Source of the DNA: Bowmanella denitrificans
GTDB taxonomy: Bacteria; Pseudomonadota; Gammaproteobacteria; Enterobacterales; Alteromonadaceae
NCBI RefSeq assembly: GCF_002887595.1
Contig: NZ_PEBU01000008.1
Location: forward strand, 1 to 64,000
Length of the DNA: 64,000 nucleotides
Direction of reading: 5' to 3'
Shown here: piece after piece, positions 1 to 64,000 of the stretch
How positions within the stretch are numbered: the stretch's first letter is position 1
Layout: every line of letters begins with the position of its first letter
The notes under the pieces: generated by a model
Told to the model about the DNA's origin: nothing
Database searches by the model: none
What the model saw: the letters and a program-made list of their open reading frames with translations, nothing else
Translations under genes and position numbers: made by a program

Positions 1-69
1 CACAGTTTTAATGCGGGGCTGCCACCAGTGAAAGCAGAACAACCTAAACTGGTGTCTGGAAATAGTTGA
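1..69 (+). CDS. C-terminal end of an unidentified protein (partial)
   Basis: Frame 1 is open from the window edge to a TGA at 67-69, giving 22 residues that end in KLVSGNS. It may be the tail of a gene that begins left of the window. The fragment is too short to assign a family. No second gene follows on this strand, so it would be the last gene of its transcript. Confidence 0.35.
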   Translation, partial: HSFNAGLPPVKAEQPKLVSGNS

Positions 70-412
70 CCACTACAAGGTAAGCTACAGGTAGGTAGTT
101 TATAGTTTTCTGCCGACCGCCATGGACGGCGGAAGTGCAGAAAACGCACGACTCCATGGATGGAGGAGGTAGGGCGACTCAGGAGACAAAGCCGAGGAGC
201 AGCTTTTCTGACCATCCATCCCTGGATATCGCCGGTGACTGTTCCCTACCACACCGGCATACCATCCATCCCTGGATATAAAAAGCCCCGGCAGAGCCGG
301 GGCAAAAGGACACAGTGGAAAAGCTCACCAGTATTACTGGCGTTGTTCCTCTATCAGGAACCCGGGAATGCCGGCGTTTATACTTGTTTTAATCACACCG
401 GCATAAATTGAA
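70..412. repeat. Intergenic stretch with a 19-bp direct repeat
   Basis: I see no gene here; the small open frames have no recognisable content. A 19-bp sequence beginning ACCATCCATCCCTGG occurs at 211-229 and again at 261-279, and partly complementary ATGGATGGAGG text lies near 154-168. CCGGCAT and its complement recur around 254, 370 and 399. This looks like a short intergenic repeat unit. Similar CCATGGATGG text reappears near 38795. Confidence 0.5.
280..303 (-). terminator. Intrinsic terminator of glnK-amtB
   Basis: GCCCCGG-CAGAG-CCGGGGC (285-303) forms a 7-bp GC stem. Read on the minus strand it is followed directly by a TTTTT run. It lies about 110 nt past the amtB stop, where transcripts of the glnK-amtB operon would end. 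Confidence 0.7.
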
Positions 413-1681
413 TTACTTACGCGAACCGGTGAAATCGGGATAAGCTTCCAAGCCACAATCCACCATATCCAGCCCCTGGTATTCGTCTTCCTCACTGACG
501 CGGATGCCCATCACGGCCTTAAGCACACCCCAAACCACCAGGCTGGCACCGAATACCCAAACAAAGATGGTTACAGCCCCCATAATCTGGCCACTGAATG
601 TCGAGCCGTCATTGGTCAGGGGCACAATCAACAAACCAAACAGACCGACAGTACCGTGTACGGAAATGGCACCAACTGGATCATCGATTTTCAGTTTATC
701 CAGACCGATAATCGACAGCACGACTATCACACCGCCAATGGCGCCAAAGATACTGGCTTGTAACGCAGTAGGTGTGGAAGGTTCAGCAGTAATAGCGACC
801 AATCCGGCCAGTGCACCGTTTAGTGCCATCGTCAGATCGGCCTTTTTAAACAGGATCTTAGCCAGTATCAGTGCTGCGACTGCACCTGCAGCGGCGGCGG
901 CATTGGTGTTCAGAAATACCATGGCAACGGAGTTGGCATTGGTGATATCGCCCAGCTTTAACACCGAACCACCGTTAAAACCAAACCAGCCCATCCACAA
1001 TATAAAGGTACCTAAGGTCGCCAGGGGCAGGTTAGAGCCAGGGATGGCATTAATTTTACCGTCTTTGGTGTACTTGCCTTTACGGGCCCCCAGCAGTAAC
1101 ACACCGGCAAGTGCTGCAGCCGCTCCAGCCAAGTGGACAATACCTGAGCCAGCAAAATCAGAAAAGCCCATATCACCCAGCACATACATGCCGAATACGG
1201 CTTGTCCGCCCCAGGTCCAACTGCCTTCCATAGGATAAATAAAACCGGTCATCGCCACTGCAAACAGCAGGAAAGCCCAGAGTTTCATACGTTCAGCCAC
1301 TGCGCCGGAAACAATACTCATGGCCGTAGCGACAAAAACCACCTGAAAGAAAAAGTCCGATGCTTTGGAATAGATTGCCCCGCCTTCAAAGCCATCTTCA
1401 CGGCCGGCAAACTCGCCCAAGGTGGCGCTGACATCCACATTACCAATACCAGCCAGGAAAACTCCGCCATCGTACATAATGGCGTAGCCACAGACCATGT
1501 ACATAATGCAGGCAATAGCATATAAAGCGACGTTTTTGGTTAGAATTTCGGTGGTATTTTTAGCTCTGACCAAGCCGGCTTCCAGCATGGCAAAGCCCGC
1601 CGCCATCCACATAACCAGGGCGCCGCAAATCAGAAAGTAGAAAGTGTCGAGTGCGTACTGAAGGTGAAATGATTGTTCCAC
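413..1681 (-). CDS. amtB: Ammonium transporter Amt
   Basis: Inner-membrane ammonium channel of the Amt/MEP/Rh family, 422 aa, about 11 transmembrane segments. The conserved pore twin histidines are seen as H183 (GSGIVHLAG) and H342 (ISVHGTVG), with the recruitment-site aspartate D175 just before the first. The N-terminus goes straight into a membrane segment without an obvious cleaved signal. The start is GTG at 1681, preceded by an AGGAG ribosome site 7 nt away. It is the second gene after glnK with 20 nt between them, the usual glnK-amtB order in which the PII protein docks on and closes the channel when nitrogen is sufficient. Confidence 0.96.
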   Translation of the reverse strand: MEQSFHLQYALDTFYFLICGALVMWMAAGFAMLEAGLVRAKNTTEILTKNVALYAIACIMYMVCGYAIMYDGGVFLAGIGNVDVSATLGEFAGREDGFEGGAIYSKASDFFFQVVFVATAMSIVSGAVAERMKLWAFLLFAVAMTGFIYPMEGSWTWGGQAVFGMYVLGDMGFSDFAGSGIVHLAGAAAALAGVLLLGARKGKYTKDGKINAIPGSNLPLATLGTFILWMGWFGFNGGSVLKLGDITNANSVAMVFLNTNAAAAAGAVAALILAKILFKKADLTMALNGALAGLVAITAEPSTPTALQASIFGAIGGVIVVLSIIGLDKLKIDDPVGAISVHGTVGLFGLLIVPLTNDGSTFSGQIMGAVTIFVWVFGASLVVWGVLKAVMGIRVSEEDEYQGLDMVDCGLEAYPDFTGSRK

Positions 1682-1701
1682 GTTATTGTCTCCTGCTGCG
1701 G

Positions 1702-2121
<420 letters not shown>

Positions 2122-2165
2122 TCAATGGGTTAATCTTTTGACTCGGTGTTAACTGGTGATAAATT

Positions 2166-2209
2166 GCACCATTGAAGTGCTCACTCACAAAAATGCACCA
2201 TTGCGGTGC
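2166..2209. promoter_or_regulatory. Tandem NtrC (GlnG) binding sites
   Basis: Two dyads, GCACC-N5-AGTGC at 2166-2180 and GCACC-N5-GGTGC at 2195-2209, match the NtrC consensus TGCACC-N5-GGTGCA; the second is perfect in its GCACC/GGTGC arms. Their centres are 29 bp apart, near three helical turns, so two dimers would sit on one face of the DNA as in known NtrC enhancers. The sites also lie 80-125 nt before pldA on the other strand, but that is probably incidental. Confidence 0.85.
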
Positions 2210-2291
2210 GAGCCTGTCGTCAGCTAGTTTTCCTTTGCCCTGCATTTCTGCGTTACACTGATGCTGCACATCAATAACCAAGGAAAACGTT

Positions 2292-3200
2292 GTGAAACTC
2301 AGGTATTTACTGCTGGTGGGGCTCTTTCATGGGGGAGTTTGTGCACAACAGGCTGCTGAGCAAGATAATGTCGCAGAGGAGCCCAAAAGCACGCTGGTAA
2401 CCGAAAGACTGGTTTCTGACAGTGCCGCCCTGGTGAACCCTTACGCCATCACCCAACATAAACTGAACTATCTGTTACCCTTTAGCTACCAACGAAATCC
2501 TAATCAAATAGGCTCTGATGGTTTTACTCAGGGCAATATTGACCACACCGAGGCCAAGTTCCAGATTAGCGTCAAAATGCCGGTCTATCTGCCGGAAGAA
2601 AATCTGGGTATTGAAGGCTTGTATTTCGGTTTTACCGCCATGTCTCTGTGGCAGGTCTATAACAGTGAGATATCCAAACCCTTTCGCGAAACCAACTATG
2701 AACCAGAGGTTTTCTACAACTTTCAAACCGATCTGAGTTTACTGGGGTATCGATTTAATCTGGCGCAGATTGGCCTGGTGCATCAGTCTAACGGGCAAAA
2801 CCAGTTACGCTCGCGCAGTTGGAACCGTTTGTACGGTTCACTGCTGTTTTCCGACGAGGATTCATTTTATTTTTTAAAGGCCTGGTACAGAATCAAGGAA
2901 GATGAAAAAACCGATCCACTGGACCCGGCGGGCGACGATAACCCCGACATTACGCATTATTTGGGACATATGGAATTTGGCTACGGCACCCAACTGGGTA
3001 ACTTCAAGTTGATGACGCAAATCCGCAATAACCTGAAAAGCAGCGACAACAAAGGCAGTATTGAGCTGAACATCAGTTACCCCTTAACTAAACGCTATGA
3101 GATCCTACTTCAATACTTTAACGGCTATGGTGATTCACTGATTGACTACAACCGGCACCAGCAACGTATCAGTCTGGGGATCCAACTGGCGTATTTTTAA
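2292..3200 (+). CDS. pldA: Outer membrane phospholipase A
   Basis: OmpLA-family beta-barrel, 302 aa with a signal peptide ending near GVCA/QQ. It hydrolyses acyl chains of phospholipids that reach the outer leaflet of the outer membrane. The catalytic signature is seen as HQSNGQ at residues 164-169 (His and Ser of the H-S-N active site), followed by SRSWNRLYGS typical of the family. Alternating hydrophobic strands and a terminal aromatic (AYF) fit an outer-membrane barrel. The start is GTG at 2292 after AAGGAAAA. The 3' end overlaps the converging peptidase gene by 32 bp. Confidence 0.93.
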   Translation: MKLRYLLLVGLFHGGVCAQQAAEQDNVAEEPKSTLVTERLVSDSAALVNPYAITQHKLNYLLPFSYQRNPNQIGSDGFTQGNIDHTEAKFQISVKMPVYLPEENLGIEGLYFGFTAMSLWQVYNSEISKPFRETNYEPEVFYNFQTDLSLLGYRFNLAQIGLVHQSNGQNQLRSRSWNRLYGSLLFSDEDSFYFLKAWYRIKEDEKTDPLDPAGDDNPDITHYLGHMEFGYGTQLGNFKLMTQIRNNLKSSDNKGSIELNISYPLTKRYEILLQYFNGYGDSLIDYNRHQQRISLGIQLAYF

Positions 3201-4095
3201 TCCCCAATTGGTCTGATTCCCTTAGCAGCACTAATGCCGTTTCGGCCGCGCTGGTAAAAAAGCGGCGGTCGATACGGCCAATCTCATCGTACTCAGTATG
3301 ATAGAAACGATGTTCGCCGACTCCCAGGTATAAAAAAGCGATACCCTGTTGATCAAAAGCGGCATGATCACTGGCCCGGCGATAATCAATCCAGCCTTTT
3401 CCCTTATAGCCTCTTGCCAGCCCTTCCAACCCCAGTGATAGCGTTACAGGCGCTTGCGCTATGGCCCTTTCCACGGCACTTAACAAATGCGGATAATGCC
3501 TGGTTCCCCCCACATAAAGTTGCTGCTGACGCCCGCCATAACCCAACATATCCAGATTCAGATTTAACTTAATCGCACTCAAAGCAACAGGAGGGGATGC
3601 AACAAAAGCCTGCGCACCATAGAGTCCGGCTTCCTCTGCATCGGTAGCCAGAAAAATGACTGAATGCTCTGTTCGCTGCGCGTGTAAAACAGATGCAAGA
3701 TACAACATAACCGCCACACCTGATGCATTATCATCGGCGCCATTAAATATACGTTTACCTTGTTTGCCCAGATGATCATAGTGCGCGCTGACAACGATAT
3801 ATTGCTGCGGCTTGGATTTTCCTGGCAACCACCCCAGTATATTTACCCCGACAAGCTCGCCAATGGCGAATTCATGACGAAATGGCATCTCGTAGTTTTC
3901 AGCAAATGCCTGCAGTTGGTTTTGCCTAAACACCTGTTTTATATAATCACGGGCCAGCTCTGCGCCGCTACTGCCGGTTTTACGCCCTTCCATGGCGTCA
4001 CTGCTAAGTATCTGCAAGTGTTGCCAAAGTTGTTCATTTGCTGCAACTGGCAGGCATATCAGCCAAATCAGCAATAGCGAACTAAAATGCTTCAT
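3169..4095 (-). CDS. Secreted M28-family zinc aminopeptidase
   Basis: 308 aa, with signal peptide ending PVAA/NEQ. It is an M28 (Zn-dependent exopeptidase) domain: SAHYDHLG (H105, D107), NGADDNASG (D121/D122), TDAEEAGLYG (E154 catalytic base, E155 ligand), NLDMLGY and a late RASDHAAF histidine. It likely trims peptides in the periplasm or outside the cell. The ATG at 4095 overlaps the TGA of the upstream TPR lipoprotein gene by one base (TGATG), so translation is probably coupled; a TTG one codon earlier is the alternative start. Confidence 0.9.
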   Translation of the reverse strand: MKHFSSLLLIWLICLPVAANEQLWQHLQILSSDAMEGRKTGSSGAELARDYIKQVFRQNQLQAFAENYEMPFRHEFAIGELVGVNILGWLPGKSKPQQYIVVSAHYDHLGKQGKRIFNGADDNASGVAVMLYLASVLHAQRTEHSVIFLATDAEEAGLYGAQAFVASPPVALSAIKLNLNLDMLGYGGRQQQLYVGGTRHYPHLLSAVERAIAQAPVTLSLGLEGLARGYKGKGWIDYRRASDHAAFDQQGIAFLYLGVGEHRFYHTEYDEIGRIDRRFFTSAAETALVLLRESDQLGIKNTPVGSPD

Positions 4096-5255
4096 CAAAG
4101 CCTGGTCAGCAAATTCAGCTTATTCTGATAGCGGTGTTCGTCCTGATCGTGTATCGAGCGGCGTTTGGCCAGCTTAAGATAACGTTCAGCCATGGCCAGA
4201 TCGCCCATTTCGTAGTAGCTCTTGGCCAAACCAAAGTAAAATTCATGTTGCTGGGGATTCAGGGCAATAGCACGACGATAGTGGCTAATGGCATCAGACC
4301 AATGAGCCAGATCGTATTCCTGTTCGCCCAATAAGAAGTGATAAAACGGATTATCGGCCCGCTGGCGCTCCAGTTTGTTGAAGATGTCCTGTGCCATCTC
4401 CTCACGGTCAGTCATATTGTATAGCACCGCCAGGTTTTCCAGGGCACTGCGGTTGTTCTCGATTGTGATAGCCCGTTGATAGCTCTTTTCAGCCGCGGCC
4501 ATCAGGTTATTCTGACGGTACAATACGCCAAGATTGACCCAGGCCTCACCCAGGCTCGGATCAGCTTGCAGAGCCGCTCTTGAATAAGCATACGCCTGCA
4601 AATGTTGATTATGCACCAGCGCATCAGCTGCCTTGTTATTGTAAAACATGGCTAATACCCGGTGTTTGTCGATAGTTCGGGTGGGGAAATGAGCGCTCAT
4701 GGACTGCGGATCAAAATCCACCTGCACGGTCTGGCTGGCGAAATACACGGTATTAGGGGAAATTCTGGGTAAAATCCGCAGGTTCACATGGCCGTTAAGC
4801 AAGCTGTAGCCATCGCGGCGCGTCCAGAATTCGGGCACATCCACTTCCTGAAACTCAATTTGCATGCCGGCATGTTCGCCAAGAGCATAGGTCATAATGG
4901 ACATGGACAGACAATTGGCAGAACGGTTATGAAAGGTGTCGCGGGCCACCGTATTGGCTTCGTTGTCGTACAGTAGATTCATATTGGCGCGGCCGAAGAT
5001 GGCACGTAACAATTTCTTGGCCATCAATTTAGCTTCGCCGGAGCCGCCGACAAACTGCTCGGCAAACTCCTGCATTTCTTCGTCCAGGGCAAATACATCC
5101 TGTTCCGATTCCACCGCCACCTGTGCAAAACCGGCGAACTGCTCATCCATAAACAAACCCTGGGGCGATTTAACCTGCGTAGTTTGTGGCGTACTGGTAC
5201 AAGCCAGCATGGCCATACATATCCATACCAGTGTGATTGGGCGATACAGCTTCAT
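4095..5255 (-). CDS. TPR-repeat lipoprotein with transglutaminase-like N-terminal part
   Basis: 386 aa with a lipoprotein signal (MAMLAC, Cys19). Residues about 85-200 contain a papain/transglutaminase-like segment (NRSANCLSMSIMTYAL, then NGHVNLRI) of the kind found in proteins that link such a domain to TPRs. From about residue 215 there are at least four tetratricopeptide repeats (AWVNLGVLYRQNNL, FYHFLLGEQEYDLAH, FYFGLAKSYYEMGDL). The Cys-His pair suggests a peptidase-like fold, but activity is not shown. It starts at ATG 5255 after GGGAG and is coupled to the M28 gene downstream. Confidence 0.8.
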   Translation of the reverse strand: MKLYRPITLVWICMAMLACTSTPQTTQVKSPQGLFMDEQFAGFAQVAVESEQDVFALDEEMQEFAEQFVGGSGEAKLMAKKLLRAIFGRANMNLLYDNEANTVARDTFHNRSANCLSMSIMTYALGEHAGMQIEFQEVDVPEFWTRRDGYSLLNGHVNLRILPRISPNTVYFASQTVQVDFDPQSMSAHFPTRTIDKHRVLAMFYNNKAADALVHNQHLQAYAYSRAALQADPSLGEAWVNLGVLYRQNNLMAAAEKSYQRAITIENNRSALENLAVLYNMTDREEMAQDIFNKLERQRADNPFYHFLLGEQEYDLAHWSDAISHYRRAIALNPQQHEFYFGLAKSYYEMGDLAMAERYLKLAKRRSIHDQDEHRYQNKLNLLTRL

Positions 5256-5417
5256 ATTGCGACTCCCGACAAGGGGTGGGTTACTTCAGGCTTTAACTGT
5301 TAAGTTAGTCCCCTGTTAACATCTTCTCAACAACTTTCAGCCCATCAAACTGTAAGTTGTCGTAACCACAGGTTGTCAGTCTCGTCTGGCAGAGGAAAAA
5401 GGCAGTGCAGTGAAAGT

Positions 5418-5439
5418 AACGCCAGATAGCTCTGGCGTT
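5418..5439. terminator. Hairpin between two peptidase transcription units
   Basis: AACGCCAGA-TAGC-TCTGGCGTT is a perfect 9-bp stem lying 24 nt after the stop of the minus-strand M28 gene. The T-run after it is weak on both strands, so it may be a terminator or another kind of hairpin. Nothing else is apparent in 5256-5462. Confidence 0.5.
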
Positions 5440-5462
5440 TGATGACTTGACCAATAGTGCAA

Positions 5463-7052
5463 TTAGCGGGTGGCCAGATCGGCATCCCGCGCAGGCTTAA
5501 ACTCAGCGCCAACTTTCCAGGCAGGCCAGGCATCAGAATTACCCAGTTTCTCGGTCAGCGTATAAATCAGCTCCAGATCCTGGCGCACGCCGCCATATTG
5601 CCAGCTATCCAGAAATTCATCGCTGGGCTTATGATAACGATTGGCAATATAGTCAGGATCGCTGTCACCTAAATCCATAAACAGCAGTCCGGGTACCCCC
5701 TGTTTGGCCAGCGCAAAATGATCGGAGCGAAAAAACAAGCCGTTTTGTGGGTTGGCATCCGGCTTGATATGGCGGTTTTGCCCCACTGCAGCGTCAGCCA
5801 ACCAGTCTTCCAGTTCCTGCAGTCCCTGGCCATACTGAATGACATAGTCTGACTCACCCGTCATATTCATGCTGTCGATGTTCATCAGTGCCACCATGTT
5901 TTTGGTGGGGACGGGAGGCTGGGCAGCGAAGGCCTGCGCCCCCAGTAAACCGGTCTCTTCAGCGGTAAAGAAGGCCAGCAGCACCGAACGCTGCAGTGGT
6001 TGCTTGCGCTGTTTAAGCATTCTGGCCAATTCCAGAACACCGGCCACTCCGGTGGCGTTGTCCACCGCGGCATTGAAAATATTGTCGCCTTTTACACCAA
6101 CCTTTTTGCCAAACCCGTCCCAATGAGCCGACAAAACCACATACTCGTCGGCCCGGCTGGTACCAGGGATCAGGCCAATCACATTGCGGCTTTCGCCCAT
6201 CTGATGCCAGTGGCGGGTTTGCAGATCGGCATGAATGCCCAGGTCCACGGCTTTAAAACCCGGCTGGGCAGCTGCCGCTTTCAATTCGTCGAAATCCAGG
6301 CCTAGCTGGGAGAACAATGCACGGGTGCTGTCGGTTTGGATCCAGCCCATCGCTTCCAACTCCCCGGCGTTATCATTGTCATCCACCAGGGTGAATTTTG
6401 TGCCGGTGGCACCGGATTCCACAACCGACCAGGGGTAACCCGCCGCGCCAGTTTCGTGCACAATAAACACGCCAGCTGCGCCGCGACGAATGGCTTCTTC
6501 ATATTTATAAGTCCAGCGCCCGTAATAGGTCATAGCATTACCGCGGAACACCTCAGGATCCTGAGTTGCGTAACCGGGATCATTCACCAGCATCAACAGG
6601 GTTTTGCCCTTAACATCCAGCCCCTGATAGTCATTCCAGCTATACTCCGGGGCATCAATGCCATAGCCGACAAACACCACAGCAGAGGATTTAAGCTCAG
6701 TGCGGGACGCCACTTTCTGGGTGCGGGATACAAAGTCCTTGCCAGGCTTAAAGGTCAAGGGTCCCATTTTTAGCTGCATGTCCTGGGAAGCGGCAATCCC
6801 CGCCATCGGTACTTTCTGCACAAAGTCACCAAAATAGCCAGGCTGCACTCCCAGTGCTTTTAATTCCTGAACAAGATACTGAATGGTTTTCTCTTCACCT
6901 GCAGACATAGGGGCCCGGCCCTCAAATGCATCAGACGCAATCGTTTTTACCTGCTGCTGATAATTGTCGGCGGAGAACACCACCTTGTCCGGTGTCGCCA
7001 ATACAGAGGCTGACAAGCCTATACAACCTAAAAACAGGTATCTTCTTAACAT
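5463..7052 (-). CDS. Secreted M28 peptidase with inserted PA domain
   Basis: About 529 aa with signal peptide ending VLA/TPDK. The M28 fold is interrupted at about residues 125-260 by a protease-associated (PA) domain (AAGVFIVHETGAAGYPW). Zinc and catalytic residues are seen in LSAHWDGFG, NAAVDNATGVAG, TAEETGLLGAQAF, NIDSMNMTG and FRSDHFALAKQG. The family includes large aminopeptidases that release N-terminal residues outside the cytoplasm. The start is ATG 7052, or 7064 if four residues are added; either way it overlaps the end of the preceding gene, suggesting coupling. Confidence 0.9.
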   Translation of the reverse strand: MLRRYLFLGCIGLSASVLATPDKVVFSADNYQQQVKTIASDAFEGRAPMSAGEEKTIQYLVQELKALGVQPGYFGDFVQKVPMAGIAASQDMQLKMGPLTFKPGKDFVSRTQKVASRTELKSSAVVFVGYGIDAPEYSWNDYQGLDVKGKTLLMLVNDPGYATQDPEVFRGNAMTYYGRWTYKYEEAIRRGAAGVFIVHETGAAGYPWSVVESGATGTKFTLVDDNDNAGELEAMGWIQTDSTRALFSQLGLDFDELKAAAAQPGFKAVDLGIHADLQTRHWHQMGESRNVIGLIPGTSRADEYVVLSAHWDGFGKKVGVKGDNIFNAAVDNATGVAGVLELARMLKQRKQPLQRSVLLAFFTAEETGLLGAQAFAAQPPVPTKNMVALMNIDSMNMTGESDYVIQYGQGLQELEDWLADAAVGQNRHIKPDANPQNGLFFRSDHFALAKQGVPGLLFMDLGDSDPDYIANRYHKPSDEFLDSWQYGGVRQDLELIYTLTEKLGNSDAWPAWKVGAEFKPARDADLATR

Positions 7053-7053
7053 C

Positions 7054-7488
7054 TCAACCCCCATTCCCCGTCACTACCGAGGATGCGTTTTTAATTTGTT
7101 CCAACAGCCACAGATGCGCAGACTGCTGGTCGGTAAAGAAAGCATGTGGCATCTCTGCGCCCTGGTATATTTGTCGCCATAACTGTTCCACCAGGCCCGG
7201 ATAATTGGCATCGGCCAGCACCACCGCCGCAGCCACCATGCCGCTCGCTTTGGAACGGCCTATAGAGATATTCATCAACTGCACTGCATCATGGGTCAAT
7301 AAGGACTCACCATGCAGCACCACGAGATTCCCCCAGGGCTGCCCCGACAAAGCCTGACGATACTCCTGCACAGCCTGCTGATAGCTTTCGATCAATTCCG
7401 CATTGCCGGGGCCTTCACCATGCAGCAACAAAACTCGCCCATCAAGCGCTAACGAAAAACTTCCATGTGCCCTGAACATATTTGCCAT
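7054..7488 (-). CDS. STAS/SpoIIAA-like small protein of unknown function
   Basis: 144 aa, soluble, no signal. The layout (short beta strands, DGRVLLLHGEGPGNAE, then LVVLHGESLLTHDAVQ and a last alpha segment PHAFFTDQQSAHLWLLEQI) resembles SpoIIAA/STAS-like proteins, where residues like ALEWL or HLWLL close the domain. The protein at 18700 has the same general pattern. The assignment is fold-level inference. Its stop overlaps the start of the PA-M28 peptidase gene. Confidence 0.65.
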   Translation of the reverse strand: MANMFRAHGSFSLALDGRVLLLHGEGPGNAELIESYQQAVQEYRQALSGQPWGNLVVLHGESLLTHDAVQLMNISIGRSKASGMVAAAVVLADANYPGLVEQLWRQIYQGAEMPHAFFTDQQSAHLWLLEQIKNASSVVTGNGG

Positions 7489-7582
7489 TCCAACCTGATA
7501 CTCGCGGTACTGTTTTTAGATTACGTCATTGTAACCAAGCGCCTCTGTGCTGCCAGCAGATTGAGCAGCACGTCAGACCAGC

Positions 7583-9412
7583 CTAGTCTAAGCCAAGAAA
7601 TCCGCCGGTCTGATGCGCCCATAACTTGGCATAGATACCCTGCTTTGCCAGCAGTTCTGCATGAGTACCGGATTCCACCACCCGGCCCTGATCCAACACC
7701 AGCAGTCTGTCCATAGCGGCGATAGTGGATAGCCGGTGGGCAATGGCCAGCACGGTTTTGTTTTGCATAACCTTGTTAAGACAATCCTGAATCGCCACTT
7801 CCACTTCAGAATCCAGTGCCGAGGTGGCTTCATCCAAAATCAAAATGGGCGCATCCTTGAGCATCACCCGGGCAATAGCAATGCGCTGACGCTGCCCACC
7901 GGACAAGGTCACGCCTCGTTCACCCACATGGGCATCGTAGCCGGTGCGGCCATGTAAGTCCGAAAGATTCTGAATAAAATCATGGGCTTCAGCTTGTTTG
8001 GCAGCCTTGATCATATCCTCTTCGCTGGCATCCATGCGGCCGTACAGAATATTCTCACGAACCGAACGATGCAGCAGTGAAGTATCCTGAGTCACCATGC
8101 TGATATGTTCGCGCAGACTCTCCTGACTGACATCGCGAATATCCTGCCCGTCAATCAGAATCTTACCTGAGTTGAGATCATAAAAACGCAAAAGCAGATT
8201 AACCAGAGTGGACTTGCCGGCACCAGAACGGCCCACCAGCCCGACTTTTTCGCCGGGCTTGATCTGAATCGTTAATTCATCGAACACCTTGTTGCGGTTG
8301 TCATAAGCAAAACTGGCCTGACGAAATTCTATGCCGCCACCTTTGATTGTCAGAGGTTTCGCATCAGGTCTATCCAGCACCGCCACGGGTTTTGACAGGG
8401 TATTCATACCGTCCTGCACGGTGCCAAGATTTTCAAACAAGCCAGCCACTTCCCACATTATCCATTGCGACATCCCGTTCAGACGCAGTGCCAGACTCAC
8501 TGCAACGGCAATATCACCAGGGCTGGCAAGTTGCTGCAACCATAAGTAGATGGCCAGCGCACTGGTGGAAAAAATCAGTAGCGCATTACTAAACCAGACA
8601 CAGGCGTTTAATACCGTTACCAGGCGCATTTGCGGATACACCGTGGTCAGAAAACTGTCCATACTGTCTCTGGCGTACTGGGTTTCCCGACTGGTATGAG
8701 CAAACAGCTTGACCGTGGTGATGTTGGTGTAACTGTCCACCACTCGACCTGTCATTACCGAACGCGCGTCAGCCTGGCGCTCGGAGATTTTCTCCAGACG
8801 CGGTAGCAATACTCTTAGAATCCCCACATAAACCAGAAACCAAATTCCCAGTGGCAATGCCAGACGCCAGTCGACGGCAAACACCACTACAAAGGCACTG
8901 ATAAAATAGACGCTGACATAAACCATCAGGTCTAACAGCTTGAGTACCGTCTCACGCACCGACAGCGCTGTCTGCATCACTTTGGTGGCCACCCGCCCCG
9001 CAAACTCATGCTGGAAGAAGCCCAGACTCTGGCTAAGCAGATAGCGGTGAGCCTGCCAACGAATGCGCATCGGGAAGTTACCCAGCAAGCCCTGATGGTG
9101 AACCAGTGAGTGCAGCAGCACAGCACCGGGCAGCAGTAATAAAATTACCACGCTCATCAACAGCAGGCTCTGGCTTTCCTGCTGCAAAAAGGTGGCTCTG
9201 TCCCGGGTTGCAAACCAGTCCACCATTTGGCCCAGGTAACCAAACAAGCTGACTTCCAGAATAGCAATCAGGGCGCTGAGGATGGACAAACTGATGATCA
9301 CCCGTTTGGCACCACGGCAATAGTACAGACAAAATGCCAGCATTGTGCCTGGCGGCTTGACAGGTGCTTGTTCGGGAAAGGCTTTTACCAGCCGCTCAAA
9401 AATAGCAAACAT
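7583..9412 (-). CDS. ABC exporter, fused permease and ATPase
   Basis: 609 aa half-transporter of the MsbA/MdlB-like type. About six membrane segments occupy residues 25-320. The nucleotide-binding domain has Walker A GRSGAGKST, Q-loop VTQDTSLLHRSV, signature LSGGQRQRIAIAR, Walker B ILILDEATSALD and H-loop IAHRLST. It would act as a homodimer in the inner membrane; the substrate cannot be told from sequence. ATG 9412 has an AAGGA site. It stands alone between a gene desert of repeats and the STAS-like gene. Confidence 0.9.
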   Translation of the reverse strand: MFAIFERLVKAFPEQAPVKPPGTMLAFCLYYCRGAKRVIISLSILSALIAILEVSLFGYLGQMVDWFATRDRATFLQQESQSLLLMSVVILLLLPGAVLLHSLVHHQGLLGNFPMRIRWQAHRYLLSQSLGFFQHEFAGRVATKVMQTALSVRETVLKLLDLMVYVSVYFISAFVVVFAVDWRLALPLGIWFLVYVGILRVLLPRLEKISERQADARSVMTGRVVDSYTNITTVKLFAHTSRETQYARDSMDSFLTTVYPQMRLVTVLNACVWFSNALLIFSTSALAIYLWLQQLASPGDIAVAVSLALRLNGMSQWIMWEVAGLFENLGTVQDGMNTLSKPVAVLDRPDAKPLTIKGGGIEFRQASFAYDNRNKVFDELTIQIKPGEKVGLVGRSGAGKSTLVNLLLRFYDLNSGKILIDGQDIRDVSQESLREHISMVTQDTSLLHRSVRENILYGRMDASEEDMIKAAKQAEAHDFIQNLSDLHGRTGYDAHVGERGVTLSGGQRQRIAIARVMLKDAPILILDEATSALDSEVEVAIQDCLNKVMQNKTVLAIAHRLSTIAAMDRLLVLDQGRVVESGTHAELLAKQGIYAKLWAHQTGGFLGLD

Positions 9413-9742
9413 TTTATTCCTTATCTAAAGGCACAGAGAACACAGAGGGGTTGATGGGCCAAAACTCTGCAGGCTTCTCTCCACGCCTGAAAGCCAAGAG
9501 CATCCCCTGAAACCTCCGTGCTCTTCGTTCCTCGGTGGTGACAATCTATCTGCGCAACAGTATAAAAACCAAAGAGGCACAGAACACAAAGTGATTGTAG
9601 ATTTTGCCACTGTGCACCTTGCTTTGCGCACTCAGCGGCTCTGCGAGCTATCTTCATTCACCGCCGAGGCGCACAGAGCGCAGAGTTTTTAAGGGCCTGT
9701 GTAAAACCCTATATGGGCTGCGTAAGGCTAAAGTAAAAATCG
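9413..9742. repeat. Intergenic repeat, GCACAGAGAACACAGAG family
   Basis: I see no gene. The stretch contains several forward and inverted copies of text like GGCACAGAGAACACAGAG (9429, 9575, 9670) and CTCGGTGGTGACAATCTATC (about 9531). The same family recurs near 25.3-25.8, 26.8, 33.4, 38.6 and 43.0-43.5 kb. The GGTGACTATCTATTTGCGC form near 43.09 and 43.35 kb is clearly homologous to the unit here. Confidence 0.75.
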
Positions 9743-11119
9743 TTAAAGCTTACGAGCGCGAAAGCGCCGGCCTTTAATTTTACCTTCACGTAAGTAAGCA
9801 AGTGCTCGCTTAACACTGCGGGCTTTTATCGCAACATAGCTGTGAGAATCCAATAAACTAATTTGGCCAATATCCACACCTTCCACCCCACCATCTTTGC
9901 TTAACGCGCCAAGAATATCCCCTGGCCGCAATTTGTCTTTACGGCCTCCTTCAATGCACAGGGTTCTGAACGCAGGTTCACGAATGGCCCGACCGTTATA
10001 ACGCACTTTGCTGATATCGGCCCAGGAAATGGCCTGCTGCTGCAGATCTTCTATGGCTGCAGCCCTTGAGGCTTCCTGCGGTGAACACAAGGTTAGGGCC
10101 AGGCCCTGACTGTCGGCCCGGCCGGTGCGGCCAATACGATGAATATGGGTTTCAGGATCGCTGGCCAGATGATAATTCACCACTACAGCCACATCCTTAA
10201 TATCCAGACCACGAGCTGCCACATCGGTGGCCACCAGAATATTCAGACTGCGGTGAGCAAACTGCAACAGTACTTCCTGACGCTGACGCTGTTCCATATC
10301 GCCGTGCAACGCCAAAGCGCTAAAGCCTTTTTCATTCAGGTCGTCTGCCACTTGCTGACATTCTGCCCGGGTATTACAAAATACCATGCAGGACTCCGGT
10401 TCAAAATGCGTCAGCAAACAACGCAGTCCATGCAAACGCTTGTCGTCACTTATTTCATAAAAGAACTGGCGGATCTTACTTTGACTGTGCACGGCCTCAA
10501 CCACGATGCGTTGCGGCTGTCTCTGTAGGGTGCGGCTAATCTGCTCGATAGCAGTGGGGTATGTGGCAGAAAACAGCAAGGTCTGCCTGCTGCTGGGCGT
10601 GGTACGAACCAGTTTGTCCAGGTCTTCAGCAAACCCCATATCCAGCATACGATCGGCTTCATCCAGAACCAGAGTGTTCACCTGACTCAGCGATAAATTA
10701 CCGCGCAGCACATGGTCTAATACCCGGCCCGGCGTGCCCACCACAACCTGAGCCTGATGTTGCAATGAACTCACCTGCGCAGCCATGGGTACGCCGCCAT
10801 ATAATGCCAGTACTTTGATATTGTCCCGAAAGCGCGCCAGTTTGCGGATTTCACCACACACCTGCTCGGCCAGTTCACGGATCGGACACAACACCAGGGC
10901 CTGCGTCGCTATTTGTTCAGGTGTCAGGCGATTCAGTAAACCAATGCTGAATGCAACGGTTTTGCCACTGCCCGTGCTGGCCTGAGCAATAACATCCTGC
11001 CCGGCCAGAATGACTGGCAGGCTGGCGGCCTGTATTTCGGTCATCTGCGAATACCCTAAGGCAACCAGGTTATCTTGCATGGCAACGGGTAAAGACAGGG
11101 CTGAGAAAGCAGTGCGCAT
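9743..11119 (-). CDS. dbpA: ATP-dependent RNA helicase DbpA
   Basis: 458 aa DEAD-box helicase that remodels 23S rRNA during 50S ribosome assembly. Motifs in order: Q motif (MTEIQAASLP), I ASTGSGKT, II LDEADRMLD, III SAT, V TDVAARGLD, VI HRIGRTGR. The C-terminal 80 residues form the DbpA RNA-binding (RRM-like) domain (LRPGDILGALSKDGGVEGVDIGQI), which recognises hairpin 92 of 23S rRNA. Length matches E. coli DbpA (457 aa). It is monocistronic and divergent from the channel gene. Confidence 0.96.
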   Translation of the reverse strand: MRTAFSALSLPVAMQDNLVALGYSQMTEIQAASLPVILAGQDVIAQASTGSGKTVAFSIGLLNRLTPEQIATQALVLCPIRELAEQVCGEIRKLARFRDNIKVLALYGGVPMAAQVSSLQHQAQVVVGTPGRVLDHVLRGNLSLSQVNTLVLDEADRMLDMGFAEDLDKLVRTTPSSRQTLLFSATYPTAIEQISRTLQRQPQRIVVEAVHSQSKIRQFFYEISDDKRLHGLRCLLTHFEPESCMVFCNTRAECQQVADDLNEKGFSALALHGDMEQRQRQEVLLQFAHRSLNILVATDVAARGLDIKDVAVVVNYHLASDPETHIHRIGRTGRADSQGLALTLCSPQEASRAAAIEDLQQQAISWADISKVRYNGRAIREPAFRTLCIEGGRKDKLRPGDILGALSKDGGVEGVDIGQISLLDSHSYVAIKARSVKRALAYLREGKIKGRRFRARKL

Positions 11120-11229
11120 TGAGTTTATCCGGGACGAAGAAAAAGACCGACAAGTTTACCTTATTGGTCAGCTAAAAAGCGTAATAATTATTGAAAACCA
11201 TCTTGTAAATTATTGCATTGCCCTTACTT

Positions 11230-11279
11230 AGGGGCTGTTCATTTCTTGATTACGATGTTGCCAGAAATAAACAGCCCCT
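11230..11279. repeat. Long inverted repeat between dbpA and the channel gene
   Basis: AGGGGCTGTT (11230-11239) pairs perfectly with AACAGCCCCT (11270-11279); after one mismatch the pairing continues as ATTTCT/AGAAAT, leaving a loop of about 16 nt. It lies just before the ion channel ATG and would form a strong hairpin in its 5' leader or act as a terminator or attenuator. There is no T-run after it. Confidence 0.65.
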
Positions 11280-11306
11280 CGTGTCAGCTACAACAGACGG
11301 AACACT

Positions 11307-12131
11307 ATGCAAGCACAGTCACAAACAATTCCGACACCGGCATCCACTTCTTGGCTTATCCAATTGGTAGAAAGCCCTTGGTTCAGTAACAGCATTGTCG
11401 CCCTGATCCTGTTTAACGCCGTTACCCTGGGTTTGGAAACCACCGCCTTTGGCCAGGCCAATATCGCCGCCTTACATATGGTAGATACCGTTATCCTGTG
11501 TGTGTTTACCCTGGAATTACTGCTCAAACTGGTTGCTTATCGGCAGCAATTTTTCCGCGGAGGCTGGAATTGGTTTGACCTGATTATTGTACTGCTGTCC
11601 TGGCTGCCCACCAGTGGCCCATTAGCTGTGCTGCGAGCCTTCAGGATCCTACGGGTACTGCGCTTATTTTCTGTGGTGCCGCAAATGCGCAGAGTCATAG
11701 GTGCTTTAGGTCATTCATTGCCTGGTATGGCATCCGTGGTAGGCGTGTTGGGTATTATCTTTTATGTTTCAGCCGTGCTGGTAACGAAACTCTTTGGTAC
11801 TCATCCCGATGCCAATATGCAGGAATGGTTCGGCAGTATCGGCGCTTCGGCTTATACCCTGTTTCAGGTGATGACGCTGGAAAGCTGGTCGATGGGAATC
11901 GTACGTCCAACCATGGAATTATTTCCCTGGTCCTGGTTGTTTTTTGTGCCTTTTATCATTATTACCAGCTTCGCGGTACTCAACCTGTTTATCGGTATTA
12001 TTGTCGATGCAATGCAGATGATGCATGAAGAAGACGCCAGCAGACACCCAGAATCCGCTCCTGCCAGTAAAGAAGATGTCGCTGCACTGCAACAGCAACT
12101 TCAGGACATCATTGCGCGGCTGGACAAATAG
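11307..12131 (+). CDS. Voltage-gated sodium channel (NaChBac/NavAb type)
   Basis: 274 aa, one six-segment channel unit. S4 shows the arginine ladder RAFRILRVLRLFSVVPQMRR, the voltage sensor. The pore filter is TLESWS at residues 190-195, the sodium-selective filter of bacterial NaChBac-family channels rather than a potassium TVGYG. S6 is FVPFIIITSFAVLNLFIGIIVDAM, followed by a C-terminal coiled coil (residues about 245-273) that holds the tetramer together. Such channels are common in marine and alkaliphilic bacteria and are linked to pH and Na+ homeostasis and motility. A strong hairpin precedes it. Confidence 0.93.
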   Translation: MQAQSQTIPTPASTSWLIQLVESPWFSNSIVALILFNAVTLGLETTAFGQANIAALHMVDTVILCVFTLELLLKLVAYRQQFFRGGWNWFDLIIVLLSWLPTSGPLAVLRAFRILRVLRLFSVVPQMRRVIGALGHSLPGMASVVGVLGIIFYVSAVLVTKLFGTHPDANMQEWFGSIGASAYTLFQVMTLESWSMGIVRPTMELFPWSWLFFVPFIIITSFAVLNLFIGIIVDAMQMMHEEDASRHPESAPASKEDVAALQQQLQDIIARLDK

Positions 12132-12145
12132 CGCTGAGGCGCAGC

Positions 12146-12976
12146 TCAGGGTAAATGCGGTTCACGGTCAATCTGTTTGGCAGGCCAGAAATTCAGGGTG
12201 CCGTTGTGCAGATGCAATGGAAAGCCATAGTCTCGCCGGTACCGCGCAGCCCAATATTCAGCCAGCATGGTAAATGCTTGCCCCTGTTTGTATCTGGTGG
12301 CGGCACTGCGCCATTGGTCTACCAGCTCTGCTGATGTCCCCTGCCGTGACATGGCCAGATAGGTTGTTTCTATCTGATGCTGGTACACATTGGCAACGAA
12401 ATGACAGTCTTGCTGCAGTTGCATGCAGTAATAATTGATTCCCGCCGAAGAAAAAAACAAAGCACTGACGCGCCCTTTCAGCAATGCACCAACCGCCTGA
12501 GCCCAGGTGGTGTAAGACACGATGTTTTCAAGCCCGGCCTCAAGCATCATCTGTTCACGAAAGTCGCCGCGTTGTACACCAATGGCCGGTAACGCGGCAA
12601 AATCCTTCAGGGTATGGATATCGGTTCGCAGTGGGCCGTTGGCAAACAGGCCATGCATATTGCGGGTGATAGGCGTAATCCAGTGAAACTGTGATTCCCG
12701 TTCTGCACTGCGTACCATCGAGAAAACCAGCAGATTGGGCTCGGTGCTGGCCCGATAAAAAATACGCGCCCAGGGGTGTAACAATATAGGGGCGGGGCTT
12801 TTGGCTTCATTCTGAATACCACGGACCAGTTGAACGGCATAACCATCCAGGTCCCCTTGTGCATTGCTGTACACAAAGGGCGGCTCCTGATGCGTTAATA
12901 TCGTTAACGGGGCATCCTGTGCCTGGGTATACGCGCCCCACAACGAGCACAATGCCAGCAACCATCCATGCTTCAA
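12146..12976 (-). CDS. Periplasmic substrate-binding protein (SBP_bac_3 type)
   Basis: 276 aa with signal peptide ending TQA/QDAP. It has the extracellular solute-binding family 3 fold: LTILTHQEPPFVY, GDLDGYAVQLVRGI, then GVQRGDF at the hinge. No permease or ATPase is nearby, so it may work as a receptor or be an orphan amino-acid/amine-binding protein. The start is TTG at 12976, with AGGAG 7 nt before it; it begins 4 nt after the pyrC stop, so the two probably share an mRNA. Confidence 0.78.
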   Translation of the reverse strand: MKHGWLLALCSLWGAYTQAQDAPLTILTHQEPPFVYSNAQGDLDGYAVQLVRGIQNEAKSPAPILLHPWARIFYRASTEPNLLVFSMVRSAERESQFHWITPITRNMHGLFANGPLRTDIHTLKDFAALPAIGVQRGDFREQMMLEAGLENIVSYTTWAQAVGALLKGRVSALFFSSAGINYYCMQLQQDCHFVANVYQHQIETTYLAMSRQGTSAELVDQWRSAATRYKQGQAFTMLAEYWAARYRRDYGFPLHLHNGTLNFWPAKQIDREPHLP

Positions 12977-12980
12977 TGCC

Positions 12981-14024
12981 TTACTCCTGGGTCAATTGCA
13001 ACTTCCAGTTAACGGTCTGACCTGCATGGAACGGCACAATAGGGTTACCGTTTGGCAACACTATTTGCTCCGGAATTTGCCAGGGCTCACGTACCAGCGT
13101 GATTTGATCGGTATTACGCGCCAGGCCGTAGAAATCTGCCCCATAGTGGCTGGCAAAACCTTCCAGTTTATCCAGACATCCCAGATCTTCAAAAACCTGG
13201 GCATACAGTTCAATAGCACTCCAGGCACTGTAACAACCTGCGCATCCACAGGCAGATTCTTTACGGTGTTTCTCATGGGGGGCAGAATCTGTGCCTAAAA
13301 AGAATTTGGCTGAGCCGGAGGCGACCACATCCCGCAAGGCCTGCTGGTGGGTGCTGCGTTTTAACACTGGCAGACAATAATTATGCGGTCTGATCCCCCC
13401 CACCAACATATCATTGCGATTCAGCATCAGATGCTGAGGGGTAATCGTTGCCGCCACGTGTGCGGACGCCTCCAGCACAAAGTGCGCAGCATCGGCTGTG
13501 GTAATATGCTCAAACACCACTTTAAGCTGGGGGAATGACTCAACAATTCGGCGCAGATGGCGGTCGATAAATTCCTTTTCCCGGTCAAATATATCCACAT
13601 GCTTGTCGGTGACTTCACCATGCACCAGCAGCAACATATTCTGGTCGGCCATTTCAGCAAATATCGGAAACAACGCATCCAAAGCCGACACCGCAGCATC
13701 AGAATTGGTAGTCGCACCTGCCGGATACAACTTCGCAGCCACCGCGCCAGCGGCCTTGGCTGCACGAATGTCTGCTGCCGTTGTGCTGTTGGTCAGGTAT
13801 AAGGTCATCAGGGGCTCAAAATGGCTGCCTACGGGCCTGGCGTCAATAATACGCTGGCGATATTCAGTCAGCATCTGGGCATTCGTTACCGGCGGTACCA
13901 AATTAGGCATGACAATGGCGCGGCGAAAACAACGGGCCGTCGCAGGCACAGTTTCACGTAGCATGTCGCCATCGCGAAAATGCAAGTGCCAGTCATCAGG
14001 CGTGGTAATGGTCAATTGAGTCAT
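12981..14024 (-). CDS. pyrC: Dihydroorotase (PyrC)
   Basis: 347 aa class II dihydroorotase, the usual size of PyrC, cyclising carbamoyl-aspartate to dihydroorotate in pyrimidine synthesis. Zinc ligands and catalytic residues are visible: [22 protein letters not shown] (carboxylated Lys), [13 protein letters not shown] and [12 protein letters not shown] 14024 has AAGAGGA. A solute-binding protein gene follows closely. Confidence 0.96.
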
Positions 14025-14274
14025 GAAGTCCTCTTGCTGGTCTATTTTGTCCAGTTGTCCTGAACATTAGCGTGTCACTTATTATGCCAGAACTACTCGG
14101 TATGTGTTGTGCCCGGTAATTAAAATTGTCTGCTTTATCATAAGGTGACGTATGGCCAGGTAGCGCGTAAACTGAACAGGTCAGAAAATATTGCAGATTT
14201 GCCAAGGGATTATTTCCATAGCAGTGGCAAAGCCAGTTGTGGCTGACTGGTAGCAAACCAGCCAAGGAGGAATA

Positions 14275-17211
14275 TTGTTGAAGTATTTGGGTTCCCGGCT
14301 GACGTTACTGATTATTTTATTTGGCTGTATCAGCAAGCTGCAGGCTTCTTCCACGCCCCTGACTGATTATTTTGCCGAATCCTGGACAACTCAGGATGGC
14401 CTGCCGCATAACAGTGTCAACAGCATAGTACAAACCCCTGATGGTTACTTATGGTTTGCCACCTGGGAGGGTGTCGTACGTTACAACGGCAGACGATTCA
14501 CCCATTTTGGCTGGGGAACCGATACCCACTTACGTGATTCAGGCATACGAACCTTAGCGATAAACAGCAAAGGGGAATTGCTGGCGGCAGGTTCCAGAGG
14601 CAGTTTTGCCCGCTATGCCAACCATCAATGGCACCCGATGCCACAATTAGATGTACGCATCAACCAAGTGCTGACAAATAATGCCGGTGAACTTTGGATT
14701 GCCACTAACAATCAGGGCTTGTACCGGCAAACGGCGAACGGCCAGTTACAGCATTTTGACAGTTCGTCCGGTCTGCCTTCGCAAAGTATCAAAGCCTTGT
14801 TTGAAGACAATAACAGCCGGATTTGGGTTGGCACCACTGCCGGTCTGGCCTATCTGGATAGAAATAGTTTTCACGTCCATACGGCCATCCCTGATATTCC
14901 GGTTGTGGGCCTGACAGAGGATAGTCAGGGTGCCTTGCTGGTCGCCTCTGAACAGGGTTTATTTCGCCAGAATGGTCAGGATTTTGTGCCTTTTTATCAG
15001 CATATCCTTTCCCGGGGCGTGAGTCAGATTTTGGCCGATAACCAAAATGCTTTGTGGGTCGGTACAGTGAACGACGGTTTATACCGGCTACACAATGGCC
15101 AGATTGAACATAAAGGAGTCAATGACGGCTTACCAGACAGCCGCATCAAAGCCTTGTATCAGGATCGTGAGGGCAGTATCTGGGTGGGGACTAACGGCGG
15201 ATTGGTGCGCCTCAGAAAAGCCAACTTTACCACCATCAGCAGTAAAAGTGGTCTGGTCGGCGACTACGCCCGAACCGTCCTGGTAACTGAATCAGGTTCA
15301 ATACTGGTTGGCACCAGCAATGGCTTATCCACAATTGACAATGGCCAAGTCAGTACCATCGAAATACCTATGCCAAATGGCGACACCCCTTCGATACTCA
15401 GTCTGGCCGAAAATGACCAGCACTTTTTACTCGGCACCTATAGTCATGGCTTGCTGATGCTGAATAAGCAAAACGGCCAGTTGTCACAGATGAATACCCG
15501 CGATGGGCTGTTAGCCAACCATGTCCGCTCATTGTTGGTCGCCTCTGACAATAGCCTATGGATAGGCACAACCAGAGGATTAAATCACCTGACGACCCAG
15601 GGCATACAGAGCTTCGATAAAAGTAACGGGCTGACGGACGACTATATCATGGCCATAGCACAAGACCCCCGCGGTGGCATCTGGATTGGTTCAGAAATGG
15701 GGGCACAAATTATTCATCAACATAAGGTCGTCAGCCTGGAACTGGCGAATCTGGATGAAACCCGTTCTGTGTATGGCTTTCATGCAGATAAGGACGGGCA
15801 ACATATGTGGCTGGCCACCGACCGGGGTTTGATTCGGTATCGATATACCGACGGTCAGACCCGCCTGATTGGCAGGCAGCAGGGATTACCTATCAACAAG
15901 TTCTGGCAGGTCACCGAAGACAATCAGGGTTTTTTCTGGTTAACCTCCAATCTGGGCATGGTCAGAATTCCCTATAGCGCCGCCCACCAGGCGGCAGACA
16001 ACGAGTCAGACAAAGTTCGCTACCGGGTGTTTGCCGATGGCGACGGTATGCAAAGCTTTCAGGCCAATGGCACATCCAGTCCGGCCATCGCCAAAGACCA
16101 ACAGGGCAATATCTGGGTAGCCACGGCCAAAGGGGTGGTGCGTACCCGGCCTGAGGATATCAGCAAACTGACTACCGCCAGCTTACCGATGCAAATGGAG
16201 GCCATCTCGGTGGACGGCAAGACATTTACCCATAACCTGCTGAGTCCACTTCCAGCGCAGACCAGCAGGATCCGCTTTGAGTTTGTCGCGCTTGGCTACA
16301 TTATGCCACAAACCATCCAGTACCAGACCAGACTGGTGGGGTTTGATCGGGACTGGATATCCCGGGATACCGACAACACCGCCGAATATACAAACCTGCC
16401 ACCAGGGGATTATATCTTTGAGGCTCAGGCCTCTTACCCGGCTTCAGATGCAGAAATGGGGGTTGGCAGCTTGCGTCAGGCATTCAGTATCAAGCCGGCG
16501 TTCTGGCAACGTCTGGACGTTATATTGCTGTTTTTTGTGTTTGTTATTGTACTGCTGCTGATACTCATCCGTACCCGCGAACATCTTCTCAGGGTTCAGT
16601 CGCAAAAGCTTAAGCAACAAGTTCAGGAACAAACCCAGGCATTGCAGGAACAGGCCCAGCGTTTCGCTCGCCTGGCCCTGCAAGACCAGCTTACCGGCTT
16701 GGAGAACCGCCGCTCCTTTGACAGTTTTTTAAAATCGCTGGGCAGCCAGGCCAATCGCAATGTGCTGGCTTATGTGGCGATTATGGACATTGACCATTTC
16801 AAACTGGTTAACGACAACTGGTCACATGATGTTGGCGATCAGGTTATTCGTGAAGTGGGGCGAATCATTGCCGCGCACTCCCGCCCCGGCGATCACGCGG
16901 CCCGATGGGGTGGCGAAGAGTTTTCACTGATCATTAAAGATGTGGATGAAACCACGGCCGTGGAAATCTGCGAGCGTATTCGCAAACAAGTTGCCAGTGC
17001 CGACATGAGCCATATTGCCAACGGTGTCAAAGTGACACTGAGTGTGGGTATTAAACAATGCGACGACCCGGACAACTATCACAGGACTTTGGTGCTGGCT
17101 GATCAGGCCCTATATCACGCTAAAGCCAGCGGCAGAAATAAAGTGCAGCTATGGCGCCCCGATTTACCCAGCACCAACATTCCTTATGTTTCGTCAGTGC
17201 GAAAGAACTAG
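14275..17211 (+). CDS. Beta-propeller sensor diguanylate cyclase
   Basis: 978 aa, membrane-anchored. Signal/anchor at the N-terminus is followed by about a dozen ligand-sensor propeller (Reg_prop) repeats with the W-[VI]-G-T signature (LWFATWEGV, IWVGTTAGL, LWVGTVNDG, IWVGTNGGL), then a Y_Y_Y domain (YQTRLVGFDRDW, YTNLPPGDY), one transmembrane helix near residues 745-765, a coiled coil, and a GGDEF domain with an intact GGEEF at 879-883. It probably makes c-di-GMP in response to an unknown periplasmic ligand. It is a one-component relative of hybrid two-component sensors. The start is TTG after a strong AAGGAGG. Confidence 0.92.
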   Translation: MLKYLGSRLTLLIILFGCISKLQASSTPLTDYFAESWTTQDGLPHNSVNSIVQTPDGYLWFATWEGVVRYNGRRFTHFGWGTDTHLRDSGIRTLAINSKGELLAAGSRGSFARYANHQWHPMPQLDVRINQVLTNNAGELWIATNNQGLYRQTANGQLQHFDSSSGLPSQSIKALFEDNNSRIWVGTTAGLAYLDRNSFHVHTAIPDIPVVGLTEDSQGALLVASEQGLFRQNGQDFVPFYQHILSRGVSQILADNQNALWVGTVNDGLYRLHNGQIEHKGVNDGLPDSRIKALYQDREGSIWVGTNGGLVRLRKANFTTISSKSGLVGDYARTVLVTESGSILVGTSNGLSTIDNGQVSTIEIPMPNGDTPSILSLAENDQHFLLGTYSHGLLMLNKQNGQLSQMNTRDGLLANHVRSLLVASDNSLWIGTTRGLNHLTTQGIQSFDKSNGLTDDYIMAIAQDPRGGIWIGSEMGAQIIHQHKVVSLELANLDETRSVYGFHADKDGQHMWLATDRGLIRYRYTDGQTRLIGRQQGLPINKFWQVTEDNQGFFWLTSNLGMVRIPYSAAHQAADNESDKVRYRVFADGDGMQSFQANGTSSPAIAKDQQGNIWVATAKGVVRTRPEDISKLTTASLPMQMEAISVDGKTFTHNLLSPLPAQTSRIRFEFVALGYIMPQTIQYQTRLVGFDRDWISRDTDNTAEYTNLPPGDYIFEAQASYPASDAEMGVGSLRQAFSIKPAFWQRLDVILLFFVFVIVLLLILIRTREHLLRVQSQKLKQQVQEQTQALQEQAQRFARLALQDQLTGLENRRSFDSFLKSLGSQANRNVLAYVAIMDIDHFKLVNDNWSHDVGDQVIREVGRIIAAHSRPGDHAARWGGEEFSLIIKDVDETTAVEICERIRKQVASADMSHIANGVKVTLSVGIKQCDDPDNYHRTLVLADQALYHAKASGRNKVQLWRPDLPSTNIPYVSSVRKN

Positions 17212-17233
17212 GGCACCGCCTGTGAACCTGAGG

Positions 17234-18589
17234 TCAATGCATTAAAGCGCTGATGTTCTCAGCTGTGGGGTAGTCACTTTTACTCCAACCAAGGCGCACA
17301 AACACCAGGTTCCAACTGGGGATCACCATGACCACCTGCTTACGGTTGCCCAGCATCGCATAGGCATCCGCTGGCAATTGTGGCCAGCGCCGCGCGTCTT
17401 CAGCTTTGTTTCTGCCAGCATTCAACCACAACTGATAGCCATACCTGTCATCATTTTCGCTGGAATTAGGCTGGGTTGCCCTGAACAGCCATTCTTTGTT
17501 CAATAGTTGCTGGCCCTGCCAGTTGCCGTCATTTAGCAACAATTGGCCAAGGCTGGCCCAGTCTCTGCCAGAGGCATACAAATAAGAGCTGCCGACAAAC
17601 ACGCCACTGGGGTCGTTTTCCAGATAAAAGTGTGACAAGCCAAGCGGCTGGACCAATTCCTGATGCAAGAAATCCAATGCCGCCTGGTTGCCGCCTAACT
17701 GCTGATTCAGATAGCGCATAATCACATTCGTGGTGCCAGACGAATAGGCAAAATGACGGCCTGGCTCATAGGCAATATCACTGTGCAAAGGCAGGGCTGA
17801 GGCATCATGGGCAATAAACAACATATTGGCCGCATCAGTTCCTGGTGCATAGGTTTCATCAAAATCCAAGCCGCTGGTCATCTGCAATAGTTGGCTGAGG
17901 CGGATACTGGCGCGCCGGTCAGACCGCCATTCGTCAAACAGCGACATATTATTTTCATTTACCAGGCCAAGCTGCTGCATGCGCCCTTGCATTATGGCCG
18001 TGACGCTTTTAGCCATCGACCAACCCAGTAGCGGTGTATAGGCGTTATATCCTCTGGCATATGACTCGGCCACCAATTTACCGTCTTTAACCAGCAGTAA
18101 CGCTCGGCTGTCCAGGCCTTTTGCATTGTCAGCCGCCAACAGGTCATCCAGCTTGCTTTGCCAACTGGCGCTTATTTGCTGGGGCAACCCGGGAGAAAGG
18201 TCGGCCTTAGCGGAAGACAACTGCAAACGGTCAAGTGGCTGGGTATCCCCAATATCCAGCGTACAGCCCAGTCCCGGTCTGTAGGTTGCGCTGGCCTGGC
18301 GGATGCCAAGCAGATTGGCAGCGACGTTGCTGGATGAATAATGTAATTCAAGCAAACTGTTAGCCGGTGAATACGAAGCCAAATCTTGCAGAATCCGCTG
18401 ATTATCCTGACCGCTGATAAAGTGCCCTGAACAACCGAGTTTCGCCCCCATACTGGCGGACACCTGCAAGGCGTCGGCGATCCGCCACAAACCAAACCCC
18501 AGCCAGACTGGTGACGACGCCACCGTCACGGTCAATATTGCTACAGCCCACCAACGTTTTTTCACTCTGAGTTTCCCGGCAAAGACCAT
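17234..18589 (-). CDS. Beta-lactamase-family serine hydrolase
   Basis: 451 aa with an N-terminal membrane anchor or signal (residues about 12-35). The class C beta-lactamase/penicillin-binding fold is indicated by the SxxK motif in SMAKSVTAIM, FDEWRSDRRASIRLSQLLQMTSGLDF, and the YSSG tyrosine motif. Family members are esterases, peptidases or D-aminoacyl hydrolases; the substrate is unknown. It is convergent with the GGDEF gene, 22 nt apart. Confidence 0.87.
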   Translation of the reverse strand: MVFAGKLRVKKRWWAVAILTVTVASSPVWLGFGLWRIADALQVSASMGAKLGCSGHFISGQDNQRILQDLASYSPANSLLELHYSSSNVAANLLGIRQASATYRPGLGCTLDIGDTQPLDRLQLSSAKADLSPGLPQQISASWQSKLDDLLAADNAKGLDSRALLLVKDGKLVAESYARGYNAYTPLLGWSMAKSVTAIMQGRMQQLGLVNENNMSLFDEWRSDRRASIRLSQLLQMTSGLDFDETYAPGTDAANMLFIAHDASALPLHSDIAYEPGRHFAYSSGTTNVIMRYLNQQLGGNQAALDFLHQELVQPLGLSHFYLENDPSGVFVGSSYLYASGRDWASLGQLLLNDGNWQGQQLLNKEWLFRATQPNSSENDDRYGYQLWLNAGRNKAEDARRWPQLPADAYAMLGNRKQVVMVIPSWNLVFVRLGWSKSDYPTAENISALMH

Positions 18590-18699
18590 TTTTATCCATC
18601 ATCCTGGGGGCTTAATTCGAGCAAGTCAAAAGCAATTTTCACTGGTAATAGCCTCGCGCTTATTTGATACTGAACCTTGTTCTGACAGTGGATTTCGCT

Positions 18700-19074
18700 A
18701 TGACCAGGTCGTTTTACTATGATTGCCACTATGACCCGGATATTCTTGCCGTCCGGGTAAGTACCGGTGGTCTGGCCGAGCCACAGGATATTCACACCCT
18801 GTATCAGCAAGCCCTGGATGCCGGCCGTGAAGCCAATTGTTATAAATTGCTGTTGGATGTACGTGAACTGGCGTTGGATTATGACAGTGGCAAGGTGTTT
18901 CAGGTGTTAAGGGATATCAGCCCAATACTGCAGCAGTTACAGGTGGCAAGACTGGTCACACTGTCCGAGTTCAAGCATGATTTAATTGAAGAATACGCTA
19001 AAGAACAAGGGTTTAACCTTAAAAACTTTACCGAACAACATCAGGCCCTTGAATGGTTGAACGCCGCAGGTTAG
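18700..19074 (+). CDS. STAS/SpoIIAA-like protein
   Basis: 124 aa from ATG 18700; a TTG at 18664 would add 12 residues. Pattern: YYDCHYDPDILAVRVSTGGLAEPQDIHTLYQQAL, KLLLDVRELALDY (the strand and helix carrying the STAS centre), ARLVTLSEFKHDLIEEYA, and a final ALEWL. It is soluble and probably regulatory or protein-binding. The last 22 bp overlap the start of cti, so the two are coupled. Confidence 0.72.
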   Translation: MTRSFYYDCHYDPDILAVRVSTGGLAEPQDIHTLYQQALDAGREANCYKLLLDVRELALDYDSGKVFQVLRDISPILQQLQVARLVTLSEFKHDLIEEYAKEQGFNLKNFTEQHQALEWLNAAG

Positions 19075-21407
19075 CCAAGGGACTGGGTCTGTGGTTACTG
19101 TTACTGATGCAAGCCGCCTGCAGTCGCCCGGTTGAGCCGATACCCGAGAGGCTGCCACCACCAGCGCCACAACCACTGTCTTTCTCACAAGATATTAAAC
19201 CCATATTAGACAAGCGCTGCCTGACCTGTCACGGCTGTTTCGACGCCCCCTGCCAACTTAAGCTGGAATCTGCACAAGCCTTGCTGCGCGGTGCACATCA
19301 TCAGGAAGTCTACAACGGTACCCGCAGAGAAGCGCAATCCCCTACCCGTTTAGGGATTGATGCCCAGACAGAAGCGCAATGGCGGGCGCTGGGTTTTTAT
19401 TCGGTACTCACGCCCGACATGCATGGTCAATCCTTAATGCAGAATATGCTGGCACTGGGTAAACAACATCCATTTAAGGCCAATCAGAAACTGCCTGAGC
19501 ATATTAATCTGGGATTACAGCGACAAAACCAATGCATAGACAACAGCGGTTTTGACCAATATGCGCAAACGCATCCTTGGGAAGGTATGCCTTTAGGTAT
19601 GACGGCATTAAGTGACGCAGAATATGCCGCGTTAAGTGGATGGCTGAACCAGGGGGCCACTATCGATTGGCAGGACAGGCCATTAACCGCTCAGCAACAG
19701 CAATATGTTGCCTCCTGGGAAGCCTATCTGAATCAATCTGAGCCGAACCGGCAACTGGTGGCACGCTGGCTGTACGAGCATTTGTTTCTTGCCCATTTAT
19801 ATTTTGCTGATCAGGCTGAACAGACCCAGTACTTTAGCCTGCAGCGCTCCCTAACCCCGCCGGGGCAACCCATAGTGCCAATCACAACCGCGCAGCCTAA
19901 CGGCGATGCGCAACAACAGGTTTACTATAGATTAAGCCTTATCGACGAAACCCTGGTGCATAAGCGCCATATCGCCTTGCGCTTTGACGAAGCCACACAA
20001 GCGCGTATTGAACAGCTGTTTTTTGCCAGTGAGTGGCAACCCGGGCAACTGCCAGGTTATACCTATGCAGAGCGGGCCAATCCGTTTGTTACCTTTGCCG
20101 CAATTCCCGCCAGGGCACGCTATCAGTTTATGCTGGACAATGCTGAGTACTTTGTACGCACTTTTATCCGTGGCCCGGTTTGTCGCGGGCAGATAGCCAC
20201 AGATGTGATACGCGACCATTTCTGGACGCTGTTCCAGCACCCGCAACAAGATCTATTCATTACGCATCCAGACTATGCTGCCAAGGTGATGCCGTTGCTT
20301 GGCATGCCAGGACAGGACGATGACTTGCTGGATGCCGGCAGCAACTGGTTAAAATATCGGGAAAAACGTAATCAATACGCACGGTTGCGCGGTCAAGCCT
20401 ACCAACAGCAATATCCAGATGGACCTGATCTAACGCATATATGGCATGGGGATGGCAACAATACCAATGCGCTGCTGAGTATCTTTCGTCATCACGACAG
20501 CGCCTCGGTAGAACGAGGCTTAATTGGTCAGATCCCTCAGACAATCTGGTGGATGGACTATCCACTGCTGGAACGCACTTACTATGAGCTGGTAGTCAAT
20601 TTTAATGTATTCGGTAATCTTGCCCATCAGCTACAAACCCGTCTTTACTTTGACCTGATTCGCAATGGATCTGAACAGAATCTGCTGAGATTGTTACCGG
20701 CAAAATCCCGAGCTGACTACATGCAGGCCTGGTATCAGGGCAGTGGTTTATTAAAACGTAAATTCAGCTACGCACCGCTGGACGATACCACGCCAACGGC
20801 TTTGCTCTATCAAAGTGAGGATCCCTATCAGGAACTGGCACAACGTTTGTTGGCTGACTTTGACGACATAAATGCAATGCGAAAGGATCCGTTAAATCGT
20901 TGCACAAATAGCCCCTGTGCGCGCCAGGAGCAAGCCGCTTGGATGCAGCAAACTGACAACCTGCTGGCCGGACTTTCCACCCAAACCGCTGACAATTTGA
21001 TGGCACTGCGCTGGCTGCCCGATGTGACCCTGCTAAGAATTAGTAATGGTGAAAAAGACACCTTATATAGTCTGATCCGCAACCGCGCCCATTCCAATGT
21101 GGCTTTTATGCTGGGAGAATCTTTGCGTTATGAAGAGGAAAAAGACAATCTGACCATTTTCCCCGGTTTACTTGGCAGCTACCCCAATTTCATATTTGAT
21201 TTGCCAGCAGCGCAGCTAGGCAGTTGGCTTAAGCAAATGCAGGCCATCAGTAACGAGGCAGAATTTGAAAAGTGGATCAGCCAATGGGGGCTCAGGCGCA
21301 CTCATCCGCTATTCTGGCAGACACTGGATAACATCCACCAATGGCACAAACAGCACCGGCCACTGGAAGCCGGTGTGCTGGATATTAACCGTTATAAAAA
21401 CCTTTAG
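19053..21407 (+). CDS. cti: Fatty acid cis-trans isomerase
   Basis: 784 aa, periplasmic, with signal peptide ending near AAC/SRP. It converts cis- to trans-unsaturated acyl chains of membrane phospholipids, a fast rigidifying response to solvents, heat or salt. The covalent haem c site is CLTCH at residues 56-60. Family segments include SQDIKPILDKRC, GMPLGMTALSDAEY, FIRGPVCRGQ and TIWWMDYPLLERTYYELVVNFNVFGN. Known Cti proteins have about 760-790 residues. It overlaps the STAS-like gene and converges with a small membrane gene (4 bp overlap). Confidence 0.93.
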   Translation: MVERRRLAKGLGLWLLLLMQAACSRPVEPIPERLPPPAPQPLSFSQDIKPILDKRCLTCHGCFDAPCQLKLESAQALLRGAHHQEVYNGTRREAQSPTRLGIDAQTEAQWRALGFYSVLTPDMHGQSLMQNMLALGKQHPFKANQKLPEHINLGLQRQNQCIDNSGFDQYAQTHPWEGMPLGMTALSDAEYAALSGWLNQGATIDWQDRPLTAQQQQYVASWEAYLNQSEPNRQLVARWLYEHLFLAHLYFADQAEQTQYFSLQRSLTPPGQPIVPITTAQPNGDAQQQVYYRLSLIDETLVHKRHIALRFDEATQARIEQLFFASEWQPGQLPGYTYAERANPFVTFAAIPARARYQFMLDNAEYFVRTFIRGPVCRGQIATDVIRDHFWTLFQHPQQDLFITHPDYAAKVMPLLGMPGQDDDLLDAGSNWLKYREKRNQYARLRGQAYQQQYPDGPDLTHIWHGDGNNTNALLSIFRHHDSASVERGLIGQIPQTIWWMDYPLLERTYYELVVNFNVFGNLAHQLQTRLYFDLIRNGSEQNLLRLLPAKSRADYMQAWYQGSGLLKRKFSYAPLDDTTPTALLYQSEDPYQELAQRLLADFDDINAMRKDPLNRCTNSPCARQEQAAWMQQTDNLLAGLSTQTADNLMALRWLPDVTLLRISNGEKDTLYSLIRNRAHSNVAFMLGESLRYEEEKDNLTIFPGLLGSYPNFIFDLPAAQLGSWLKQMQAISNEAEFEKWISQWGLRRTHPLFWQTLDNIHQWHKQHRPLEAGVLDINRYKNL

Positions 21408-21610
21408 CGATTGCGTAACAGGAACACTAAGCCGACCACACAACCCATAAAAATCAGGCTCCAGCCCACAGACAGCAATACATAAGGCTCAGCCAATACA
21501 CCCGCGCTTTGGGTCTCGTTGCCCCATACTTCCAAGGTTAAAAGGCAGGTAATTCCTGTGCTCAGAAACAAGCCACAGAGTCCGGGAATGGTTAACAAAT
21601 TGCGCAACAC
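21404..21610 (-). CDS. Small two-helix membrane protein
   Basis: 68 aa with two predicted membrane helices (LLTIPGLCGLFLSTGITCLLTL and VLLSVGWSLIFMGCVVGLVFLL) joined by a short loop. I do not recognise the family. The GTG start at 21610 is supported by a full AAGGAGG site 5-6 nt before it. It converges on cti with a 4-bp overlap. Confidence 0.65.
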   Translation of the reverse strand: MLRNLLTIPGLCGLFLSTGITCLLTLEVWGNETQSAGVLAEPYVLLSVGWSLIFMGCVVGLVFLLRNR

Positions 21611-21665
21611 ATCAACCTCCTTGTTAGTTGCAAAAAATTCGATTGCAGGGATTCCGTCCCTGACG

Positions 21666-21869
21666 TTAAGCGGGAGAGGATAATACCTCTTGCAGGCACT
21701 GTTTGAAAAGCCCTACAGCGCGCTTCATCTGCGTCTCATCGAGTTGTGAATAGCCCAGCACGAAGCCACTTATCGGTTTTCCTTGGAAGTGTGATTGGCC
21801 AAAATTGTTATGGCCTAACGGACCTGAGTGACGGACAACAGCGCTATTGATCTTATGTAATCGCTGCAT
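21666..21869 (-). pseudogene. Remnant of a MocR/PdxR-type aminotransferase-like regulator
   Basis: 67 aa. The last 35 residues (GKPISGFVLGYSQLDETQMKRAVGLFKQCL) look like the extreme C-terminus of a GntR/MocR-family protein, whose aminotransferase domain ends in LGYS-x(4)-Q-x(3)-AV-x-L-F. Nothing of the remaining 400-plus residues is found upstream, where the ABM monooxygenase gene begins 110 bp away on the other strand. I infer a decayed gene end. Confidence 0.5.
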
Positions 21870-21978
21870 TGTTCAGAAACTGTATATTTTTCATAACCAG
21901 AATAACTCACATAATGAACAAGCCGCAAAGGCATATGATGTAATGACCAAGTAACAACAAGGAATAACAGGAGAGTTT

Positions 21979-22263
21979 ATGTACGCTGTGATTTTTCGCG
22001 CCACGATAAACAAGGTTGATGATGAATATTTAAGTTTAGCCAGCCAGCTACGCCAACTGGCGTTTGACAAGTATGGCTGTCTGGACTTTATTGCCGTTTG
22101 TGAAGGCAATCAGGAAGTGGCGATTTCTTACTGGCCCAACGAGCAGGCAATTCGCGCCTGGAAGGCGGACCCGATGCATATGCAAGCCCAACAAAAAGGC
22201 CGCGAACACTGGTACAGCGATTACCAGGTACAGGTAGTAAAAGTAACACGTCAGTATCCGTAA
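21979..22263 (+). CDS. Antibiotic biosynthesis monooxygenase (ABM) domain protein
   Basis: 94 aa single ABM ferredoxin-like domain: MYAVIFRATI start, LASQLRQLAFDKYGCLDFIAVCEG, EVAISYWPNEQAIRAWKADPMHMQAQQKGREHWY. Such dimeric proteins are cofactor-free monooxygenases or stress-linked enzymes with unknown substrates. ATG 21979 has an AGGAG site. It stands alone. Confidence 0.85.
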   Translation: MYAVIFRATINKVDDEYLSLASQLRQLAFDKYGCLDFIAVCEGNQEVAISYWPNEQAIRAWKADPMHMQAQQKGREHWYSDYQVQVVKVTRQYP

Positions 22264-22561
22264 CCGGGTTACTGACCACTCTGAACCCGGATAAGCTGTA
22301 GCCATTTTCGGCCCACCACAGTAACAACATGTAACATCTTATTTACATTTTGATTCATTTTCCGTCAGCAACAAATCTTTGCTGACTTTCTCTCTGCCAT
22401 GGCTTTTCTATACTGGGGGTGACCCGGCCAAAACGGTCAGGTTACCGCACTAAATCCCAGGAATGATTGACAAGGAACTGTCGACGCATCCACTGTTCCT
22501 TGCCCGCTTAATCCGTTGTTTTCCCAGGAATTCTTGATTTATTATCAAACAAGGAAAGACA

Positions 22562-24148
22562 ATGTTCTCATCTAAATACAGCAAACTCAGCATAGGCCTG
22601 TTACTTGGCCTGTCCACACTTTATGCCCAGGCAGACAACAAAGGTCCACAACCCGCTAATCAGGTCAGCCCGCCTAAGCTTTCCGATCTGGTGAAAAAAG
22701 GTCGCTATATTGTGCGCTTTCAGGAAAGTGCCCCGTCAGTGGGGCTTGCCAGTAAGGCCCGCGGCCCTGCCGTGATTGCCGGTGGCAAATTCAACACAGA
22801 CAATGCCAGAGCTATGCTGGAAGGTATCGGTGCTGAAGTACTGCTAAGCTTGCCTGAGCACAAAATGATGGCCGTTAATTTGGATCTGCTGGGGCTGAAA
22901 CGCCTGAGCGACAACCCCCAGGTGGCCAGTGTTGAAGAAGACCCCCGCCGTTATCTGATGGCGCAAACCACGCCCTATGGGATTCCCATGGTGCAGGCCA
23001 ATCAACTGAGTCAGCTGGATACCTCGGCCAGAAAAGTCTGCATTATCGACACAGGCTATAACCTCGGCCACCCCGACCTGCCAGACCAGAACGACGGCGT
23101 AACCGGGCAGGCCAATAACAGCCAGGTAGGTAACTGGTATAACGACGGTAATGGCCATGGTACCCATGTGGCCGGCACTGTCGCCGCCATTGACAATAGC
23201 CAGGGTGTTATCGGCGTCTATCCCGGAGTGAATTTGCACATTGTTAAAATTTTTAATGACAGCGGTAACTGGACCAATGCGTCAGACCTGATTGCCGGTA
23301 TTCAGCAGTGCCAGAATGCCGGGGCCAATGTTGTTAATATGAGCCTGGGTGGCAGTGGCTCATCTTCATCTGAACAAACCGCCATGCAGAATTTTGTGAA
23401 TAACGGCATTATGCTGGTGGCGGCAGCCGGCAACTCAGGTAACGGCAGCTTATCTTATCCGGCGTCCTATGATGCGGTGATATCGGTCGCTGCTGTCGAT
23501 TCCAGTGAGAATCGTGCCTCCTACTCCCAATACAACAACCAGGTTGAACTGGCTGCGCCGGGCTCGTCTGTTTATTCAACCTACCCCACCAATACTTACG
23601 CAACCTTAAGCGGCACCTCAATGGCATCCCCGCATACCGCCGGTGCGGCGGCACTGGTATGGAGTTTCCATCCAACCTGCAGCAATGAAGAAATCCGTAA
23701 CGCGCTGCAGGATACCGCCAAGGACAAAGGCAGTGCAGGCCGGGATAACTATTACGGCTATGGCCTGGTACAGGCCAAAGATGCGGTGGACTACCTCAAT
23801 ACCTATGGCTGTGAGGGCGACGATGATGACGGTGGTGGCGATGTTGACCCGGTTAATGGTTCAGTGAATGTAGCCAACACCAGCACCGGTAATTGGGTGC
23901 GGTATACCTGGGATATTCCGGCAGGTGTCACACAAATGCAGGTCAGCATTAGTGGTGGCAGTGGCGACGCCGATTTATATATGCGTCACGGCTCATCTCC
24001 CACCCTGTACACCTTTGACTGCCGCCCTTATTTGTACGGCAATAACGAAACTTGTACTTTCCCAGCTCCGGCCAGCGGCACCTGGCATATTGGGGTACGG
24101 GCATACAGCAGCTTTAACAATGTAGTATTGAACTACCAGTACTACTGA
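22562..24148 (+). CDS. Secreted subtilisin-like serine protease with PPC domain
   Basis: 528 aa. Signal peptide to about residue 24, an inhibitor-I9-like propeptide (residues about 45-130, GRYIVRFQES ... VASVEEDP), then the S8 peptidase domain with catalytic D163 (CIIDTGYNLGHPDL), H202 (GHGTHVAGT) and S353 (LSGTSMASPHTAGAAAL). An acidic linker (GDDDDGGGD) leads to a C-terminal pre-peptidase PPC domain (SGGSGDADLYMRHGSSPTL), usually removed on maturation. It is an extracellular protease of a proteolytic marine lifestyle. RBS AAGGAAAG. Confidence 0.94.
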   Translation: MFSSKYSKLSIGLLLGLSTLYAQADNKGPQPANQVSPPKLSDLVKKGRYIVRFQESAPSVGLASKARGPAVIAGGKFNTDNARAMLEGIGAEVLLSLPEHKMMAVNLDLLGLKRLSDNPQVASVEEDPRRYLMAQTTPYGIPMVQANQLSQLDTSARKVCIIDTGYNLGHPDLPDQNDGVTGQANNSQVGNWYNDGNGHGTHVAGTVAAIDNSQGVIGVYPGVNLHIVKIFNDSGNWTNASDLIAGIQQCQNAGANVVNMSLGGSGSSSSEQTAMQNFVNNGIMLVAAAGNSGNGSLSYPASYDAVISVAAVDSSENRASYSQYNNQVELAAPGSSVYSTYPTNTYATLSGTSMASPHTAGAAALVWSFHPTCSNEEIRNALQDTAKDKGSAGRDNYYGYGLVQAKDAVDYLNTYGCEGDDDDGGGDVDPVNGSVNVANTSTGNWVRYTWDIPAGVTQMQVSISGGSGDADLYMRHGSSPTLYTFDCRPYLYGNNETCTFPAPASGTWHIGVRAYSSFNNVVLNYQYY

Positions 24149-24158
24149 TTTATCGCTG

Positions 24159-24180
24159 GCGGCCGGTAACCACCGGCCGC
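24159..24180 (+). terminator. Hairpin terminator of the subtilase gene
   Basis: GCGGCCGGT-AACC-ACCGGCCGC, a perfect 9-bp GC-rich stem 11 nt after the protease stop, followed by ATCTTTATG. The T content is modest, so efficiency is uncertain. Confidence 0.6.
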
Positions 24181-24252
24181 ATCTTTATGTTGACCTAAGG
24201 CCTTAGCGCAGATAAATTTCACTTATGATATTATTTTTCATATTTGAAATGC

Positions 24253-24804
24253 ATGTTTGACAACCAACTGGCCGCGCGTTTGGTCCAACTACGAAAAGAC
24301 CGCCAACTGTCTTTGCAGCAGCTAGCCCAGCAAAGCGGCATTAGCACCGCTACGCTATCCAGAATAGAAAACGCCGCCACCAGCCCCACAGCCAGTCAGC
24401 TTAACAGCCTGTGCAACGCCTTTGGTATTACTTTGTCGCAATTGATGTATGCCGCCGAAGCCGGTGCGATTCGCTTGCTACGCAGCGACAAGATGATGCA
24501 CTGGACCGATCCCGAAACCGGTTACCAGCGCCGCTTGCTGTGTCCGCCGACACCGGGTTTTGTGATGGAGTTATTGGAGATTCGCCTGCCGCCCGGGGCC
24601 GACATCCAATATGACAAACCTCCAATAGCCGGGCTTGAACAACATATCGTGCTGCACCAGGGCAATCTGCACTTAACCATTGAACAGCAAACGTACCAGT
24701 TAGGCCGCGGCGATAGTCTTGGATTTAAAGTCTATGGCAGTACCCGCTTTGTTAATCCGGGTGATAAAGAATGCATCTATATACTGGCGGTAGCAAAACC
24801 ATGA
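24253..24804 (+). CDS. XRE-family regulator with cupin domain
   Basis: 183 aa from ATG 24253 (TTG 24244 would add 3). An N-terminal helix-turn-helix of the Cro/CI type (LVQLRKDRQLSLQQLAQQSGISTATLSRIENAATSPTASQLNSLCNAFGITLSQL) is followed by a C-terminal cupin (LPPGADIQYDKPPIAGLEQHIVLHQGNLHLTI) that probably binds a small effector. It is coupled to the downstream acetyltransferase by an ATGA overlap and likely controls that gene and itself. Confidence 0.9.
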   Translation: MFDNQLAARLVQLRKDRQLSLQQLAQQSGISTATLSRIENAATSPTASQLNSLCNAFGITLSQLMYAAEAGAIRLLRSDKMMHWTDPETGYQRRLLCPPTPGFVMELLEIRLPPGADIQYDKPPIAGLEQHIVLHQGNLHLTIEQQTYQLGRGDSLGFKVYGSTRFVNPGDKECIYILAVAKP

Positions 24805-25304
24805 TAAACATCATTCAGGCCGATTTTAACCATCCACAGGTGCTTGAACTGCTTAGACTGCATCTGCAGGGCATGCAGCAGAACTCTCCGGCAGGCCATG
24901 TATTTGCCCTGGATTTATCCGGCCTGCAGCAGCCAGATATCAGCTTGTACTGCCTGTGGAATGGCGAGCATGCCTGCGGCATTGGCGCATTAAAAGCACT
25001 CAATACAGACTCTGGTGAAATCAAATCCATGCGTACCCACCCCAACTGGCTGAAGCAGGGAGTGGCCAGGCAATTACTGGAACATATTATCTATGAGGCC
25101 CGCCAGCGAGGCTATCAGCGGTTAATGCTGGAAACCGGCTCAGGCGAGGCGTTTGAGCCCGCGATCCGGCTCTATCAGCGCTATGGTTTTGTTAGCGGCC
25201 CGGCGTTTGCGGACTATGTCAAAAGCCCGTTTAATCAGTTTTTTCAGTTGGATCTGTTCAATCTGGCTCCGGATTTGATTCATTCCACCACTACAGGTGA
25301 TTAA
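24801..25304 (+). CDS. GNAT-family N-acetyltransferase
   Basis: 167 aa from ATG 24801, inside the ATGA overlap with the regulator gene. The acetyl-CoA site is seen as MRTHPNWLKQGVARQLLEHII (Q/RxxGxG/A type), followed by MLETGSGEAFEPAIRLYQRYGFVSG. This is the PhnO/YjdJ-like small-molecule acetyltransferase type; the substrate is unknown. Confidence 0.9.
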   Translation: MINIIQADFNHPQVLELLRLHLQGMQQNSPAGHVFALDLSGLQQPDISLYCLWNGEHACGIGALKALNTDSGEIKSMRTHPNWLKQGVARQLLEHIIYEARQRGYQRLMLETGSGEAFEPAIRLYQRYGFVSGPAFADYVKSPFNQFFQLDLFNLAPDLIHSTTTGD

Positions 25305-25847
25305 AAACTGTTTCACCACGAGGAAGCCTTTCTCGCAAAGTCGCAAAGAACCCGGGGAAATTGAAAACGACAGATACCTCAGTGAGCTATTCTCTGCGGC
25401 CTCTGCGTCACAGCGAGAGGCATTCTGCGGGCTATTCTTTGCCCCCTAAGCGTATTTGTGAGAAGCCTTTGTATTCACCGCCGAGTCGCAGAGAACGCAG
25501 AGTTTCCAATAAGATCAGCTTCTTACATACTCGTTTTAGCCAATGTCGCTTCTTATGTGGGTCTGCCCCTTTTTATCTGGATCTGACCCTTTTTATCTTT
25601 GCAGTGAGCTATTCTCTGCGGCCTCTGCGTCACAGCGAGAGGCATTCTGCGGGCTATTCTTTGCCCCCTAAGCGTATTTGTGAGAAGCCTTTGTATTCAC
25701 CGCCGAGTCGCAGAGAACGCAGAGTTTCCAATAAGATCAGTATCTTAGATACTCGTTTTAGCGAGGGTCGCTTCTAATGTGGATCTGACCCTTCTTATCC
25801 CTGGATCTGACCCTTCTTATCCCCGGAGAGACTTGCCTGCACCATTT
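25305..25847. repeat. Repeat-rich intergenic block with a perfect 138-bp direct repeat
   Basis: No real gene. A 138-bp unit at 25381-25518 recurs exactly at 25603-25740, 222 bp apart; similarity continues for about 40 bp beyond (CTCGTTTTAGC, GTCGCTTCT). A third, partial copy is at about 26826-26925. The unit contains GCAGAGAACGCAGAG text of the intergenic family seen at 9.5 and 43 kb. ATCTGACCC motifs recur at 25580, 25783 and 25806. The open frame through both copies encodes the repeat twice and is not considered a gene. Confidence 0.85.
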
Positions 25848-26252
25848 TTAGCTGGGAAATCCCGGCTGCTTTTCTGCCTGTATACCGGTCTGATGCCACT
25901 GGGTTTGTTCAGCGCAGAATATCTGCGCATCCACCACTTTAGCGGGCTCTGCATCTAAGCTGCCAGCAGGAACGATCAGGAACTTGCCACTTTTAGACAA
26001 AAAAGGCAAAGGCGACCCACAGTCTGTACAAAATACCTTTGCGAATGAGCGGCTGGGGTGTTCATAACGTTTGGTTTTCTCTTCACCTTTTAGCCATTGG
26101 ATATTAGCGGGTGCCGTAAACAGGTTGGCGGCATTCGCCGACCCGGTAAGCTTTCTGCATTGCTCACAATGGCAGAAGTAGAACTTTTGAAAACTGTCTT
26201 CCAACTTAAAGGCAACGCTGCCACAGCAGCAACCGCCGGTAATTTCACCCAT
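25848..26252 (-). CDS. GFA-family zinc protein (glutathione-dependent formaldehyde-activating-like)
   Basis: 134 aa from ATG 26252. It has the zinc pattern of the GFA/DUF636 fold: GGCCCGSVAF, FCHCEQCRKLTGSANAANLF, FCTDCGSPLPF. Family members have been tied to formaldehyde-glutathione chemistry, but most, including this one, lack proof of activity. It is the first gene of the accessory island and stands between repeats. A second, only distantly similar GFA gene is at 28249. Confidence 0.85.
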   Translation of the reverse strand: MGEITGGCCCGSVAFKLEDSFQKFYFCHCEQCRKLTGSANAANLFTAPANIQWLKGEEKTKRYEHPSRSFAKVFCTDCGSPLPFLSKSGKFLIVPAGSLDAEPAKVVDAQIFCAEQTQWHQTGIQAEKQPGFPS

Positions 26253-26329
26253 TATATTCAACCTCGTTGATTGCTTATTGAGATTATAAAGTACCAGTCA
26301 GCTCACAGGTGCGAAGTTCAACTTTAGCC

Positions 26330-26701
26330 TTAGCTTAACTGTGACACTCGAAGCCGAACCATCTGTTTAATTAAGTCTTTAGGCATAGGTTTGTTAAGCG
26401 GAAATTGAACAGAGCCTTTAGCAAACTTAAAGTCCGACAACTGCTCTTTAAACTGTTCGATTACATCTGGATGAGGGTAAAAGCCGATATGTTTCTTGTA
26501 ACCTGCGATCATAAGTTGTTGCTCTCTTTTACCGCCGACCACTAAAGAAAATGCAGGGATATTGTAATTCATCAGTTCACTCACATAAGGTGAGCTCTCC
26601 CAGATAAGAGAACGCACCTCTTGCAGTGCGCGTTGAACTTCAGGGGGGTGGCTTAAGATATACTTGTCTACTTCAGCAGACTTGGCGTTCGAATCTTCCA
26701 T
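26330..26701 (-). CDS. DUF1801 (YdhG-like) protein
   Basis: 123 aa from ATG 26701, which has AAAGG before it; 17 more in-frame codons upstream look untranslated. The DUF1801 pattern is clear: VDKYILSHPPEVQRALQEVRSLIWE, MNYNIPAFSL, KKHIGFYPHPDVIEQF and FAKGSVQFPLNKPMPKDLIKQMVRLR. The function is unknown; the fold is related to SufE/iron-chaperone-like proteins. It is a single-gene unit within the repeat island. Confidence 0.85.
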   Translation of the reverse strand: MEDSNAKSAEVDKYILSHPPEVQRALQEVRSLIWESSPYVSELMNYNIPAFSLVVGGKREQQLMIAGYKKHIGFYPHPDVIEQFKEQLSDFKFAKGSVQFPLNKPMPKDLIKQMVRLRVSQLS

Positions 26702-26962
26702 AATTTTTACCTTTGAATTTAACGCAATGTCGATATTGGATGTAACCCGCACTCATTTCAAGTCAGCCCATCAGAGCGTCCTGCCTGTTGCCCTGCAGGC
26801 CAGCTAAAGCTGTGCAGTCTGGTTTTTGTATTCACCGCCGAGTCGCAGAGAACGCAGAGTTTCCAATAAGATCAGCATGTTACATACTCGTTTTAGTCAG
26901 TGTCGCTTCTTATGTGTATCTGACCCTGTTTATACAAGCCCCCCGGCTACCCGATTAGAATC
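26702..26962. repeat. Intergenic repeats
   Basis: No gene. About 26765-26820 holds an inverted copy of the AACAGGCAGGACGCTCGAAT repeat seen complete at 33508-33575 and 38709-38785. It is followed by the third, partial copy of the 25.4-kb direct repeat (26826-26925). Confidence 0.7.
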
Positions 26963-27406
26963 TTAACTCTCTACAACATCGAATACAGTCAAGGTTACTT
27001 TATTTCCTTCAACAGATGCTATACCGCTTATGCTCACTCCCTCGACATCATAGCGGATAAAAAACTCTATAAAATCTCCCTTGTGTTTAAATGTGACAAT
27101 TTCTAAATGCGGCTCTGTTGGCGCCTCACTCAAAAATAACACGGGTTTGTCAAATTTCTGAATGGTTATATGAGCCGGGATAAGGTTGTTCGTAACAACT
27201 CGAATGGGAAGTCTGTTTTCTATATCAGGGTGCAGATACTGCTGAATTTCATTGTGTTCAAGGATTGACTGAATAACCTTGGTCGATATTTCGTTGTCCA
27301 TCGAGATATCCTCATTTTTTTGACAGGCGACTAGAGTGAATGCGGCCAATGCAATAAGCACTATAACCTTTATAGCTTTACCAATATCTGTTAATGTCTT
27401 TACCAT
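26963..27406 (-). CDS. Lipoprotein, candidate immunity protein of the adjacent metallopeptidase
   Basis: 147 aa from ATG 27406. The signal peptide ends in a lipobox, TLVAC (Cys about 27), so it is anchored to the outside of a membrane. The rest is a small alpha/beta protein (PIRVVTNNLIPAHITIQKF, FIEFFIRYDVEGVSISGIASVEG) with no family I recognise. It overlaps the upstream metallopeptidase gene by 29 nt, an arrangement typical of effector-immunity pairs. The immunity role is inference from position, size and localisation only. It ends just before repeats. Confidence 0.6.
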   Translation of the reverse strand: MVKTLTDIGKAIKVIVLIALAAFTLVACQKNEDISMDNEISTKVIQSILEHNEIQQYLHPDIENRLPIRVVTNNLIPAHITIQKFDKPVLFLSEAPTEPHLEIVTFKHKGDFIEFFIRYDVEGVSISGIASVEGNKVTLTVFDVVES

Positions 27407-27812
27407 ATGCGGCCTTCTCAAATGCTTTTCCTTCTTCACCCGCCTGATCTTTGCCATCTTTCCAATCCCCCCAATGAACCATCTCGTGAAGCAATGTCGA
27501 TTCAACTAATATGTGCATGTTAGGTTTTTTCATATCACTCGCTTCGAACTTGTCGCATATTGATTTTGCCAAGAACACCCTGTTTGGAAATTTCGCACCT
27601 TGGAATTGCCCATTACTGCCAGGCATCACCCGAAAGTGTATTTCCGGATTAAACCCCTTAGTGAGAGCCGTAGTTGCTTGTGTGGCAGTAAGCTCAGAGT
27701 ATTTCAAAAAGGCACTCCACACTTTTGGTTTGCTTTTTACATTAGGTAGATTGGTTTCTATCCACGTGGCTAATTTCGGATATTGCTTTTGTAAAGCAGT
27801 ATCAACTTTCAT
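27378..27812 (-). CDS. Stand-alone Tox-MPTase3-like zinc metallopeptidase
   Basis: 144 aa from ATG 27812, with a strong AAGGAGG. The zincin motif is LLHEMVHWGD (H109, E110, H113; D116 a likely third ligand or structural residue), followed by EEGKAFEKAAYGKDI. This HEMVHWGDWxDG ... G-x-x-FE-x-x-AYG pattern matches, from memory, the metallopeptidase toxin 3 (Tox-MPTase3) domain found at the C-termini of polymorphic toxins. Here it lacks any delivery domain or signal peptide, so it may be an orphan toxin tip, a cargo effector, or a free enzyme. Confidence 0.68.
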   Translation of the reverse strand: MKVDTALQKQYPKLATWIETNLPNVKSKPKVWSAFLKYSELTATQATTALTKGFNPEIHFRVMPGSNGQFQGAKFPNRVFLAKSICDKFEASDMKKPNMHILVESTLLHEMVHWGDWKDGKDQAGEEGKAFEKAAYGKDINRYW

Positions 27813-28248
27813 AGATAACCTCCTTATTATTTCGCGAAAATGCAGAAAAGTTGGCATTCTAACGAATGCTATGAACTCCCCCTTTTCTCGGAGTTTTCCA
27901 AACTAAGTGGCAACTGTTGAGGAGAACCGTCATGTCAAATTTAAACTAAGTCTATGGCGTTGATTTAGCCACATTGCATCTCAGTATTTACGGTAAATGC
28001 TGTTGTGGCAAGGCAGAAGCCCCTTAACTTTCATGTTGGATATGACGCGCAGCCCCATGCACGCCTGTCCCATTTATACCAGACGTCCTGTCTGTTGCCC
28101 TGCAGGCCAGCTAAAGCTGTGCAATCTGGTCCCTATCGGCCCACATCAGATAATTAAGTATGTTTCAGCACGATGAAGCCTTTTGTATTCACCGCCGCTT
28201 CCGGCTGCATCCGCTTGTATAGTGTTACTTGCAGCTCGCGTCTTATTA
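27813..28248. repeat. Intergenic stretch with repeat fragments
   Basis: No gene. 28041-28076 is a copy of the TATGACGCGC...GTCCCATTT palindromic unit, and 28084-28130 is another inverted fragment of the GGCAACAGGCAGGACG repeat. Text at 28170-28195 resembles the CACGA-GAAGCCT-TTTGTATTCACCGCCG junctions at 25.3 kb. The first 200 bp show no feature. Confidence 0.55.
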
Positions 28249-28683
28249 CTACAAATAATCGCCCTCAAGTTCTCCATTGGAGGAGCCCTTAAACTGCTGA
28301 AGGTCATCTGTGATTTCGTAAAAATCCGCCTTATCTTTAACAAAGATATGCCCAAGTGTTTTCAAGTCGACCGGCCTGTCAAGGGACCCTGCGATGATAC
28401 CAAGCGCGTTTTGTTCAATGTGGTCCCAAAATAATCCAGAACCGCATTTTCGACAAAATCCTCTCCGTGCAATATCCGATATTTTGTACCAGCTAAGCCC
28501 CTCATCTTTAACAATAGTAATCTTCGATTTAAGAGCTTTTGAATGTGCCCCGAAATTACCGTTAAGCTTAGCGCATTGAGTGCAGTGGCAGTTAACAATG
28601 CCCCGCAACGGGCCTTCTACTTCATACTGCACAGCGCCACAAAAACAGCCACCAGTGGTAATTTTAGTTTCTTCGTCAATCAT
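28249..28683 (-). CDS. GFA-family zinc protein
   Basis: 144 aa from ATG 28683 (AGAGGA site); an upstream in-frame ATG is less likely. Zinc motifs: TTGGCFCGAVQYEVEG, NCHCTQCAKLNGNFGAHS, GFCRKCGSGLFWD. Same fold as the protein at 25848 but only distantly alike, so the two are probably independent acquisitions rather than a local duplication. It would be a metal-binding enzyme of uncertain substrate. Confidence 0.87.
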   Translation of the reverse strand: MIDEETKITTGGCFCGAVQYEVEGPLRGIVNCHCTQCAKLNGNFGAHSKALKSKITIVKDEGLSWYKISDIARRGFCRKCGSGLFWDHIEQNALGIIAGSLDRPVDLKTLGHIFVKDKADFYEITDDLQQFKGSSNGELEGDYL

Positions 28684-28785
28684 GATAATCCTCTTGTAAC
28701 ACATAATGAATGATATGAAGTCCCTTTCCCGGGGTTATGCCATGCTTACCTGGCAAGGTTTGAACAACATGACCTCCATGTCTTA

Positions 28786-28820
28786 TATGACGCGCCCTCC
28801 ATGGCGCGCCAGTCCCATTT
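28786..28820. repeat. Palindromic GACGCGCC unit
   Basis: TGACGCGCCCTCCATGGCGC and the following GCCAGTCCCA belong to an interspersed palindromic unit. Other copies are at 28041-28076 and, in the other orientation, at 33061-33100, 33571-33612 and 38781-38822. Each joins a GACTGG/GACAGG box to a GTGTCATA/GCGTCAT box. Confidence 0.6.
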
Positions 28821-28859
28821 CTTTACTGCGCGGTAAAGAAACGAGACGCAAAGAAAGCG

Positions 28860-29039
28860 CGCCCGCTGGATTCCCAACAACGTCAGTCCAGGGCACTGCT
28901 AAAAGGCGGTCGTGAAAACGACGTTCCAGACGCGTCTTCCACTCAATTTGCTCCCAGCAAATTGCCCACCTTTTAGCAGCACCCTGAACCGACCGGAAAT
29001 TTTTTAGCGGGGGGCAAAGCGGCTTGGGCCGCTTAAGGG
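28860..29039 (+). repeat. Left copy of a 180-bp inverted repeat with a multi-hairpin core
   Basis: This 180-bp stretch is nearly identical to the reverse complement of 32841-33020. Within it 28889-28986 can fold as an outer stem (CTGCTAAAAGG 28896-28906 with CCTTTTAGCAG 28969-28979), a GTCGT-GAAA-ACGAC hairpin (28909-28922), the palindrome AGACGCGTCT (28928-28937) and a CAATTTGCT-CCC-AGCAAATTG hairpin (28944-28964). Translation of either copy gives the same peptide (AKRWAICWEQIEW), but there is no ribosome site, so I treat it as a structured repeat and not a gene. Confidence 0.8.
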
Positions 29040-29084
29040 GTGGCAACTGATTGATGTTTTGTCGGTTAATGTCTGCTTTGTGCC

Positions 29085-30846
29085 CAGGCTGTGTAAAAAC
29101 TAGTTTTTTGTAGCATCTCAGTATTATCCCAGGCCTTTGATGTAAGAATTTCTTTGGAGTTGTCTGTATACACTCTGATTTGTTTCCAGTCGGTTTGGGG
29201 GCTTTAAAAGCGGGGTATTCAGTACTTTTGAGTGGTTTTCCGGGGTCTAAAGCGTTTATAGCGGCTAGCCCCAGTGCTCTTGAAGCTTACTGGCTAGTCC
29301 TTCAGTGCCCCAGATTGATATCATCCGTTTCAGGTTGTAGGCCAGTACATGTAGACTGATTTCGGTGCTGACATTTTTAAATCGTCGCATCAGGAAGTGA
29401 GTCGCACCCATCCACATTTTAATTGTTCCAAACGGATGCTCTACCGTTTGCTTTCGGATAACTGCTGTTTGTGGAAGTGCATCAAGCCTAGCTTGCATAT
29501 CTTCCATTTCACCTTCATGAACCCATCGTCTGATACGTCTGGGATCGCGCTTGGATGTGGTGCATTTTGACCGCTGGCTGCAATCTCGGCAGGCGATATT
29601 ATTGAAGTACATCTGAAGTTCCAGTCCGTCTTCAACTGCTGTAAACCTATTCTGAAGCTCGCTACCAGCCGGGCAAATATAGACGTCCTTTTCTCTGTCA
29701 TACCTAAACAGCGAACGGTTATAAAGACCTTTACGGCCAGCACCAGAGGTGTCACCTTTTGGCACCAGGGCTGTGGCTCCTAAGTCTTGAGCTGCTTTAA
29801 TATCACTACGGCTGTAATAGCCTTTATCAGCCAGTACGGTAATATCGGCCTTGCCAACAGCATCTTGCGCCAATTTCGTTACCGCCGTTAGTTGTCCACG
29901 ATCAGGTGTATTTGTCACTTCATGGGCAACAATCAAGTGATGCTTGGCATCCACGGCGGTCTGAACGTTGTAGCTAACCTGACGGTTTACATTGTTTATC
30001 TTCATCAACCGCGAATCTGGATCTGTTAGTGATAGCTGTTTATCAGGGTGTTGCTCTACCTCCTGCTGAACTTGCTTTAGCTCTTCTAAACGCCTTTGAA
30101 GCCATGCCAGTTTAGCCGCTGTTAAATCTGCATTTTTTTCAAGCTCTGCGCTCTTGTCGGCATCATCGAGCTTATTCAAATACAGGCAGATACTTTGCTC
30201 AACTCGTTCGATGTGGCCTTTAACTTTGCTGGGGGTATAGTTATTAGATTTGCTGTTTACCGCTTTGAACTTGCTGCCGTCGATGGCAACAACCACATCT
30301 GTGAACATTTGCATCTGCCGACACAAGTCGATAAAAGCCCGGCAAGCATTCTTGATACCTTTACCGTTACTTTTTCTGAAGTCTGCGATGGTTTTAAAGT
30401 CTGGGGTTAGTCGTTCCAGTAGCCACATCAGCTCAACGTTCCGATGTGCTTCTTTTTCCAGCCTGCGGGAAGATTGTATGCGGTTCAGGTATCCATAAAT
30501 GTATAGCTTCAGCATGGTCGCCGGGTGATATCCTGGTCGCCCAGTCTGTTTAGCGCTGACTCGCTCGAAACCCAGAGAATCAAGTTGGAGTCCATCAACA
30601 AAGATATCGACCACTCGCACAGGGTTATCTTCAGTAACGAAGTCATCCAGCGCTTCAGGAAGTAAGGTTACTTGATGCCTGCCTTGGCCTTTTATATGGT
30701 GGGTCATACCAGCACACTTTGTTCTAATTCGTATGCTGTGAATTTTAGTAAAGTGGCAGGTAACCACTTGGCTTTATCAAGAACGATTGATCATATAAAT
30801 CTGCTGCTTAGGCCAAAAGGTGATCAGCAGTTTTCACACAGCCTGT
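29085..30846 (-). mobile_element. IS1182-family insertion sequence, complete
   Basis: About 1.76 kb. Terminal inverted repeats are CAGGCTGTGTAAAAAC at 29085-29100 and, on the other strand, CAGGCTGTGTGAAAAC at 30831-30846 (15 of 16 matches). The element is flanked by TGCC on both sides (29081-29084 and 30847-30850), a likely 4-bp target duplication. The intact ends and intact transposase suggest a recent insertion. It sits next to the left 180-bp inverted repeat. Confidence 0.88.
29265..30707 (-). CDS. IS1182-family transposase
   Basis: 480 aa from ATG 30707. The N-terminal DUF772-type domain (DNPVRVVDIFVDGL, GRPGYHPATMLKLYIYGYLNRIQSSRRLEKEA) is followed by the DDE domain: VVVAIDGSKFKAVNSK (D), VTVLADKGYYSRSDI-like ITVLADKGYY (D), and the late E in VEHPFGTIKMWMG. 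A cysteine pattern CRDCSQRSKC lies before the last motif, as is usual in this family. It looks intact. Confidence 0.93.
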   Translation of the reverse strand: MTHHIKGQGRHQVTLLPEALDDFVTEDNPVRVVDIFVDGLQLDSLGFERVSAKQTGRPGYHPATMLKLYIYGYLNRIQSSRRLEKEAHRNVELMWLLERLTPDFKTIADFRKSNGKGIKNACRAFIDLCRQMQMFTDVVVAIDGSKFKAVNSKSNNYTPSKVKGHIERVEQSICLYLNKLDDADKSAELEKNADLTAAKLAWLQRRLEELKQVQQEVEQHPDKQLSLTDPDSRLMKINNVNRQVSYNVQTAVDAKHHLIVAHEVTNTPDRGQLTAVTKLAQDAVGKADITVLADKGYYSRSDIKAAQDLGATALVPKGDTSGAGRKGLYNRSLFRYDREKDVYICPAGSELQNRFTAVEDGLELQMYFNNIACRDCSQRSKCTTSKRDPRRIRRWVHEGEMEDMQARLDALPQTAVIRKQTVEHPFGTIKMWMGATHFLMRRFKNVSTEISLHVLAYNLKRMISIWGTEGLASKLQEHWG

Positions 30847-30989
30847 GCCAGTTGCGGACGCTGAGACTATGGTTACTTTCCAATTGCCAGGAGGCAGCCA
30901 GGTGAATTAACTACAGCTCCTTTTTCGATACCCTGTGAAATGTAAGGTCTGACCCCGCTTTTATGAACATGAAGATCATAAATTCGTTA

Positions 30990-31562
30990 TTATTGATTGT
31001 TCTCTGAATACCATCTCATTGAGGTCATGATGCTGTGATAAACGTTATATATAAACGACTTGCATAGCATCAAAATTAATACCATTAATGCATAAACTAA
31101 CGGCTCTATTATGCTTATCAAAACTTCAATTTCAAAACTAATGCCATTAGCCATCTCCAAGAAGGCAAAGAATAAGAGGGATAGAAATGCAATCAACAAT
31201 AAATCTACTAGTATTCGGATAAAGATGCAATGGGAGTATTTCAAATAATTCAACTTGGTCGTAGGTTCTATATGGTCAGCAAGTTCATGTTGCAACTCTT
31301 TATCTGTAAGAGTTGCAAAGATTGCGTAGCCTGCCAATATAAAACCCATTATTGAAAGCAAAGTGGATAACAATAACTTTAGAGCGTCTTTAACCCTGTC
31401 GAATTCATCAACTTCAATCTTTAGTCCATCATAGTTATAGCTAAAGAAAATGATATAAGACACAATGAAGATCAAAACGTTGTCTTTTGAGTCTGGTATC
31501 TTCCTCGTTAATGCATAAAGTTTCCAGAAGTTATTCTCTTCTGTGAGATCTTCAAATTTCAT
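30990..31562 (-). CDS. Four-helix membrane protein of a two-gene module, unknown
   Basis: 190 aa, about four transmembrane helices (VLIFIVSYIIFFSYNY, LLLSTLLSIMGFILAGYAIFA, ILVDLLLIAFLSLLFFAFLEMA, LISIIEPLVYALMVLILMLC) with charged loops and no signal peptide. I recognise no family. It starts 3 nt after the stop of the soluble partner gene, so both are on one mRNA. The DNA is clearly AT-richer than the chromosome backbone. By analogy with RexB or KwaA, also small four-helix membrane partners in phage-defence pairs, it might act at the inner membrane; this is inference. Confidence 0.75.
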   Translation of the reverse strand: MKFEDLTEENNFWKLYALTRKIPDSKDNVLIFIVSYIIFFSYNYDGLKIEVDEFDRVKDALKLLLSTLLSIMGFILAGYAIFATLTDKELQHELADHIEPTTKLNYLKYSHCIFIRILVDLLLIAFLSLLFFAFLEMANGISFEIEVLISIIEPLVYALMVLILMLCKSFIYNVYHSIMTSMRWYSENNQ

Positions 31563-31565
31563 TGT

Positions 31566-32591
31566 TTACCTTTTTATGATATCTAATAAATACTTGATTT
31601 TTTCTTTAACTTTTTCAATATCTGTTATCCTAGGACCTCTAACTATTCCATCTTTTACTAGATCTTGAAATCTTTCGTATACCTTCTTTGTCAGCAAAAT
31701 AGGATCGTCATCATGCTCTCCCAATGGAACAGTAAGCTTAAAGCTTTCGTTGGTTCCAACTAACTTGTCATCATGAATGTCTTTGCCAACTACCTTTAGC
31801 AAAATATTTCTGTCATCAGCGGCTTCTTTAGCCAGGTCTGCAACAGGTGAAGGGGGGAGTGACTTCTTATCTTTTGAGAATGTCACTGTGGATTTGGAGT
31901 TTGGAATTGTTTTTTTCTTCTTTCTCCAGCTCTCAAAGAAGGGATTTGAGTCAGATTCATTATTAGGAGTAACTAAGTCAAGAGATATTTTGTCAATAAC
32001 TTTGAAGCTCTTAATGAATTCCTCAATGTCGGCATCCGAAGATAGGGGAATGATATTTACTTCAGGCTTTCCATAGGTTACATTTAAATCTTTCTTGGTC
32101 TTCTTTCTTCCTGTTTTTCCACGGAACTCATACTTTTCTTTTTCTGCTTGATAAATATCTTCTATCAAAGCATCCCTTTCTTCACTGATGAATCTCTCTA
32201 TGCAAGCTCGAAAAGTATCAAGCGAAGGAGCAAATTTGTGCTCCTTTATAAAGAATAATTGATGGTCTTTCAAAGACAAAATAAATATTGATGATGGGGA
32301 GTTCTGCAAAGCAGTGGGGTCATCTTTAAGCTCTCCATCTAAATATACTTGCTCCCTTTCCAAAAATGTGTCTTTAACCAGTCTGCCGAAAACAAAAGGA
32401 ATGCTCTCGTCTTCCGCTCCATAAATAACCTCCAGCAACTGAGGGTTGTAGAAAAAACATCTAGATTCTCCATAATGTCTTTCATGTTTATTAAAAAAAG
32501 CCGGATGCACAAAATCTAGGTAGCTTTCTAATAAGTTTCTTTCTCCAACATGACAGACAAAGTTTGCAAATTCAATATTTAAATCTTTCAA
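31566..32591 (-). CDS. Soluble partner of the two-gene module, unknown
   Basis: 341 aa, no signal or membrane segment. The N-terminal half (ESRCFFYNPQLLEVIYGAEDESIPFVFGRLVKDTFLERE, SSIFILSLKDHQLFFIKEHKFAPSLDTFRACI) has beta-rich text; a basic stretch KYEFRGKTGRKKTKKD follows, then a possible second alpha/beta domain (VNIIPLSSDADIEEFIKSFKVIDKISLDLVTPNN) and a lysine-rich linker. The order of elements recalls phage lambda RexA, and the gene order soluble-then-membrane matches rexA-rexB, but sequence identity is not evident to me. The gene is AT-rich and lies between an IS and inverted repeats. Confidence 0.7.
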   Translation of the reverse strand: MKDLNIEFANFVCHVGERNLLESYLDFVHPAFFNKHERHYGESRCFFYNPQLLEVIYGAEDESIPFVFGRLVKDTFLEREQVYLDGELKDDPTALQNSPSSIFILSLKDHQLFFIKEHKFAPSLDTFRACIERFISEERDALIEDIYQAEKEKYEFRGKTGRKKTKKDLNVTYGKPEVNIIPLSSDADIEEFIKSFKVIDKISLDLVTPNNESDSNPFFESWRKKKKTIPNSKSTVTFSKDKKSLPPSPVADLAKEAADDRNILLKVVGKDIHDDKLVGTNESFKLTVPLGEHDDDPILLTKKVYERFQDLVKDGIVRGPRITDIEKVKEKIKYLLDIIKR

Positions 32592-32840
32592 GCACAGGTC
32601 CTTACTTCTTGTTTATTTTATATAGTCCCAAACGTGACCGCAATAAAAGGGTCAGATCCAAATTAACGCCCTACCACTCTACTGAGCCGTCACTATGACG
32701 CCAAGCTTAATTGCTAATGTCCGCTTTGCTCAACCCAGCCATTCACAAAGTGGCATTAGTTATGAAATCCTCGCACTTGCGATAGTCAAAAGTTGATTTG
32801 TCGTTGGTGGACCAATTGCTCGTTGAATAAACCTATGATG

Positions 32841-33020
32841 CCCTTAAGCGGCCCAAGCCGCTTTGACCCCGCTTAAAAATTCCCGGTCGGTTCAGGGCGC
32901 TGCTAAAAGGTGGGCAATTTGCTGGGAGCAAATTGAGTGGAAGACGCGTCTGGAACGTCGTTTTCACGACCGCCTTTTAGCAGTGCCCTGGACTGACGTT
33001 GTTGGGAATCCAGCGGGCGT
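32841..33020 (-). repeat. Right copy of the 180-bp inverted repeat with multi-hairpin core
   Basis: Reverse complement of 28860-29039 with very few differences. In the 98-nt core (32893-32990) only one base differs, and that change (GCGCCCTG versus GCACCCTG on the shared strand) extends the outer stem. The two copies bracket the IS1182 element and the two-gene module. Confidence 0.8.
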
Positions 33021-33271
33021 GTTTCTTTTGGTTACTTTTCTTTGCACGAGCAAAGAAAAGTGACTGGCGCGCCTGGACGGCGTGTCATAAAAAACAGGGA
33101 AGTTGCTAAATCAGGGCAACAAAAGCCCCTGTTTGTTGCCCAATCTACAATAAACAATTCGGCGGGCGCTTTGAAAGCTACGTCTCTGTAGCTTTTCCTT
33201 CGGACCAGCATAAAGCTGTCCAAAATTTTTCCTGAAAACTTGGTCTTTGCGTCTAGTTTCTTCACCACAAA

Positions 33272-33316
33272 GATCAAAAGATCAAAAGATCAAAAGATCA
33301 AAAGATCAAAAGATCA
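33272..33316 (+). repeat. Tandem GATCAAAA repeat
   Basis: About 5.6 exact copies of the 8-bp unit GATCAAAA. It is a simple-sequence tract that could vary in copy number by slippage. It is not in or directly before a gene. Confidence 0.9.
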
Positions 33317-33507
33317 CGAGAATGGACGACCACGAACTACACGAAAAGGCACAAACCGGCCTTCGGCCGATCTTAGAATACCTCTCACAGTGACGCGGAG
33401 GCGCAGAGAAAAGCGCGCGAAGGTATTTACTGCTTCAATTGCTCTGAGTTCTCAGCGACTCAGCGAGAATGGCTTCTTCGTGGTGAAACAGTTTTTTTAC
33501 CTGTAGT

Positions 33508-33612
33508 GGTGTCAGGAAACAGATTGAACAGCGTTAGCTGGCCTGAAAGGCAACAGGCAGGACGCTCGAATGGGACAGGCGCGCCAGGTACAGCGCGTCA
33601 TCAAGAACAGGG
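33508..33612 (+). repeat. GTAGTGGTGTCAGG interspersed repeat plus palindromic unit
   Basis: 33508-33575 is nearly identical to 38709-38785, both preceded by GGTGAAACAG and followed by a GGGAC-GG palindromic unit. Shortened inverted relatives lie at 26765-26820, 28084-28130 and about 25283-25322. Confidence 0.75.
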
Positions 33613-33821
33613 AAGTATGCTGGAAAATCCCCTTACGCCTTGACATCCGTTACGCAAGTTCAAAGCCTTACCATCGAAAGATCACAAAAAATCTGAGGGT
33701 TCTCATTTGCAGGTTAAGCTTGACTATAATCAGCGAAGAAACAAGTTCAATCAATTTTTTGTACTGGCTCAGACTAGGGGCTTACTACTGCTAATTTTCC
33801 TTAGTTAATGTGCGTTTCCAC

Positions 33822-34760
33822 CTAATTATTAAAATTTCTAGGGGCATTAATCGGTACATTGTTCTGCTTTAATATCCATTTAGCAATATCATCTTTACGC
33901 ATAAATTTTACAGCTTTGTGTTGCTTAGCGTAGGTAATAAAATCATCTAATGCTTTTACGCGAGCTGGTGAACCAGCTAACCTGTCATGCGCACTAATTG
34001 ACATCATGCGACGACGCTTTTTTCCTTCTTGATAAAGTACGTCAAACTCATCTTTCAGCTCTTGTAAATAAGCTTTTCCTGTCATTGCGGTACTACCTGT
34101 GTAGCGAACAATATCATTGTTTCTAAACGTATAAGGCACCACAACAATTGAGCTATCACCTACTGGGGTATAAGATGGCTCATCTCTTGATAAATCATCA
34201 ATGTGGTAAATAAAGCCAAGCTCTTTCAAAATGGCTAATGTGTTTGGTGAGTGACGCATCCAAAACGCATTAAATCCCACAGGACGTTTTCCTGTCACTT
34301 TTTCTATTATATCTGCGCTTTTTATATAAGAAGCACGCTCTTCCTCAGGTGTCATTGAATATTGTGGCGTCCAAGTTTGTCCATGACCTGAAGCTTCATG
34401 TCCTCTACGAACAACTTCTTTGGCAAGCTCAGGGTTGAGTTCAACCGCACGACCCACCATGTGTGAGGTGACTTTAATATTATGCTTATCCCATAAGTTC
34501 AATAGTCGTGGAACCCCCTCATTCATACCATATTGATACCATGATGGTGCAATAGTATCTGGGTATCCCGCTTCTTGTGCGGGGAATGGCCCAGGATCTT
34601 GCTTATCTTGTGCTGTTGCCTCAAACTGCATCGAAATTGAAATAACTAACTGTGCATCGTCAGGCCAAAAGGAGTCTTTATCATTTGGTTCTGTGGCACT
34701 GGCCAAAAAAGAAGCTATCGCTAATGGCAAGCCTAGCCAAACTGTTTTTAAAAATTTCAT
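33822..34760 (-). CDS. Polysaccharide deacetylase-family protein (PuuE/CE4-like), exported
   Basis: 312 aa from ATG 34760 (AAGG site), signal peptide ending FLASA/TEPN. The NodB-homology fold is seen in the metal-histidine motif RRGHEASGHGQTW, RPVGFNAFWMRHSPNTLAILKELGF, and the late SISAHDRLAG. The first motif is LVISISMQFEA instead of the TFDD of classic deacetylases, as in PuuE/allantoinase-like members, so the reaction is uncertain. It is the last gene of a four-gene operon controlled by the divergent LysR regulator; its DNA is AT-rich. Confidence 0.85.
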   Translation of the reverse strand: MKFLKTVWLGLPLAIASFLASATEPNDKDSFWPDDAQLVISISMQFEATAQDKQDPGPFPAQEAGYPDTIAPSWYQYGMNEGVPRLLNLWDKHNIKVTSHMVGRAVELNPELAKEVVRRGHEASGHGQTWTPQYSMTPEEERASYIKSADIIEKVTGKRPVGFNAFWMRHSPNTLAILKELGFIYHIDDLSRDEPSYTPVGDSSIVVVPYTFRNNDIVRYTGSTAMTGKAYLQELKDEFDVLYQEGKKRRRMMSISAHDRLAGSPARVKALDDFITYAKQHKAVKFMRKDDIAKWILKQNNVPINAPRNFNN

Positions 34761-34813
34761 ATAAACCTTAATAGATATTGTCAAAACCGTATTGTTATTG
34801 CCAAATGGTGCAT

Positions 34814-35812
34814 TTACTTATTAGATACAACAACTTTGCCAATCGTATTGCCTTGTTCGATTAGGGCATGGGCTTTCCGTAAATTTTCAGCATTTATCGG
34901 TACTAGCTGTTCTTGAATCGTTGATTTAATAATCCCTTGCTCAACTAATGCAGATAATTCGTTTAATAGTTCCCCTTGTTTAGCCATGTCTTCTGTTTGA
35001 TACATTGAACGGGTAAACATAAACTCCCATATAAAACCAGCACTTTTACTTTTTAACGGCCCCATATCCAGCGGTTGGTCGCTCTCAACAATACTGCAAA
35101 TCATGCCTTGCGGCGCAATAAGCTGAGTCATTGCCTGCCAATGACCTTGGGTGTCATTTAAACAAAGAATGTAGTTCATGCTATTTTCATTTAGTTGCTC
35201 AACTAAATCATGACGATGGTTAACAACCTTGTCAGCCCCTAATGCTTGACACCATGCTATAGTTTCAGGTCTTGAAGCTGTTGCGATAACGGATAACTTG
35301 GTAAGCTTTTTAGCAAGCTGAATGGCAATTGAACCGACACCACCTGCGCCGCCGATAATCAACAGATTACCCACTGACTGTAAGCTAATACCTAATCGTT
35401 CAAATAAACTTTCCCAGGCAGTAATACTGGTTAGTGGCAATGCAGCGGCTTCTGAGAACGTTAGATTATTTGGCTTTTTACCAACAATCCTTGAGTCAAC
35501 CGTTTGATATTCGGCGTTACTGCCTGAGCGGGTAATATCACCTGCGTAGAACACCTCATCGTCGACAGAAAAATCTGTCACTTGCTCTCCAACTGCTTCA
35601 ACAGTGCCGGCAGCATCCCAACCTAATACTCTAGGCGATGTTTCAACCTTTTCTTTAGGCGCTCGCACTTTGGTATCAACCGGATTAACAGAAACAGCGT
35701 TAACTTTCACCAGTAAGTCGTAACCAGAAACCGAAGGCTTAGCGATCTCGAGGTCTTGTAGGGCTTGTTCATTTTCTATCGGTAAATACCGATATAGACC
35801 AACTGCTTTCAT
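34814..35812 (-). CDS. Zinc-type alcohol dehydrogenase / quinone oxidoreductase family
   Basis: 332 aa from ATG 35812, supported by AAGGAG. MDR-superfamily NADPH-dependent reductase: MKAVGLYRYLPIENEQAL, VNPVDTKVRAP, VLGWDAAGTVEAVG, nucleotide site GGAGGVGSIAIQLAKKL. The catalytic-zinc cysteine/histidine set is absent, so it is of the ZADH/quinone reductase type that reduces activated C=C or quinones. It is 10 nt after the OYE gene and likely acts on the same class of electrophile. Confidence 0.9.
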   Translation of the reverse strand: MKAVGLYRYLPIENEQALQDLEIAKPSVSGYDLLVKVNAVSVNPVDTKVRAPKEKVETSPRVLGWDAAGTVEAVGEQVTDFSVDDEVFYAGDITRSGSNAEYQTVDSRIVGKKPNNLTFSEAAALPLTSITAWESLFERLGISLQSVGNLLIIGGAGGVGSIAIQLAKKLTKLSVIATASRPETIAWCQALGADKVVNHRHDLVEQLNENSMNYILCLNDTQGHWQAMTQLIAPQGMICSIVESDQPLDMGPLKSKSAGFIWEFMFTRSMYQTEDMAKQGELLNELSALVEQGIIKSTIQEQLVPINAENLRKAHALIEQGNTIGKVVVSNK

Positions 35813-35822
35813 ATTTAACTCC

Positions 35823-36926
35823 TTAATTTTTCTGAGCATAAACCGGGTAATCGGTGTACCCACGTTCATCACCACCGAACAACGTTGTTGGATCTGAAAT
35901 GTCATTTAGCGGTAGGTTATTTGCTAATCGATAGGGTAAATCAGGATTGGCCAAAAATTTCCGACCAAAAGCAACGTAGTCAACTAAATTGTTATTAATT
36001 AGTTCGTCAGCTTTATCTAGTGTGTAATTACCCGCAACAACAATTGCGCCAGAGAAGTTTTCACGGAGTTGCTGACGAAATGCTTTCGTAACCGTTGGAG
36101 CATCGTCCCAATCGGCTTCTGCAAGGTGAATGTATGCGATACCCAACTCATCAACATATTTTGCTAGCAACAAAATTGCGTCAATTGCTTCTGGGTCATT
36201 CATACCTCTTTGGGTAATAAATGGCGCTAATCTTATCGCGGTGCGCTCAGCGCCTATTTCATCACTAATGGATTTAATGATCTCTAACGCAAAGCGAATG
36301 CGATTTTCTAAACTGCCGCCATATTCGTCGTTTCGTTTATTTGATGTACTTCGTAAAAATTGGTCAATTAAATAACCGTTTCCTGCATGCACTTCTACAC
36401 CGTCAAATCCCGCTTCAATAGCGTTAACTGCAGCTTGGCGGTAGTCTTCCACAATACCTTTGATTTCTTGCCTAGATAACGCCCGTGGGATAGGACAGTC
36501 AAGCATACGGCCAACGCCATCATCACCCACGACCCACACTTGTGCGTCAGGTGCTAAGGCACTCGGTGCAACGGGTAGTCCATCAGGGTGAAACACAGGA
36601 TGTGACATCCGGCCAACATGCCAAAGCTGAGAAAAAATAATGCCATCATTGTCATGAATAGCCTTCGTGACTTTCTTCCAACCGTCAATTTGTGCTTGTG
36701 TGTAAATGCCCGGTGTAAAGGAGTAACCTTTACCTTGTGCTGAAATTTGTGTCGCTTCTGAAACGATAAAGCCAGCACTTGCCCGTTGTGCATAGTAAGT
36801 TGCCATCAAATCAGTGGGGATATCACCGGGCTGCGCGGTACGAGAACGCGTCATAGGTGCCATCACCACTCTATTATTGGTATTAAGGTTTCCAAGTTTG
36901 CCTGTATTAAATAATGCATTTTTCAT
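35823..36926 (-). CDS. Alkene reductase, Old Yellow Enzyme family
   Basis: 367 aa NemA-like FMN oxidoreductase. TIM-barrel motifs: VVMAPMTRSR, SQLWHVGRMSHP, GVEVHAGNGYLIDQFL (substrate-binding His and Asn), YGGSLENRIRFALEI, VVAGNYT and DYVAFGRKFLANPDLP. It would reduce alpha,beta-unsaturated carbonyls or nitro compounds with NADPH. It is the second gene of the LysR-controlled operon, 13 nt after the VOC gene. Confidence 0.93.
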   Translation of the reverse strand: MKNALFNTGKLGNLNTNNRVVMAPMTRSRTAQPGDIPTDLMATYYAQRASAGFIVSEATQISAQGKGYSFTPGIYTQAQIDGWKKVTKAIHDNDGIIFSQLWHVGRMSHPVFHPDGLPVAPSALAPDAQVWVVGDDGVGRMLDCPIPRALSRQEIKGIVEDYRQAAVNAIEAGFDGVEVHAGNGYLIDQFLRSTSNKRNDEYGGSLENRIRFALEIIKSISDEIGAERTAIRLAPFITQRGMNDPEAIDAILLLAKYVDELGIAYIHLAEADWDDAPTVTKAFRQQLRENFSGAIVVAGNYTLDKADELINNNLVDYVAFGRKFLANPDLPYRLANNLPLNDISDPTTLFGGDERGYTDYPVYAQKN

Positions 36927-36939
36927 ATTCTTAACCTTA

Positions 36940-37356
36940 TTAATGAATGTCGTTTCTCGAAAATAGAATTTCGATTTTTAGGCCATCAGGGCCGGTGATA
37001 AATATTTGATGTTCGTTTGCTTCGGGTATCTCACGTTCAACAAAATGCACATTTAAAGTTAACAAACGACCTTTGATTCTTTGGTAGTCATTTGAGATAA
37101 ACGCTAAATGATCAACCGTTGGCAAGCTCGGTGCTGAACTGGGCTTTTCATCATGTCCCAGATAAAAAGATTGCTCAGGGTTAATATCATTTCTTCCTGC
37201 AATGTGGATACAAGGCACATTGAGTTCGTCATACAACCAAACACCAGCAAAACCAAACGGTGGGCGTTGCCCCTCTTTCAAGCCAAGTGTCTGTATTAAA
37301 AACTGCGACATTTCATTTAAATCAGATACCAGCAGTAATGCGTGATTCAATTGCAT
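36940..37356 (-). CDS. VOC-family (glyoxalase/dioxygenase fold) protein
   Basis: 138 aa from ATG 37356, with a full AAGGAGG. Single glyoxalase-fold unit: MQLNHALLLVSDLNEMSQFL, PTVDHLAFISNDYQRIKGRL, then ANEHQIFITGPDGLKIEILF, carrying the metal His and Glu positions. First gene of the operon; probably a lyase, isomerase or binding protein for reactive carbonyls. Confidence 0.87.
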   Translation of the reverse strand: MQLNHALLLVSDLNEMSQFLIQTLGLKEGQRPPFGFAGVWLYDELNVPCIHIAGRNDINPEQSFYLGHDEKPSSAPSLPTVDHLAFISNDYQRIKGRLLTLNVHFVEREIPEANEHQIFITGPDGLKIEILFSRNDIH

Positions 37357-37381
37357 ATCGACCTCCTTAAAGCGATGCAAT

Positions 37382-37392
37382 CAGTTTAACTG
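37382..37392. promoter_or_regulatory. Palindrome in the divergent VOC/LysR promoter
   Basis: CAGTT-T-AACTG is a perfect dyad 26-36 bp before the VOC start. It may be part of the LysR binding region or the operon promoter. The evidence is position and symmetry only. Confidence 0.35.
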
Positions 37393-37433
37393 TTTTGACT
37401 AAATTGATAATTGCTCGTAGAGTTAATTCACTA

Positions 37434-37448
37434 TTCAGAAAAACTGAA
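37434..37448. promoter_or_regulatory. LysR-type operator (T-N11-A)
   Basis: TTCAG-AAAAA-CTGAA is a perfect dyad containing the T-N11-A core of LysR regulators. It lies 5 bp before the LysR start codon and 78 bp before the divergent VOC operon, where a LysR recognition site is expected. Confidence 0.6.
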
Positions 37449-37453
37449 GAATC

Positions 37454-38377
37454 ATGACAAAAATTGATGATATGGCATTGTTCGTTCACGTAGTGAAAGC
37501 TGGAGGATTAGCGGCAGCGGGGCGAAAATTAGGGCTTTCACCCGCAAGTATGACGGCACGCATTAACCAAATTGAAAAGCGTTACGGCACAAGATTGTTG
37601 ACTCGAAATACACGAAGCATCTCGTTAACCGATGCTGGTGAGCGTTTTTATAGTGGCTGTTTGCGGGTAATTGAAGAAGTAGAAAATACTGAGAATATGC
37701 TACAAACATCGCAAAACACATTGCGAGGGCACTTACGGATATCGGCAACTTCTGATTTTGGCCGACAATATGTCGCACCAGCACTTGCCGAATTTACCAG
37801 TAACCACCCTGATGTTTCTCCTCATTTGATGTTATCTGATGACTTAATCAACATCATCGATGAAGGTGTTGATATCGCCTTTAGATTCGGTAATTTACCA
37901 GACAGTAATCTTATCAGCAGACCTTTAGCTCAAAATCGCCGTGTGTTATGCGCCTCTCCTGACTATATAAAACATAACGGGTTACCAAGACACCCAGAAG
38001 AGCTATCCAAGCACCGTTGTCTAATTCTAGAGCGCTCAGGCCAACCATTAAACGATTGGTATTTTGAAATTGATAATAAACGACAGTCAATAAAGGTAGA
38101 TCCGCATTTATCATGTTCAGATGGTGAAGTAATCAGACGTTGGGCACTTCAAGGTTATGGTATTGCTTTTAAGTCATTAATCGACATAAGAAAAGATCTA
38201 TCTAACAACAAGCTTGTATTGCTATTAGATGAATATGTACGAGGATTTAGCCATAGTGATACCGAAGTTGTCGGCGTACAAGCCATATATCCCAGTAGAC
38301 AATATCTGCCAATGCAGGTAAAAGCATTTTTAACTTTTTTTGAACAGTGGCTAAATACCCAAATTATCAAAACATAA
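37454..38377 (+). CDS. LysR-family transcriptional regulator
   Basis: 307 aa. N-terminal winged HTH (LFVHVVKAGGLAAAGRKLGLSPASMTARINQIEKRYGTRLLTRNTRSISLTDAG) and a periplasmic-binding-like effector domain. It is divergent from the VOC/OYE/ADH/deacetylase operon 97 bp away, which it most likely activates in response to an electrophilic substrate. Like that operon it is AT-richer than the surrounding chromosome, so the set probably arrived together. Confidence 0.92.
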   Translation: MTKIDDMALFVHVVKAGGLAAAGRKLGLSPASMTARINQIEKRYGTRLLTRNTRSISLTDAGERFYSGCLRVIEEVENTENMLQTSQNTLRGHLRISATSDFGRQYVAPALAEFTSNHPDVSPHLMLSDDLINIIDEGVDIAFRFGNLPDSNLISRPLAQNRRVLCASPDYIKHNGLPRHPEELSKHRCLILERSGQPLNDWYFEIDNKRQSIKVDPHLSCSDGEVIRRWALQGYGIAFKSLIDIRKDLSNNKLVLLLDEYVRGFSHSDTEVVGVQAIYPSRQYLPMQVKAFLTFFEQWLNTQIIKT

Positions 38378-39064
38378 AGTTGAGAGCACACAAATGGGGC
38401 CAAGTCTTGCATTTTGCATGGTGATATTACATTTTAAAACGGCCGTTGTTCGCTCAACCCAGCCATCCACAAGGTGCCATATGTGCAGAAATCCTAGCAC
38501 CTACATTAGTAAAAAGTTGGTTGGCCGTTAACGGACCAATAATTAGTCAAGCAAACCGACGGTGCCCTTAAGCGGCCCAAGCCGCTTTGACCCCCGCATT
38601 TCACAAATAATTATTTCTCCACCACGAAGATCAGAAGAACACGAAGAGTAGAAAATCGGATTTGCCCTTCGCGCACTTCGTGTTCTTCGTGGTGAAACAG
38701 ATTTTTTACCTGTAGTGGTGTCAGGAAACAGATTGAACAGCGTTAGCTGGCCTGAAAGGCAACAGGCAGGACGCTCGAATGGGACTGGTGCACCATGGAT
38801 GGAGTGTCATATCCAGCAGGGAAAGCCAAGTCAGAAACTCGCTCACCCCAGCCATTCACAAGTGGCATTAGTTCCGCAATCCTCGCACTTACGATAGCCA
38901 AAAGTTGGTTGGCAGTTGATAGACTAATTGTTAGTAAAATAAACCTATGACGCCCCTAAGCGGCCCAAGCCGCTTTGCCCCCGAAAAAACTCCCGGTAAT
39001 GATTTCTGGCGGTTCCGTCAGTGATAAAGATTCAACGCCTATTCTTATGTTCCCTTTGCTTTTT
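38378..39064. repeat. Gene-free block of interspersed repeats
   Basis: No gene. It holds two direct copies of the unit GCTCA[AC]CCCAGCCAT ... CTTAAGCGGCCCAAGCCGCTTTG (about 38450-38600 and 38842-38985), homologous to 32729-32870; between them are GCACTTCGTGTTCTTCGTGG text (38665) and the 38709-38822 repeat, a near-copy of 33508-33612. Confidence 0.75.
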
Positions 39065-39481
39065 TCAAACGGTCCAATCTTCCACTTGGAGACCCGGTAC
39101 CCGGCAAAACTCCTTCATGTTGTTCGTGACGACCACGCAATTCACAGCAATTGCATGACCGGCAATCGCCGCATCATTGGGGCCAATCGGTGTACCCAAG
39201 GCGGCAAGGTGCTGCTTGATGGCCGCAGTGGCATCCACCGCCTCTTTGTCCCAGGCTAATACGCTATCAATACGCGCCATAAACTGGTCAACGATGATGG
39301 AGTGCTTGGGCGAGGCCTTCTTGCCAATGGCACCAAACCTTAGCTCTGCATAGGTGATAGCAGAAACTACCAGACGGTCCTTGTTCTCTACATGCCCCTG
39401 AAGCACCTTCAGCAGAGTTTCAGGACGCTCTCGCATAATAAAAGAACAGATGTTGGTATCGAGCATATAGGTTTTCTTCAC
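39065..39481 (-). CDS. vapC: VapC-type PIN-domain RNase toxin
   Basis: 138 aa PIN nuclease. Acidic residues D8 (MLDTNICSF), E46 (ITYAELRFG) and D103 (IGPNDAAIAGHA) fit the Mg2+ site; VVTNNMKEF carries the fourth position. It would cleave tRNA or rRNA to stop growth. The GTG start overlaps the VapB stop by 4 nt (GTGA), the usual coupled antitoxin-toxin order. Confidence 0.94.
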   Translation of the reverse strand: MKKTYMLDTNICSFIMRERPETLLKVLQGHVENKDRLVVSAITYAELRFGAIGKKASPKHSIIVDQFMARIDSVLAWDKEAVDATAAIKQHLAALGTPIGPNDAAIAGHAIAVNCVVVTNNMKEFCRVPGLQVEDWTV

Positions 39482-39705
39482 AGCACAACCCGACCTTCTT
39501 CAATGACGTCGGGGCGTTCTACCAGGAAGTCGTCATCAGCTACATCTATTTCAGCGAAGCTGGTCCAGGTTTTCCGGGCAGGCCTCAGAATCACTGCGTC
39601 CCCTTCCCGGGTGATTTCCACTTCAGAGACGCCTTCAAATTCAAAATCCTTGGGCAGGCGAACGGCCTGGTTCCTGCCATTCTTAAAGAGTGATGCTGTT
39701 TTCAT
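39478..39705 (-). CDS. vapB: VapB-type antitoxin
   Basis: 75 aa from ATG 39705 with GAGGTGG. N-terminal AbrB/SpoVT-like DNA-binding fold (MKTASLFKNGRNQAVRLPKDFEF) and a C-terminal acidic tail (EIDVADDDFLVERPDVIEEG) that would fill the VapC active site. It probably represses its own promoter with VapC at the upstream GCATATG boxes. Confidence 0.94.
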   Translation of the reverse strand: MKTASLFKNGRNQAVRLPKDFEFEGVSEVEITREGDAVILRPARKTWTSFAEIDVADDDFLVERPDVIEEGRVVL

Positions 39706-39722
39706 TTTCCACCTCAATTAAA

Positions 39723-39779
39723 TGCATATGCCATATATAGGCTTAGCTTAGGCCTCCCCATGCATATGTCAAGCATATG
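39723..39779. promoter_or_regulatory. Likely VapBC operator: three GCATATG boxes
   Basis: TGCATATG occurs at 39723-39730 and 39761-39768 and GCATATG at 39773-39779, directly upstream of vapB. GCATATGC-type palindromes before vapB are the expected autoregulatory targets. Confidence 0.6.
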
Positions 39780-40001
39780 ATTGAATATTATGGTTTAGCT
39801 ATACACGGCCATTGAAACCATCAGCCATTACAACCAAGTGTTACTTGGGTGCGCAGTTCAGTGAATGAGACGCTCATGACAACGTTTTGAGACGTTCTGA
39901 CAACATCGATGAGAGTCCACAATAAAAAATAACCTAAAAACCTTGCGCCAGATCAACAAACATTTATAATTTTCAGAAATTACTGAAACTTCAAAAACAA
40001 C

Positions 40002-40565
40002 ATGAACCTTACCCCAAATCTAACCAGTTTTGTGATGCACTTCGGTGAAATGGGCAGCCGCTGGGGCTTTAACCGCACAGTGGGGCAGATGTATGCCCTG
40101 TTGGTGATCAGCGCCGAACCGCTGACGGCCAATGAGCTGGCCGAAACCCTGAATATTTCCCGCGGCAATGTCAGCATGGGCCTGAAGGAACTGCAGTCCT
40201 GGCAGTTAGTGCAGGTGTCCCATCTGCCGGGGGATCGTAAGGACTATTTCCGCGCCATCGGCAGTATCTGGGATATGGCCAAACGGGTCATTGAAGAGCG
40301 CCGTAAACGCGAAATCGACCCGACTTTGTCACTGCTCAGGGACATGCTGCTGGACAAGCCGGCCAGTGCCCAGGAAAAACATGCCCAGCAGCGCCTGCAG
40401 GAAATCCATGACTTGTTGGAGTCGGTTACCAATTGGACCAATGAGTTACAACGCCTTAGTCCGGATAACCTCAGCACCCTGCTTAAACTCAGCTCCGGGG
40501 TGGGTAAGGTACTGGATATGAAAGACAAGTTTATTGGTAAAGAGGAGCGTAAGAAAAACCGCTAG
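40002..40565 (+). CDS. GbsR/MarR-family transcriptional regulator
   Basis: 187 aa with a winged HTH (MYALLVISAEPLTANELAETLNISRGNVSMGLKELQSWQLVQVSHLPGDRKDYF) and a helical C-terminus. The GbsR/YvaV group regulates choline/glycine-betaine genes in Bacillus, but members upstream of bd-type oxidases are common in marine bacteria. It lies 59 nt before the oxidase genes in the same direction, so control of respiration genes is the simpler guess. Confidence 0.87.
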   Translation: MNLTPNLTSFVMHFGEMGSRWGFNRTVGQMYALLVISAEPLTANELAETLNISRGNVSMGLKELQSWQLVQVSHLPGDRKDYFRAIGSIWDMAKRVIEERRKREIDPTLSLLRDMLLDKPASAQEKHAQQRLQEIHDLLESVTNWTNELQRLSPDNLSTLLKLSSGVGKVLDMKDKFIGKEERKKNR

Positions 40566-40623
40566 CCCCTTTACTGTTAAGGCCCCCGGGCCGGTTGCTT
40601 CAATCACCAATGGGAGTTTTCTG

Positions 40624-41991
40624 ATGGAAGACGTACTGCTGCTTTCCCGGCTGCAATTTGCCGCCAATATCAGTTTCCATATTCTGTTTCCCACCATCAC
40701 CATCGCGCTGTGCTGGTTGCTGTGTTTTTTCAAAATTCGCTTTGACCTGACTCGGGATCCAGTGTGGATGCGCGCCTACCGCTTCTGGGTCAAGGTGTTT
40801 GCCCTGAGTTTTGCGCTGGGGGTGGTGTCCGGTATTACCATGTCATTCCAGTTTGGCACTAACTGGCCGGGCTTTATGGAAAAGGTCGGTAATATTGCCG
40901 GGCCGTTGCTGGGCTATGAGGTATTAACCGCGTTTTTCCTGGAAGCCACCTTCCTCGGTGTGATGCTGTTTGGCCAGGGCCGGGTGCCTAACTGGGTGCA
41001 TACGCTGGCCACCTGCATGGTGGCGGTGGGTACATCGATTTCCGCTTTCTGGATCCTGGCGCTGAATTCCTGGATGCAGACCCCGCAAGGCTTTGAGATG
41101 CGTGACGGCGTGGCCCATGTGCTGGACTGGTGGGCGGTGATCTTTAATCCGTCATTCCCCTACCGTCTGGCGCATATGCTACTGGCGTCCGGCCTGACCG
41201 CCAGTTTCTTGATGGCGGGCTTATCGGCCTACCGGATTTATCGCGGCGACGCCAAACGGGCACCGCGTCTGGCTCTGAAAACCGCCATGACCTTTGCCGC
41301 CATTTTAATGCCGCTGCAAATTCTGGTGGGCGATCTGCATGGTCTGAATACCTTTAAGCATCAGCCGCAAAAAGTCGCCGCCATGGAAGGGGTATGGGAA
41401 ACAGAACAAGGTGCGCCCCTGCTGCTGTTTGCCATTCCTGATGAGAAGCAGCGTACCAACCATCTGGCCATCGGCATCCCCAATATGGCCAGTCTGATCC
41501 TGACCCATAAAGTGGACGGTGAAATTCGCGGTCTGAACGAGTTTATTGGCGAGCATCCGCCGGTCAAACCGGTGTTCTACGGCTTTCGGATTATGGTTGG
41601 TATTGGCATGTTGATGTTGCTGGTGGCCTGGATAGGCAGCTATCAGCTATGGCGTCACAATACGCTGTCGCCCTGGCTGCTGAAAACCACCATGGCCATG
41701 ACCTTTTCCGGCTGGGTGGCCACCCTGGCTGGCTGGTATGTAACCGAAATTGGCCGCCAGCCTTATTTAGTCAGCGGTGTGCTGCGTACCGCCGAGGCGG
41801 TAACAGATATTGCCCCGGGCAATGTGCTGCTGACCTTTATCCTGTATATCAGCCTGTACGCCTTCTTGCTGGTCGCCTATATCCGTACTTTGCTGCTAAT
41901 GGCACGCAAAGCAGTGGAGATTGAAGAAATCCAGCCCCATGAACATCCAAACCATCGGGACAATGCCCCACTGGCACAAGGAGCTCACTGA
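40624..41991 (+). CDS. Cytochrome bd-type ubiquinol oxidase subunit I (CioA-like)
   Basis: 455 aa from ATG 40624 with GGGAG. Quinol oxidase subunit with nine membrane segments; haem ligands include H19 (QFAANISFHILFP) and the later His/Met positions, with E-rich motif GYEVLTAFFLEATFLGVMLFG. The short Q-loop and 455-residue length (E. coli CydA has 522) fit the cyanide-insensitive CioA type. It reduces O2 to water without proton pumping. Its stop overlaps the subunit II start by one base. Confidence 0.93.
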   Translation: MEDVLLLSRLQFAANISFHILFPTITIALCWLLCFFKIRFDLTRDPVWMRAYRFWVKVFALSFALGVVSGITMSFQFGTNWPGFMEKVGNIAGPLLGYEVLTAFFLEATFLGVMLFGQGRVPNWVHTLATCMVAVGTSISAFWILALNSWMQTPQGFEMRDGVAHVLDWWAVIFNPSFPYRLAHMLLASGLTASFLMAGLSAYRIYRGDAKRAPRLALKTAMTFAAILMPLQILVGDLHGLNTFKHQPQKVAAMEGVWETEQGAPLLLFAIPDEKQRTNHLAIGIPNMASLILTHKVDGEIRGLNEFIGEHPPVKPVFYGFRIMVGIGMLMLLVAWIGSYQLWRHNTLSPWLLKTTMAMTFSGWVATLAGWYVTEIGRQPYLVSGVLRTAEAVTDIAPGNVLLTFILYISLYAFLLVAYIRTLLLMARKAVEIEEIQPHEHPNHRDNAPLAQGAH

Positions 41992-42989
41992 TGATACTTG
42001 ACGCACATTTGCCCTATATATTTGTCGGCCTGATGGGCTTAGCGGTGCTGGTTTACGCCATTCTGGATGGCTACGACCTGGGGGTGGGCATACTGCTGCC
42101 CCTAAAACACGAAGATAAAAGCGATCAGATGATTGCCTCTATTGGCCCGTTCTGGGACGCCAATGAAACCTGGCTGGTGCTGGCCATCGGCATCTTATTT
42201 ATTGCCTTTCCCAGTGCTCATAGTCTGGTGCTTAAAGAGCTGTATTTGCCTGCGACCTTTATGCTGTTTGGCCTGATTTTACGGGGGGTGGCGTTTGACT
42301 TTCGCGCCAAGGTTAAACAAACCCGCAAAGCCAACTGGGACAAAGCGTTTAAGTTCGGCTCGTTATTAGCGTCCTTTATGCAAGGCTATATGTTGGGCAT
42401 GTATATTATGGGCTTTGAGCATAGTCTGCAGGCCGAAGTGTTCGCCCTGCTCAGCGGCTTGGGTGTCACAGCCGCCTATTGCTTTATTGGTGCCTGCTGG
42501 CTGATTATGAAAACCGAAGGTGAATTGCAGCAAAAAGCCATTCACTGGGCACGTAAAACCGGCTGGATTTGTTTTGCTGGGGTGCTGGCCGTTTGCCTGG
42601 TCAATCCCCTGATTAACTCATCAGTACTGGAACGTTGGACCAGCCTGCCCTTCGCTCTGTTTATCTGGCCGATCCCCTTTGTCAGCCTGTGCCTGTTTGT
42701 GCTGTGTCACCAGGTGCTGAAACGTTTGCCACTGCAAAACGATGCAGGTTGCTGGGTACCTTTTATGATTGCCCTGTTTATCTTTCTGTTTTGCTTTCAG
42801 GGCCTGGCCGTCAGTTTCTTTCCGGATATTGTACCGGGTCGCCTGGATATCTTCGAAGCTGCCAGCGCGCCATCTTCCCTGCGTTTTATCCTGGTCGGCG
42901 CATTGATTGTGGTGCCCTGTATCCTGGCATACACCGCCTGGTCTTACCGGGTCTTCTGGGGCAAAGTACGGGAGCTGCGCTACTACTAG
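41991..42989 (+). CDS. cydB: Cytochrome bd-type oxidase subunit II (CioB/CydB)
   Basis: 332 aa, eight to nine membrane segments: ILDGYDLGVGILLP, IGPFWDANETWLVLAIGILFIAFP, and a closing WSYRVFWGKV. Partner of the subunit I gene with which it overlaps by one base (TGATG), after AAGGAGC. No CydX-like small gene was found behind it. Confidence 0.94.
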   Translation: MILDAHLPYIFVGLMGLAVLVYAILDGYDLGVGILLPLKHEDKSDQMIASIGPFWDANETWLVLAIGILFIAFPSAHSLVLKELYLPATFMLFGLILRGVAFDFRAKVKQTRKANWDKAFKFGSLLASFMQGYMLGMYIMGFEHSLQAEVFALLSGLGVTAAYCFIGACWLIMKTEGELQQKAIHWARKTGWICFAGVLAVCLVNPLINSSVLERWTSLPFALFIWPIPFVSLCLFVLCHQVLKRLPLQNDAGCWVPFMIALFIFLFCFQGLAVSFFPDIVPGRLDIFEAASAPSSLRFILVGALIVVPCILAYTAWSYRVFWGKVRELRYY

Positions 42990-43501
42990 TTTAGCGATCA
43001 TGATTCACCGCAGAGACGCAGAGAACGCTTACATTTCAATAGCTTATGATCTCAGCTATTGTGTCTCTTTGTGCCTCAGTGGTGACTATCTATTTGCGCA
43101 GAAAGATTAAAAACCACAGAGGCACAGAGAACACGGAGTTTTTACTAGCTTATATTTTTTGTCTTCTCTGTGACTTCTGCGTCTCGGCGGTGAAAACGTA
43201 TCTTTGCCGCAGGTTAGTTCATGTCATTTCGTGCGGTTCGTGGTCACTTTGCGTTCTTAGCTATGAAAAGGAAGCAAGTATTCACCGCAGAGAACGCTGA
43301 GATTTCAATAGTTTATGATCTTAGCTTTTGTGTCTTTTTGTGCCTCAGTGGTGACTATCTATTTGCGCAGAGAGATTAAAAACCACAGAGGCACAGAGAA
43401 CACGGAGTTTTTACTAGCCTGAAAACGCTTGTCTCTCTCCGTGAGCTCTGCGGCTCTGCAGTGAACAAGCTTTAAAGCGCACTCAGCGTCACCGCGAGAG
43501 A
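42990..43501. repeat. Two tandem copies of the GCACAGAGAACACGGAG repeat
   Basis: No gene. A unit of about 190 bp at 43002-43195 is repeated at about 43280-43465 with close identity (ATTCACCGCAGAGA ... CAATAG-TTATGATCT ... GGTGACTATCTATTTGCGC ... ACACGGAGTTTTTACTAGC). It is of the family seen at 9.5 kb and in the island. Confidence 0.85.
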
Positions 43502-43984
43502 CTAAAATGTATTGGCCGGGGCTTTTAAACCAAATCGGCCATGGTCGCGTAGGCAGAAATACCAGGCCCAGTATAAAAGCAACAACTGCAGCGGTGCGCG
43601 GATAAACAGATAAACCGGCCCCCACTGGTGTCCACCAAGCCCAGTGTGATGCAATGCCGCATAAATATTAGCCGGGAAGAACAGTATCAGGGTAGCCAGC
43701 GCCGCCATAGCAGCCCTTTTTCGCCAAGGCGGCAGCAATAATCCCAGCGCAATCAAACCTTCCAGTACACCGGTCAGATAAACCAGCCACTCAGCAAAGG
43801 GTATCCAGGGCGGCAGCATCTGCACCATACCGGCCGTTTTGATAAAGTGGCCTAGGCAAAAAAACAGATAGGCTAAGGCCAGCCCGTGCGCGCCGCCCAG
43901 CCTCTGCCAATCCTGTAGACTAAATAACCGATAAATCCCCAACGGCAGGGTCAGTAAAAAAAGTACGATAAGGGGTGTGATCAC
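43502..43984 (-). CDS. DoxX-like membrane protein
   Basis: 160 aa with four membrane helices (ITPLIVLFLLTLPLGIYRLF, GLALAYLFFCLGHFIKTA, LVYLTGVLEGLIALGLLL, AALATLILFFPANIYAAL) and a final PVYLFIRAPLQLLLLYWAWYF typical of DoxX. Role unknown; family members are linked to oxidative stress or quinone chemistry. The start is GTG with GAGGAG. Confidence 0.82.
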   Translation of the reverse strand: MITPLIVLFLLTLPLGIYRLFSLQDWQRLGGAHGLALAYLFFCLGHFIKTAGMVQMLPPWIPFAEWLVYLTGVLEGLIALGLLLPPWRKRAAMAALATLILFFPANIYAALHHTGLGGHQWGPVYLFIRAPLQLLLLYWAWYFCLRDHGRFGLKAPANTF

Positions 43985-44089
43985 GGAAACTCCTCAGTAT
44001 TTGTGCGGCTTGAAACTGGCAGGCAGCATAGCTATTCTTGCCAACATTCGAATAATGCATTTAAAGCATACTGTTAATTCGGTTTTTGC

Positions 44090-45022
44090 ATGAACCTGAA
44101 TCGCGCCAGACAACTAGACCTGCAGCTATTGCTGGCCTTTCGCCACTTGTATCAGCTGCGCGGCCTGACCCGTGCTGCCAGTCAGATGAATCTGTCACAA
44201 CCGGCCATGAGCCGGGTGCTGGCCAAACTCCGGGATATCTTCGCTGATCCGCTGTTTCTGCGCTCCCCCCAGGGCCTGCAACCTACGCCCCGGGCAACAC
44301 AGCTATTACCACAAGTACAGAGCGCTATTGAACAGATGCAGGCTTTAATTGAGGAAACCCGTTACCACCCGGCCGAGGACCAGGGTCGGCTGATTCTTTG
44401 TTGTAATGACTTTGCCGCCAACCAATTGCTGCCAGCTATCTGCACCCAACTGAAACAGCAGGCCCCAGGATTAACTGTGGATATTCGCCCCTGGACACCG
44501 GGCCTGCTGATGACGTTGGCCAGCACAGCCATTGATATGGCCCTGTGCCTGAATGAGCCCCACGGCGCAGATGTGACACTGGAGACGTTGTACAGCGACC
44601 CATATGTGGTGGTCATGTGTGCCAATCATCCATTGGCAAACGACCCTGTGAGTCAGCAAAGTTATCTGGCCGCCGAGCATATATTGATCCCGATGGGGAC
44701 CAAACAGCAGGGCATTATTGAGGCCATGCTTGCCTCGCAAGGCATTGTGCGTCGTATCGCCCTGCGGGTTCCCTATCTGTTGGCGGCCCTGGCCATGCTA
44801 CCGGGTAATCCTTATCTGCTGACCGTGCCAAGCTGGGTGGCTAGTTGTTACAAGACTCAATTTAATCTTGCTTGTCAGCCACTGCCCTTTGCTACGCCTG
44901 ACGCCCAATATTGTCTGGCCTGGCCCAGCAGGCTGCAAAATGAGCCACGTCAACGCTGGGCACGTGAGCAGGCCAGTTTAGCCATGCATCGAAGCTTCAC
45001 CGGTGACCAACAGGAGATCTGA
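44090..45022 (+). CDS. LysR-family transcriptional regulator
   Basis: 310 aa; HTH FRHLYQLRGLTRAASQMNLSQPAMSRVLAKLRDIFADPLFLRSPQGLQPTPRA and an LTTR effector domain. It is immediately followed by an AraC regulator gene (no gap) and is divergent from doxX, so doxX is a possible target. Confidence 0.92.
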   Translation: MNLNRARQLDLQLLLAFRHLYQLRGLTRAASQMNLSQPAMSRVLAKLRDIFADPLFLRSPQGLQPTPRATQLLPQVQSAIEQMQALIEETRYHPAEDQGRLILCCNDFAANQLLPAICTQLKQQAPGLTVDIRPWTPGLLMTLASTAIDMALCLNEPHGADVTLETLYSDPYVVVMCANHPLANDPVSQQSYLAAEHILIPMGTKQQGIIEAMLASQGIVRRIALRVPYLLAALAMLPGNPYLLTVPSWVASCYKTQFNLACQPLPFATPDAQYCLAWPSRLQNEPRQRWAREQASLAMHRSFTGDQQEI

Positions 45023-45949
45023 GTGCAGCATATTGATCCATTAAGCCAACTGATTGAATCTCTGGCCCCTACCACGGAGGTTTTTGCCAGAGTCACGGCA
45101 CATGCCCCTTGGGGGGTGAGTGAACCCAGACAGGATGTCTGCGCGTTCACTTATGTATTAGATGGCCCCTGTTTTTTGCGGGTAGACGACCATCTGCAAC
45201 AGCAGTTAACACCAGGTCAACTATTGCTCTTACCCAGAGGGGCTGCACACAGCGTCGCCAGCGGCCCTGACGCAGAATGCCAGGATGTGGATGCTCTGTT
45301 TGGCGGCAAATCCAGAGCGGAAGTTGAGCAAATGGTGCTTGGCGGTGATGGTGAACAAAGTCATATTTTGTGTGGCTATATTCGTTTTATGCCGCTGCAC
45401 AGGCATTTGCCTAATTTGCTGACCGACAGTCTGCCTGAAGTGTTGATTCTGGACGCCCCTGCAACTTGTCGCCTGGGGCAATTACTGCAGTGGATTTACG
45501 CTGAGAACGCCGACTACCGGGCCGGACAATCGCTGATGCTGGAAAAGATGCTGCAAATGCTGTTGCTTGAGATCATCAGAACCCTGGATACGCTGCCATT
45601 AAATCCAGGGGTACTGAATGCCGTGAACGATCGACATTTGGCGCCAGCGATGCAGGCAATTATTAAAGATCTCTGCCGGCCCTGGCATCTTGACCAGTTG
45701 GCCGGTATTGCCGCGCTGTCCCGCTCTGCCTTTACCAGTCGATTTAAGAAGCTGACCGGCCTGTCCTGTCAGGCATTTATCCGCCATTGGCGCTGCCAGC
45801 AGGCAGCACAACTGCTAAAACTCTCCGACCAACCGGTCGCCAGTATTGGACTAAAATGCGGGTTTCAATCCAGTGATGTGTTTATCCGCAACTTTCGCAG
45901 CTTCTGCGGTATGACCCCCAATCAGTTCCGCTACGCAGCCAACACCTGA
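45023..45949 (+). CDS. AraC-family regulator with cupin_6 N-terminus
   Basis: 308 aa starting at GTG immediately after the LysR stop, with AGGAG inside the LysR end. N-terminal cupin_6 (AraC_binding) domain (VCAFTYVLDGPCFLRVDDHLQQQLTPGQLLLLPRGAAHSV) and C-terminal double HTH (WHLDQLAGIAALSRSAFTSRFKKLTG ... SIGLKCGFQSSDVFIRNFRSFCGMTPNQFR). Coupled translation with the LysR gene is unusual for two regulators. Target genes are not evident; the epimerase downstream is one candidate. Confidence 0.92.
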   Translation: MQHIDPLSQLIESLAPTTEVFARVTAHAPWGVSEPRQDVCAFTYVLDGPCFLRVDDHLQQQLTPGQLLLLPRGAAHSVASGPDAECQDVDALFGGKSRAEVEQMVLGGDGEQSHILCGYIRFMPLHRHLPNLLTDSLPEVLILDAPATCRLGQLLQWIYAENADYRAGQSLMLEKMLQMLLLEIIRTLDTLPLNPGVLNAVNDRHLAPAMQAIIKDLCRPWHLDQLAGIAALSRSAFTSRFKKLTGLSCQAFIRHWRCQQAAQLLKLSDQPVASIGLKCGFQSSDVFIRNFRSFCGMTPNQFRYAANT

Positions 45950-46084
45950 TGCTTACTGCAGCCTTCTTAGCGACCCTTTGGCTAACAATATCGACGTTAA
46001 GGCCAGCAATGCTAAGCCCATCTTTTTTTCAATTTCCCTGCATTTAAGATAGATAGCAGATACATAACACTTAGGATAATTAGA

Positions 46085-46924
46085 ATGCATAAACGCGTGT
46101 TGGTAACCGGTGGAACCGGCAGTATTGGCTCAGCCATTGTGGCAGAACTGCTGGCTAACCATTATCAGGTGGATGTGCTGTGTCGCAGCCAGCAAAGTGC
46201 TGAAAAAGTGCCGGCGCCAGCCAAGGTTGTCATGGGTGATATCAGTGCGCCGCAGCAATGGGCTGAGCATATTCAGCAAATTGATGTACTGATTCACACC
46301 GCTTGTGGTTTTGCTGAGGACATGGGCAGCATAGACCGCCAATTTTTGCAGGCGGTTGCTGCACAGGCAGCCCTGCGCTGCGACCCTTTACTGATTTTAT
46401 ATACCACCGGCTGCTGGACCTTTGGCAACCAGCCAGACATCATCAATGAACAAAGCGTGCAGCACGCCATTCATGATTTTCAATGGATGCTGGATAACAG
46501 CAGTTGGCTGGCGACCCAACCGCAAATTCGATTGCGCAGGGTCAGTCCGGCCAATGTTGTGAGTCAGGAGCAGCAATTTGCCATGCCAATTTTGCACTGG
46601 GAACTTGAGCGTCACGGCCAGCCTGCCATTCCAGATATCGATGAGCTTTCTTGGCCCGTAGTGGAACGGCGGGATTTGGCAAGGTTGTACCGCCTGGTAT
46701 TGGAGCAAGGTGAAGATGGCGAAGAGTATATTGGCTGTGCATCGCATATACCGGCAGTAACGCTCGCCGGGCGACTTGCCGACAACGCGGTAAAACGGGT
46801 TGCCATCAGCGACTGGTTTGCTACCTACGGCACCTGGACGGAAGGTTATGGACTACATCAAAAGCTGTGTAGTGAAAAAGCCAGAACGAATCTTGGCTGG
46901 CAACCAGAATTTTCAGGCGCTTAA
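46085..46924 (+). CDS. NAD(P)-dependent epimerase/dehydratase-type SDR
   Basis: 279 aa extended short-chain dehydrogenase. Nucleotide motif VLVTGGTGSIGSAIV; the DVLIHTACG strand follows. The classic YxxxK is not clear (an ILYTTGCWTFG segment replaces it), as in atypical SDRs. RBS AGGATAA. Its substrate is unknown. Confidence 0.85.
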   Translation: MHKRVLVTGGTGSIGSAIVAELLANHYQVDVLCRSQQSAEKVPAPAKVVMGDISAPQQWAEHIQQIDVLIHTACGFAEDMGSIDRQFLQAVAAQAALRCDPLLILYTTGCWTFGNQPDIINEQSVQHAIHDFQWMLDNSSWLATQPQIRLRRVSPANVVSQEQQFAMPILHWELERHGQPAIPDIDELSWPVVERRDLARLYRLVLEQGEDGEEYIGCASHIPAVTLAGRLADNAVKRVAISDWFATYGTWTEGYGLHQKLCSEKARTNLGWQPEFSGA

Positions 46925-46951
46925 AAAAAAGACCGTACCAAAATGGTACGG
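46923..46951 (-). terminator. Terminator, minus strand
   Basis: CCGTACCA-AAA-TGGTACGG (46933-46951) is an 8-bp stem; on the minus strand it is followed by eight T residues. It would stop transcripts from the right and also closes the epimerase gene on the other strand. Confidence 0.7.
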
Positions 46952-47299
46952 CCAAAACACCTTCAGGGAATGGTATTCAATTAAGGGCGAATACCGGCCC
47001 GTTTGGAGCCCGATAGCCAGGAGAGTGGTCCCGACTATCGAGTTAATTGGTTATATCAATATCCGGGCCAACTTTTATTTCACTTAATTATCAATAACTT
47101 AACACATTTCCTTTGCCTACTCCTTCTAATATTGTCGCTTATTGCCGACAGTGCACTGCTGAATAACCCAACAACCACGTCCTTAGCGCCAGTGTTGCAG
47201 CTCATGGTTAGTGTCTCCTATCAGAGACAGCGCACTGTCGGGTGGCTGCAAACAAAAAGGGCTGCAAATGCAGCCCCTTAACAGCAGTACTTCAGCTTA
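46925..47299. other. Gene-free stretch between convergent units
   Basis: No gene. It contains two hairpin terminators at its ends and, between them, an inverted pair CCGACAGTGC (about 47147) and GCACTGTCGG (about 47232) around a run of ordinary sequence. The open frames here are not supported. Confidence 0.5.
47251..47276 (-). terminator. Terminator of the DUF4198 operon
   Basis: GGGCTGC-AAAT-GCAGCCC (47259-47276) forms a 7-bp stem 24 nt after the DUF4198 stop; on the minus strand it is followed by TTTTTGTTT. Confidence 0.75.
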
Positions 47300-48151
47300 C
47301 TAGGCAGGATTGACTTCAAAAGTCAGAAACAAGGAGGCTCTTTCGGTATCGATGCCGTCTGTGGTGGATGGGGTATTGACCCCGGCTTCCAGCAGGTACA
47401 TACCGGCTTCATCGAAACTGACTTCAATAAAACCATTGGCATCGGCTTTAACATGAATTTCACCGCGCTGATTGCGATAGCGGGTTTCACCACGGATCAG
47501 CATCACTTCGGTGCCTTCGGCCACAGGTTTGCCATCTTGCAGCAGTTGCCAACGCACCGTTTCGCCGGTAAACAGATCATTAGGATGGGTGCCATTGGCT
47601 ACTTCCAGGCCCAGACCTGTGGCTTTTAATTCTGTGGTTTGGTTACGACTGACGTAAGTTTCCACCCTGGCATGCATACGCGTGGTAGACAAATCTGTCG
47701 CACCAGCAGGAATCTCTTTACTGTCTTTGCCGCCAAATACCCGGCCACGTTCGCCCTGGGCGTCTTTATAGAAGGTAAAGACAGTAGCAGGTTGTTCCAG
47801 GCCAATACGGTAGGTGCCGGACTGCGCCAGTGTTACACCAGCGGCGCTTTTACGCAGCAAGTCAAAATAGGCAATAGGTGCACTGCGGCTGCCATCCGGC
47901 GCAACGGCAATCAACTGCGGCCTGGCACGTCCGCCCCGACCTTTATCCTCAGAACTGCCGTAGCTTCTGTCGGCATGAAAGATGTCATTGGAAATACTGA
48001 AATCCAGGGCAATGGCATGTGCCTCCTGCCCGGACAAATTAGTATGGCTGGGTACCAGCCAGCGGGCGTGCGCCAGAGCAGACTGGCTGCATAACATCAA
48101 ACCGGCCAGACTAAATGCTTTAACCCAGGGAGACATAGCGTACTTGCGCAT
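47300..48151 (-). CDS. DUF4198 periplasmic protein
   Basis: 283 aa with signal peptide ending ALA/HARW. DUF4198 domain: HARWLVPSHTNLSG, ... a Ca2+/metal-transport-like carboxy-terminal beta domain (NQRGEIHVKADANGFIEVSFDEAGMYLLEAGV) with TFEVNPA at the end. Family members lie beside TonB receptors and Co/Ni or haem-uptake genes. It is the last gene of a PepSY-DUF2271-DUF4198 run. Confidence 0.87.
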   Translation of the reverse strand: MRKYAMSPWVKAFSLAGLMLCSQSALAHARWLVPSHTNLSGQEAHAIALDFSISNDIFHADRSYGSSEDKGRGGRARPQLIAVAPDGSRSAPIAYFDLLRKSAAGVTLAQSGTYRIGLEQPATVFTFYKDAQGERGRVFGGKDSKEIPAGATDLSTTRMHARVETYVSRNQTTELKATGLGLEVANGTHPNDLFTGETVRWQLLQDGKPVAEGTEVMLIRGETRYRNQRGEIHVKADANGFIEVSFDEAGMYLLEAGVNTPSTTDGIDTERASLFLTFEVNPA

Positions 48152-48165
48152 GATGATTTTCCTTC

Positions 48166-48657
48166 TTATTTAACTTTGATTTGAATCGGGCCCAACTCCA
48201 CTTTGGCAGGCAGCGAAATGTCGCCCTGCTTGCCCAAAGTAATAGCGACCCGGTGATAATCACGACCGCCCTCTTCCCGCGATGCTTCGATATTTAACAG
48301 GTATTCGCCTGCCGGCAGTGGCTTACCCAGATTATCTTTGCCATCCCATTGCAACTGATGGTCGCCAGGGCGACGCGTGGCGCCGGTTACGCCATCAATC
48401 TCTTTTCCGGCACTGCGGCCAATCTTGCGCCAGAACTGGCGTAAATCCTTAAGCCACTTGTCGCCTTCTTCCATTTGTTTCCACAGTGCAATAGTGGCCA
48501 CCGGATTACGCTGAGCGTCTTCCACCCACACAGCTATGTAGGGCCGGTGATAGGGCTGAACATCCAGTTGTGGCTGATTCAGGGTAATATCCAATTGTGC
48601 AGCACCTGCCACACTTGTTACTAATGCCGCACCCAGCAGCAACGATGCAAACTTCAT
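48166..48657 (-). CDS. DUF2271 periplasmic protein
   Basis: 163 aa with signal peptide ending AGA/AQLD. DUF2271 pattern: RPYIAVWVEDAQRNPVATIALW, LKDLRQFWRKIG, DGVTGATRRPGDHQLQWDG, YLLNIEASREEGG. The gene follows the PepSY gene with the stop and start separated by a few bases (TGAGGATG). It is usually encoded with PepSY and TonB-receptor genes in iron-uptake or flavin-reduction loci. Confidence 0.87.
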   Translation of the reverse strand: MKFASLLLGAALVTSVAGAAQLDITLNQPQLDVQPYHRPYIAVWVEDAQRNPVATIALWKQMEEGDKWLKDLRQFWRKIGRSAGKEIDGVTGATRRPGDHQLQWDGKDNLGKPLPAGEYLLNIEASREEGGRDYHRVAITLGKQGDISLPAKVELGPIQIKVK

Positions 48658-48659
48658 CC

Positions 48660-49277
48660 TCAGACTCCAGTTAGTGTTGGGACAAACAAAAAATAAATCA
48701 GCACAGGCGTTAAAGCGCCAAGTACCGCGGCCAGCATTCCCGAGCGGCGTTTACCGCGGTTTTGCCACAAGATAATCAATCCCGTCAGGGCAAACAGCAG
48801 CATCAATACGGCGGAGATATCAATCACCCAGGACCAGGCCAGACCACTATGCCGGCCTTTGTGTAAGTCGCTCCAAACGCCCAGCCAACTGCCCTTATGG
48901 TATTCCAGCAATAACACTTCGCCCTGCAAATCCAGGGTTGCCAGTGCGTAACCCGCCGGCAGGGCATAATCCAGTACCAGCTCAGCGTCGTCAGCAGACC
49001 ATTCCACCGCTCTGGGGTGTTCAAGATTATGTTGCTGGCGCAGATAATCCCCGACTGCAGCAATTAATTGCGGGGGCGACTGCGCCAAAGCCTGCCATTG
49101 CGGCGGAGTACTGATATCCAGTTCCCCCTCTTTACCGCCGCCATCCAGCCAACCGACATGGTTCAGCACCACACCGGTGACACAGAAAAACACCAACAAG
49201 CCAAATAATGCGGTAGACAGATAGATATGCAGCCAGCGGCTGCCGTTATAGAAGGAACGAAGCGCACCTCTGGACAT
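48660..49277 (-). CDS. PepSY-associated transmembrane protein
   Basis: 205 aa with N-terminal helix (WLHIYLSTALFGLLVFFCVTGVVLNH), a periplasmic PepSY region (KGSWLGVWSDLHKGRHSGL), and two C-terminal helices. Such proteins (PiuB/FMN-reductase type) sit in siderophore or haem-iron reduction loci. First gene of the operon. Confidence 0.87.
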   Translation of the reverse strand: MSRGALRSFYNGSRWLHIYLSTALFGLLVFFCVTGVVLNHVGWLDGGGKEGELDISTPPQWQALAQSPPQLIAAVGDYLRQQHNLEHPRAVEWSADDAELVLDYALPAGYALATLDLQGEVLLLEYHKGSWLGVWSDLHKGRHSGLAWSWVIDISAVLMLLFALTGLIILWQNRGKRRSGMLAAVLGALTPVLIYFLFVPTLTGV

Positions 49278-49385
49278 ACTTAAAACTCATTCATGCCGTG
49301 TCAGATCACAGCGGCAAACTTTATCCAGATTGAAGCATTTATGCAAACCATTACTATTTGCATAACTATAACTTTTTAGAGTAAC

Positions 49386-50666
49386 TCAGGGACGCTGGTA
49401 ATATTCCTGGGCCTGGTCTTGAGGCATTTGCGGGGGCGCATCCGCGCGGGGATCCAGCTCGGCCATGATTGGGGTATTGGGGGTACTGGTGGAAAACGCC
49501 ACATGTTCCTCTATGGGCACAGGCGCTCTGACCAAACGCCGCCAGGTCAGAAATAGCAGGCTGAGTACCGACATACTGGCAAAATACACAAACATGCCAT
49601 CCGGGCCTAATGCCTGTATAAATAATGGAGCCAATAACGGGCCAGACATGGCGCCAAGACTGTAGCAAAGCAGTAAGCCCTGATTGGCGGCAATCACTTG
49701 TGAAGGATTGAGTTCATCACATGCCTGGCTGAGGCTGATTGGGTAAACCGCAAAAATAACCCCACCGAACATTAAGGTTAATATTGAGGTCAGGGCGCTG
49801 CCCGCTTCGGAGTCGAATAATATAAACGCCACACTCACGGCCAGCACTGCTGCGAACAAACACATCAGTACCAGCCGTCGATCATACCTGTCAGACAACC
49901 TGCCTAAAGGGTATTGCAAGCACATACCGCCCAGGATCAGATAGGCCATCATATCGGCGATTTGGCTAAGCTCAAGCCCCACCTTGGCGTAGAAAAAAGG
50001 CAACAGACCATAAGCCACACTGAGGATCAAACCAGAGATAAAACAACTGAATACCGCTGTTGGCGTGAGCCGTACCAAGCTCCAAAACGGCAGTTTCTCG
50101 TGTCGCTCCAGATGCTGAATATTGACCTTGGCCAGGGCCAGCGGCAACACAGATAAGGAACAGGCCAGTGCCGCTACTGCGAAGGGCAGCAACGACATAA
50201 TATCCAAACGCTTAAGTAGCAGTTGACCGAGGATCATGGCCGCATAAAACAGCACCATATACAGTGCCATCACCCGCCCGCGTATAGAAACGGGGCTACT
50301 AACCATAATCCAGGATTCGATCACCACCAATAATCCGCCGGTGGCAAAACCACCCAACAAACGCAGCAGCATCCAGGACTCGGGCGCAACAAATATGCCA
50401 AATAACAAAGCCAGGCTGCACAGCATGGAAGCATAGGCGGCATAAGCGCGAATATGCCCTACCCGTAAAATCAGCTTACTGTTGACAAACGACCCCACCA
50501 TTAAGCCGGTAAAATACGCGGTGGAGATCATGCCAATCAGGGTGGCCGATACCTGCTCTTCGGTCATTCGCAGGGTCAGCAGGGTGGTTAACAAACCGTG
50601 ACCAACAGAATAAATCAGCAGGCTTAACAGCGGTGAAGCCAGGGATGTCAGGGTAGCTCTGGGCAT
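49386..50666 (-). CDS. MFS transporter
   Basis: 426 aa, 12 predicted membrane segments; MFS cues GHIRAYAAYASMLCSLALLFG, GFATGGLLVVIESWIMVSSPVSIRGRVMALYM and GRLSDRYDRR. Similar to YcaD-type permeases. In this iron cluster it may carry a siderophore or metal complex, but specificity is not visible. The C-terminus has a long polar tail. Confidence 0.88.
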   Translation of the reverse strand: MPRATLTSLASPLLSLLIYSVGHGLLTTLLTLRMTEEQVSATLIGMISTAYFTGLMVGSFVNSKLILRVGHIRAYAAYASMLCSLALLFGIFVAPESWMLLRLLGGFATGGLLVVIESWIMVSSPVSIRGRVMALYMVLFYAAMILGQLLLKRLDIMSLLPFAVAALACSLSVLPLALAKVNIQHLERHEKLPFWSLVRLTPTAVFSCFISGLILSVAYGLLPFFYAKVGLELSQIADMMAYLILGGMCLQYPLGRLSDRYDRRLVLMCLFAAVLAVSVAFILFDSEAGSALTSILTLMFGGVIFAVYPISLSQACDELNPSQVIAANQGLLLCYSLGAMSGPLLAPLFIQALGPDGMFVYFASMSVLSLLFLTWRRLVRAPVPIEEHVAFSTSTPNTPIMAELDPRADAPPQMPQDQAQEYYQRP

Positions 50667-50744
50667 GAATAAGGGTCTTTATGGCTAAGCAAACAGCATG
50701 GCTATTGGATAGCAATAAATTGCCCAAAAAGACAATGAAATTTA

Positions 50745-50769
50745 AAAATCCCCGCCAGGCGGGGATTTT
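50745..50769 (-). terminator. Terminator of the TonB-receptor gene
   Basis: AAAATCCCCGC-CAG-GCGGGGATTTT, a perfect 11-bp stem with A and T flanks, works on both strands. It lies 27 nt after the receptor stop and about 80 nt before the MFS gene. Confidence 0.85.
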
Positions 50770-50795
50770 GTCAGGGGCGGAACAACTATCCGAAA

Positions 50796-53120
50796 TCAGA
50801 AAGTGTAGTTGGCTGACAGCCAGAAACTACGTGCTTTCTCTGTGGTGTTATAGTCGGATGAACATTCATAACCCAGTTGATCTGCAGACAACAGGCAACT
50901 ACGGCTGGATAAATCTTCATCCAGCAGATTATTAACCCGGCCATTAATCGTCAGTTGGGCATTCACCTGATAGCGAGCCGCCAGATGTAACAGTTCATAA
51001 GACTTGTAGTACAGCTCGATGGTTTGCGGCCCTTGTGGTCCCTGAATGTCGGCTGTACCGCGGAAGCGCTTGCTGCGCACCTCACCAATCAATGCCAGGC
51101 TTAAGTCATCCAGTACCTGCCAGTTGAAAGTAGTATTCAGCATATTTTTGGGCGTGCTGACCAAGGGTAAGCCTTCATCACGGCCGCTTTTCACTTCACT
51201 GTCGGTATAAGTGTAGTTTGCGCTGAATGACAAACTATCAGTGAAGTTAACCTTACCGGCCAGTTCCACTCCCCGGGTTTCGGCCTTGTCTACATTATCG
51301 GCCTGACTGAAACTGCTATAGCCCAGATCCGCCCAGCCGGGACCGATTTGTACACAGGCCTGACCATTTGCCGCCACTTCACAGTTGGGCAGATTATCCT
51401 GATTAATAATCTTGTCTTTAAAATCGTTATAGAACAGAGTGATATTACCACTGACCCGGTCACTGCCCTGGTAATAAGCAGCCACCTCATAGTTCACGCT
51501 GGTTTCCGGCTGCAGGTCCGGGGTGCCGACAAAAGGATGCACACCCTGACCACCAAAGCCGACGATGCCGGGGAACAACTGATTTGGCTTAGGGGTTTTA
51601 TAACCGGTGCTGATGCCACCTTTAATGGTCCAGTCACTGTTAGGACGCACATTCAGGTAAGCGCGCGGGCTGAACTGCCCACCGAATATATTGTGGTCAT
51701 CATATCGGCCGCCAAACACTGCGGTAACCGACTCATTCAGATCCCAGCTGTCTTCGGCAAACACCGCCCATTGCCGGTGTTTCTGGCTGGTGCCGTCACG
51801 GAAACCGTCACCATACATACCAAATACACCGTCTTCCATATCCGCACTAAAGTATTGGCCACCCAATACAAAGTAGTGATTCTGCCACTGCGACTCCAGT
51901 TTGGTGTCCAGGATCAGATTGTCAATCTTCAGGGTGCGCAAGGGCCTGGGCAAAAACTGCTGTTCCAGTTGGCTGTATAAGGCTTCGGTCAGCTCTGGGC
52001 TATTACTCCCCTGATCGCTCACAGCCTGGTCCCAGATAGCTTGCAAATCACTGCGCTCCTGCACGGTCAGCGGCAATGAACGGCCGAAGTTTTCGCTGCG
52101 GCTGCGGGTCAGACTGCTGGTCAGCGTGCCGATTTCCCAGCGGCCAATGTGTGACAGTACAAATTGCTCGCGTTCCACACGCTGATATGGGGTATAACCA
52201 ACCCTTGGCTGGATAATGCCCCCGCGGCTGCGCCACAGACTGACAGGACTGTCCAGGGTCCCGGTCTGCCCTTCGGTGTTGTCATAACGTTGCTTGGCGA
52301 TGTCGTATTCAAAGGCCAGTTCCTGAGTATCACTCAGCGCGTAGTTTAAAGTGAAACCCGCATTCCAGTTTTTGGCAGCGACAATTTTCTTGTCGCCAAA
52401 ACTCCCTTCATCTGTCCAGGTGCTGCCATCCGGAAGTGGCAGACTGTCGGCGTAAGTGGGTTCACTTTGTTCGCGGTCATACACACTGGCACGCAGCGCA
52501 TATACCAGATTATCGATGCCGCTGGGGCCGGTCAGATAGAAATCGACCTTCTTATCATCACCATACTGATCATCTTGCTGAAAAGTGGAGCCCAGACTCA
52601 GACTACCAATGGTTTTGTCCATTTGTTTGCGGGTAATAATGTTGATGACACCGCCAATGGCATCGGCGCCATACAATGTGGACATAGGGCCACGCACTAC
52701 CTCGATGCGCTCAACCGCTTCCAGTGGCGGCATATACATAAACTGGCTGTTACCGAAGTTATTCGGCCCAATATCCCCAATATCTGACTGACGGCGACCG
52801 TTGATCAGTACCAATGTGTAGTCAGAAGGCAGCCCACGCATGGTAATGCTGATATTGCCGTTTTTGTCCTGGCCACTGCCCACATCTATGCCTTCAATGT
52901 CACGCAGTGCATCGGCCAGGCTGGTAAACGGCTTAGCTTGCAGTTCCTGGCGGCTGACTACCGAGATACTGGCCGGTGCATCCACCAGCTTCTGCTCAAA
53001 TCCCGACGCCGTCACCACAATGGTTTCCACATCCTGCTCTGCGAGTTGATTGGCCAGTGCCGGCAGTGGTAAGCCGATTGCAATAGCCATAGCTATTTGG
53101 TGGGGACGAAATCCAGACAT
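50796..53120 (-). CDS. TonB-dependent outer membrane receptor
   Basis: 774 aa from ATG 53120 (GGAG site); signal peptide ending ALA/NQLA. TonB box ETIVVTASG, plug domain (SISVVSRQELQAKPFTSLADALRDIEGIDVG ... GGVINIITRK), and a beta-barrel ending in the aromatic FWLSANYTF. It imports a metal chelate such as a siderophore or haem; the cluster of PepSY, DUF2271 and MFS genes and a Fur-like box point to iron. The ligand cannot be told from sequence. Confidence 0.94.
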   Translation of the reverse strand: MSGFRPHQIAMAIAIGLPLPALANQLAEQDVETIVVTASGFEQKLVDAPASISVVSRQELQAKPFTSLADALRDIEGIDVGSGQDKNGNISITMRGLPSDYTLVLINGRRQSDIGDIGPNNFGNSQFMYMPPLEAVERIEVVRGPMSTLYGADAIGGVINIITRKQMDKTIGSLSLGSTFQQDDQYGDDKKVDFYLTGPSGIDNLVYALRASVYDREQSEPTYADSLPLPDGSTWTDEGSFGDKKIVAAKNWNAGFTLNYALSDTQELAFEYDIAKQRYDNTEGQTGTLDSPVSLWRSRGGIIQPRVGYTPYQRVEREQFVLSHIGRWEIGTLTSSLTRSRSENFGRSLPLTVQERSDLQAIWDQAVSDQGSNSPELTEALYSQLEQQFLPRPLRTLKIDNLILDTKLESQWQNHYFVLGGQYFSADMEDGVFGMYGDGFRDGTSQKHRQWAVFAEDSWDLNESVTAVFGGRYDDHNIFGGQFSPRAYLNVRPNSDWTIKGGISTGYKTPKPNQLFPGIVGFGGQGVHPFVGTPDLQPETSVNYEVAAYYQGSDRVSGNITLFYNDFKDKIINQDNLPNCEVAANGQACVQIGPGWADLGYSSFSQADNVDKAETRGVELAGKVNFTDSLSFSANYTYTDSEVKSGRDEGLPLVSTPKNMLNTTFNWQVLDDLSLALIGEVRSKRFRGTADIQGPQGPQTIELYYKSYELLHLAARYQVNAQLTINGRVNNLLDEDLSSRSCLLSADQLGYECSSDYNTTEKARSFWLSANYTF

Positions 53121-53176
53121 GTGCAGCTCCGTTAGCAATAAGTGGGCGACTATCATCCGCCCTGGAATTTGGCGCG

Positions 53177-53195
53177 AATAATAATAACTCTCATT
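53177..53195 (-). promoter_or_regulatory. Fur-like box upstream of the TonB receptor
   Basis: AATAATAATAACTCTCATT resembles the gammaproteobacterial Fur site (AATGATAATNATTCTCATT form) and lies 57-75 bp before the receptor start. Iron repression is therefore likely, but several positions differ from consensus. Confidence 0.6.
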
Positions 53196-53373
53196 GCCTG
53201 AAGCAATAATTTTAGCGTTTTTTACCAGCTTAAAATCAACCGTTTGGCGTTAAAGTTATATTTATCAGTCGGTTAGGACTATGCGTTGACGCCTGGATAG
53301 TGCCGACCAACAGGTCGAAGCGTGACGCAAAGGTATGTAGACTGGCGAGATGAATGATTTCAGCAACTGCAAC

Positions 53374-55251
53374 TCAAATTGCAGTTGCTTTCAAGATAGG
53401 GGTATCAGCGAGCAAAAAACCGGGCATTTGTGCCGCTTCCAAAGGCCTGGACCAATGATAGCCCTGACCTTTGTCGCAACCTAGCTGGCCAAGGAAATCG
53501 GCGGTTTGTTTATCTTCAATACCTTCAGCGATGGTAGTTAAGCCCAGACTACGTGCCATTTGCACTATGGCGGTCACAATGGCCTGATTTTCCACACTGT
53601 CCATCAGGTTAGTGACAAAGGAGCGGTCAATTTTCAGTTGTGAAACCTGAAACTTCTTCAGATACGCCAGGTTGGAATAACCGGTGCCGAAATCGTCAAT
53701 AGCCAGTCGCACGCCCAGTCCCTGGATCACAGACAAGCTCTGACGCAGCTCCTGTCCGGCTTCCAAAAACACTGATTCGGTCAGTTCAAGCAACAGAAAT
53801 TGCCCAGCCAAGTTGTATTGTTCCAGCAGCCGCGCCAGGGTTTGCGCAAAGCGACCGCGAATCAATTGCGCCGGTGACACGTTTACCGCAATAGACAACT
53901 CAGGTAAACCAGCCTTGTGCCACTCAACACATTGTCTGATGGCATTTTCCAGTACCCAGTCCCCCAGCATGCCTATCTGCCCACTGCGTTCAGCCAGGGG
54001 AATAAACACCTCGGGGCTGATCTCCCCTATTTGTGGGTGTTCCCAGCGAAGTAGCGCCTCCACTGATTCAATCATGCCACTTTGCAGACACACTTTGGGC
54101 TGGTATTGAATAGATAGCTGCTGTAACTCGATGGCATTGCGTAAACCACGCTCCATACACAGTTGCTGGGATAATTGTTCGCTCATGCCACTTTGGAAGT
54201 AGCGATACTGGTTACGACCGCTTTCCTTGGCTTTGTACATAGCCAGATCGGCCTGCTGGCAAATACTGTCAAAATCCATCCCATCCTGCGGCACCATAGA
54301 GATCCCCATAGAACAGGTCAGGGTCAGCTCATGACCATCAATTTCCAGGGCGGTAGCGGTACATTGCAGGATGCGCATGGCCAGCGCATCCACCTGCTTG
54401 CTATGGGTGATATTGGTGCTGATGATCACAAATTCATCACCGCCAAACCGGCACAGACTGTCAGATTCCCGCAAGGTGGCAGACAAGGTTTTAGCAACCT
54501 GCTGTAAATACCTGTCACCTAATTTATGTCCAAGTGAGTCATTAATAGATTTAAAGTTATCCAAATCCAGAAAGGTCAGCGCCACCATGGTCTGATTACT
54601 GCTGCAACGCACTACCGCAGTATCAAACATTTCCCGGGCTTTAAGCCGGTTGGGCAGGCCCGTGAGTGGATCATGATGGATAAGCTGCTCAACCTGCAAC
54701 TGAGACTGACGGTAACGGGCATTTTCCAGTTTCAGTTCATCGAGGATAGTGCGAAGTTGTGACACCACTGCCCAGATACCATAGGCCGTCATAGCCAATA
54801 GCAAAAACATCAAAAACGCGCTGTTCAGGTCCTGCATTGGGACTTCACGCGTCCACTGGCCACTTTGCCCCATCCAGCCGAGAATCAGTAAATTCACCGA
54901 GCTGATAGCAAAACTCCACAACATCAGGCGAATACCGCTTAGCATGGCGGCAAAAAACATCACTGCTGGCAGCAGCATAATGGCTTCATCACGTAAGCCG
55001 TAGAAACTCCACATAAACAGCAAGGCGCTGAAATTGATAATACCCAGGAATAAAGCGCTGCCCAGCTCAATCCGACCCGTAGCGGCAACGCGGTAACTGG
55101 CATAAAGCAAGGCTGACACAGGGGGCACATAGCAAGTGACAAACCACTCACCAAGCCAGGTCCAGTGCACAAATATAATGGCCAGGCACAACTGCGTAAG
55201 AAACTGTAGTTCCTTAAGTCGTTTCAGCCTGAAGGTGTTATTGGGCTGCAT
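53374..55251 (-). CDS. Membrane GGDEF-EAL c-di-GMP enzyme
   Basis: 625 aa. Five to six N-terminal membrane helices (residues about 15-170) form a sensor-like region, then a GGDEF domain with intact FGGDEF and an EAL domain with an intact EAL signature (VEALLRWEHP) followed by IDDFGTGYSNLAYLKKF and the lysine DRSFV. Both cyclase and phosphodiesterase sites look complete, so the balance between them is unpredictable. Monocistronic. Confidence 0.93.
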   Translation of the reverse strand: MQPNNTFRLKRLKELQFLTQLCLAIIFVHWTWLGEWFVTCYVPPVSALLYASYRVAATGRIELGSALFLGIINFSALLFMWSFYGLRDEAIMLLPAVMFFAAMLSGIRLMLWSFAISSVNLLILGWMGQSGQWTREVPMQDLNSAFLMFLLLAMTAYGIWAVVSQLRTILDELKLENARYRQSQLQVEQLIHHDPLTGLPNRLKAREMFDTAVVRCSSNQTMVALTFLDLDNFKSINDSLGHKLGDRYLQQVAKTLSATLRESDSLCRFGGDEFVIISTNITHSKQVDALAMRILQCTATALEIDGHELTLTCSMGISMVPQDGMDFDSICQQADLAMYKAKESGRNQYRYFQSGMSEQLSQQLCMERGLRNAIELQQLSIQYQPKVCLQSGMIESVEALLRWEHPQIGEISPEVFIPLAERSGQIGMLGDWVLENAIRQCVEWHKAGLPELSIAVNVSPAQLIRGRFAQTLARLLEQYNLAGQFLLLELTESVFLEAGQELRQSLSVIQGLGVRLAIDDFGTGYSNLAYLKKFQVSQLKIDRSFVTNLMDSVENQAIVTAIVQMARSLGLTTIAEGIEDKQTADFLGQLGCDKGQGYHWSRPLEAAQMPGFLLADTPILKATAI

Positions 55252-55505
55252 TTTCCATTTTTTATTTTTAACCTGCAGCCTTACATCAATGTTGATGCTG
55301 ACCTTTTATTTGCAGATTGTTGATTATGCAAACAATTTGAACGGATATATAAGCTGAATACAAGACACAAAAAGTAAAAAAACAAAGATATTTTGTGTAT
55401 TTCAGGTTAGTAACCACTTTTTTACCAATTTGTTTGCATAAAAGTATGTCACTTTCGCTAAACCTGTTGCCAATTTGCCAGGATTATTCACCGGAGCATA
55501 ATAGT

Positions 55506-57878
55506 TCAAAACTGAGCTTTGACGCCAGGCGGTCGCTGTGATGCGTCCTTACCCCAAGTGCTATTTGGCACACTGCCCATTACAAAATGCAGCTTTCCGC
55601 CCTGCATAATATCGGCGTGAGTCAGATAGCTGCGCTCCAGCACTTTACCGTTAAGGGTCGCGCTTTGAATATACAAATTGTCCTTGGACAACCCCTCGGT
55701 GGTCATGGCAAAGGTTTTACCATTAGCCAGGCGGAAGGCGGCTTGCGGCACCTGTGGGGCACCAATAACGTAGATCAGATCGCCCGGCGCCACAGGATAG
55801 AAGCCGATTGCAGAGAACAGATACCAGGCTGACATCTGCCCCACATCGTCATTCCCTGCCAGACCGTCGGGCTTATCCGAAGACAAGGTATCCATGATCT
55901 GGCGGATACGCTGCTGGGTACGCCACGGCTCACCGGCGTAGTTGTACAGGTAGGCGATATGGTGGCTGGGCTCATTGCCGTGGGCATACTGGCCAATCAG
56001 GCCGGCAATATCCTCATGCTCTTTGATCTTTTCGTATGACAGCTCTTTGCTGAACAAGGTGTCCAGGCGCTCAACAAAGGGCTTGTCACCGCCAAACAGA
56101 TCAATCAGACCTTGTACATCATGAGGTACGTAGAAGGTATATTGATAGCTGTTCCCTTCGGTGAATGGCCCCATATACTTGGCGGCTTCGGGGTCAAACT
56201 CAGGATCCCAGTTACCTTTGCTGTCCAGCCCACGCATAAAGTTGACACGCTGATCAAACACATTGCGATAAAACTGACTGCGGCGGTAAAACTCCGCGGC
56301 ATTGGTTTTATCCCCCTGGGCGTCAAAGAAGCGGGCAATAGTGAAGTCGTCATAGGCATATTCCAGCGTGATAGATACCGACTCAGGTAACACATTCATG
56401 GGCACATAGCCGTATTGCTTGTACTCAGGGATAGCATCGTAACGGGCGTGATTGGCGGTGGCCAGAATCGCCTCTTTGGCCAGTTCCACATCAAAATCGC
56501 GGATACCTTTAAGGTAAGCGTCAGCAATCACAGACACGGCGTGATAACCAATCATGGTCCAGGTTTCATGGCCCTGGAAAGACCAGATTGGCAGGATTTT
56601 GTTGGGGCTTTGCTGATAGTGCACCAGCATGGAGGTAATCATATCGTTAACCCGTTCTGGATCCACATAAGTCAGCAGCGGATGCAAGGCACGGTAGGTA
56701 TCCCACAAGGAAAACAGAGTGTAGTTAGTAAAACCTTCGGCCTTGTGAATAGCCCCGTCTACGCCCAGGTACTGACCATTCACGTCCTGGTAAACAGAGG
56801 GCGCCTGCAGGGCATGGTACATGGCCGTGTAGAACTGACGTTTCTCTTTCAGCTCACCTTGCATATCAATGCCGGCCAGCTCGTGATCCCAGGCACTGCG
56901 CGCCTCGCTGCGTACCTGGTCAAAGTTCCAGTGGGGAATTTCAGCCTGCAGGTTTTCAAGCGCATTGGCATGGCTGACCGCTGACATACCCACTTTAATC
57001 AGCAGCGGTTTGTCGGTGGGCTTGCTAAAGTGCGCCATCACCTTGATGGCCTTACCGGCCGTGTACTGCTCAGCCGGATTAACTATAGTGGAGGGCTTGT
57101 TGCCACCATGGTCAAGGCAGCCGTTGCAGCGGTAGCGGGTATTGTCTTCGTTAATCAGTTCAATATCGTCAAAAGGACGGGAAAACTGCACGGCAAAGTA
57201 GGTAGGACGGTTCTTGGCCCAGCCATTGGTGCGACGATGCAGCAACAGAGTTTGCTTATCCACTACCCTGGCATCAGACCAAATCACTTTATTGCTGAAG
57301 TTGTAAATGGAATGGGTCAGGTCCAACAGCACATGACCGGTTTCGCCGCGGCTGAAGGTGTAACGATGAATACCAGCTCGTACAGTAGTGGACAATTCGG
57401 CATGGATGTCATAATCCAGTAAATCAACGGCGTAATAACCAGGTTCTGCCCACTCACGTTCATGACTGAAACGGCTGCGATAGCCAGATTCAGGATTATT
57501 AACTGTTCCCGGTGTTGTCTGGGCAACCCCCACCATGGGCTGAATCAGTAAATCGCCCAGGTCTGAATGGCCGGTTCCGGAAAAATGAGTATGAGAAAAG
57601 CCCAGCATGGTGGTGTCGTCATAATGGTAACCGGCACATCGCTTGTAGATTTCCGGCTGCGGATCAATACCGCGGGCTACTGCTTCTGTATCAGGGCTAA
57701 GCTGCATCATACCAAAAGGCACAACAGCACCAGGGAATGTATGCCCCTCACCACCGGTACCAATAAACGGGTCAACATACTGACTATTGCCATTGTATGA
57801 GCTTGCCAGAACCGGCAAATTCAAACAGCAGATAAGTACACTGAGTCCTAAACACTTTATGGCCAGTTTTGTATCCAT
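55506..57878 (-). CDS. GH92 alpha-mannosidase
   Basis: 790 aa from ATG 57878 (GGGGTG site); a GTG at 57887 would add 3 residues. Signal peptide ending LA/SSYN. GH92 motifs: YVDPFIGTGGEGHTFPGAVVPFGMMQLSPDT, FSHTHFSGTGHSD, SLWDTYRALHPLLTY, GNEPSHHIAYLYNYAGEPWRTQ and GNDDVGQMSAWYLFSAIGFYPVAPG, which contains catalytic Asp residues. It is a calcium-dependent exo-alpha-mannosidase of the periplasm, here an isolated glycan-use gene next to its LacI regulator. Confidence 0.94.
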   Translation of the reverse strand: MDTKLAIKCLGLSVLICCLNLPVLASSYNGNSQYVDPFIGTGGEGHTFPGAVVPFGMMQLSPDTEAVARGIDPQPEIYKRCAGYHYDDTTMLGFSHTHFSGTGHSDLGDLLIQPMVGVAQTTPGTVNNPESGYRSRFSHEREWAEPGYYAVDLLDYDIHAELSTTVRAGIHRYTFSRGETGHVLLDLTHSIYNFSNKVIWSDARVVDKQTLLLHRRTNGWAKNRPTYFAVQFSRPFDDIELINEDNTRYRCNGCLDHGGNKPSTIVNPAEQYTAGKAIKVMAHFSKPTDKPLLIKVGMSAVSHANALENLQAEIPHWNFDQVRSEARSAWDHELAGIDMQGELKEKRQFYTAMYHALQAPSVYQDVNGQYLGVDGAIHKAEGFTNYTLFSLWDTYRALHPLLTYVDPERVNDMITSMLVHYQQSPNKILPIWSFQGHETWTMIGYHAVSVIADAYLKGIRDFDVELAKEAILATANHARYDAIPEYKQYGYVPMNVLPESVSITLEYAYDDFTIARFFDAQGDKTNAAEFYRRSQFYRNVFDQRVNFMRGLDSKGNWDPEFDPEAAKYMGPFTEGNSYQYTFYVPHDVQGLIDLFGGDKPFVERLDTLFSKELSYEKIKEHEDIAGLIGQYAHGNEPSHHIAYLYNYAGEPWRTQQRIRQIMDTLSSDKPDGLAGNDDVGQMSAWYLFSAIGFYPVAPGDLIYVIGAPQVPQAAFRLANGKTFAMTTEGLSKDNLYIQSATLNGKVLERSYLTHADIMQGGKLHFVMGSVPNSTWGKDASQRPPGVKAQF

Positions 57879-57940
57879 CAACATCACCCCAGTTTGTTGC
57901 AGCCAGCATGTGCAGAATCATAGGTTACAGATTCACACGC

Positions 57941-57950
57941 GGAACGTTCC
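57941..57950. promoter_or_regulatory. LacI-family operator between GH92 and its regulator
   Basis: GGAACGTTCC is a perfect 10-bp palindrome with the central CG step typical of LacI-family operators. It lies in the 155-bp divergent region, 63 bp before the GH92 start, so the LacI protein at 58034 probably represses mannosidase expression here. Confidence 0.7.
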
Positions 57951-58033
57951 AAAATTGTTAATGAGTGTAAATAAGCATATCGTATCGTCAAGGCATTTGG
58001 ATCGGTGCCGGACTAAACAACAGAACAGTGACA

Positions 58034-59047
58034 ATGACAGCCAATAACGTGAATAAAAACATAACCGTATTTGATGTGGCCAGACAGGCCGGTGTGTCCA
58101 AATCCACCGTGTCTTTGGTTCTGACCGAAAGTGATAAAGTCAGTGAGAAATCGAAGGAAAAAGTACTTAAAGCCATTGATGAACTGGGCTATGTGTATAA
58201 CCGTGATGCGGCAGCGCTGCGCAGCCGCCGTTCTAATCTTGTCGGTGTAGTCATCAATGACCTGACCAATCCATATTCTGCCCAGCTGGCGGTGGGTCTT
58301 GAGCGGCATATTCGCAGCCTGGGCTATATGTCTGTACTGGTCAACAGTGGCGAGGACCTCACCACTCAGAAACAATTAGTTCAGCAGCTTAAAGAATATC
58401 GGCTGGCAGCCCTAGTCATCTGTCCAACTCCAGGTACTGATGCACAATGGCTTAATCAGCAAATCGATGCCGGCATTCCGGTTATCCAGATTATGCGCGA
58501 GGTTGTCGGCGCGCGCGCACCCTTGGTGATCCCGGATAATGTCAAAGGGACCAGCCTGGTAACCCAACACCTGCTCGACCAGGGCTACCGTCATTTGGCC
58601 TTTATTGGCGGTAATGAGAGCATTTCGGACTTTCATGAACGACTGGCCGGATTTGATAGAACCTTACTAAAAGCACAACTGACAAACCTGCAGATTACCC
58701 GAATTCAGGCTCCCACCAATCGCCACGGCGGACGCCAGGCCATTCAGCAAGCCCTGCAATCCGATCCCAATCTGCAGGCAATAGTGTGTTTTAACGACGT
58801 TATCGCTTACGGCGCCATTGAACAATTGCACGCATTAGGCCGAATCCCTGGTAAAGACATTGCAGTAGCAGGCTTTGATGATCTTGAAGACTCGTGCCGT
58901 ATGTCCCCGGCTCTGACTACAGTGCATATTGATGCCGATAAAATTGGCCAGGCAGTATGTCGTTTGCTGGGCAATAAGAAAGAGGCGGTCGCCTCTGAAG
59001 GACGTATTCTGGTGGATGTGGAGTTTATCCCGCGTAGTTCAGGCTAA
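58034..59047 (+). CDS. LacI-family transcriptional regulator
   Basis: 337 aa from ATG 58034 (GTG 58028 would add 2). HTH ITVFDVARQAGVSKSTVSLVLTESDKVSEKSKEKVLKAIDELGYVYN with hinge helix, then a periplasmic-binding-like effector domain (VGVVINDLTNPYSAQLAVGLERHI). Divergent from the GH92 gene and the likely source of its sugar-controlled regulation; the inducer is presumably a mannose-containing sugar. Confidence 0.93.
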   Translation: MTANNVNKNITVFDVARQAGVSKSTVSLVLTESDKVSEKSKEKVLKAIDELGYVYNRDAAALRSRRSNLVGVVINDLTNPYSAQLAVGLERHIRSLGYMSVLVNSGEDLTTQKQLVQQLKEYRLAALVICPTPGTDAQWLNQQIDAGIPVIQIMREVVGARAPLVIPDNVKGTSLVTQHLLDQGYRHLAFIGGNESISDFHERLAGFDRTLLKAQLTNLQITRIQAPTNRHGGRQAIQQALQSDPNLQAIVCFNDVIAYGAIEQLHALGRIPGKDIAVAGFDDLEDSCRMSPALTTVHIDADKIGQAVCRLLGNKKEAVASEGRILVDVEFIPRSSG

Positions 59048-59158
59048 TGTTATAGCCTGAAGATACAGTCGGTATGTTCGACTCGGGACCACAAGATACT
59101 GTACATAAATACATACATTTGCCATAGTCTGGCACCTAACGCAAAACAGGAAGTATTT

Positions 59159-59518
59159 ATGCTTAGGTATATTGTTGTCACCGCTCACCAGAGTGAATAT
59201 CCAGCCCCTATCGAGTTTACAAAAGGCACAGCGTTAACCATAGGAGAAAAATATGCAGGTCCTGAAGATTGGCAGGATTGGTATTTTTGCTCAACTACCG
59301 GGCATTCAGGGGGTTGGGTCCCGGCTCAGGTTTTCCGCCAGACAAGTGAAGACCAGGGACTGGCATTAGAGGACTACAGCGCCAAAGAACTAAATGTAGT
59401 GGCAGGTGAATACCTCATTGGCGGACGCATGCTGAACGGTTGGGTATGGGCAACGAGACAGGATAGCACCGACCGGGGTTGGGTACCCATGGACAATTTA
59501 ACACCGTTAAATTTTTAG
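59159..59518 (+). CDS. Protein with two variant SH3 domains
   Basis: 119 aa made of two SH3-like halves: LRYIVVTAHQSEYPAPIEFTKGTALTIGEKY...WYFCSTTGHSGGWVPAQVF and YSAKELNVVAGEYLIGGRMLNGWVWATRQDS...GWVPMDNL, each with the ALYDY-like opening and a GWVP turn. No signal peptide. Function unknown; small cytoplasmic ligand-binding domains of this kind are common in Shewanella and Alteromonas. RBS AGGA. Confidence 0.82.
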   Translation: MLRYIVVTAHQSEYPAPIEFTKGTALTIGEKYAGPEDWQDWYFCSTTGHSGGWVPAQVFRQTSEDQGLALEDYSAKELNVVAGEYLIGGRMLNGWVWATRQDSTDRGWVPMDNLTPLNF

Positions 59519-59625
59519 TTGTGCGGATCTGCTCTTCAAACCCAGCATGATCAATGCTGATTCATAACGTTGTCATATATTAACGCTGAAATAGCGGGCC
59601 TTACGCAAGTTAAGGCCACGTATCA

Positions 59626-60552
59626 TTGAAACGATCGCAATCCATATTAAGCAGTTTGTTATTGTTAGTATTTCAGGCACAGGCAGGGCAAGCTGAAGGC
59701 CTGCAAAGCAAAGTGGCTAGTCAGATAAGGCTGGATGATCGCTCAGGCAAGGACCTGCGCTACCAATATCGCCTGCGAATTTATCCGTCCTTCAATGTTA
59801 ATGACGCCTGGAGCTTGCATGCTTTTGTCGCGACCGGTAAATCCTTTGCATCCAGCCATAACACGTTGGACGAGGGGAAGGCCGACCATCTTTACATGCG
59901 TCGCTTTTTTGTTCGCCACCAAGATAGCCAAGGTAAAACCGAACTTGGCGTTATTCCCACTTACAAGGGCGATGTAGCCTCTACCGGCCTGTCAAAGGAT
60001 GGCTGGATAAGCGGTATTCGGCATGTACAACAAGTCAGTCCAGACAGTCAGTTGGAGCTGGTGGTGGGCGAACTGGCCCATATTGACGATGCCAATGCCT
60101 GGCAAAAACTGCATAGTCTGAACTATCTGGAGCTTGAATTTACCAGCCAAATAAACTCATCCATAGGCTACGAGCTAAGCCTGGAGCATATGTTGGGAGA
60201 CAATTTCTTCAGGGGCGAACTTCGGTACCAAAGTCCTCACGGACAGCACTACGCCATTGAGCTTATCGACAGGCTCGACAGTAGCAGAATTAAAGTGGTA
60301 TTGAGTATGGGCATGCCACTGGCCTGGCTTGGTGCCGAGTTTTTCACTCACTACAGCTATGTGGATAAAGGCTTTGGCCAACGTGCCGAGCTTACCGAAG
60401 ACTTTCTCGAATATGGCCATGCCCTGGCCTTTGAATTGGACGGCAAACTGAACAACAGTGGCTTAGGTTGGTTCGCCAAAGCAGAGCATTATGCTGACAC
60501 TGACACCAGCCGCATACAGATTGGCCTAAGCTACACATTTTCCAGCCAGTAA
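59626..60552 (+). CDS. Outer-membrane beta-barrel protein, porin-like
   Basis: 308 aa with signal peptide ending QA/GQAE. The rest alternates amphipathic strands (YRLRIYPSFNVNDAWSLHAFVATG, ELGVIPTYKGDVASTGL, YELSLEHMLGDNFFRGELRY) and ends in the aromatic-tailed strand RIQIGLSYTF, the barrel-insertion signature. No ligand can be assigned. The start is TTG at 59626 with AAGG upstream; no nearby ATG is in frame. Confidence 0.75.
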   Translation: MKRSQSILSSLLLLVFQAQAGQAEGLQSKVASQIRLDDRSGKDLRYQYRLRIYPSFNVNDAWSLHAFVATGKSFASSHNTLDEGKADHLYMRRFFVRHQDSQGKTELGVIPTYKGDVASTGLSKDGWISGIRHVQQVSPDSQLELVVGELAHIDDANAWQKLHSLNYLELEFTSQINSSIGYELSLEHMLGDNFFRGELRYQSPHGQHYAIELIDRLDSSRIKVVLSMGMPLAWLGAEFFTHYSYVDKGFGQRAELTEDFLEYGHALAFELDGKLNNSGLGWFAKAEHYADTDTSRIQIGLSYTFSSQ

Positions 60553-60575
60553 AAAAGCAGCCGAAGCTGCTTTTT
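60552..60575. terminator. Bidirectional terminator
   Basis: AAAAAGCAGC-CGAA-GCTGCTTTTT is a perfect 10-bp stem with a CGAA tetraloop and A/T flanks on both sides, between the convergent barrel gene and the orphan secreted protein gene. Confidence 0.9.
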
Positions 60576-60591
60576 ATTTAGCTAAAGGGAA

Positions 60592-61377
60592 CTATCTGTA
60601 TGAAATGTTCTCGCTATCCAGAGGAATGCTATCTGGCTGAGTCAAATCCCAAACCTTGGAGTATACAGTGGTACCACCGGCATTGCGGCAGGTGATTTCC
60701 TGATACAGGTTAGGCAGCTCATTACGATGAATTTTCTGGCCAGTGAAGACATCTGTATCAAAGCCATACTTGCTGTTTTCGCCGTTAAACACTTCAAGCG
60801 AACGACCATGGTCCTGACTGATATAGCATACGCCATCAGTTGCATAGTTGGTCACAGACAGAATACCGCTGTACTCAAACTGGTCCTGATATGGGTAACC
60901 AGGCTCCCAGGGCTTAGTCGGACGCTCATGGTAGTAGCCGTTGGGCGTCAGTGTGGCGTCCCAGGTCATTTTGGGAGCGCGCGGGATATTATGACGGATG
61001 GCAAACTGCTGACCATCCAGATCTGTGCATTGTACCTGCAGGTATTTATGCACTGTGGCAAATCTTTCATCGAAACCGGTCTCAACCTGGTCCACCAAAG
61101 GAGTTCCAAACGGACCGATGCGGCCAGGGTTAATCAGGGTACCATCTTCGGCATTATACAGACCAGCTTCGGTGCAGGACGCATTGCCGCCATGACGGAC
61201 ATAAGCTTTAACCGTGCCGTAGTTCACCTCGGCAGTGGAAATAGTCGTCACCGGCCCTTGGTTATAGGCAGAATCACGTTTAAAACCGTCATTGTCGTAA
61301 ACAACTTGCGGGGCAGCCACAGCATTGACAGAAACACAGGCAATACCTATCGCTAAAACGAGCTTATTCAATTTCAT
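60592..61377 (-). CDS. Secreted protein of unknown family
   Basis: 261 aa from ATG 61377; signal peptide MKLNKLVLAIGIACVSVNAVA/APQ. Mature protein has several cysteines (SCTEAGLY, QCTDLDG, VCYISQDHG, EITCRNAGG) that probably form disulfides, and repeated Tyr/Gly-rich strand-like text. I do not recognise it. It is placed alone between two strong terminators, so it has its own promoter. Confidence 0.8.
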   Translation of the reverse strand: MKLNKLVLAIGIACVSVNAVAAPQVVYDNDGFKRDSAYNQGPVTTISTAEVNYGTVKAYVRHGGNASCTEAGLYNAEDGTLINPGRIGPFGTPLVDQVETGFDERFATVHKYLQVQCTDLDGQQFAIRHNIPRAPKMTWDATLTPNGYYHERPTKPWEPGYPYQDQFEYSGILSVTNYATDGVCYISQDHGRSLEVFNGENSKYGFDTDVFTGQKIHRNELPNLYQEITCRNAGGTTVYSKVWDLTQPDSIPLDSENISYR

Positions 61378-61527
61378 TCCGTTAATTCCTTTCAAAAATA
61401 AATAAGTAGCATGAAAGACAGATCCATCTTGTTTTGAGCTCGTTAAGGATACTAAACCACCAATGACAACGCTGTCATGTGATCAAATGCCACCAAATGC
61501 AAAAAAATGTAACCAAGGCAAAGACAA

Positions 61528-61555
61528 AAAAAACGGCGCCTTAGCGCCGTTTTTT
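61528..61555. terminator. Bidirectional terminator between orphan secreted gene and FTR1 gene
   Basis: ACGGCGC-CTTA-GCGCCGT (61533-61550) with AAAAA before and TTTTT after. It lies 4 nt after the FTR1 stop on the minus strand, so it is an obvious terminator for that gene. Confidence 0.9.
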
Positions 61556-61558
61556 GCA

Positions 61559-63427
61559 TTAAATCCTGGCTTTTCGCTGATAGACGGTCATTAACGCTAT
61601 CAGGGCAATCAGCACAGCCTGCGACATCAGGGTCACACCATCTGCGTAAATACCCAGCCAGGTTGCTTCCGGCAGATTCAGTGGGATACTGACAATACTG
61701 CCGGTTTCCTGCAATGCAGCGATACCGCGACCGGCAAAAATAACCGCCAGCGCAAACATAATGGCGGCATTCACCTTAAAGAACATGCCCACCGGCACCC
61801 GCATTGCCAGTTTGAAGATAACCACACTAAGTACCACCAACAAAACAGCCGCCGCCAGCATGCCGAAAATCACAGCCTGTTGCCCTTCGGGGCCAGCCTG
61901 TAACCACAACGCTTGATAAAACAGGATAATTTCGAAGATTTCCCGGTATACCGCCACAAAGGCCAGGACCGCAAAACCGATATTCTGCCCTGAAGACAAA
62001 CTGGCACTCAGCTTGTCTTTAATATACTGCTGCCAATTGCTGGCATGCGCCTTGGAATGCATCCAGATCCCCACCCACAGCAAAATAGCTGTAGCAAGCA
62101 ATGCTGTCATACCTTCGGTGAGCTCCCGGCTGGCGCCGGATATATTAAACAGATAGCTGGCCACCGCCCAGGTCGCCAGACCACAGACCAATGCGGCAAT
62201 CCAACCGCTGTGTACATATTTCAAACTGGAGGTAGCACCAGAGCGCTTTAAAAATGCAAAGATTGCCGCCAGTACCAATATGGCTTCAAGGCCTTCACGT
62301 AACAAAATGATTAAAGAGGCGACAAAGCTCAGCAATGGTGACAACCCACCTTCATCCAACAGAATCTGCGCCTGATCCAAAGCGGATTGGGCCCGGTTAT
62401 AGCGGCTTTGCAACTCGTCCACGCTTAATCTGTCACGCAAGCCGTCACGGTAGGCAAACATAGCCAGCTCAATATCCTTACGCAGGGCCTTATCCAGGTT
62501 ATCCAGACTGGCTTCCACCAATTCAAAGCCTTCCAGGTATGCACCGATGGAAAGCTGATAGGCCTGCTCGAAATCCCCTGCTTCAACGGCCTGCCAGGAC
62601 TGAGCCAGCGTTTGTTTGGCAAATACCAGCGGTGCCGGTTTGTCAGACTCGATGACATCCGGATGGGCACGTAACTGTACAAACTGCTCGACATTCTGCC
62701 CTTGCGCTTGAACTTGCACTGGAGTCAGGGTAGCCAGTTGGTCCAGGTTAAAGGGTGATGTCACTTTGCCCTGCGGCCGTTCGGTTACGTATCCGGCCAC
62801 AAAAGCCGCCAATGACCAGCGCTGACTTTCAGACAGGTTGGCATAACTTGCCATTCCCGTTCCCTCAACGCCTAGGGTAATAGTGTTGTATAAACCAAAC
62901 AGGGTCAGTTCGTTCATACGTTCGGTATCGTGAAAATTCGCCGGTGCAGGTTCCATACCGGCTCCGGCAATACCGTCGCCTAACCCCGTTGCACCGTGGC
63001 AGGCAGAACACATCTGCTGATACAGATTGGCTACCGACAGAGGTTCAGGTGTGCCTCTGGGTGCAAGTTTAATGTCATAGGCCTTAGTCACGGCTTCGCT
63101 CAGCTTAGCGGTCATGGCCTTAATTTCCTGACCTGGACGCCTTTCATCAATCAGGCGCTTCAGGGTGCGGCTGTCTTCTAACAGCTGTGGGCTTTGCACC
63201 GTGGCCGGTAAATTTTGCAGGATCTGCTCCACCGCTTCGGCAAACTCAACCTGCTCCACATATTCGCCTTGATCCACTATCTGACCATCGGCCACTGTCA
63301 TGGGATAGTCCACACCGACATAGGAAAGCAAATGCAGGATCCGCTCGGGACCAGGCCCTGACGCTTGTGCCAGGTGGGCCGTCAGACCAAAAAACAGCAG
63401 GGTCAGGGCCCAGTTAAACCTCTTCAT
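61559..63427 (-). CDS. Cytochrome c / FTR1-family iron permease fusion
   Basis: 622 aa. Signal peptide to about residue 22, a periplasmic c-type cytochrome domain with haem site CSACH (C140, C143, H144) and a later Met ligand candidate, then seven membrane helices of the FTR1/EfeU permease with the iron-binding motifs REGLE (about residue 375) and REIFE. The fused cytochrome may take electrons from Fe2+ oxidation or couple uptake to respiration. High-affinity iron permeases of this kind are known in several proteobacteria. Confidence 0.92.
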   Translation of the reverse strand: MKRFNWALTLLFFGLTAHLAQASGPGPERILHLLSYVGVDYPMTVADGQIVDQGEYVEQVEFAEAVEQILQNLPATVQSPQLLEDSRTLKRLIDERRPGQEIKAMTAKLSEAVTKAYDIKLAPRGTPEPLSVANLYQQMCSACHGATGLGDGIAGAGMEPAPANFHDTERMNELTLFGLYNTITLGVEGTGMASYANLSESQRWSLAAFVAGYVTERPQGKVTSPFNLDQLATLTPVQVQAQGQNVEQFVQLRAHPDVIESDKPAPLVFAKQTLAQSWQAVEAGDFEQAYQLSIGAYLEGFELVEASLDNLDKALRKDIELAMFAYRDGLRDRLSVDELQSRYNRAQSALDQAQILLDEGGLSPLLSFVASLIILLREGLEAILVLAAIFAFLKRSGATSSLKYVHSGWIAALVCGLATWAVASYLFNISGASRELTEGMTALLATAILLWVGIWMHSKAHASNWQQYIKDKLSASLSSGQNIGFAVLAFVAVYREIFEIILFYQALWLQAGPEGQQAVIFGMLAAAVLLVVLSVVIFKLAMRVPVGMFFKVNAAIMFALAVIFAGRGIAALQETGSIVSIPLNLPEATWLGIYADGVTLMSQAVLIALIALMTVYQRKARI

Positions 63428-63629
63428 TTATTGCACCATCTACTAATAACTATTCTTGTTTATTATTTCATCCCGCCTGCTTGAGAACAACTCTCGATTG
63501 CATATGAAACTCTGTTGTTGGTCGCATTGCAAAGTTACCAACTAACAAACAAGCAGGTAATGCATGTTAATTTGTTGCACAGAGGTTAAGAATTCAGTAG
63601 TTTCTGGGCATCTAATCTTACAGGGATCT
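63428..63629. other. Divergent promoter region, no clear element
   Basis: The 202-bp space between FTR1 and the DUF5009 gene is AT-rich. I see no clear Fur box or other operator, and no small gene. Confidence 0.4.
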
Positions 63630-64000
63630 ATGATGTCCACCTTAGCTTCAGGAAGAATTCTTTCCATCGACCTGTTCCGCGGCCTGACCATTCTGGTCAT
63701 GGTATTTGTGAATGAGCTGGCAGGTATTAGCGATATTCCCAGCTGGATGAAACATGTGGCGGCCGATGCCGATACCATGACCTTTGTCGATCTGGTGTTT
63801 CCGGCCTTTTTGTTTATCGTCGGTATGTCTATTCCTTTTGCGGTACAGGCCAGACTCAATAAAGGCGACAACGCATGGGGTGTATTCCGTCATGGCTTGG
63901 TACGTGCCTTTGGCCTGATTGTGATTGGTTTTTATATGGTCAACAGTATTGGTGGCTATGACGAATCCGCCATGCCAATTAGTATTCATTTGTGGACCTT
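63630..64000 (+). CDS. DUF5009 / heparan-alpha-glucosaminide acetyltransferase-like membrane protein (5' end only)
   Basis: Starts at ATG 63630 (or ATG 63633) and is open to the window end, 123 codons. The first residues ILSIDLFRGLTILVMVFVNELAG are the signature of DUF5009/NagX-type multispan acyltransferases, which use SRxxxxD-like RGLT and transmembrane helices to transfer acetyl groups to sugars. The frame continues FLVFPAFLFIVGMSIP-like text (VDLVFPAFLFIVGMSIPFA). Sugar acetylation is the best guess. Confidence 0.85.
   Translation, partial: MMSTLASGRILSIDLFRGLTILVMVFVNELAGISDIPSWMKHVAADADTMTFVDLVFPAFLFIVGMSIPFAVQARLNKGDNAWGVFRHGLVRAFGLIVIGFYMVNSIGGYDESAMPISIHLWT

Follow-up and report, generated by a model that had tools for sequence, protein, structure and literature searches.

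Two adjacent genes of Bowmanella denitrificans, here called A and B, probably form a RexAB-type abortive-infection (phage exclusion) module, with A as a sensor that activates a pore made by B. The genes lie in a 64,000-nucleotide stretch of contig NZ_PEBU01000008.1, referred to as the window. The analysis itself shows that the genes are conserved as a pair, that A has a RexA-like predicted fold, that B is built of four helices and that relatives occur in prophage or defence contexts; that A binds DNA and triggers B, and that B forms a pore so that infection is aborted, is inferred from lambda RexAB and from RexABpp of Pseudomonas putida. Most likely, the pair stands for a new family within the RexAB-type abortive-infection modules, one missed by the PADLOC and Pfam RexA models used. 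A preliminary description of this DNA had proposed a RexAB-like layout, and that reading is now backed by the fold of A, the gene order, the cI-A-B-int placement of relatives and the defence neighbours that some of them have.

The gene pair and its surroundings

The 341-aa soluble and 190-aa membrane open reading frames that had been described were reproduced at the same coordinates, both on the minus strand and 3 nt apart (Table 1). The product of gene A is ~39.5 kDa. The AAAGG of gene B overlaps the last codons of gene A, and therefore translational coupling of the two genes appears likely from the sequence. A scan for promoters and terminators gave results at chance level only.

The pair is indeed AT-rich, with a GC content of 34–41% vs about 50% for most of the window. 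Low GC is not limited to the two genes, as the stretch at 26–40 kb has about 34–50%. Gene A has no match in four congener genomes. To its right, the segment 33822-37380 finds short 66–72% pieces in two of these four congeners and no match in the other two, and thus the accessory region continues on that side of the pair.

Inverted repeat arms of 164 nt, 96% complementary to each other, flank the pair together with a transposase-like reading frame. The preliminary description had read these paired arms as fitting a mobile cassette. The repeats are real, but they are weak evidence for a cassette: the same repeat is interspersed through the genome with 40 matches, of which 12, both window arms included, are near full length. 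The arms therefore mark no transposon or mobile cassette, and a transposon bounded by the 164-nt repeats is rejected. More repeat families occur across the low-GC accessory stretch.

Table 1. Positions of the two genes, of their signals and surroundings in the window, and of features in related loci
Feature	Record	Positions	Strand	Remarks	Basis
Gene A	window	31566-32591	minus	341 aa, TTG start; soluble RexA-type protein	ORF call, AlphaFold2, Foldseek
Gene B	window	30990-31562	minus	190 aa, ATG start; four-helix membrane protein, proposed RexB-type pore effector	ORF call, AlphaFold2, family alignment; function inferred
AAGGA, Shine-Dalgarno-like, gene A	window	32599-32603	minus	7 nt ahead of TTG	sequence
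AAAGG, Shine-Dalgarno-like, gene B	window	31569-31573	minus	6 nt ahead of ATG, inside the last codons of gene A	sequence
Transposase-like ORF	window	29265-30767		500 aa, downstream of the pair	ORF list
Inverted repeat arms	window	28849-29012, 32867-33030		164 nt each	
Further repeat families	window	25303-25799, 26737-26934, 28084-28130, 32725-32870, 33434-33614, 38449-38982		low-GC accessory stretch	
WYL-domain regulator	L010 (Pseudidiomarina)	6978-7847		directly upstream of the pair	
B frame	L004 (NZ_CP083056.1, Klebsiella pneumoniae plasmid)	9146-9643		without N-terminal part	
B gene	L005 (phage 4LV2017, NC_047818.1)	7037-7642		unannotated in the record	
ORF after B	L003 (Salinivibrio plasmid)	9706-10401		231 aa; annotated form 9793-10401	

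Relatives and their distribution

Searches with tblastn found a copy of A with 55% identity on a Salinivibrio plasmid, and copies with 28% identity on a K. pneumoniae plasmid and in 13 Klebsiella phage records. A single-sequence scan of genome contigs detected no relative; an alignment-based scan of bacterial contigs found 10, and such scans of viral contigs yielded 10, 19 and 23 loci among the matches listed, in overlapping sets. A membrane reading frame follows A in all of the first 23 loci examined, at −35 to +8 nt, and both genes are present in each of 39 later loci (18 reached via A and 21 via B), many of which repeat contigs.

The soluble gene had been said to come first, as in rexAB, and co-occurrence in other genomes had been proposed as a check. 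Both points are borne out by 40 distinct records (the window, L002–L015, 24 viral contigs and L071, leaving out other Klebsiella phage and Escherichia coli records), 39 of which have the two genes side by side in the order A then B. Only L004 departs from this pattern: a P2-like prophage on a resistance plasmid, it carries A together with a B frame that is short of its N-terminal part (Table 1).

Removal of redundancy at 90% left 27 A and 28 B sequences. An adjacent B is found in 27/27 non-redundant pairs, window included, and mean identity is about 40% for both A and B. Distance matrices of A and B over the 27 pairs are correlated with r = 0.94, a value reached in none of 9,999 permutations. 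The gap between the genes ranges from −71 to +8 nt, where the size of an overlap depends on the start codon chosen; A has 329–367 aa (27 members) and B 190–269 aa (28 members).

Among the hosts are Ferrimonas, Vibrio, Alteromonas, Pseudidiomarina, Shewanella, Thalassotalea, Alcanivorax, a Rhodocyclales MAG and Cerasicoccus (Verrucomicrobiota). The tree places the window copy with those of Salinivibrio and Ferrimonas, on a long branch. The spread is patchy. A match to A was present in two of 147 genomes searched, one of them the window's own; a class sample of 369 genomes contained it in the window's own genome only, and an order sample of 390 genomes around L015 only in that of L015. In E. coli, the pair is found in 11 of 5,426 complete genomes, with all copies at least 95% identical.

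Two smaller observations concern individual records. The B gene of phage 4LV2017 is present in the sequence and lacks annotation. In the Salinivibrio plasmid, B is followed by another reading frame, whose annotated form has no Pfam match.

Protein A: fold and family

The absence of a nameable family for either protein had been remarked on, and it holds for Pfam, PADLOC and NCBIfam, where neither window protein has a match with a meaningful E-value; the best are a Pfam entry for A (E 0.14) and the PADLOC candidate PDC-M18B for B (0.081). Protein B also shows weak matches in PHROGs (E 4e-4 and 2e-3), both to entries with no function attached.

The fold is more informative for A. AlphaFold2 modelling with 17 aligned sequences gave a best model with mean pLDDT 85.4 and pTM 0.84; over all five models, pLDDT runs from 72.5 to 85.4. 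A Foldseek comparison with 350,542 PDB chains produced 473 matches at E up to 10 and one at E up to 0.001. This sole significant match, in the structural check against RexA that had been suggested beforehand, is lambda RexA itself (8twq_B; E 5.8e-6, probability 1.00). The alignment is full length, with 355 columns on a target of 279 residues, and the runner-up has E 0.18. RdgC, a structural relative of RexA according to the available text of the RexA paper (PMC11077077), is absent from the 50 PDB matches listed.

The TM-score of A and RexA over the whole length is low (0.26/0.30, rmsd 14.6 Å), likely because of a difference in the interdomain hinge and the closed form of the RexA crystal. In its accessible description, RexA has a globular domain split by a dimerisation domain, with flexible loops joining the two, and its crystal form is closed (PMC11077077). 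The order of strands and helices in A fits this plan when compared by eye with that description. We propose that A would consist of a split globular domain (about residues 1–171 plus 296–340) around a dimerisation domain (about 175–290), with limits set by eye from the AlphaFold2 model and the published RexA account. A fold search of BFVD with A returned five uncharacterised phage proteins at E up to 3e-4.

At the sequence level, the earlier statement that family membership is not shown stands, as the sequence-based methods fail to connect A with lambda RexA. Of 27 A-family members scanned (19 plus 8 more, without L033 and L044), none matches Pfam RexA (PF15969), for which lambda RexA (1e-97) and yong1 RexA (1.7e-79) served as positive controls; the CarolAnn, Sbash, Butters, Toast and Sejanus proteins do not match it either. 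Comparison of the family with nine known RexA-like proteins by hhalign and hmmsearch gave nothing clearly beyond noise. The top of 13 hhalign comparisons, with Butters+Toast, scored 26.7, and the null maximum from 100 single background reading frames was 24.3; Butters alone (23.9) and Toast alone (20.7) fall within the null. The lambda, CarolAnn and Butters RexA sets scored 14.6, 19.1 and 21.6 against one another, for which the null maximum, built with the A-family query, is a rough yardstick only. Known RexA sets thus fail to find one another, and the negative sequence result reflects a lack of power and not a difference.

Published accounts, in the parts available, describe DUF4747 as a motif that lambda RexA, Sbash gp30 and CarolAnn gp44 share, and Butters gp30 weakly so. 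A relative of A, L016, matches the Pfam model DUF4747 (PF15931) over residues 175–284 with E 1.3e-4 and 21.9 bits, below the curated cut-off of 27 bits. No member of the 27 scanned exceeds that cut-off, and no match other than that of L016 is listed. The CarolAnn, Sbash and Butters proteins, assigned to DUF4747 in print by HHpred, also have no HMMER match to PF15931. Two of ten listed E. coli records annotate their copy of A as a DUF4747 family protein.

A short motif, D-x-x-G-D-x-[LIVM], located close to the position of RexA R219/K221, occurs in 17 of 27 members and in three of four lambda-like RexA proteins. It is absent from five actinophage proteins and present in 6 of 269 background reading frames; the window copy of A has it without the G. 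The sharing of this motif with lambda-like RexA may be taken as a hint only.

Protein B: fold and sequence

The four helices that had been ascribed to the 190-aa protein reappear in its AlphaFold2 model (mean pLDDT 83.2, pTM 0.77), at residues 26–44, 52–85, 106–138 and 145–188. The model has no fold match in the PDB at E up to 0.001, and hhalign and hmmsearch comparisons of the B family with eight RexB-like proteins gave nothing clearly beyond noise. Homology with RexB, which had been put forward for checking, is not shown by these comparisons. The available text on RexBpp of P. putida likewise gives no HHpred hit for that protein (PMC12894663). When seven published RexBpp residues were used as a fingerprint, the best B member had four of the seven, a score equalled or passed by 41 of 200 nulls.

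Residues invariant in 19 B members include L107-K108, ahead of the third long helix, and K168, F170, N173, Y175, M179 and W184 towards the C-terminus; conserved positions sit in the membrane helices and those flanking them. Counts of K+R in hand-set segments are 4.4 for the N-terminus (25 residues), 1.8 for loop 1 (15), 2.6 for the central segment (21), 1.3 for loop 3 (11.5) and 1.6 for the C-terminus (21). Only the N-terminus stands out, and thus charge does not settle the topology.

Genomic contexts

Several relatives have the order cI-A-B-int on one strand. These are the P2-like elements L005 (with near-copies L018 and L021), L031, L033 and L036, and the E. coli TUM2820 copy, the one E. coli context read. 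In L024 and L025 the pair comes after int, and in L024 it is behind both cI and int. Placement directly behind cI is found in four of 27 non-redundant members (L005, L031, L033 and L036), or five with L024. The cI-int interval of Vibrionaceae P2-related phages is a hotspot for defence, as far as the accessible text of the source goes (PMC9122126). Adjacency to a cI-type repressor is not universal among known Rex-like systems, Sbash being an example.

Other settings differ. In L008 a Zot-family gene lies upstream, and in L007 a G2P replication protein is matched close by, from which we infer settings of filamentous-phage type. By Pfam, the L009 pair comes straight after a type I restriction-modification operon, L014 has RE_endonuc upstream and AbiTii downstream, L012 has an FRG neighbour, L015 an SNF2-type helicase and NOV_C, and L006 AAA_21/AAA_15. 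The WYL-domain regulator ahead of the L010 pair (Table 1) is reminiscent of defence-system repressors such as CapW and BrxR. No cI or P2-type protein was detected at L006, L009, L014 and L015 by blastp against 11 P2-like reference proteins, and no recognised defence or phage gene was seen in the parts of L011 and L013 inspected. Beside the window pair, neighbouring reading frames judged by eye include no prophage repressor or integrase.

A look for the pair in defence islands had been recommended. Some relatives do stand beside restriction-modification, AbiTii, FRG and AAA genes, but the 20 neighbours submitted to Pfam were picked by eye, and the defence association is thus a selected list and not a statistic. 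Four of these neighbours drew no match, DUF429 and alpha-amylase were ordinary, Cas3_HD and an integrase scored only below the cut-off, and the others among the remainder are phage-type genes. The available text of a recent paper (EMBO J 2026, PMC13373217) reports 17 'DUF4747/CarolAnn' operons behind CapK-CapS regulators and loci at times preceded by restriction systems.

Likeness to known Rex-type systems

The A-B pair and lambda RexA-RexB share a soluble gene followed by a membrane gene on one strand, and the fold match of A to RexA is significant. Prophage relatives follow cI as cI-A-B-int, and the lambda order is cI-rexA-rexB. The two systems differ in size (341 aa in window A vs 279 in RexA; 190 aa in window B vs 144 in RexB) and in spacing, the rexA-rexB gap being 15 nt vs the −71 to +8 nt of the 27 pairs. 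They also differ in that the A family lacks a PF15969 match and B lacks detectable similarity to RexB.

RexABpp (PP_5643/PP_5644) is an experimentally shown defence system in which both genes are needed, according to the accessible text (PMC12894663). As described there, it resembles the A-B pair in combining a RexA-like DNA-binding protein with a four-helix membrane effector, and it lies behind a CI-like prophage gene; RexApp has 37.5 kDa with its tag vs 39.5 kDa for window A. The likeness is drawn from the published description.

The two-gene build is shared as well by CarolAnn gp44/gp43, Sbash gp30/gp31, Butters gp30/gp31 and Toast gp42/gp41. In CarolAnn and Toast the pair is directly behind a repressor, as in some prophage relatives of A-B. 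These actinobacteriophage pairs resemble the A family in having no PF15969 match, but differ in their hosts, and their sequence similarity to A-B is not clearly above noise.

Proposed mechanism and alternative readings

Protein A would be a RexA-like sensor, probably dimeric and DNA-binding, and B a four-helix inner-membrane protein that may oligomerise into a normally closed pore. During infection, A would sense phage DNA or a protein–DNA intermediate and then activate B; the activated B would make the membrane leaky, so that growth stops and the infection fails. In print, as far as the available parts of the papers go, non-specific DNA binding and dimerisation are reported for RexA, three homologues and RexApp (PMC11077077; PMC12894663), and, for lambda and P. 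putida, the RexA-type protein is a non-specific DNA binder and its membrane partner the effector (PMC12894663). The same accessible text states that RexApp overproduction leads to growth arrest and membrane leakage in part of the cells, both dependent on RexBpp and with no depolarisation measured, and that two-hybrid work showed no contact between RexApp and RexBpp (PMC12894663).

It is rather unlikely that the roles are exchanged, with A as an antiviral, growth-inhibiting effector that B holds at the membrane until infection. Butters gp30/gp31, a pair of the same build, is described in this way in the available text of PMC7542560 and in the discussion of PMC12894663, and it was the joint Butters+Toast set that exceeded the hhalign null, each partner singly staying within it. 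However, B is the effector for lambda, CarolAnn, Sbash and P. putida in the accessible parts of PMC12894663, and the location of conserved B positions in membrane and flanking helices agrees with an effector role no less than with a tethering one. A role mainly in tuning the lysis–lysogeny switch of a prophage, through binding of repressor or operator DNA and with exclusion secondary, is distinctly unlikely. The available text on RexA does report that it biases lambda CI-Cro and that its DNA binding does not track T4rII exclusion (PMC11077077), and some relatives lie directly behind cI; yet L006, L009, L014 and L015, which lack a cI or P2-type protein by blastp, stand by restriction, AAA or helicase genes.

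The preliminary description had also drawn a parallel with Kiwa. Kiwa consists of a membrane protein and a soluble protein, and its gene order is reversed relative to A-B. The membrane-plus-soluble layout is the sole likeness, and a relationship to KwaA-KwaB is extremely improbable. None of 19 members searched at E up to 1, and none of 8 more at E up to 10, matches KwaB (PF16162), and PADLOC, which presumably includes Kiwa models, reports no Kiwa match for the window proteins or for 19 A members; both searches were run without a known-Kiwa positive control. A genome search for KwaB had no match anywhere, controls included, and no Kiwa protein is among the 50 PDB fold matches listed for A. With no match from PF16162, PADLOC or the listed folds, and with the proviso on controls just given, a Kiwa identity is rejected. 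An ordinary transporter, stress or housekeeping pair, placed in the accessory island by chance, is scarcely to be entertained: the window proteins do lack a function from Pfam, NCBIfam or PADLOC, but the patchy spread (own genome plus 1/146 and own plus 0/368), the phage and defence contexts and the RexA fold of A all speak against it.

Significance

The RexAB-type reading adds 27 non-redundant pairs, from phages and bacteria, to systems of this kind. A 2026 paper counts, in its accessible text, only five described RexAB-like systems, and states there that the activation of lambda RexAB is still unknown (PMC12894663). The pairs are unrecognised by PADLOC models (19 members scanned) and by Pfam RexA (27 scanned). 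The DefenseFinder model for RexAB was built from Pfam or COG according to the available text (PMC9090908), and therefore it probably misses the A-B pairs too. No paper on the pair was found in the open-licence literature by title or start of abstract. We file A-B as a new family within RexAB in the broad sense, outside Pfam RexA, with PP_5643/PP_5644 compared by description.

The balance tips slightly towards a wider view, in which a large RexAB lineage, invisible to the RexA models employed, may have travelled as a portable module well outside the lambda-type immunity region. Its settings would be P2-like cI-int hotspots, filamentous-phage-type elements, plasmids, IS-rich stretches and chromosomal defence neighbourhoods, and its hosts Gammaproteobacteria, a Rhodocyclales MAG and one verrucomicrobial genome; sometimes a regulator of its own (the WYL protein of L010) or, in L009, a type I restriction system precedes it. 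If this is true, copies seemingly outside prophages allow one to ask directly what activates Rex, a question that has stood since Benzer. The copies in P2-like prophages of E. coli make the mechanism testable in laboratory strains.
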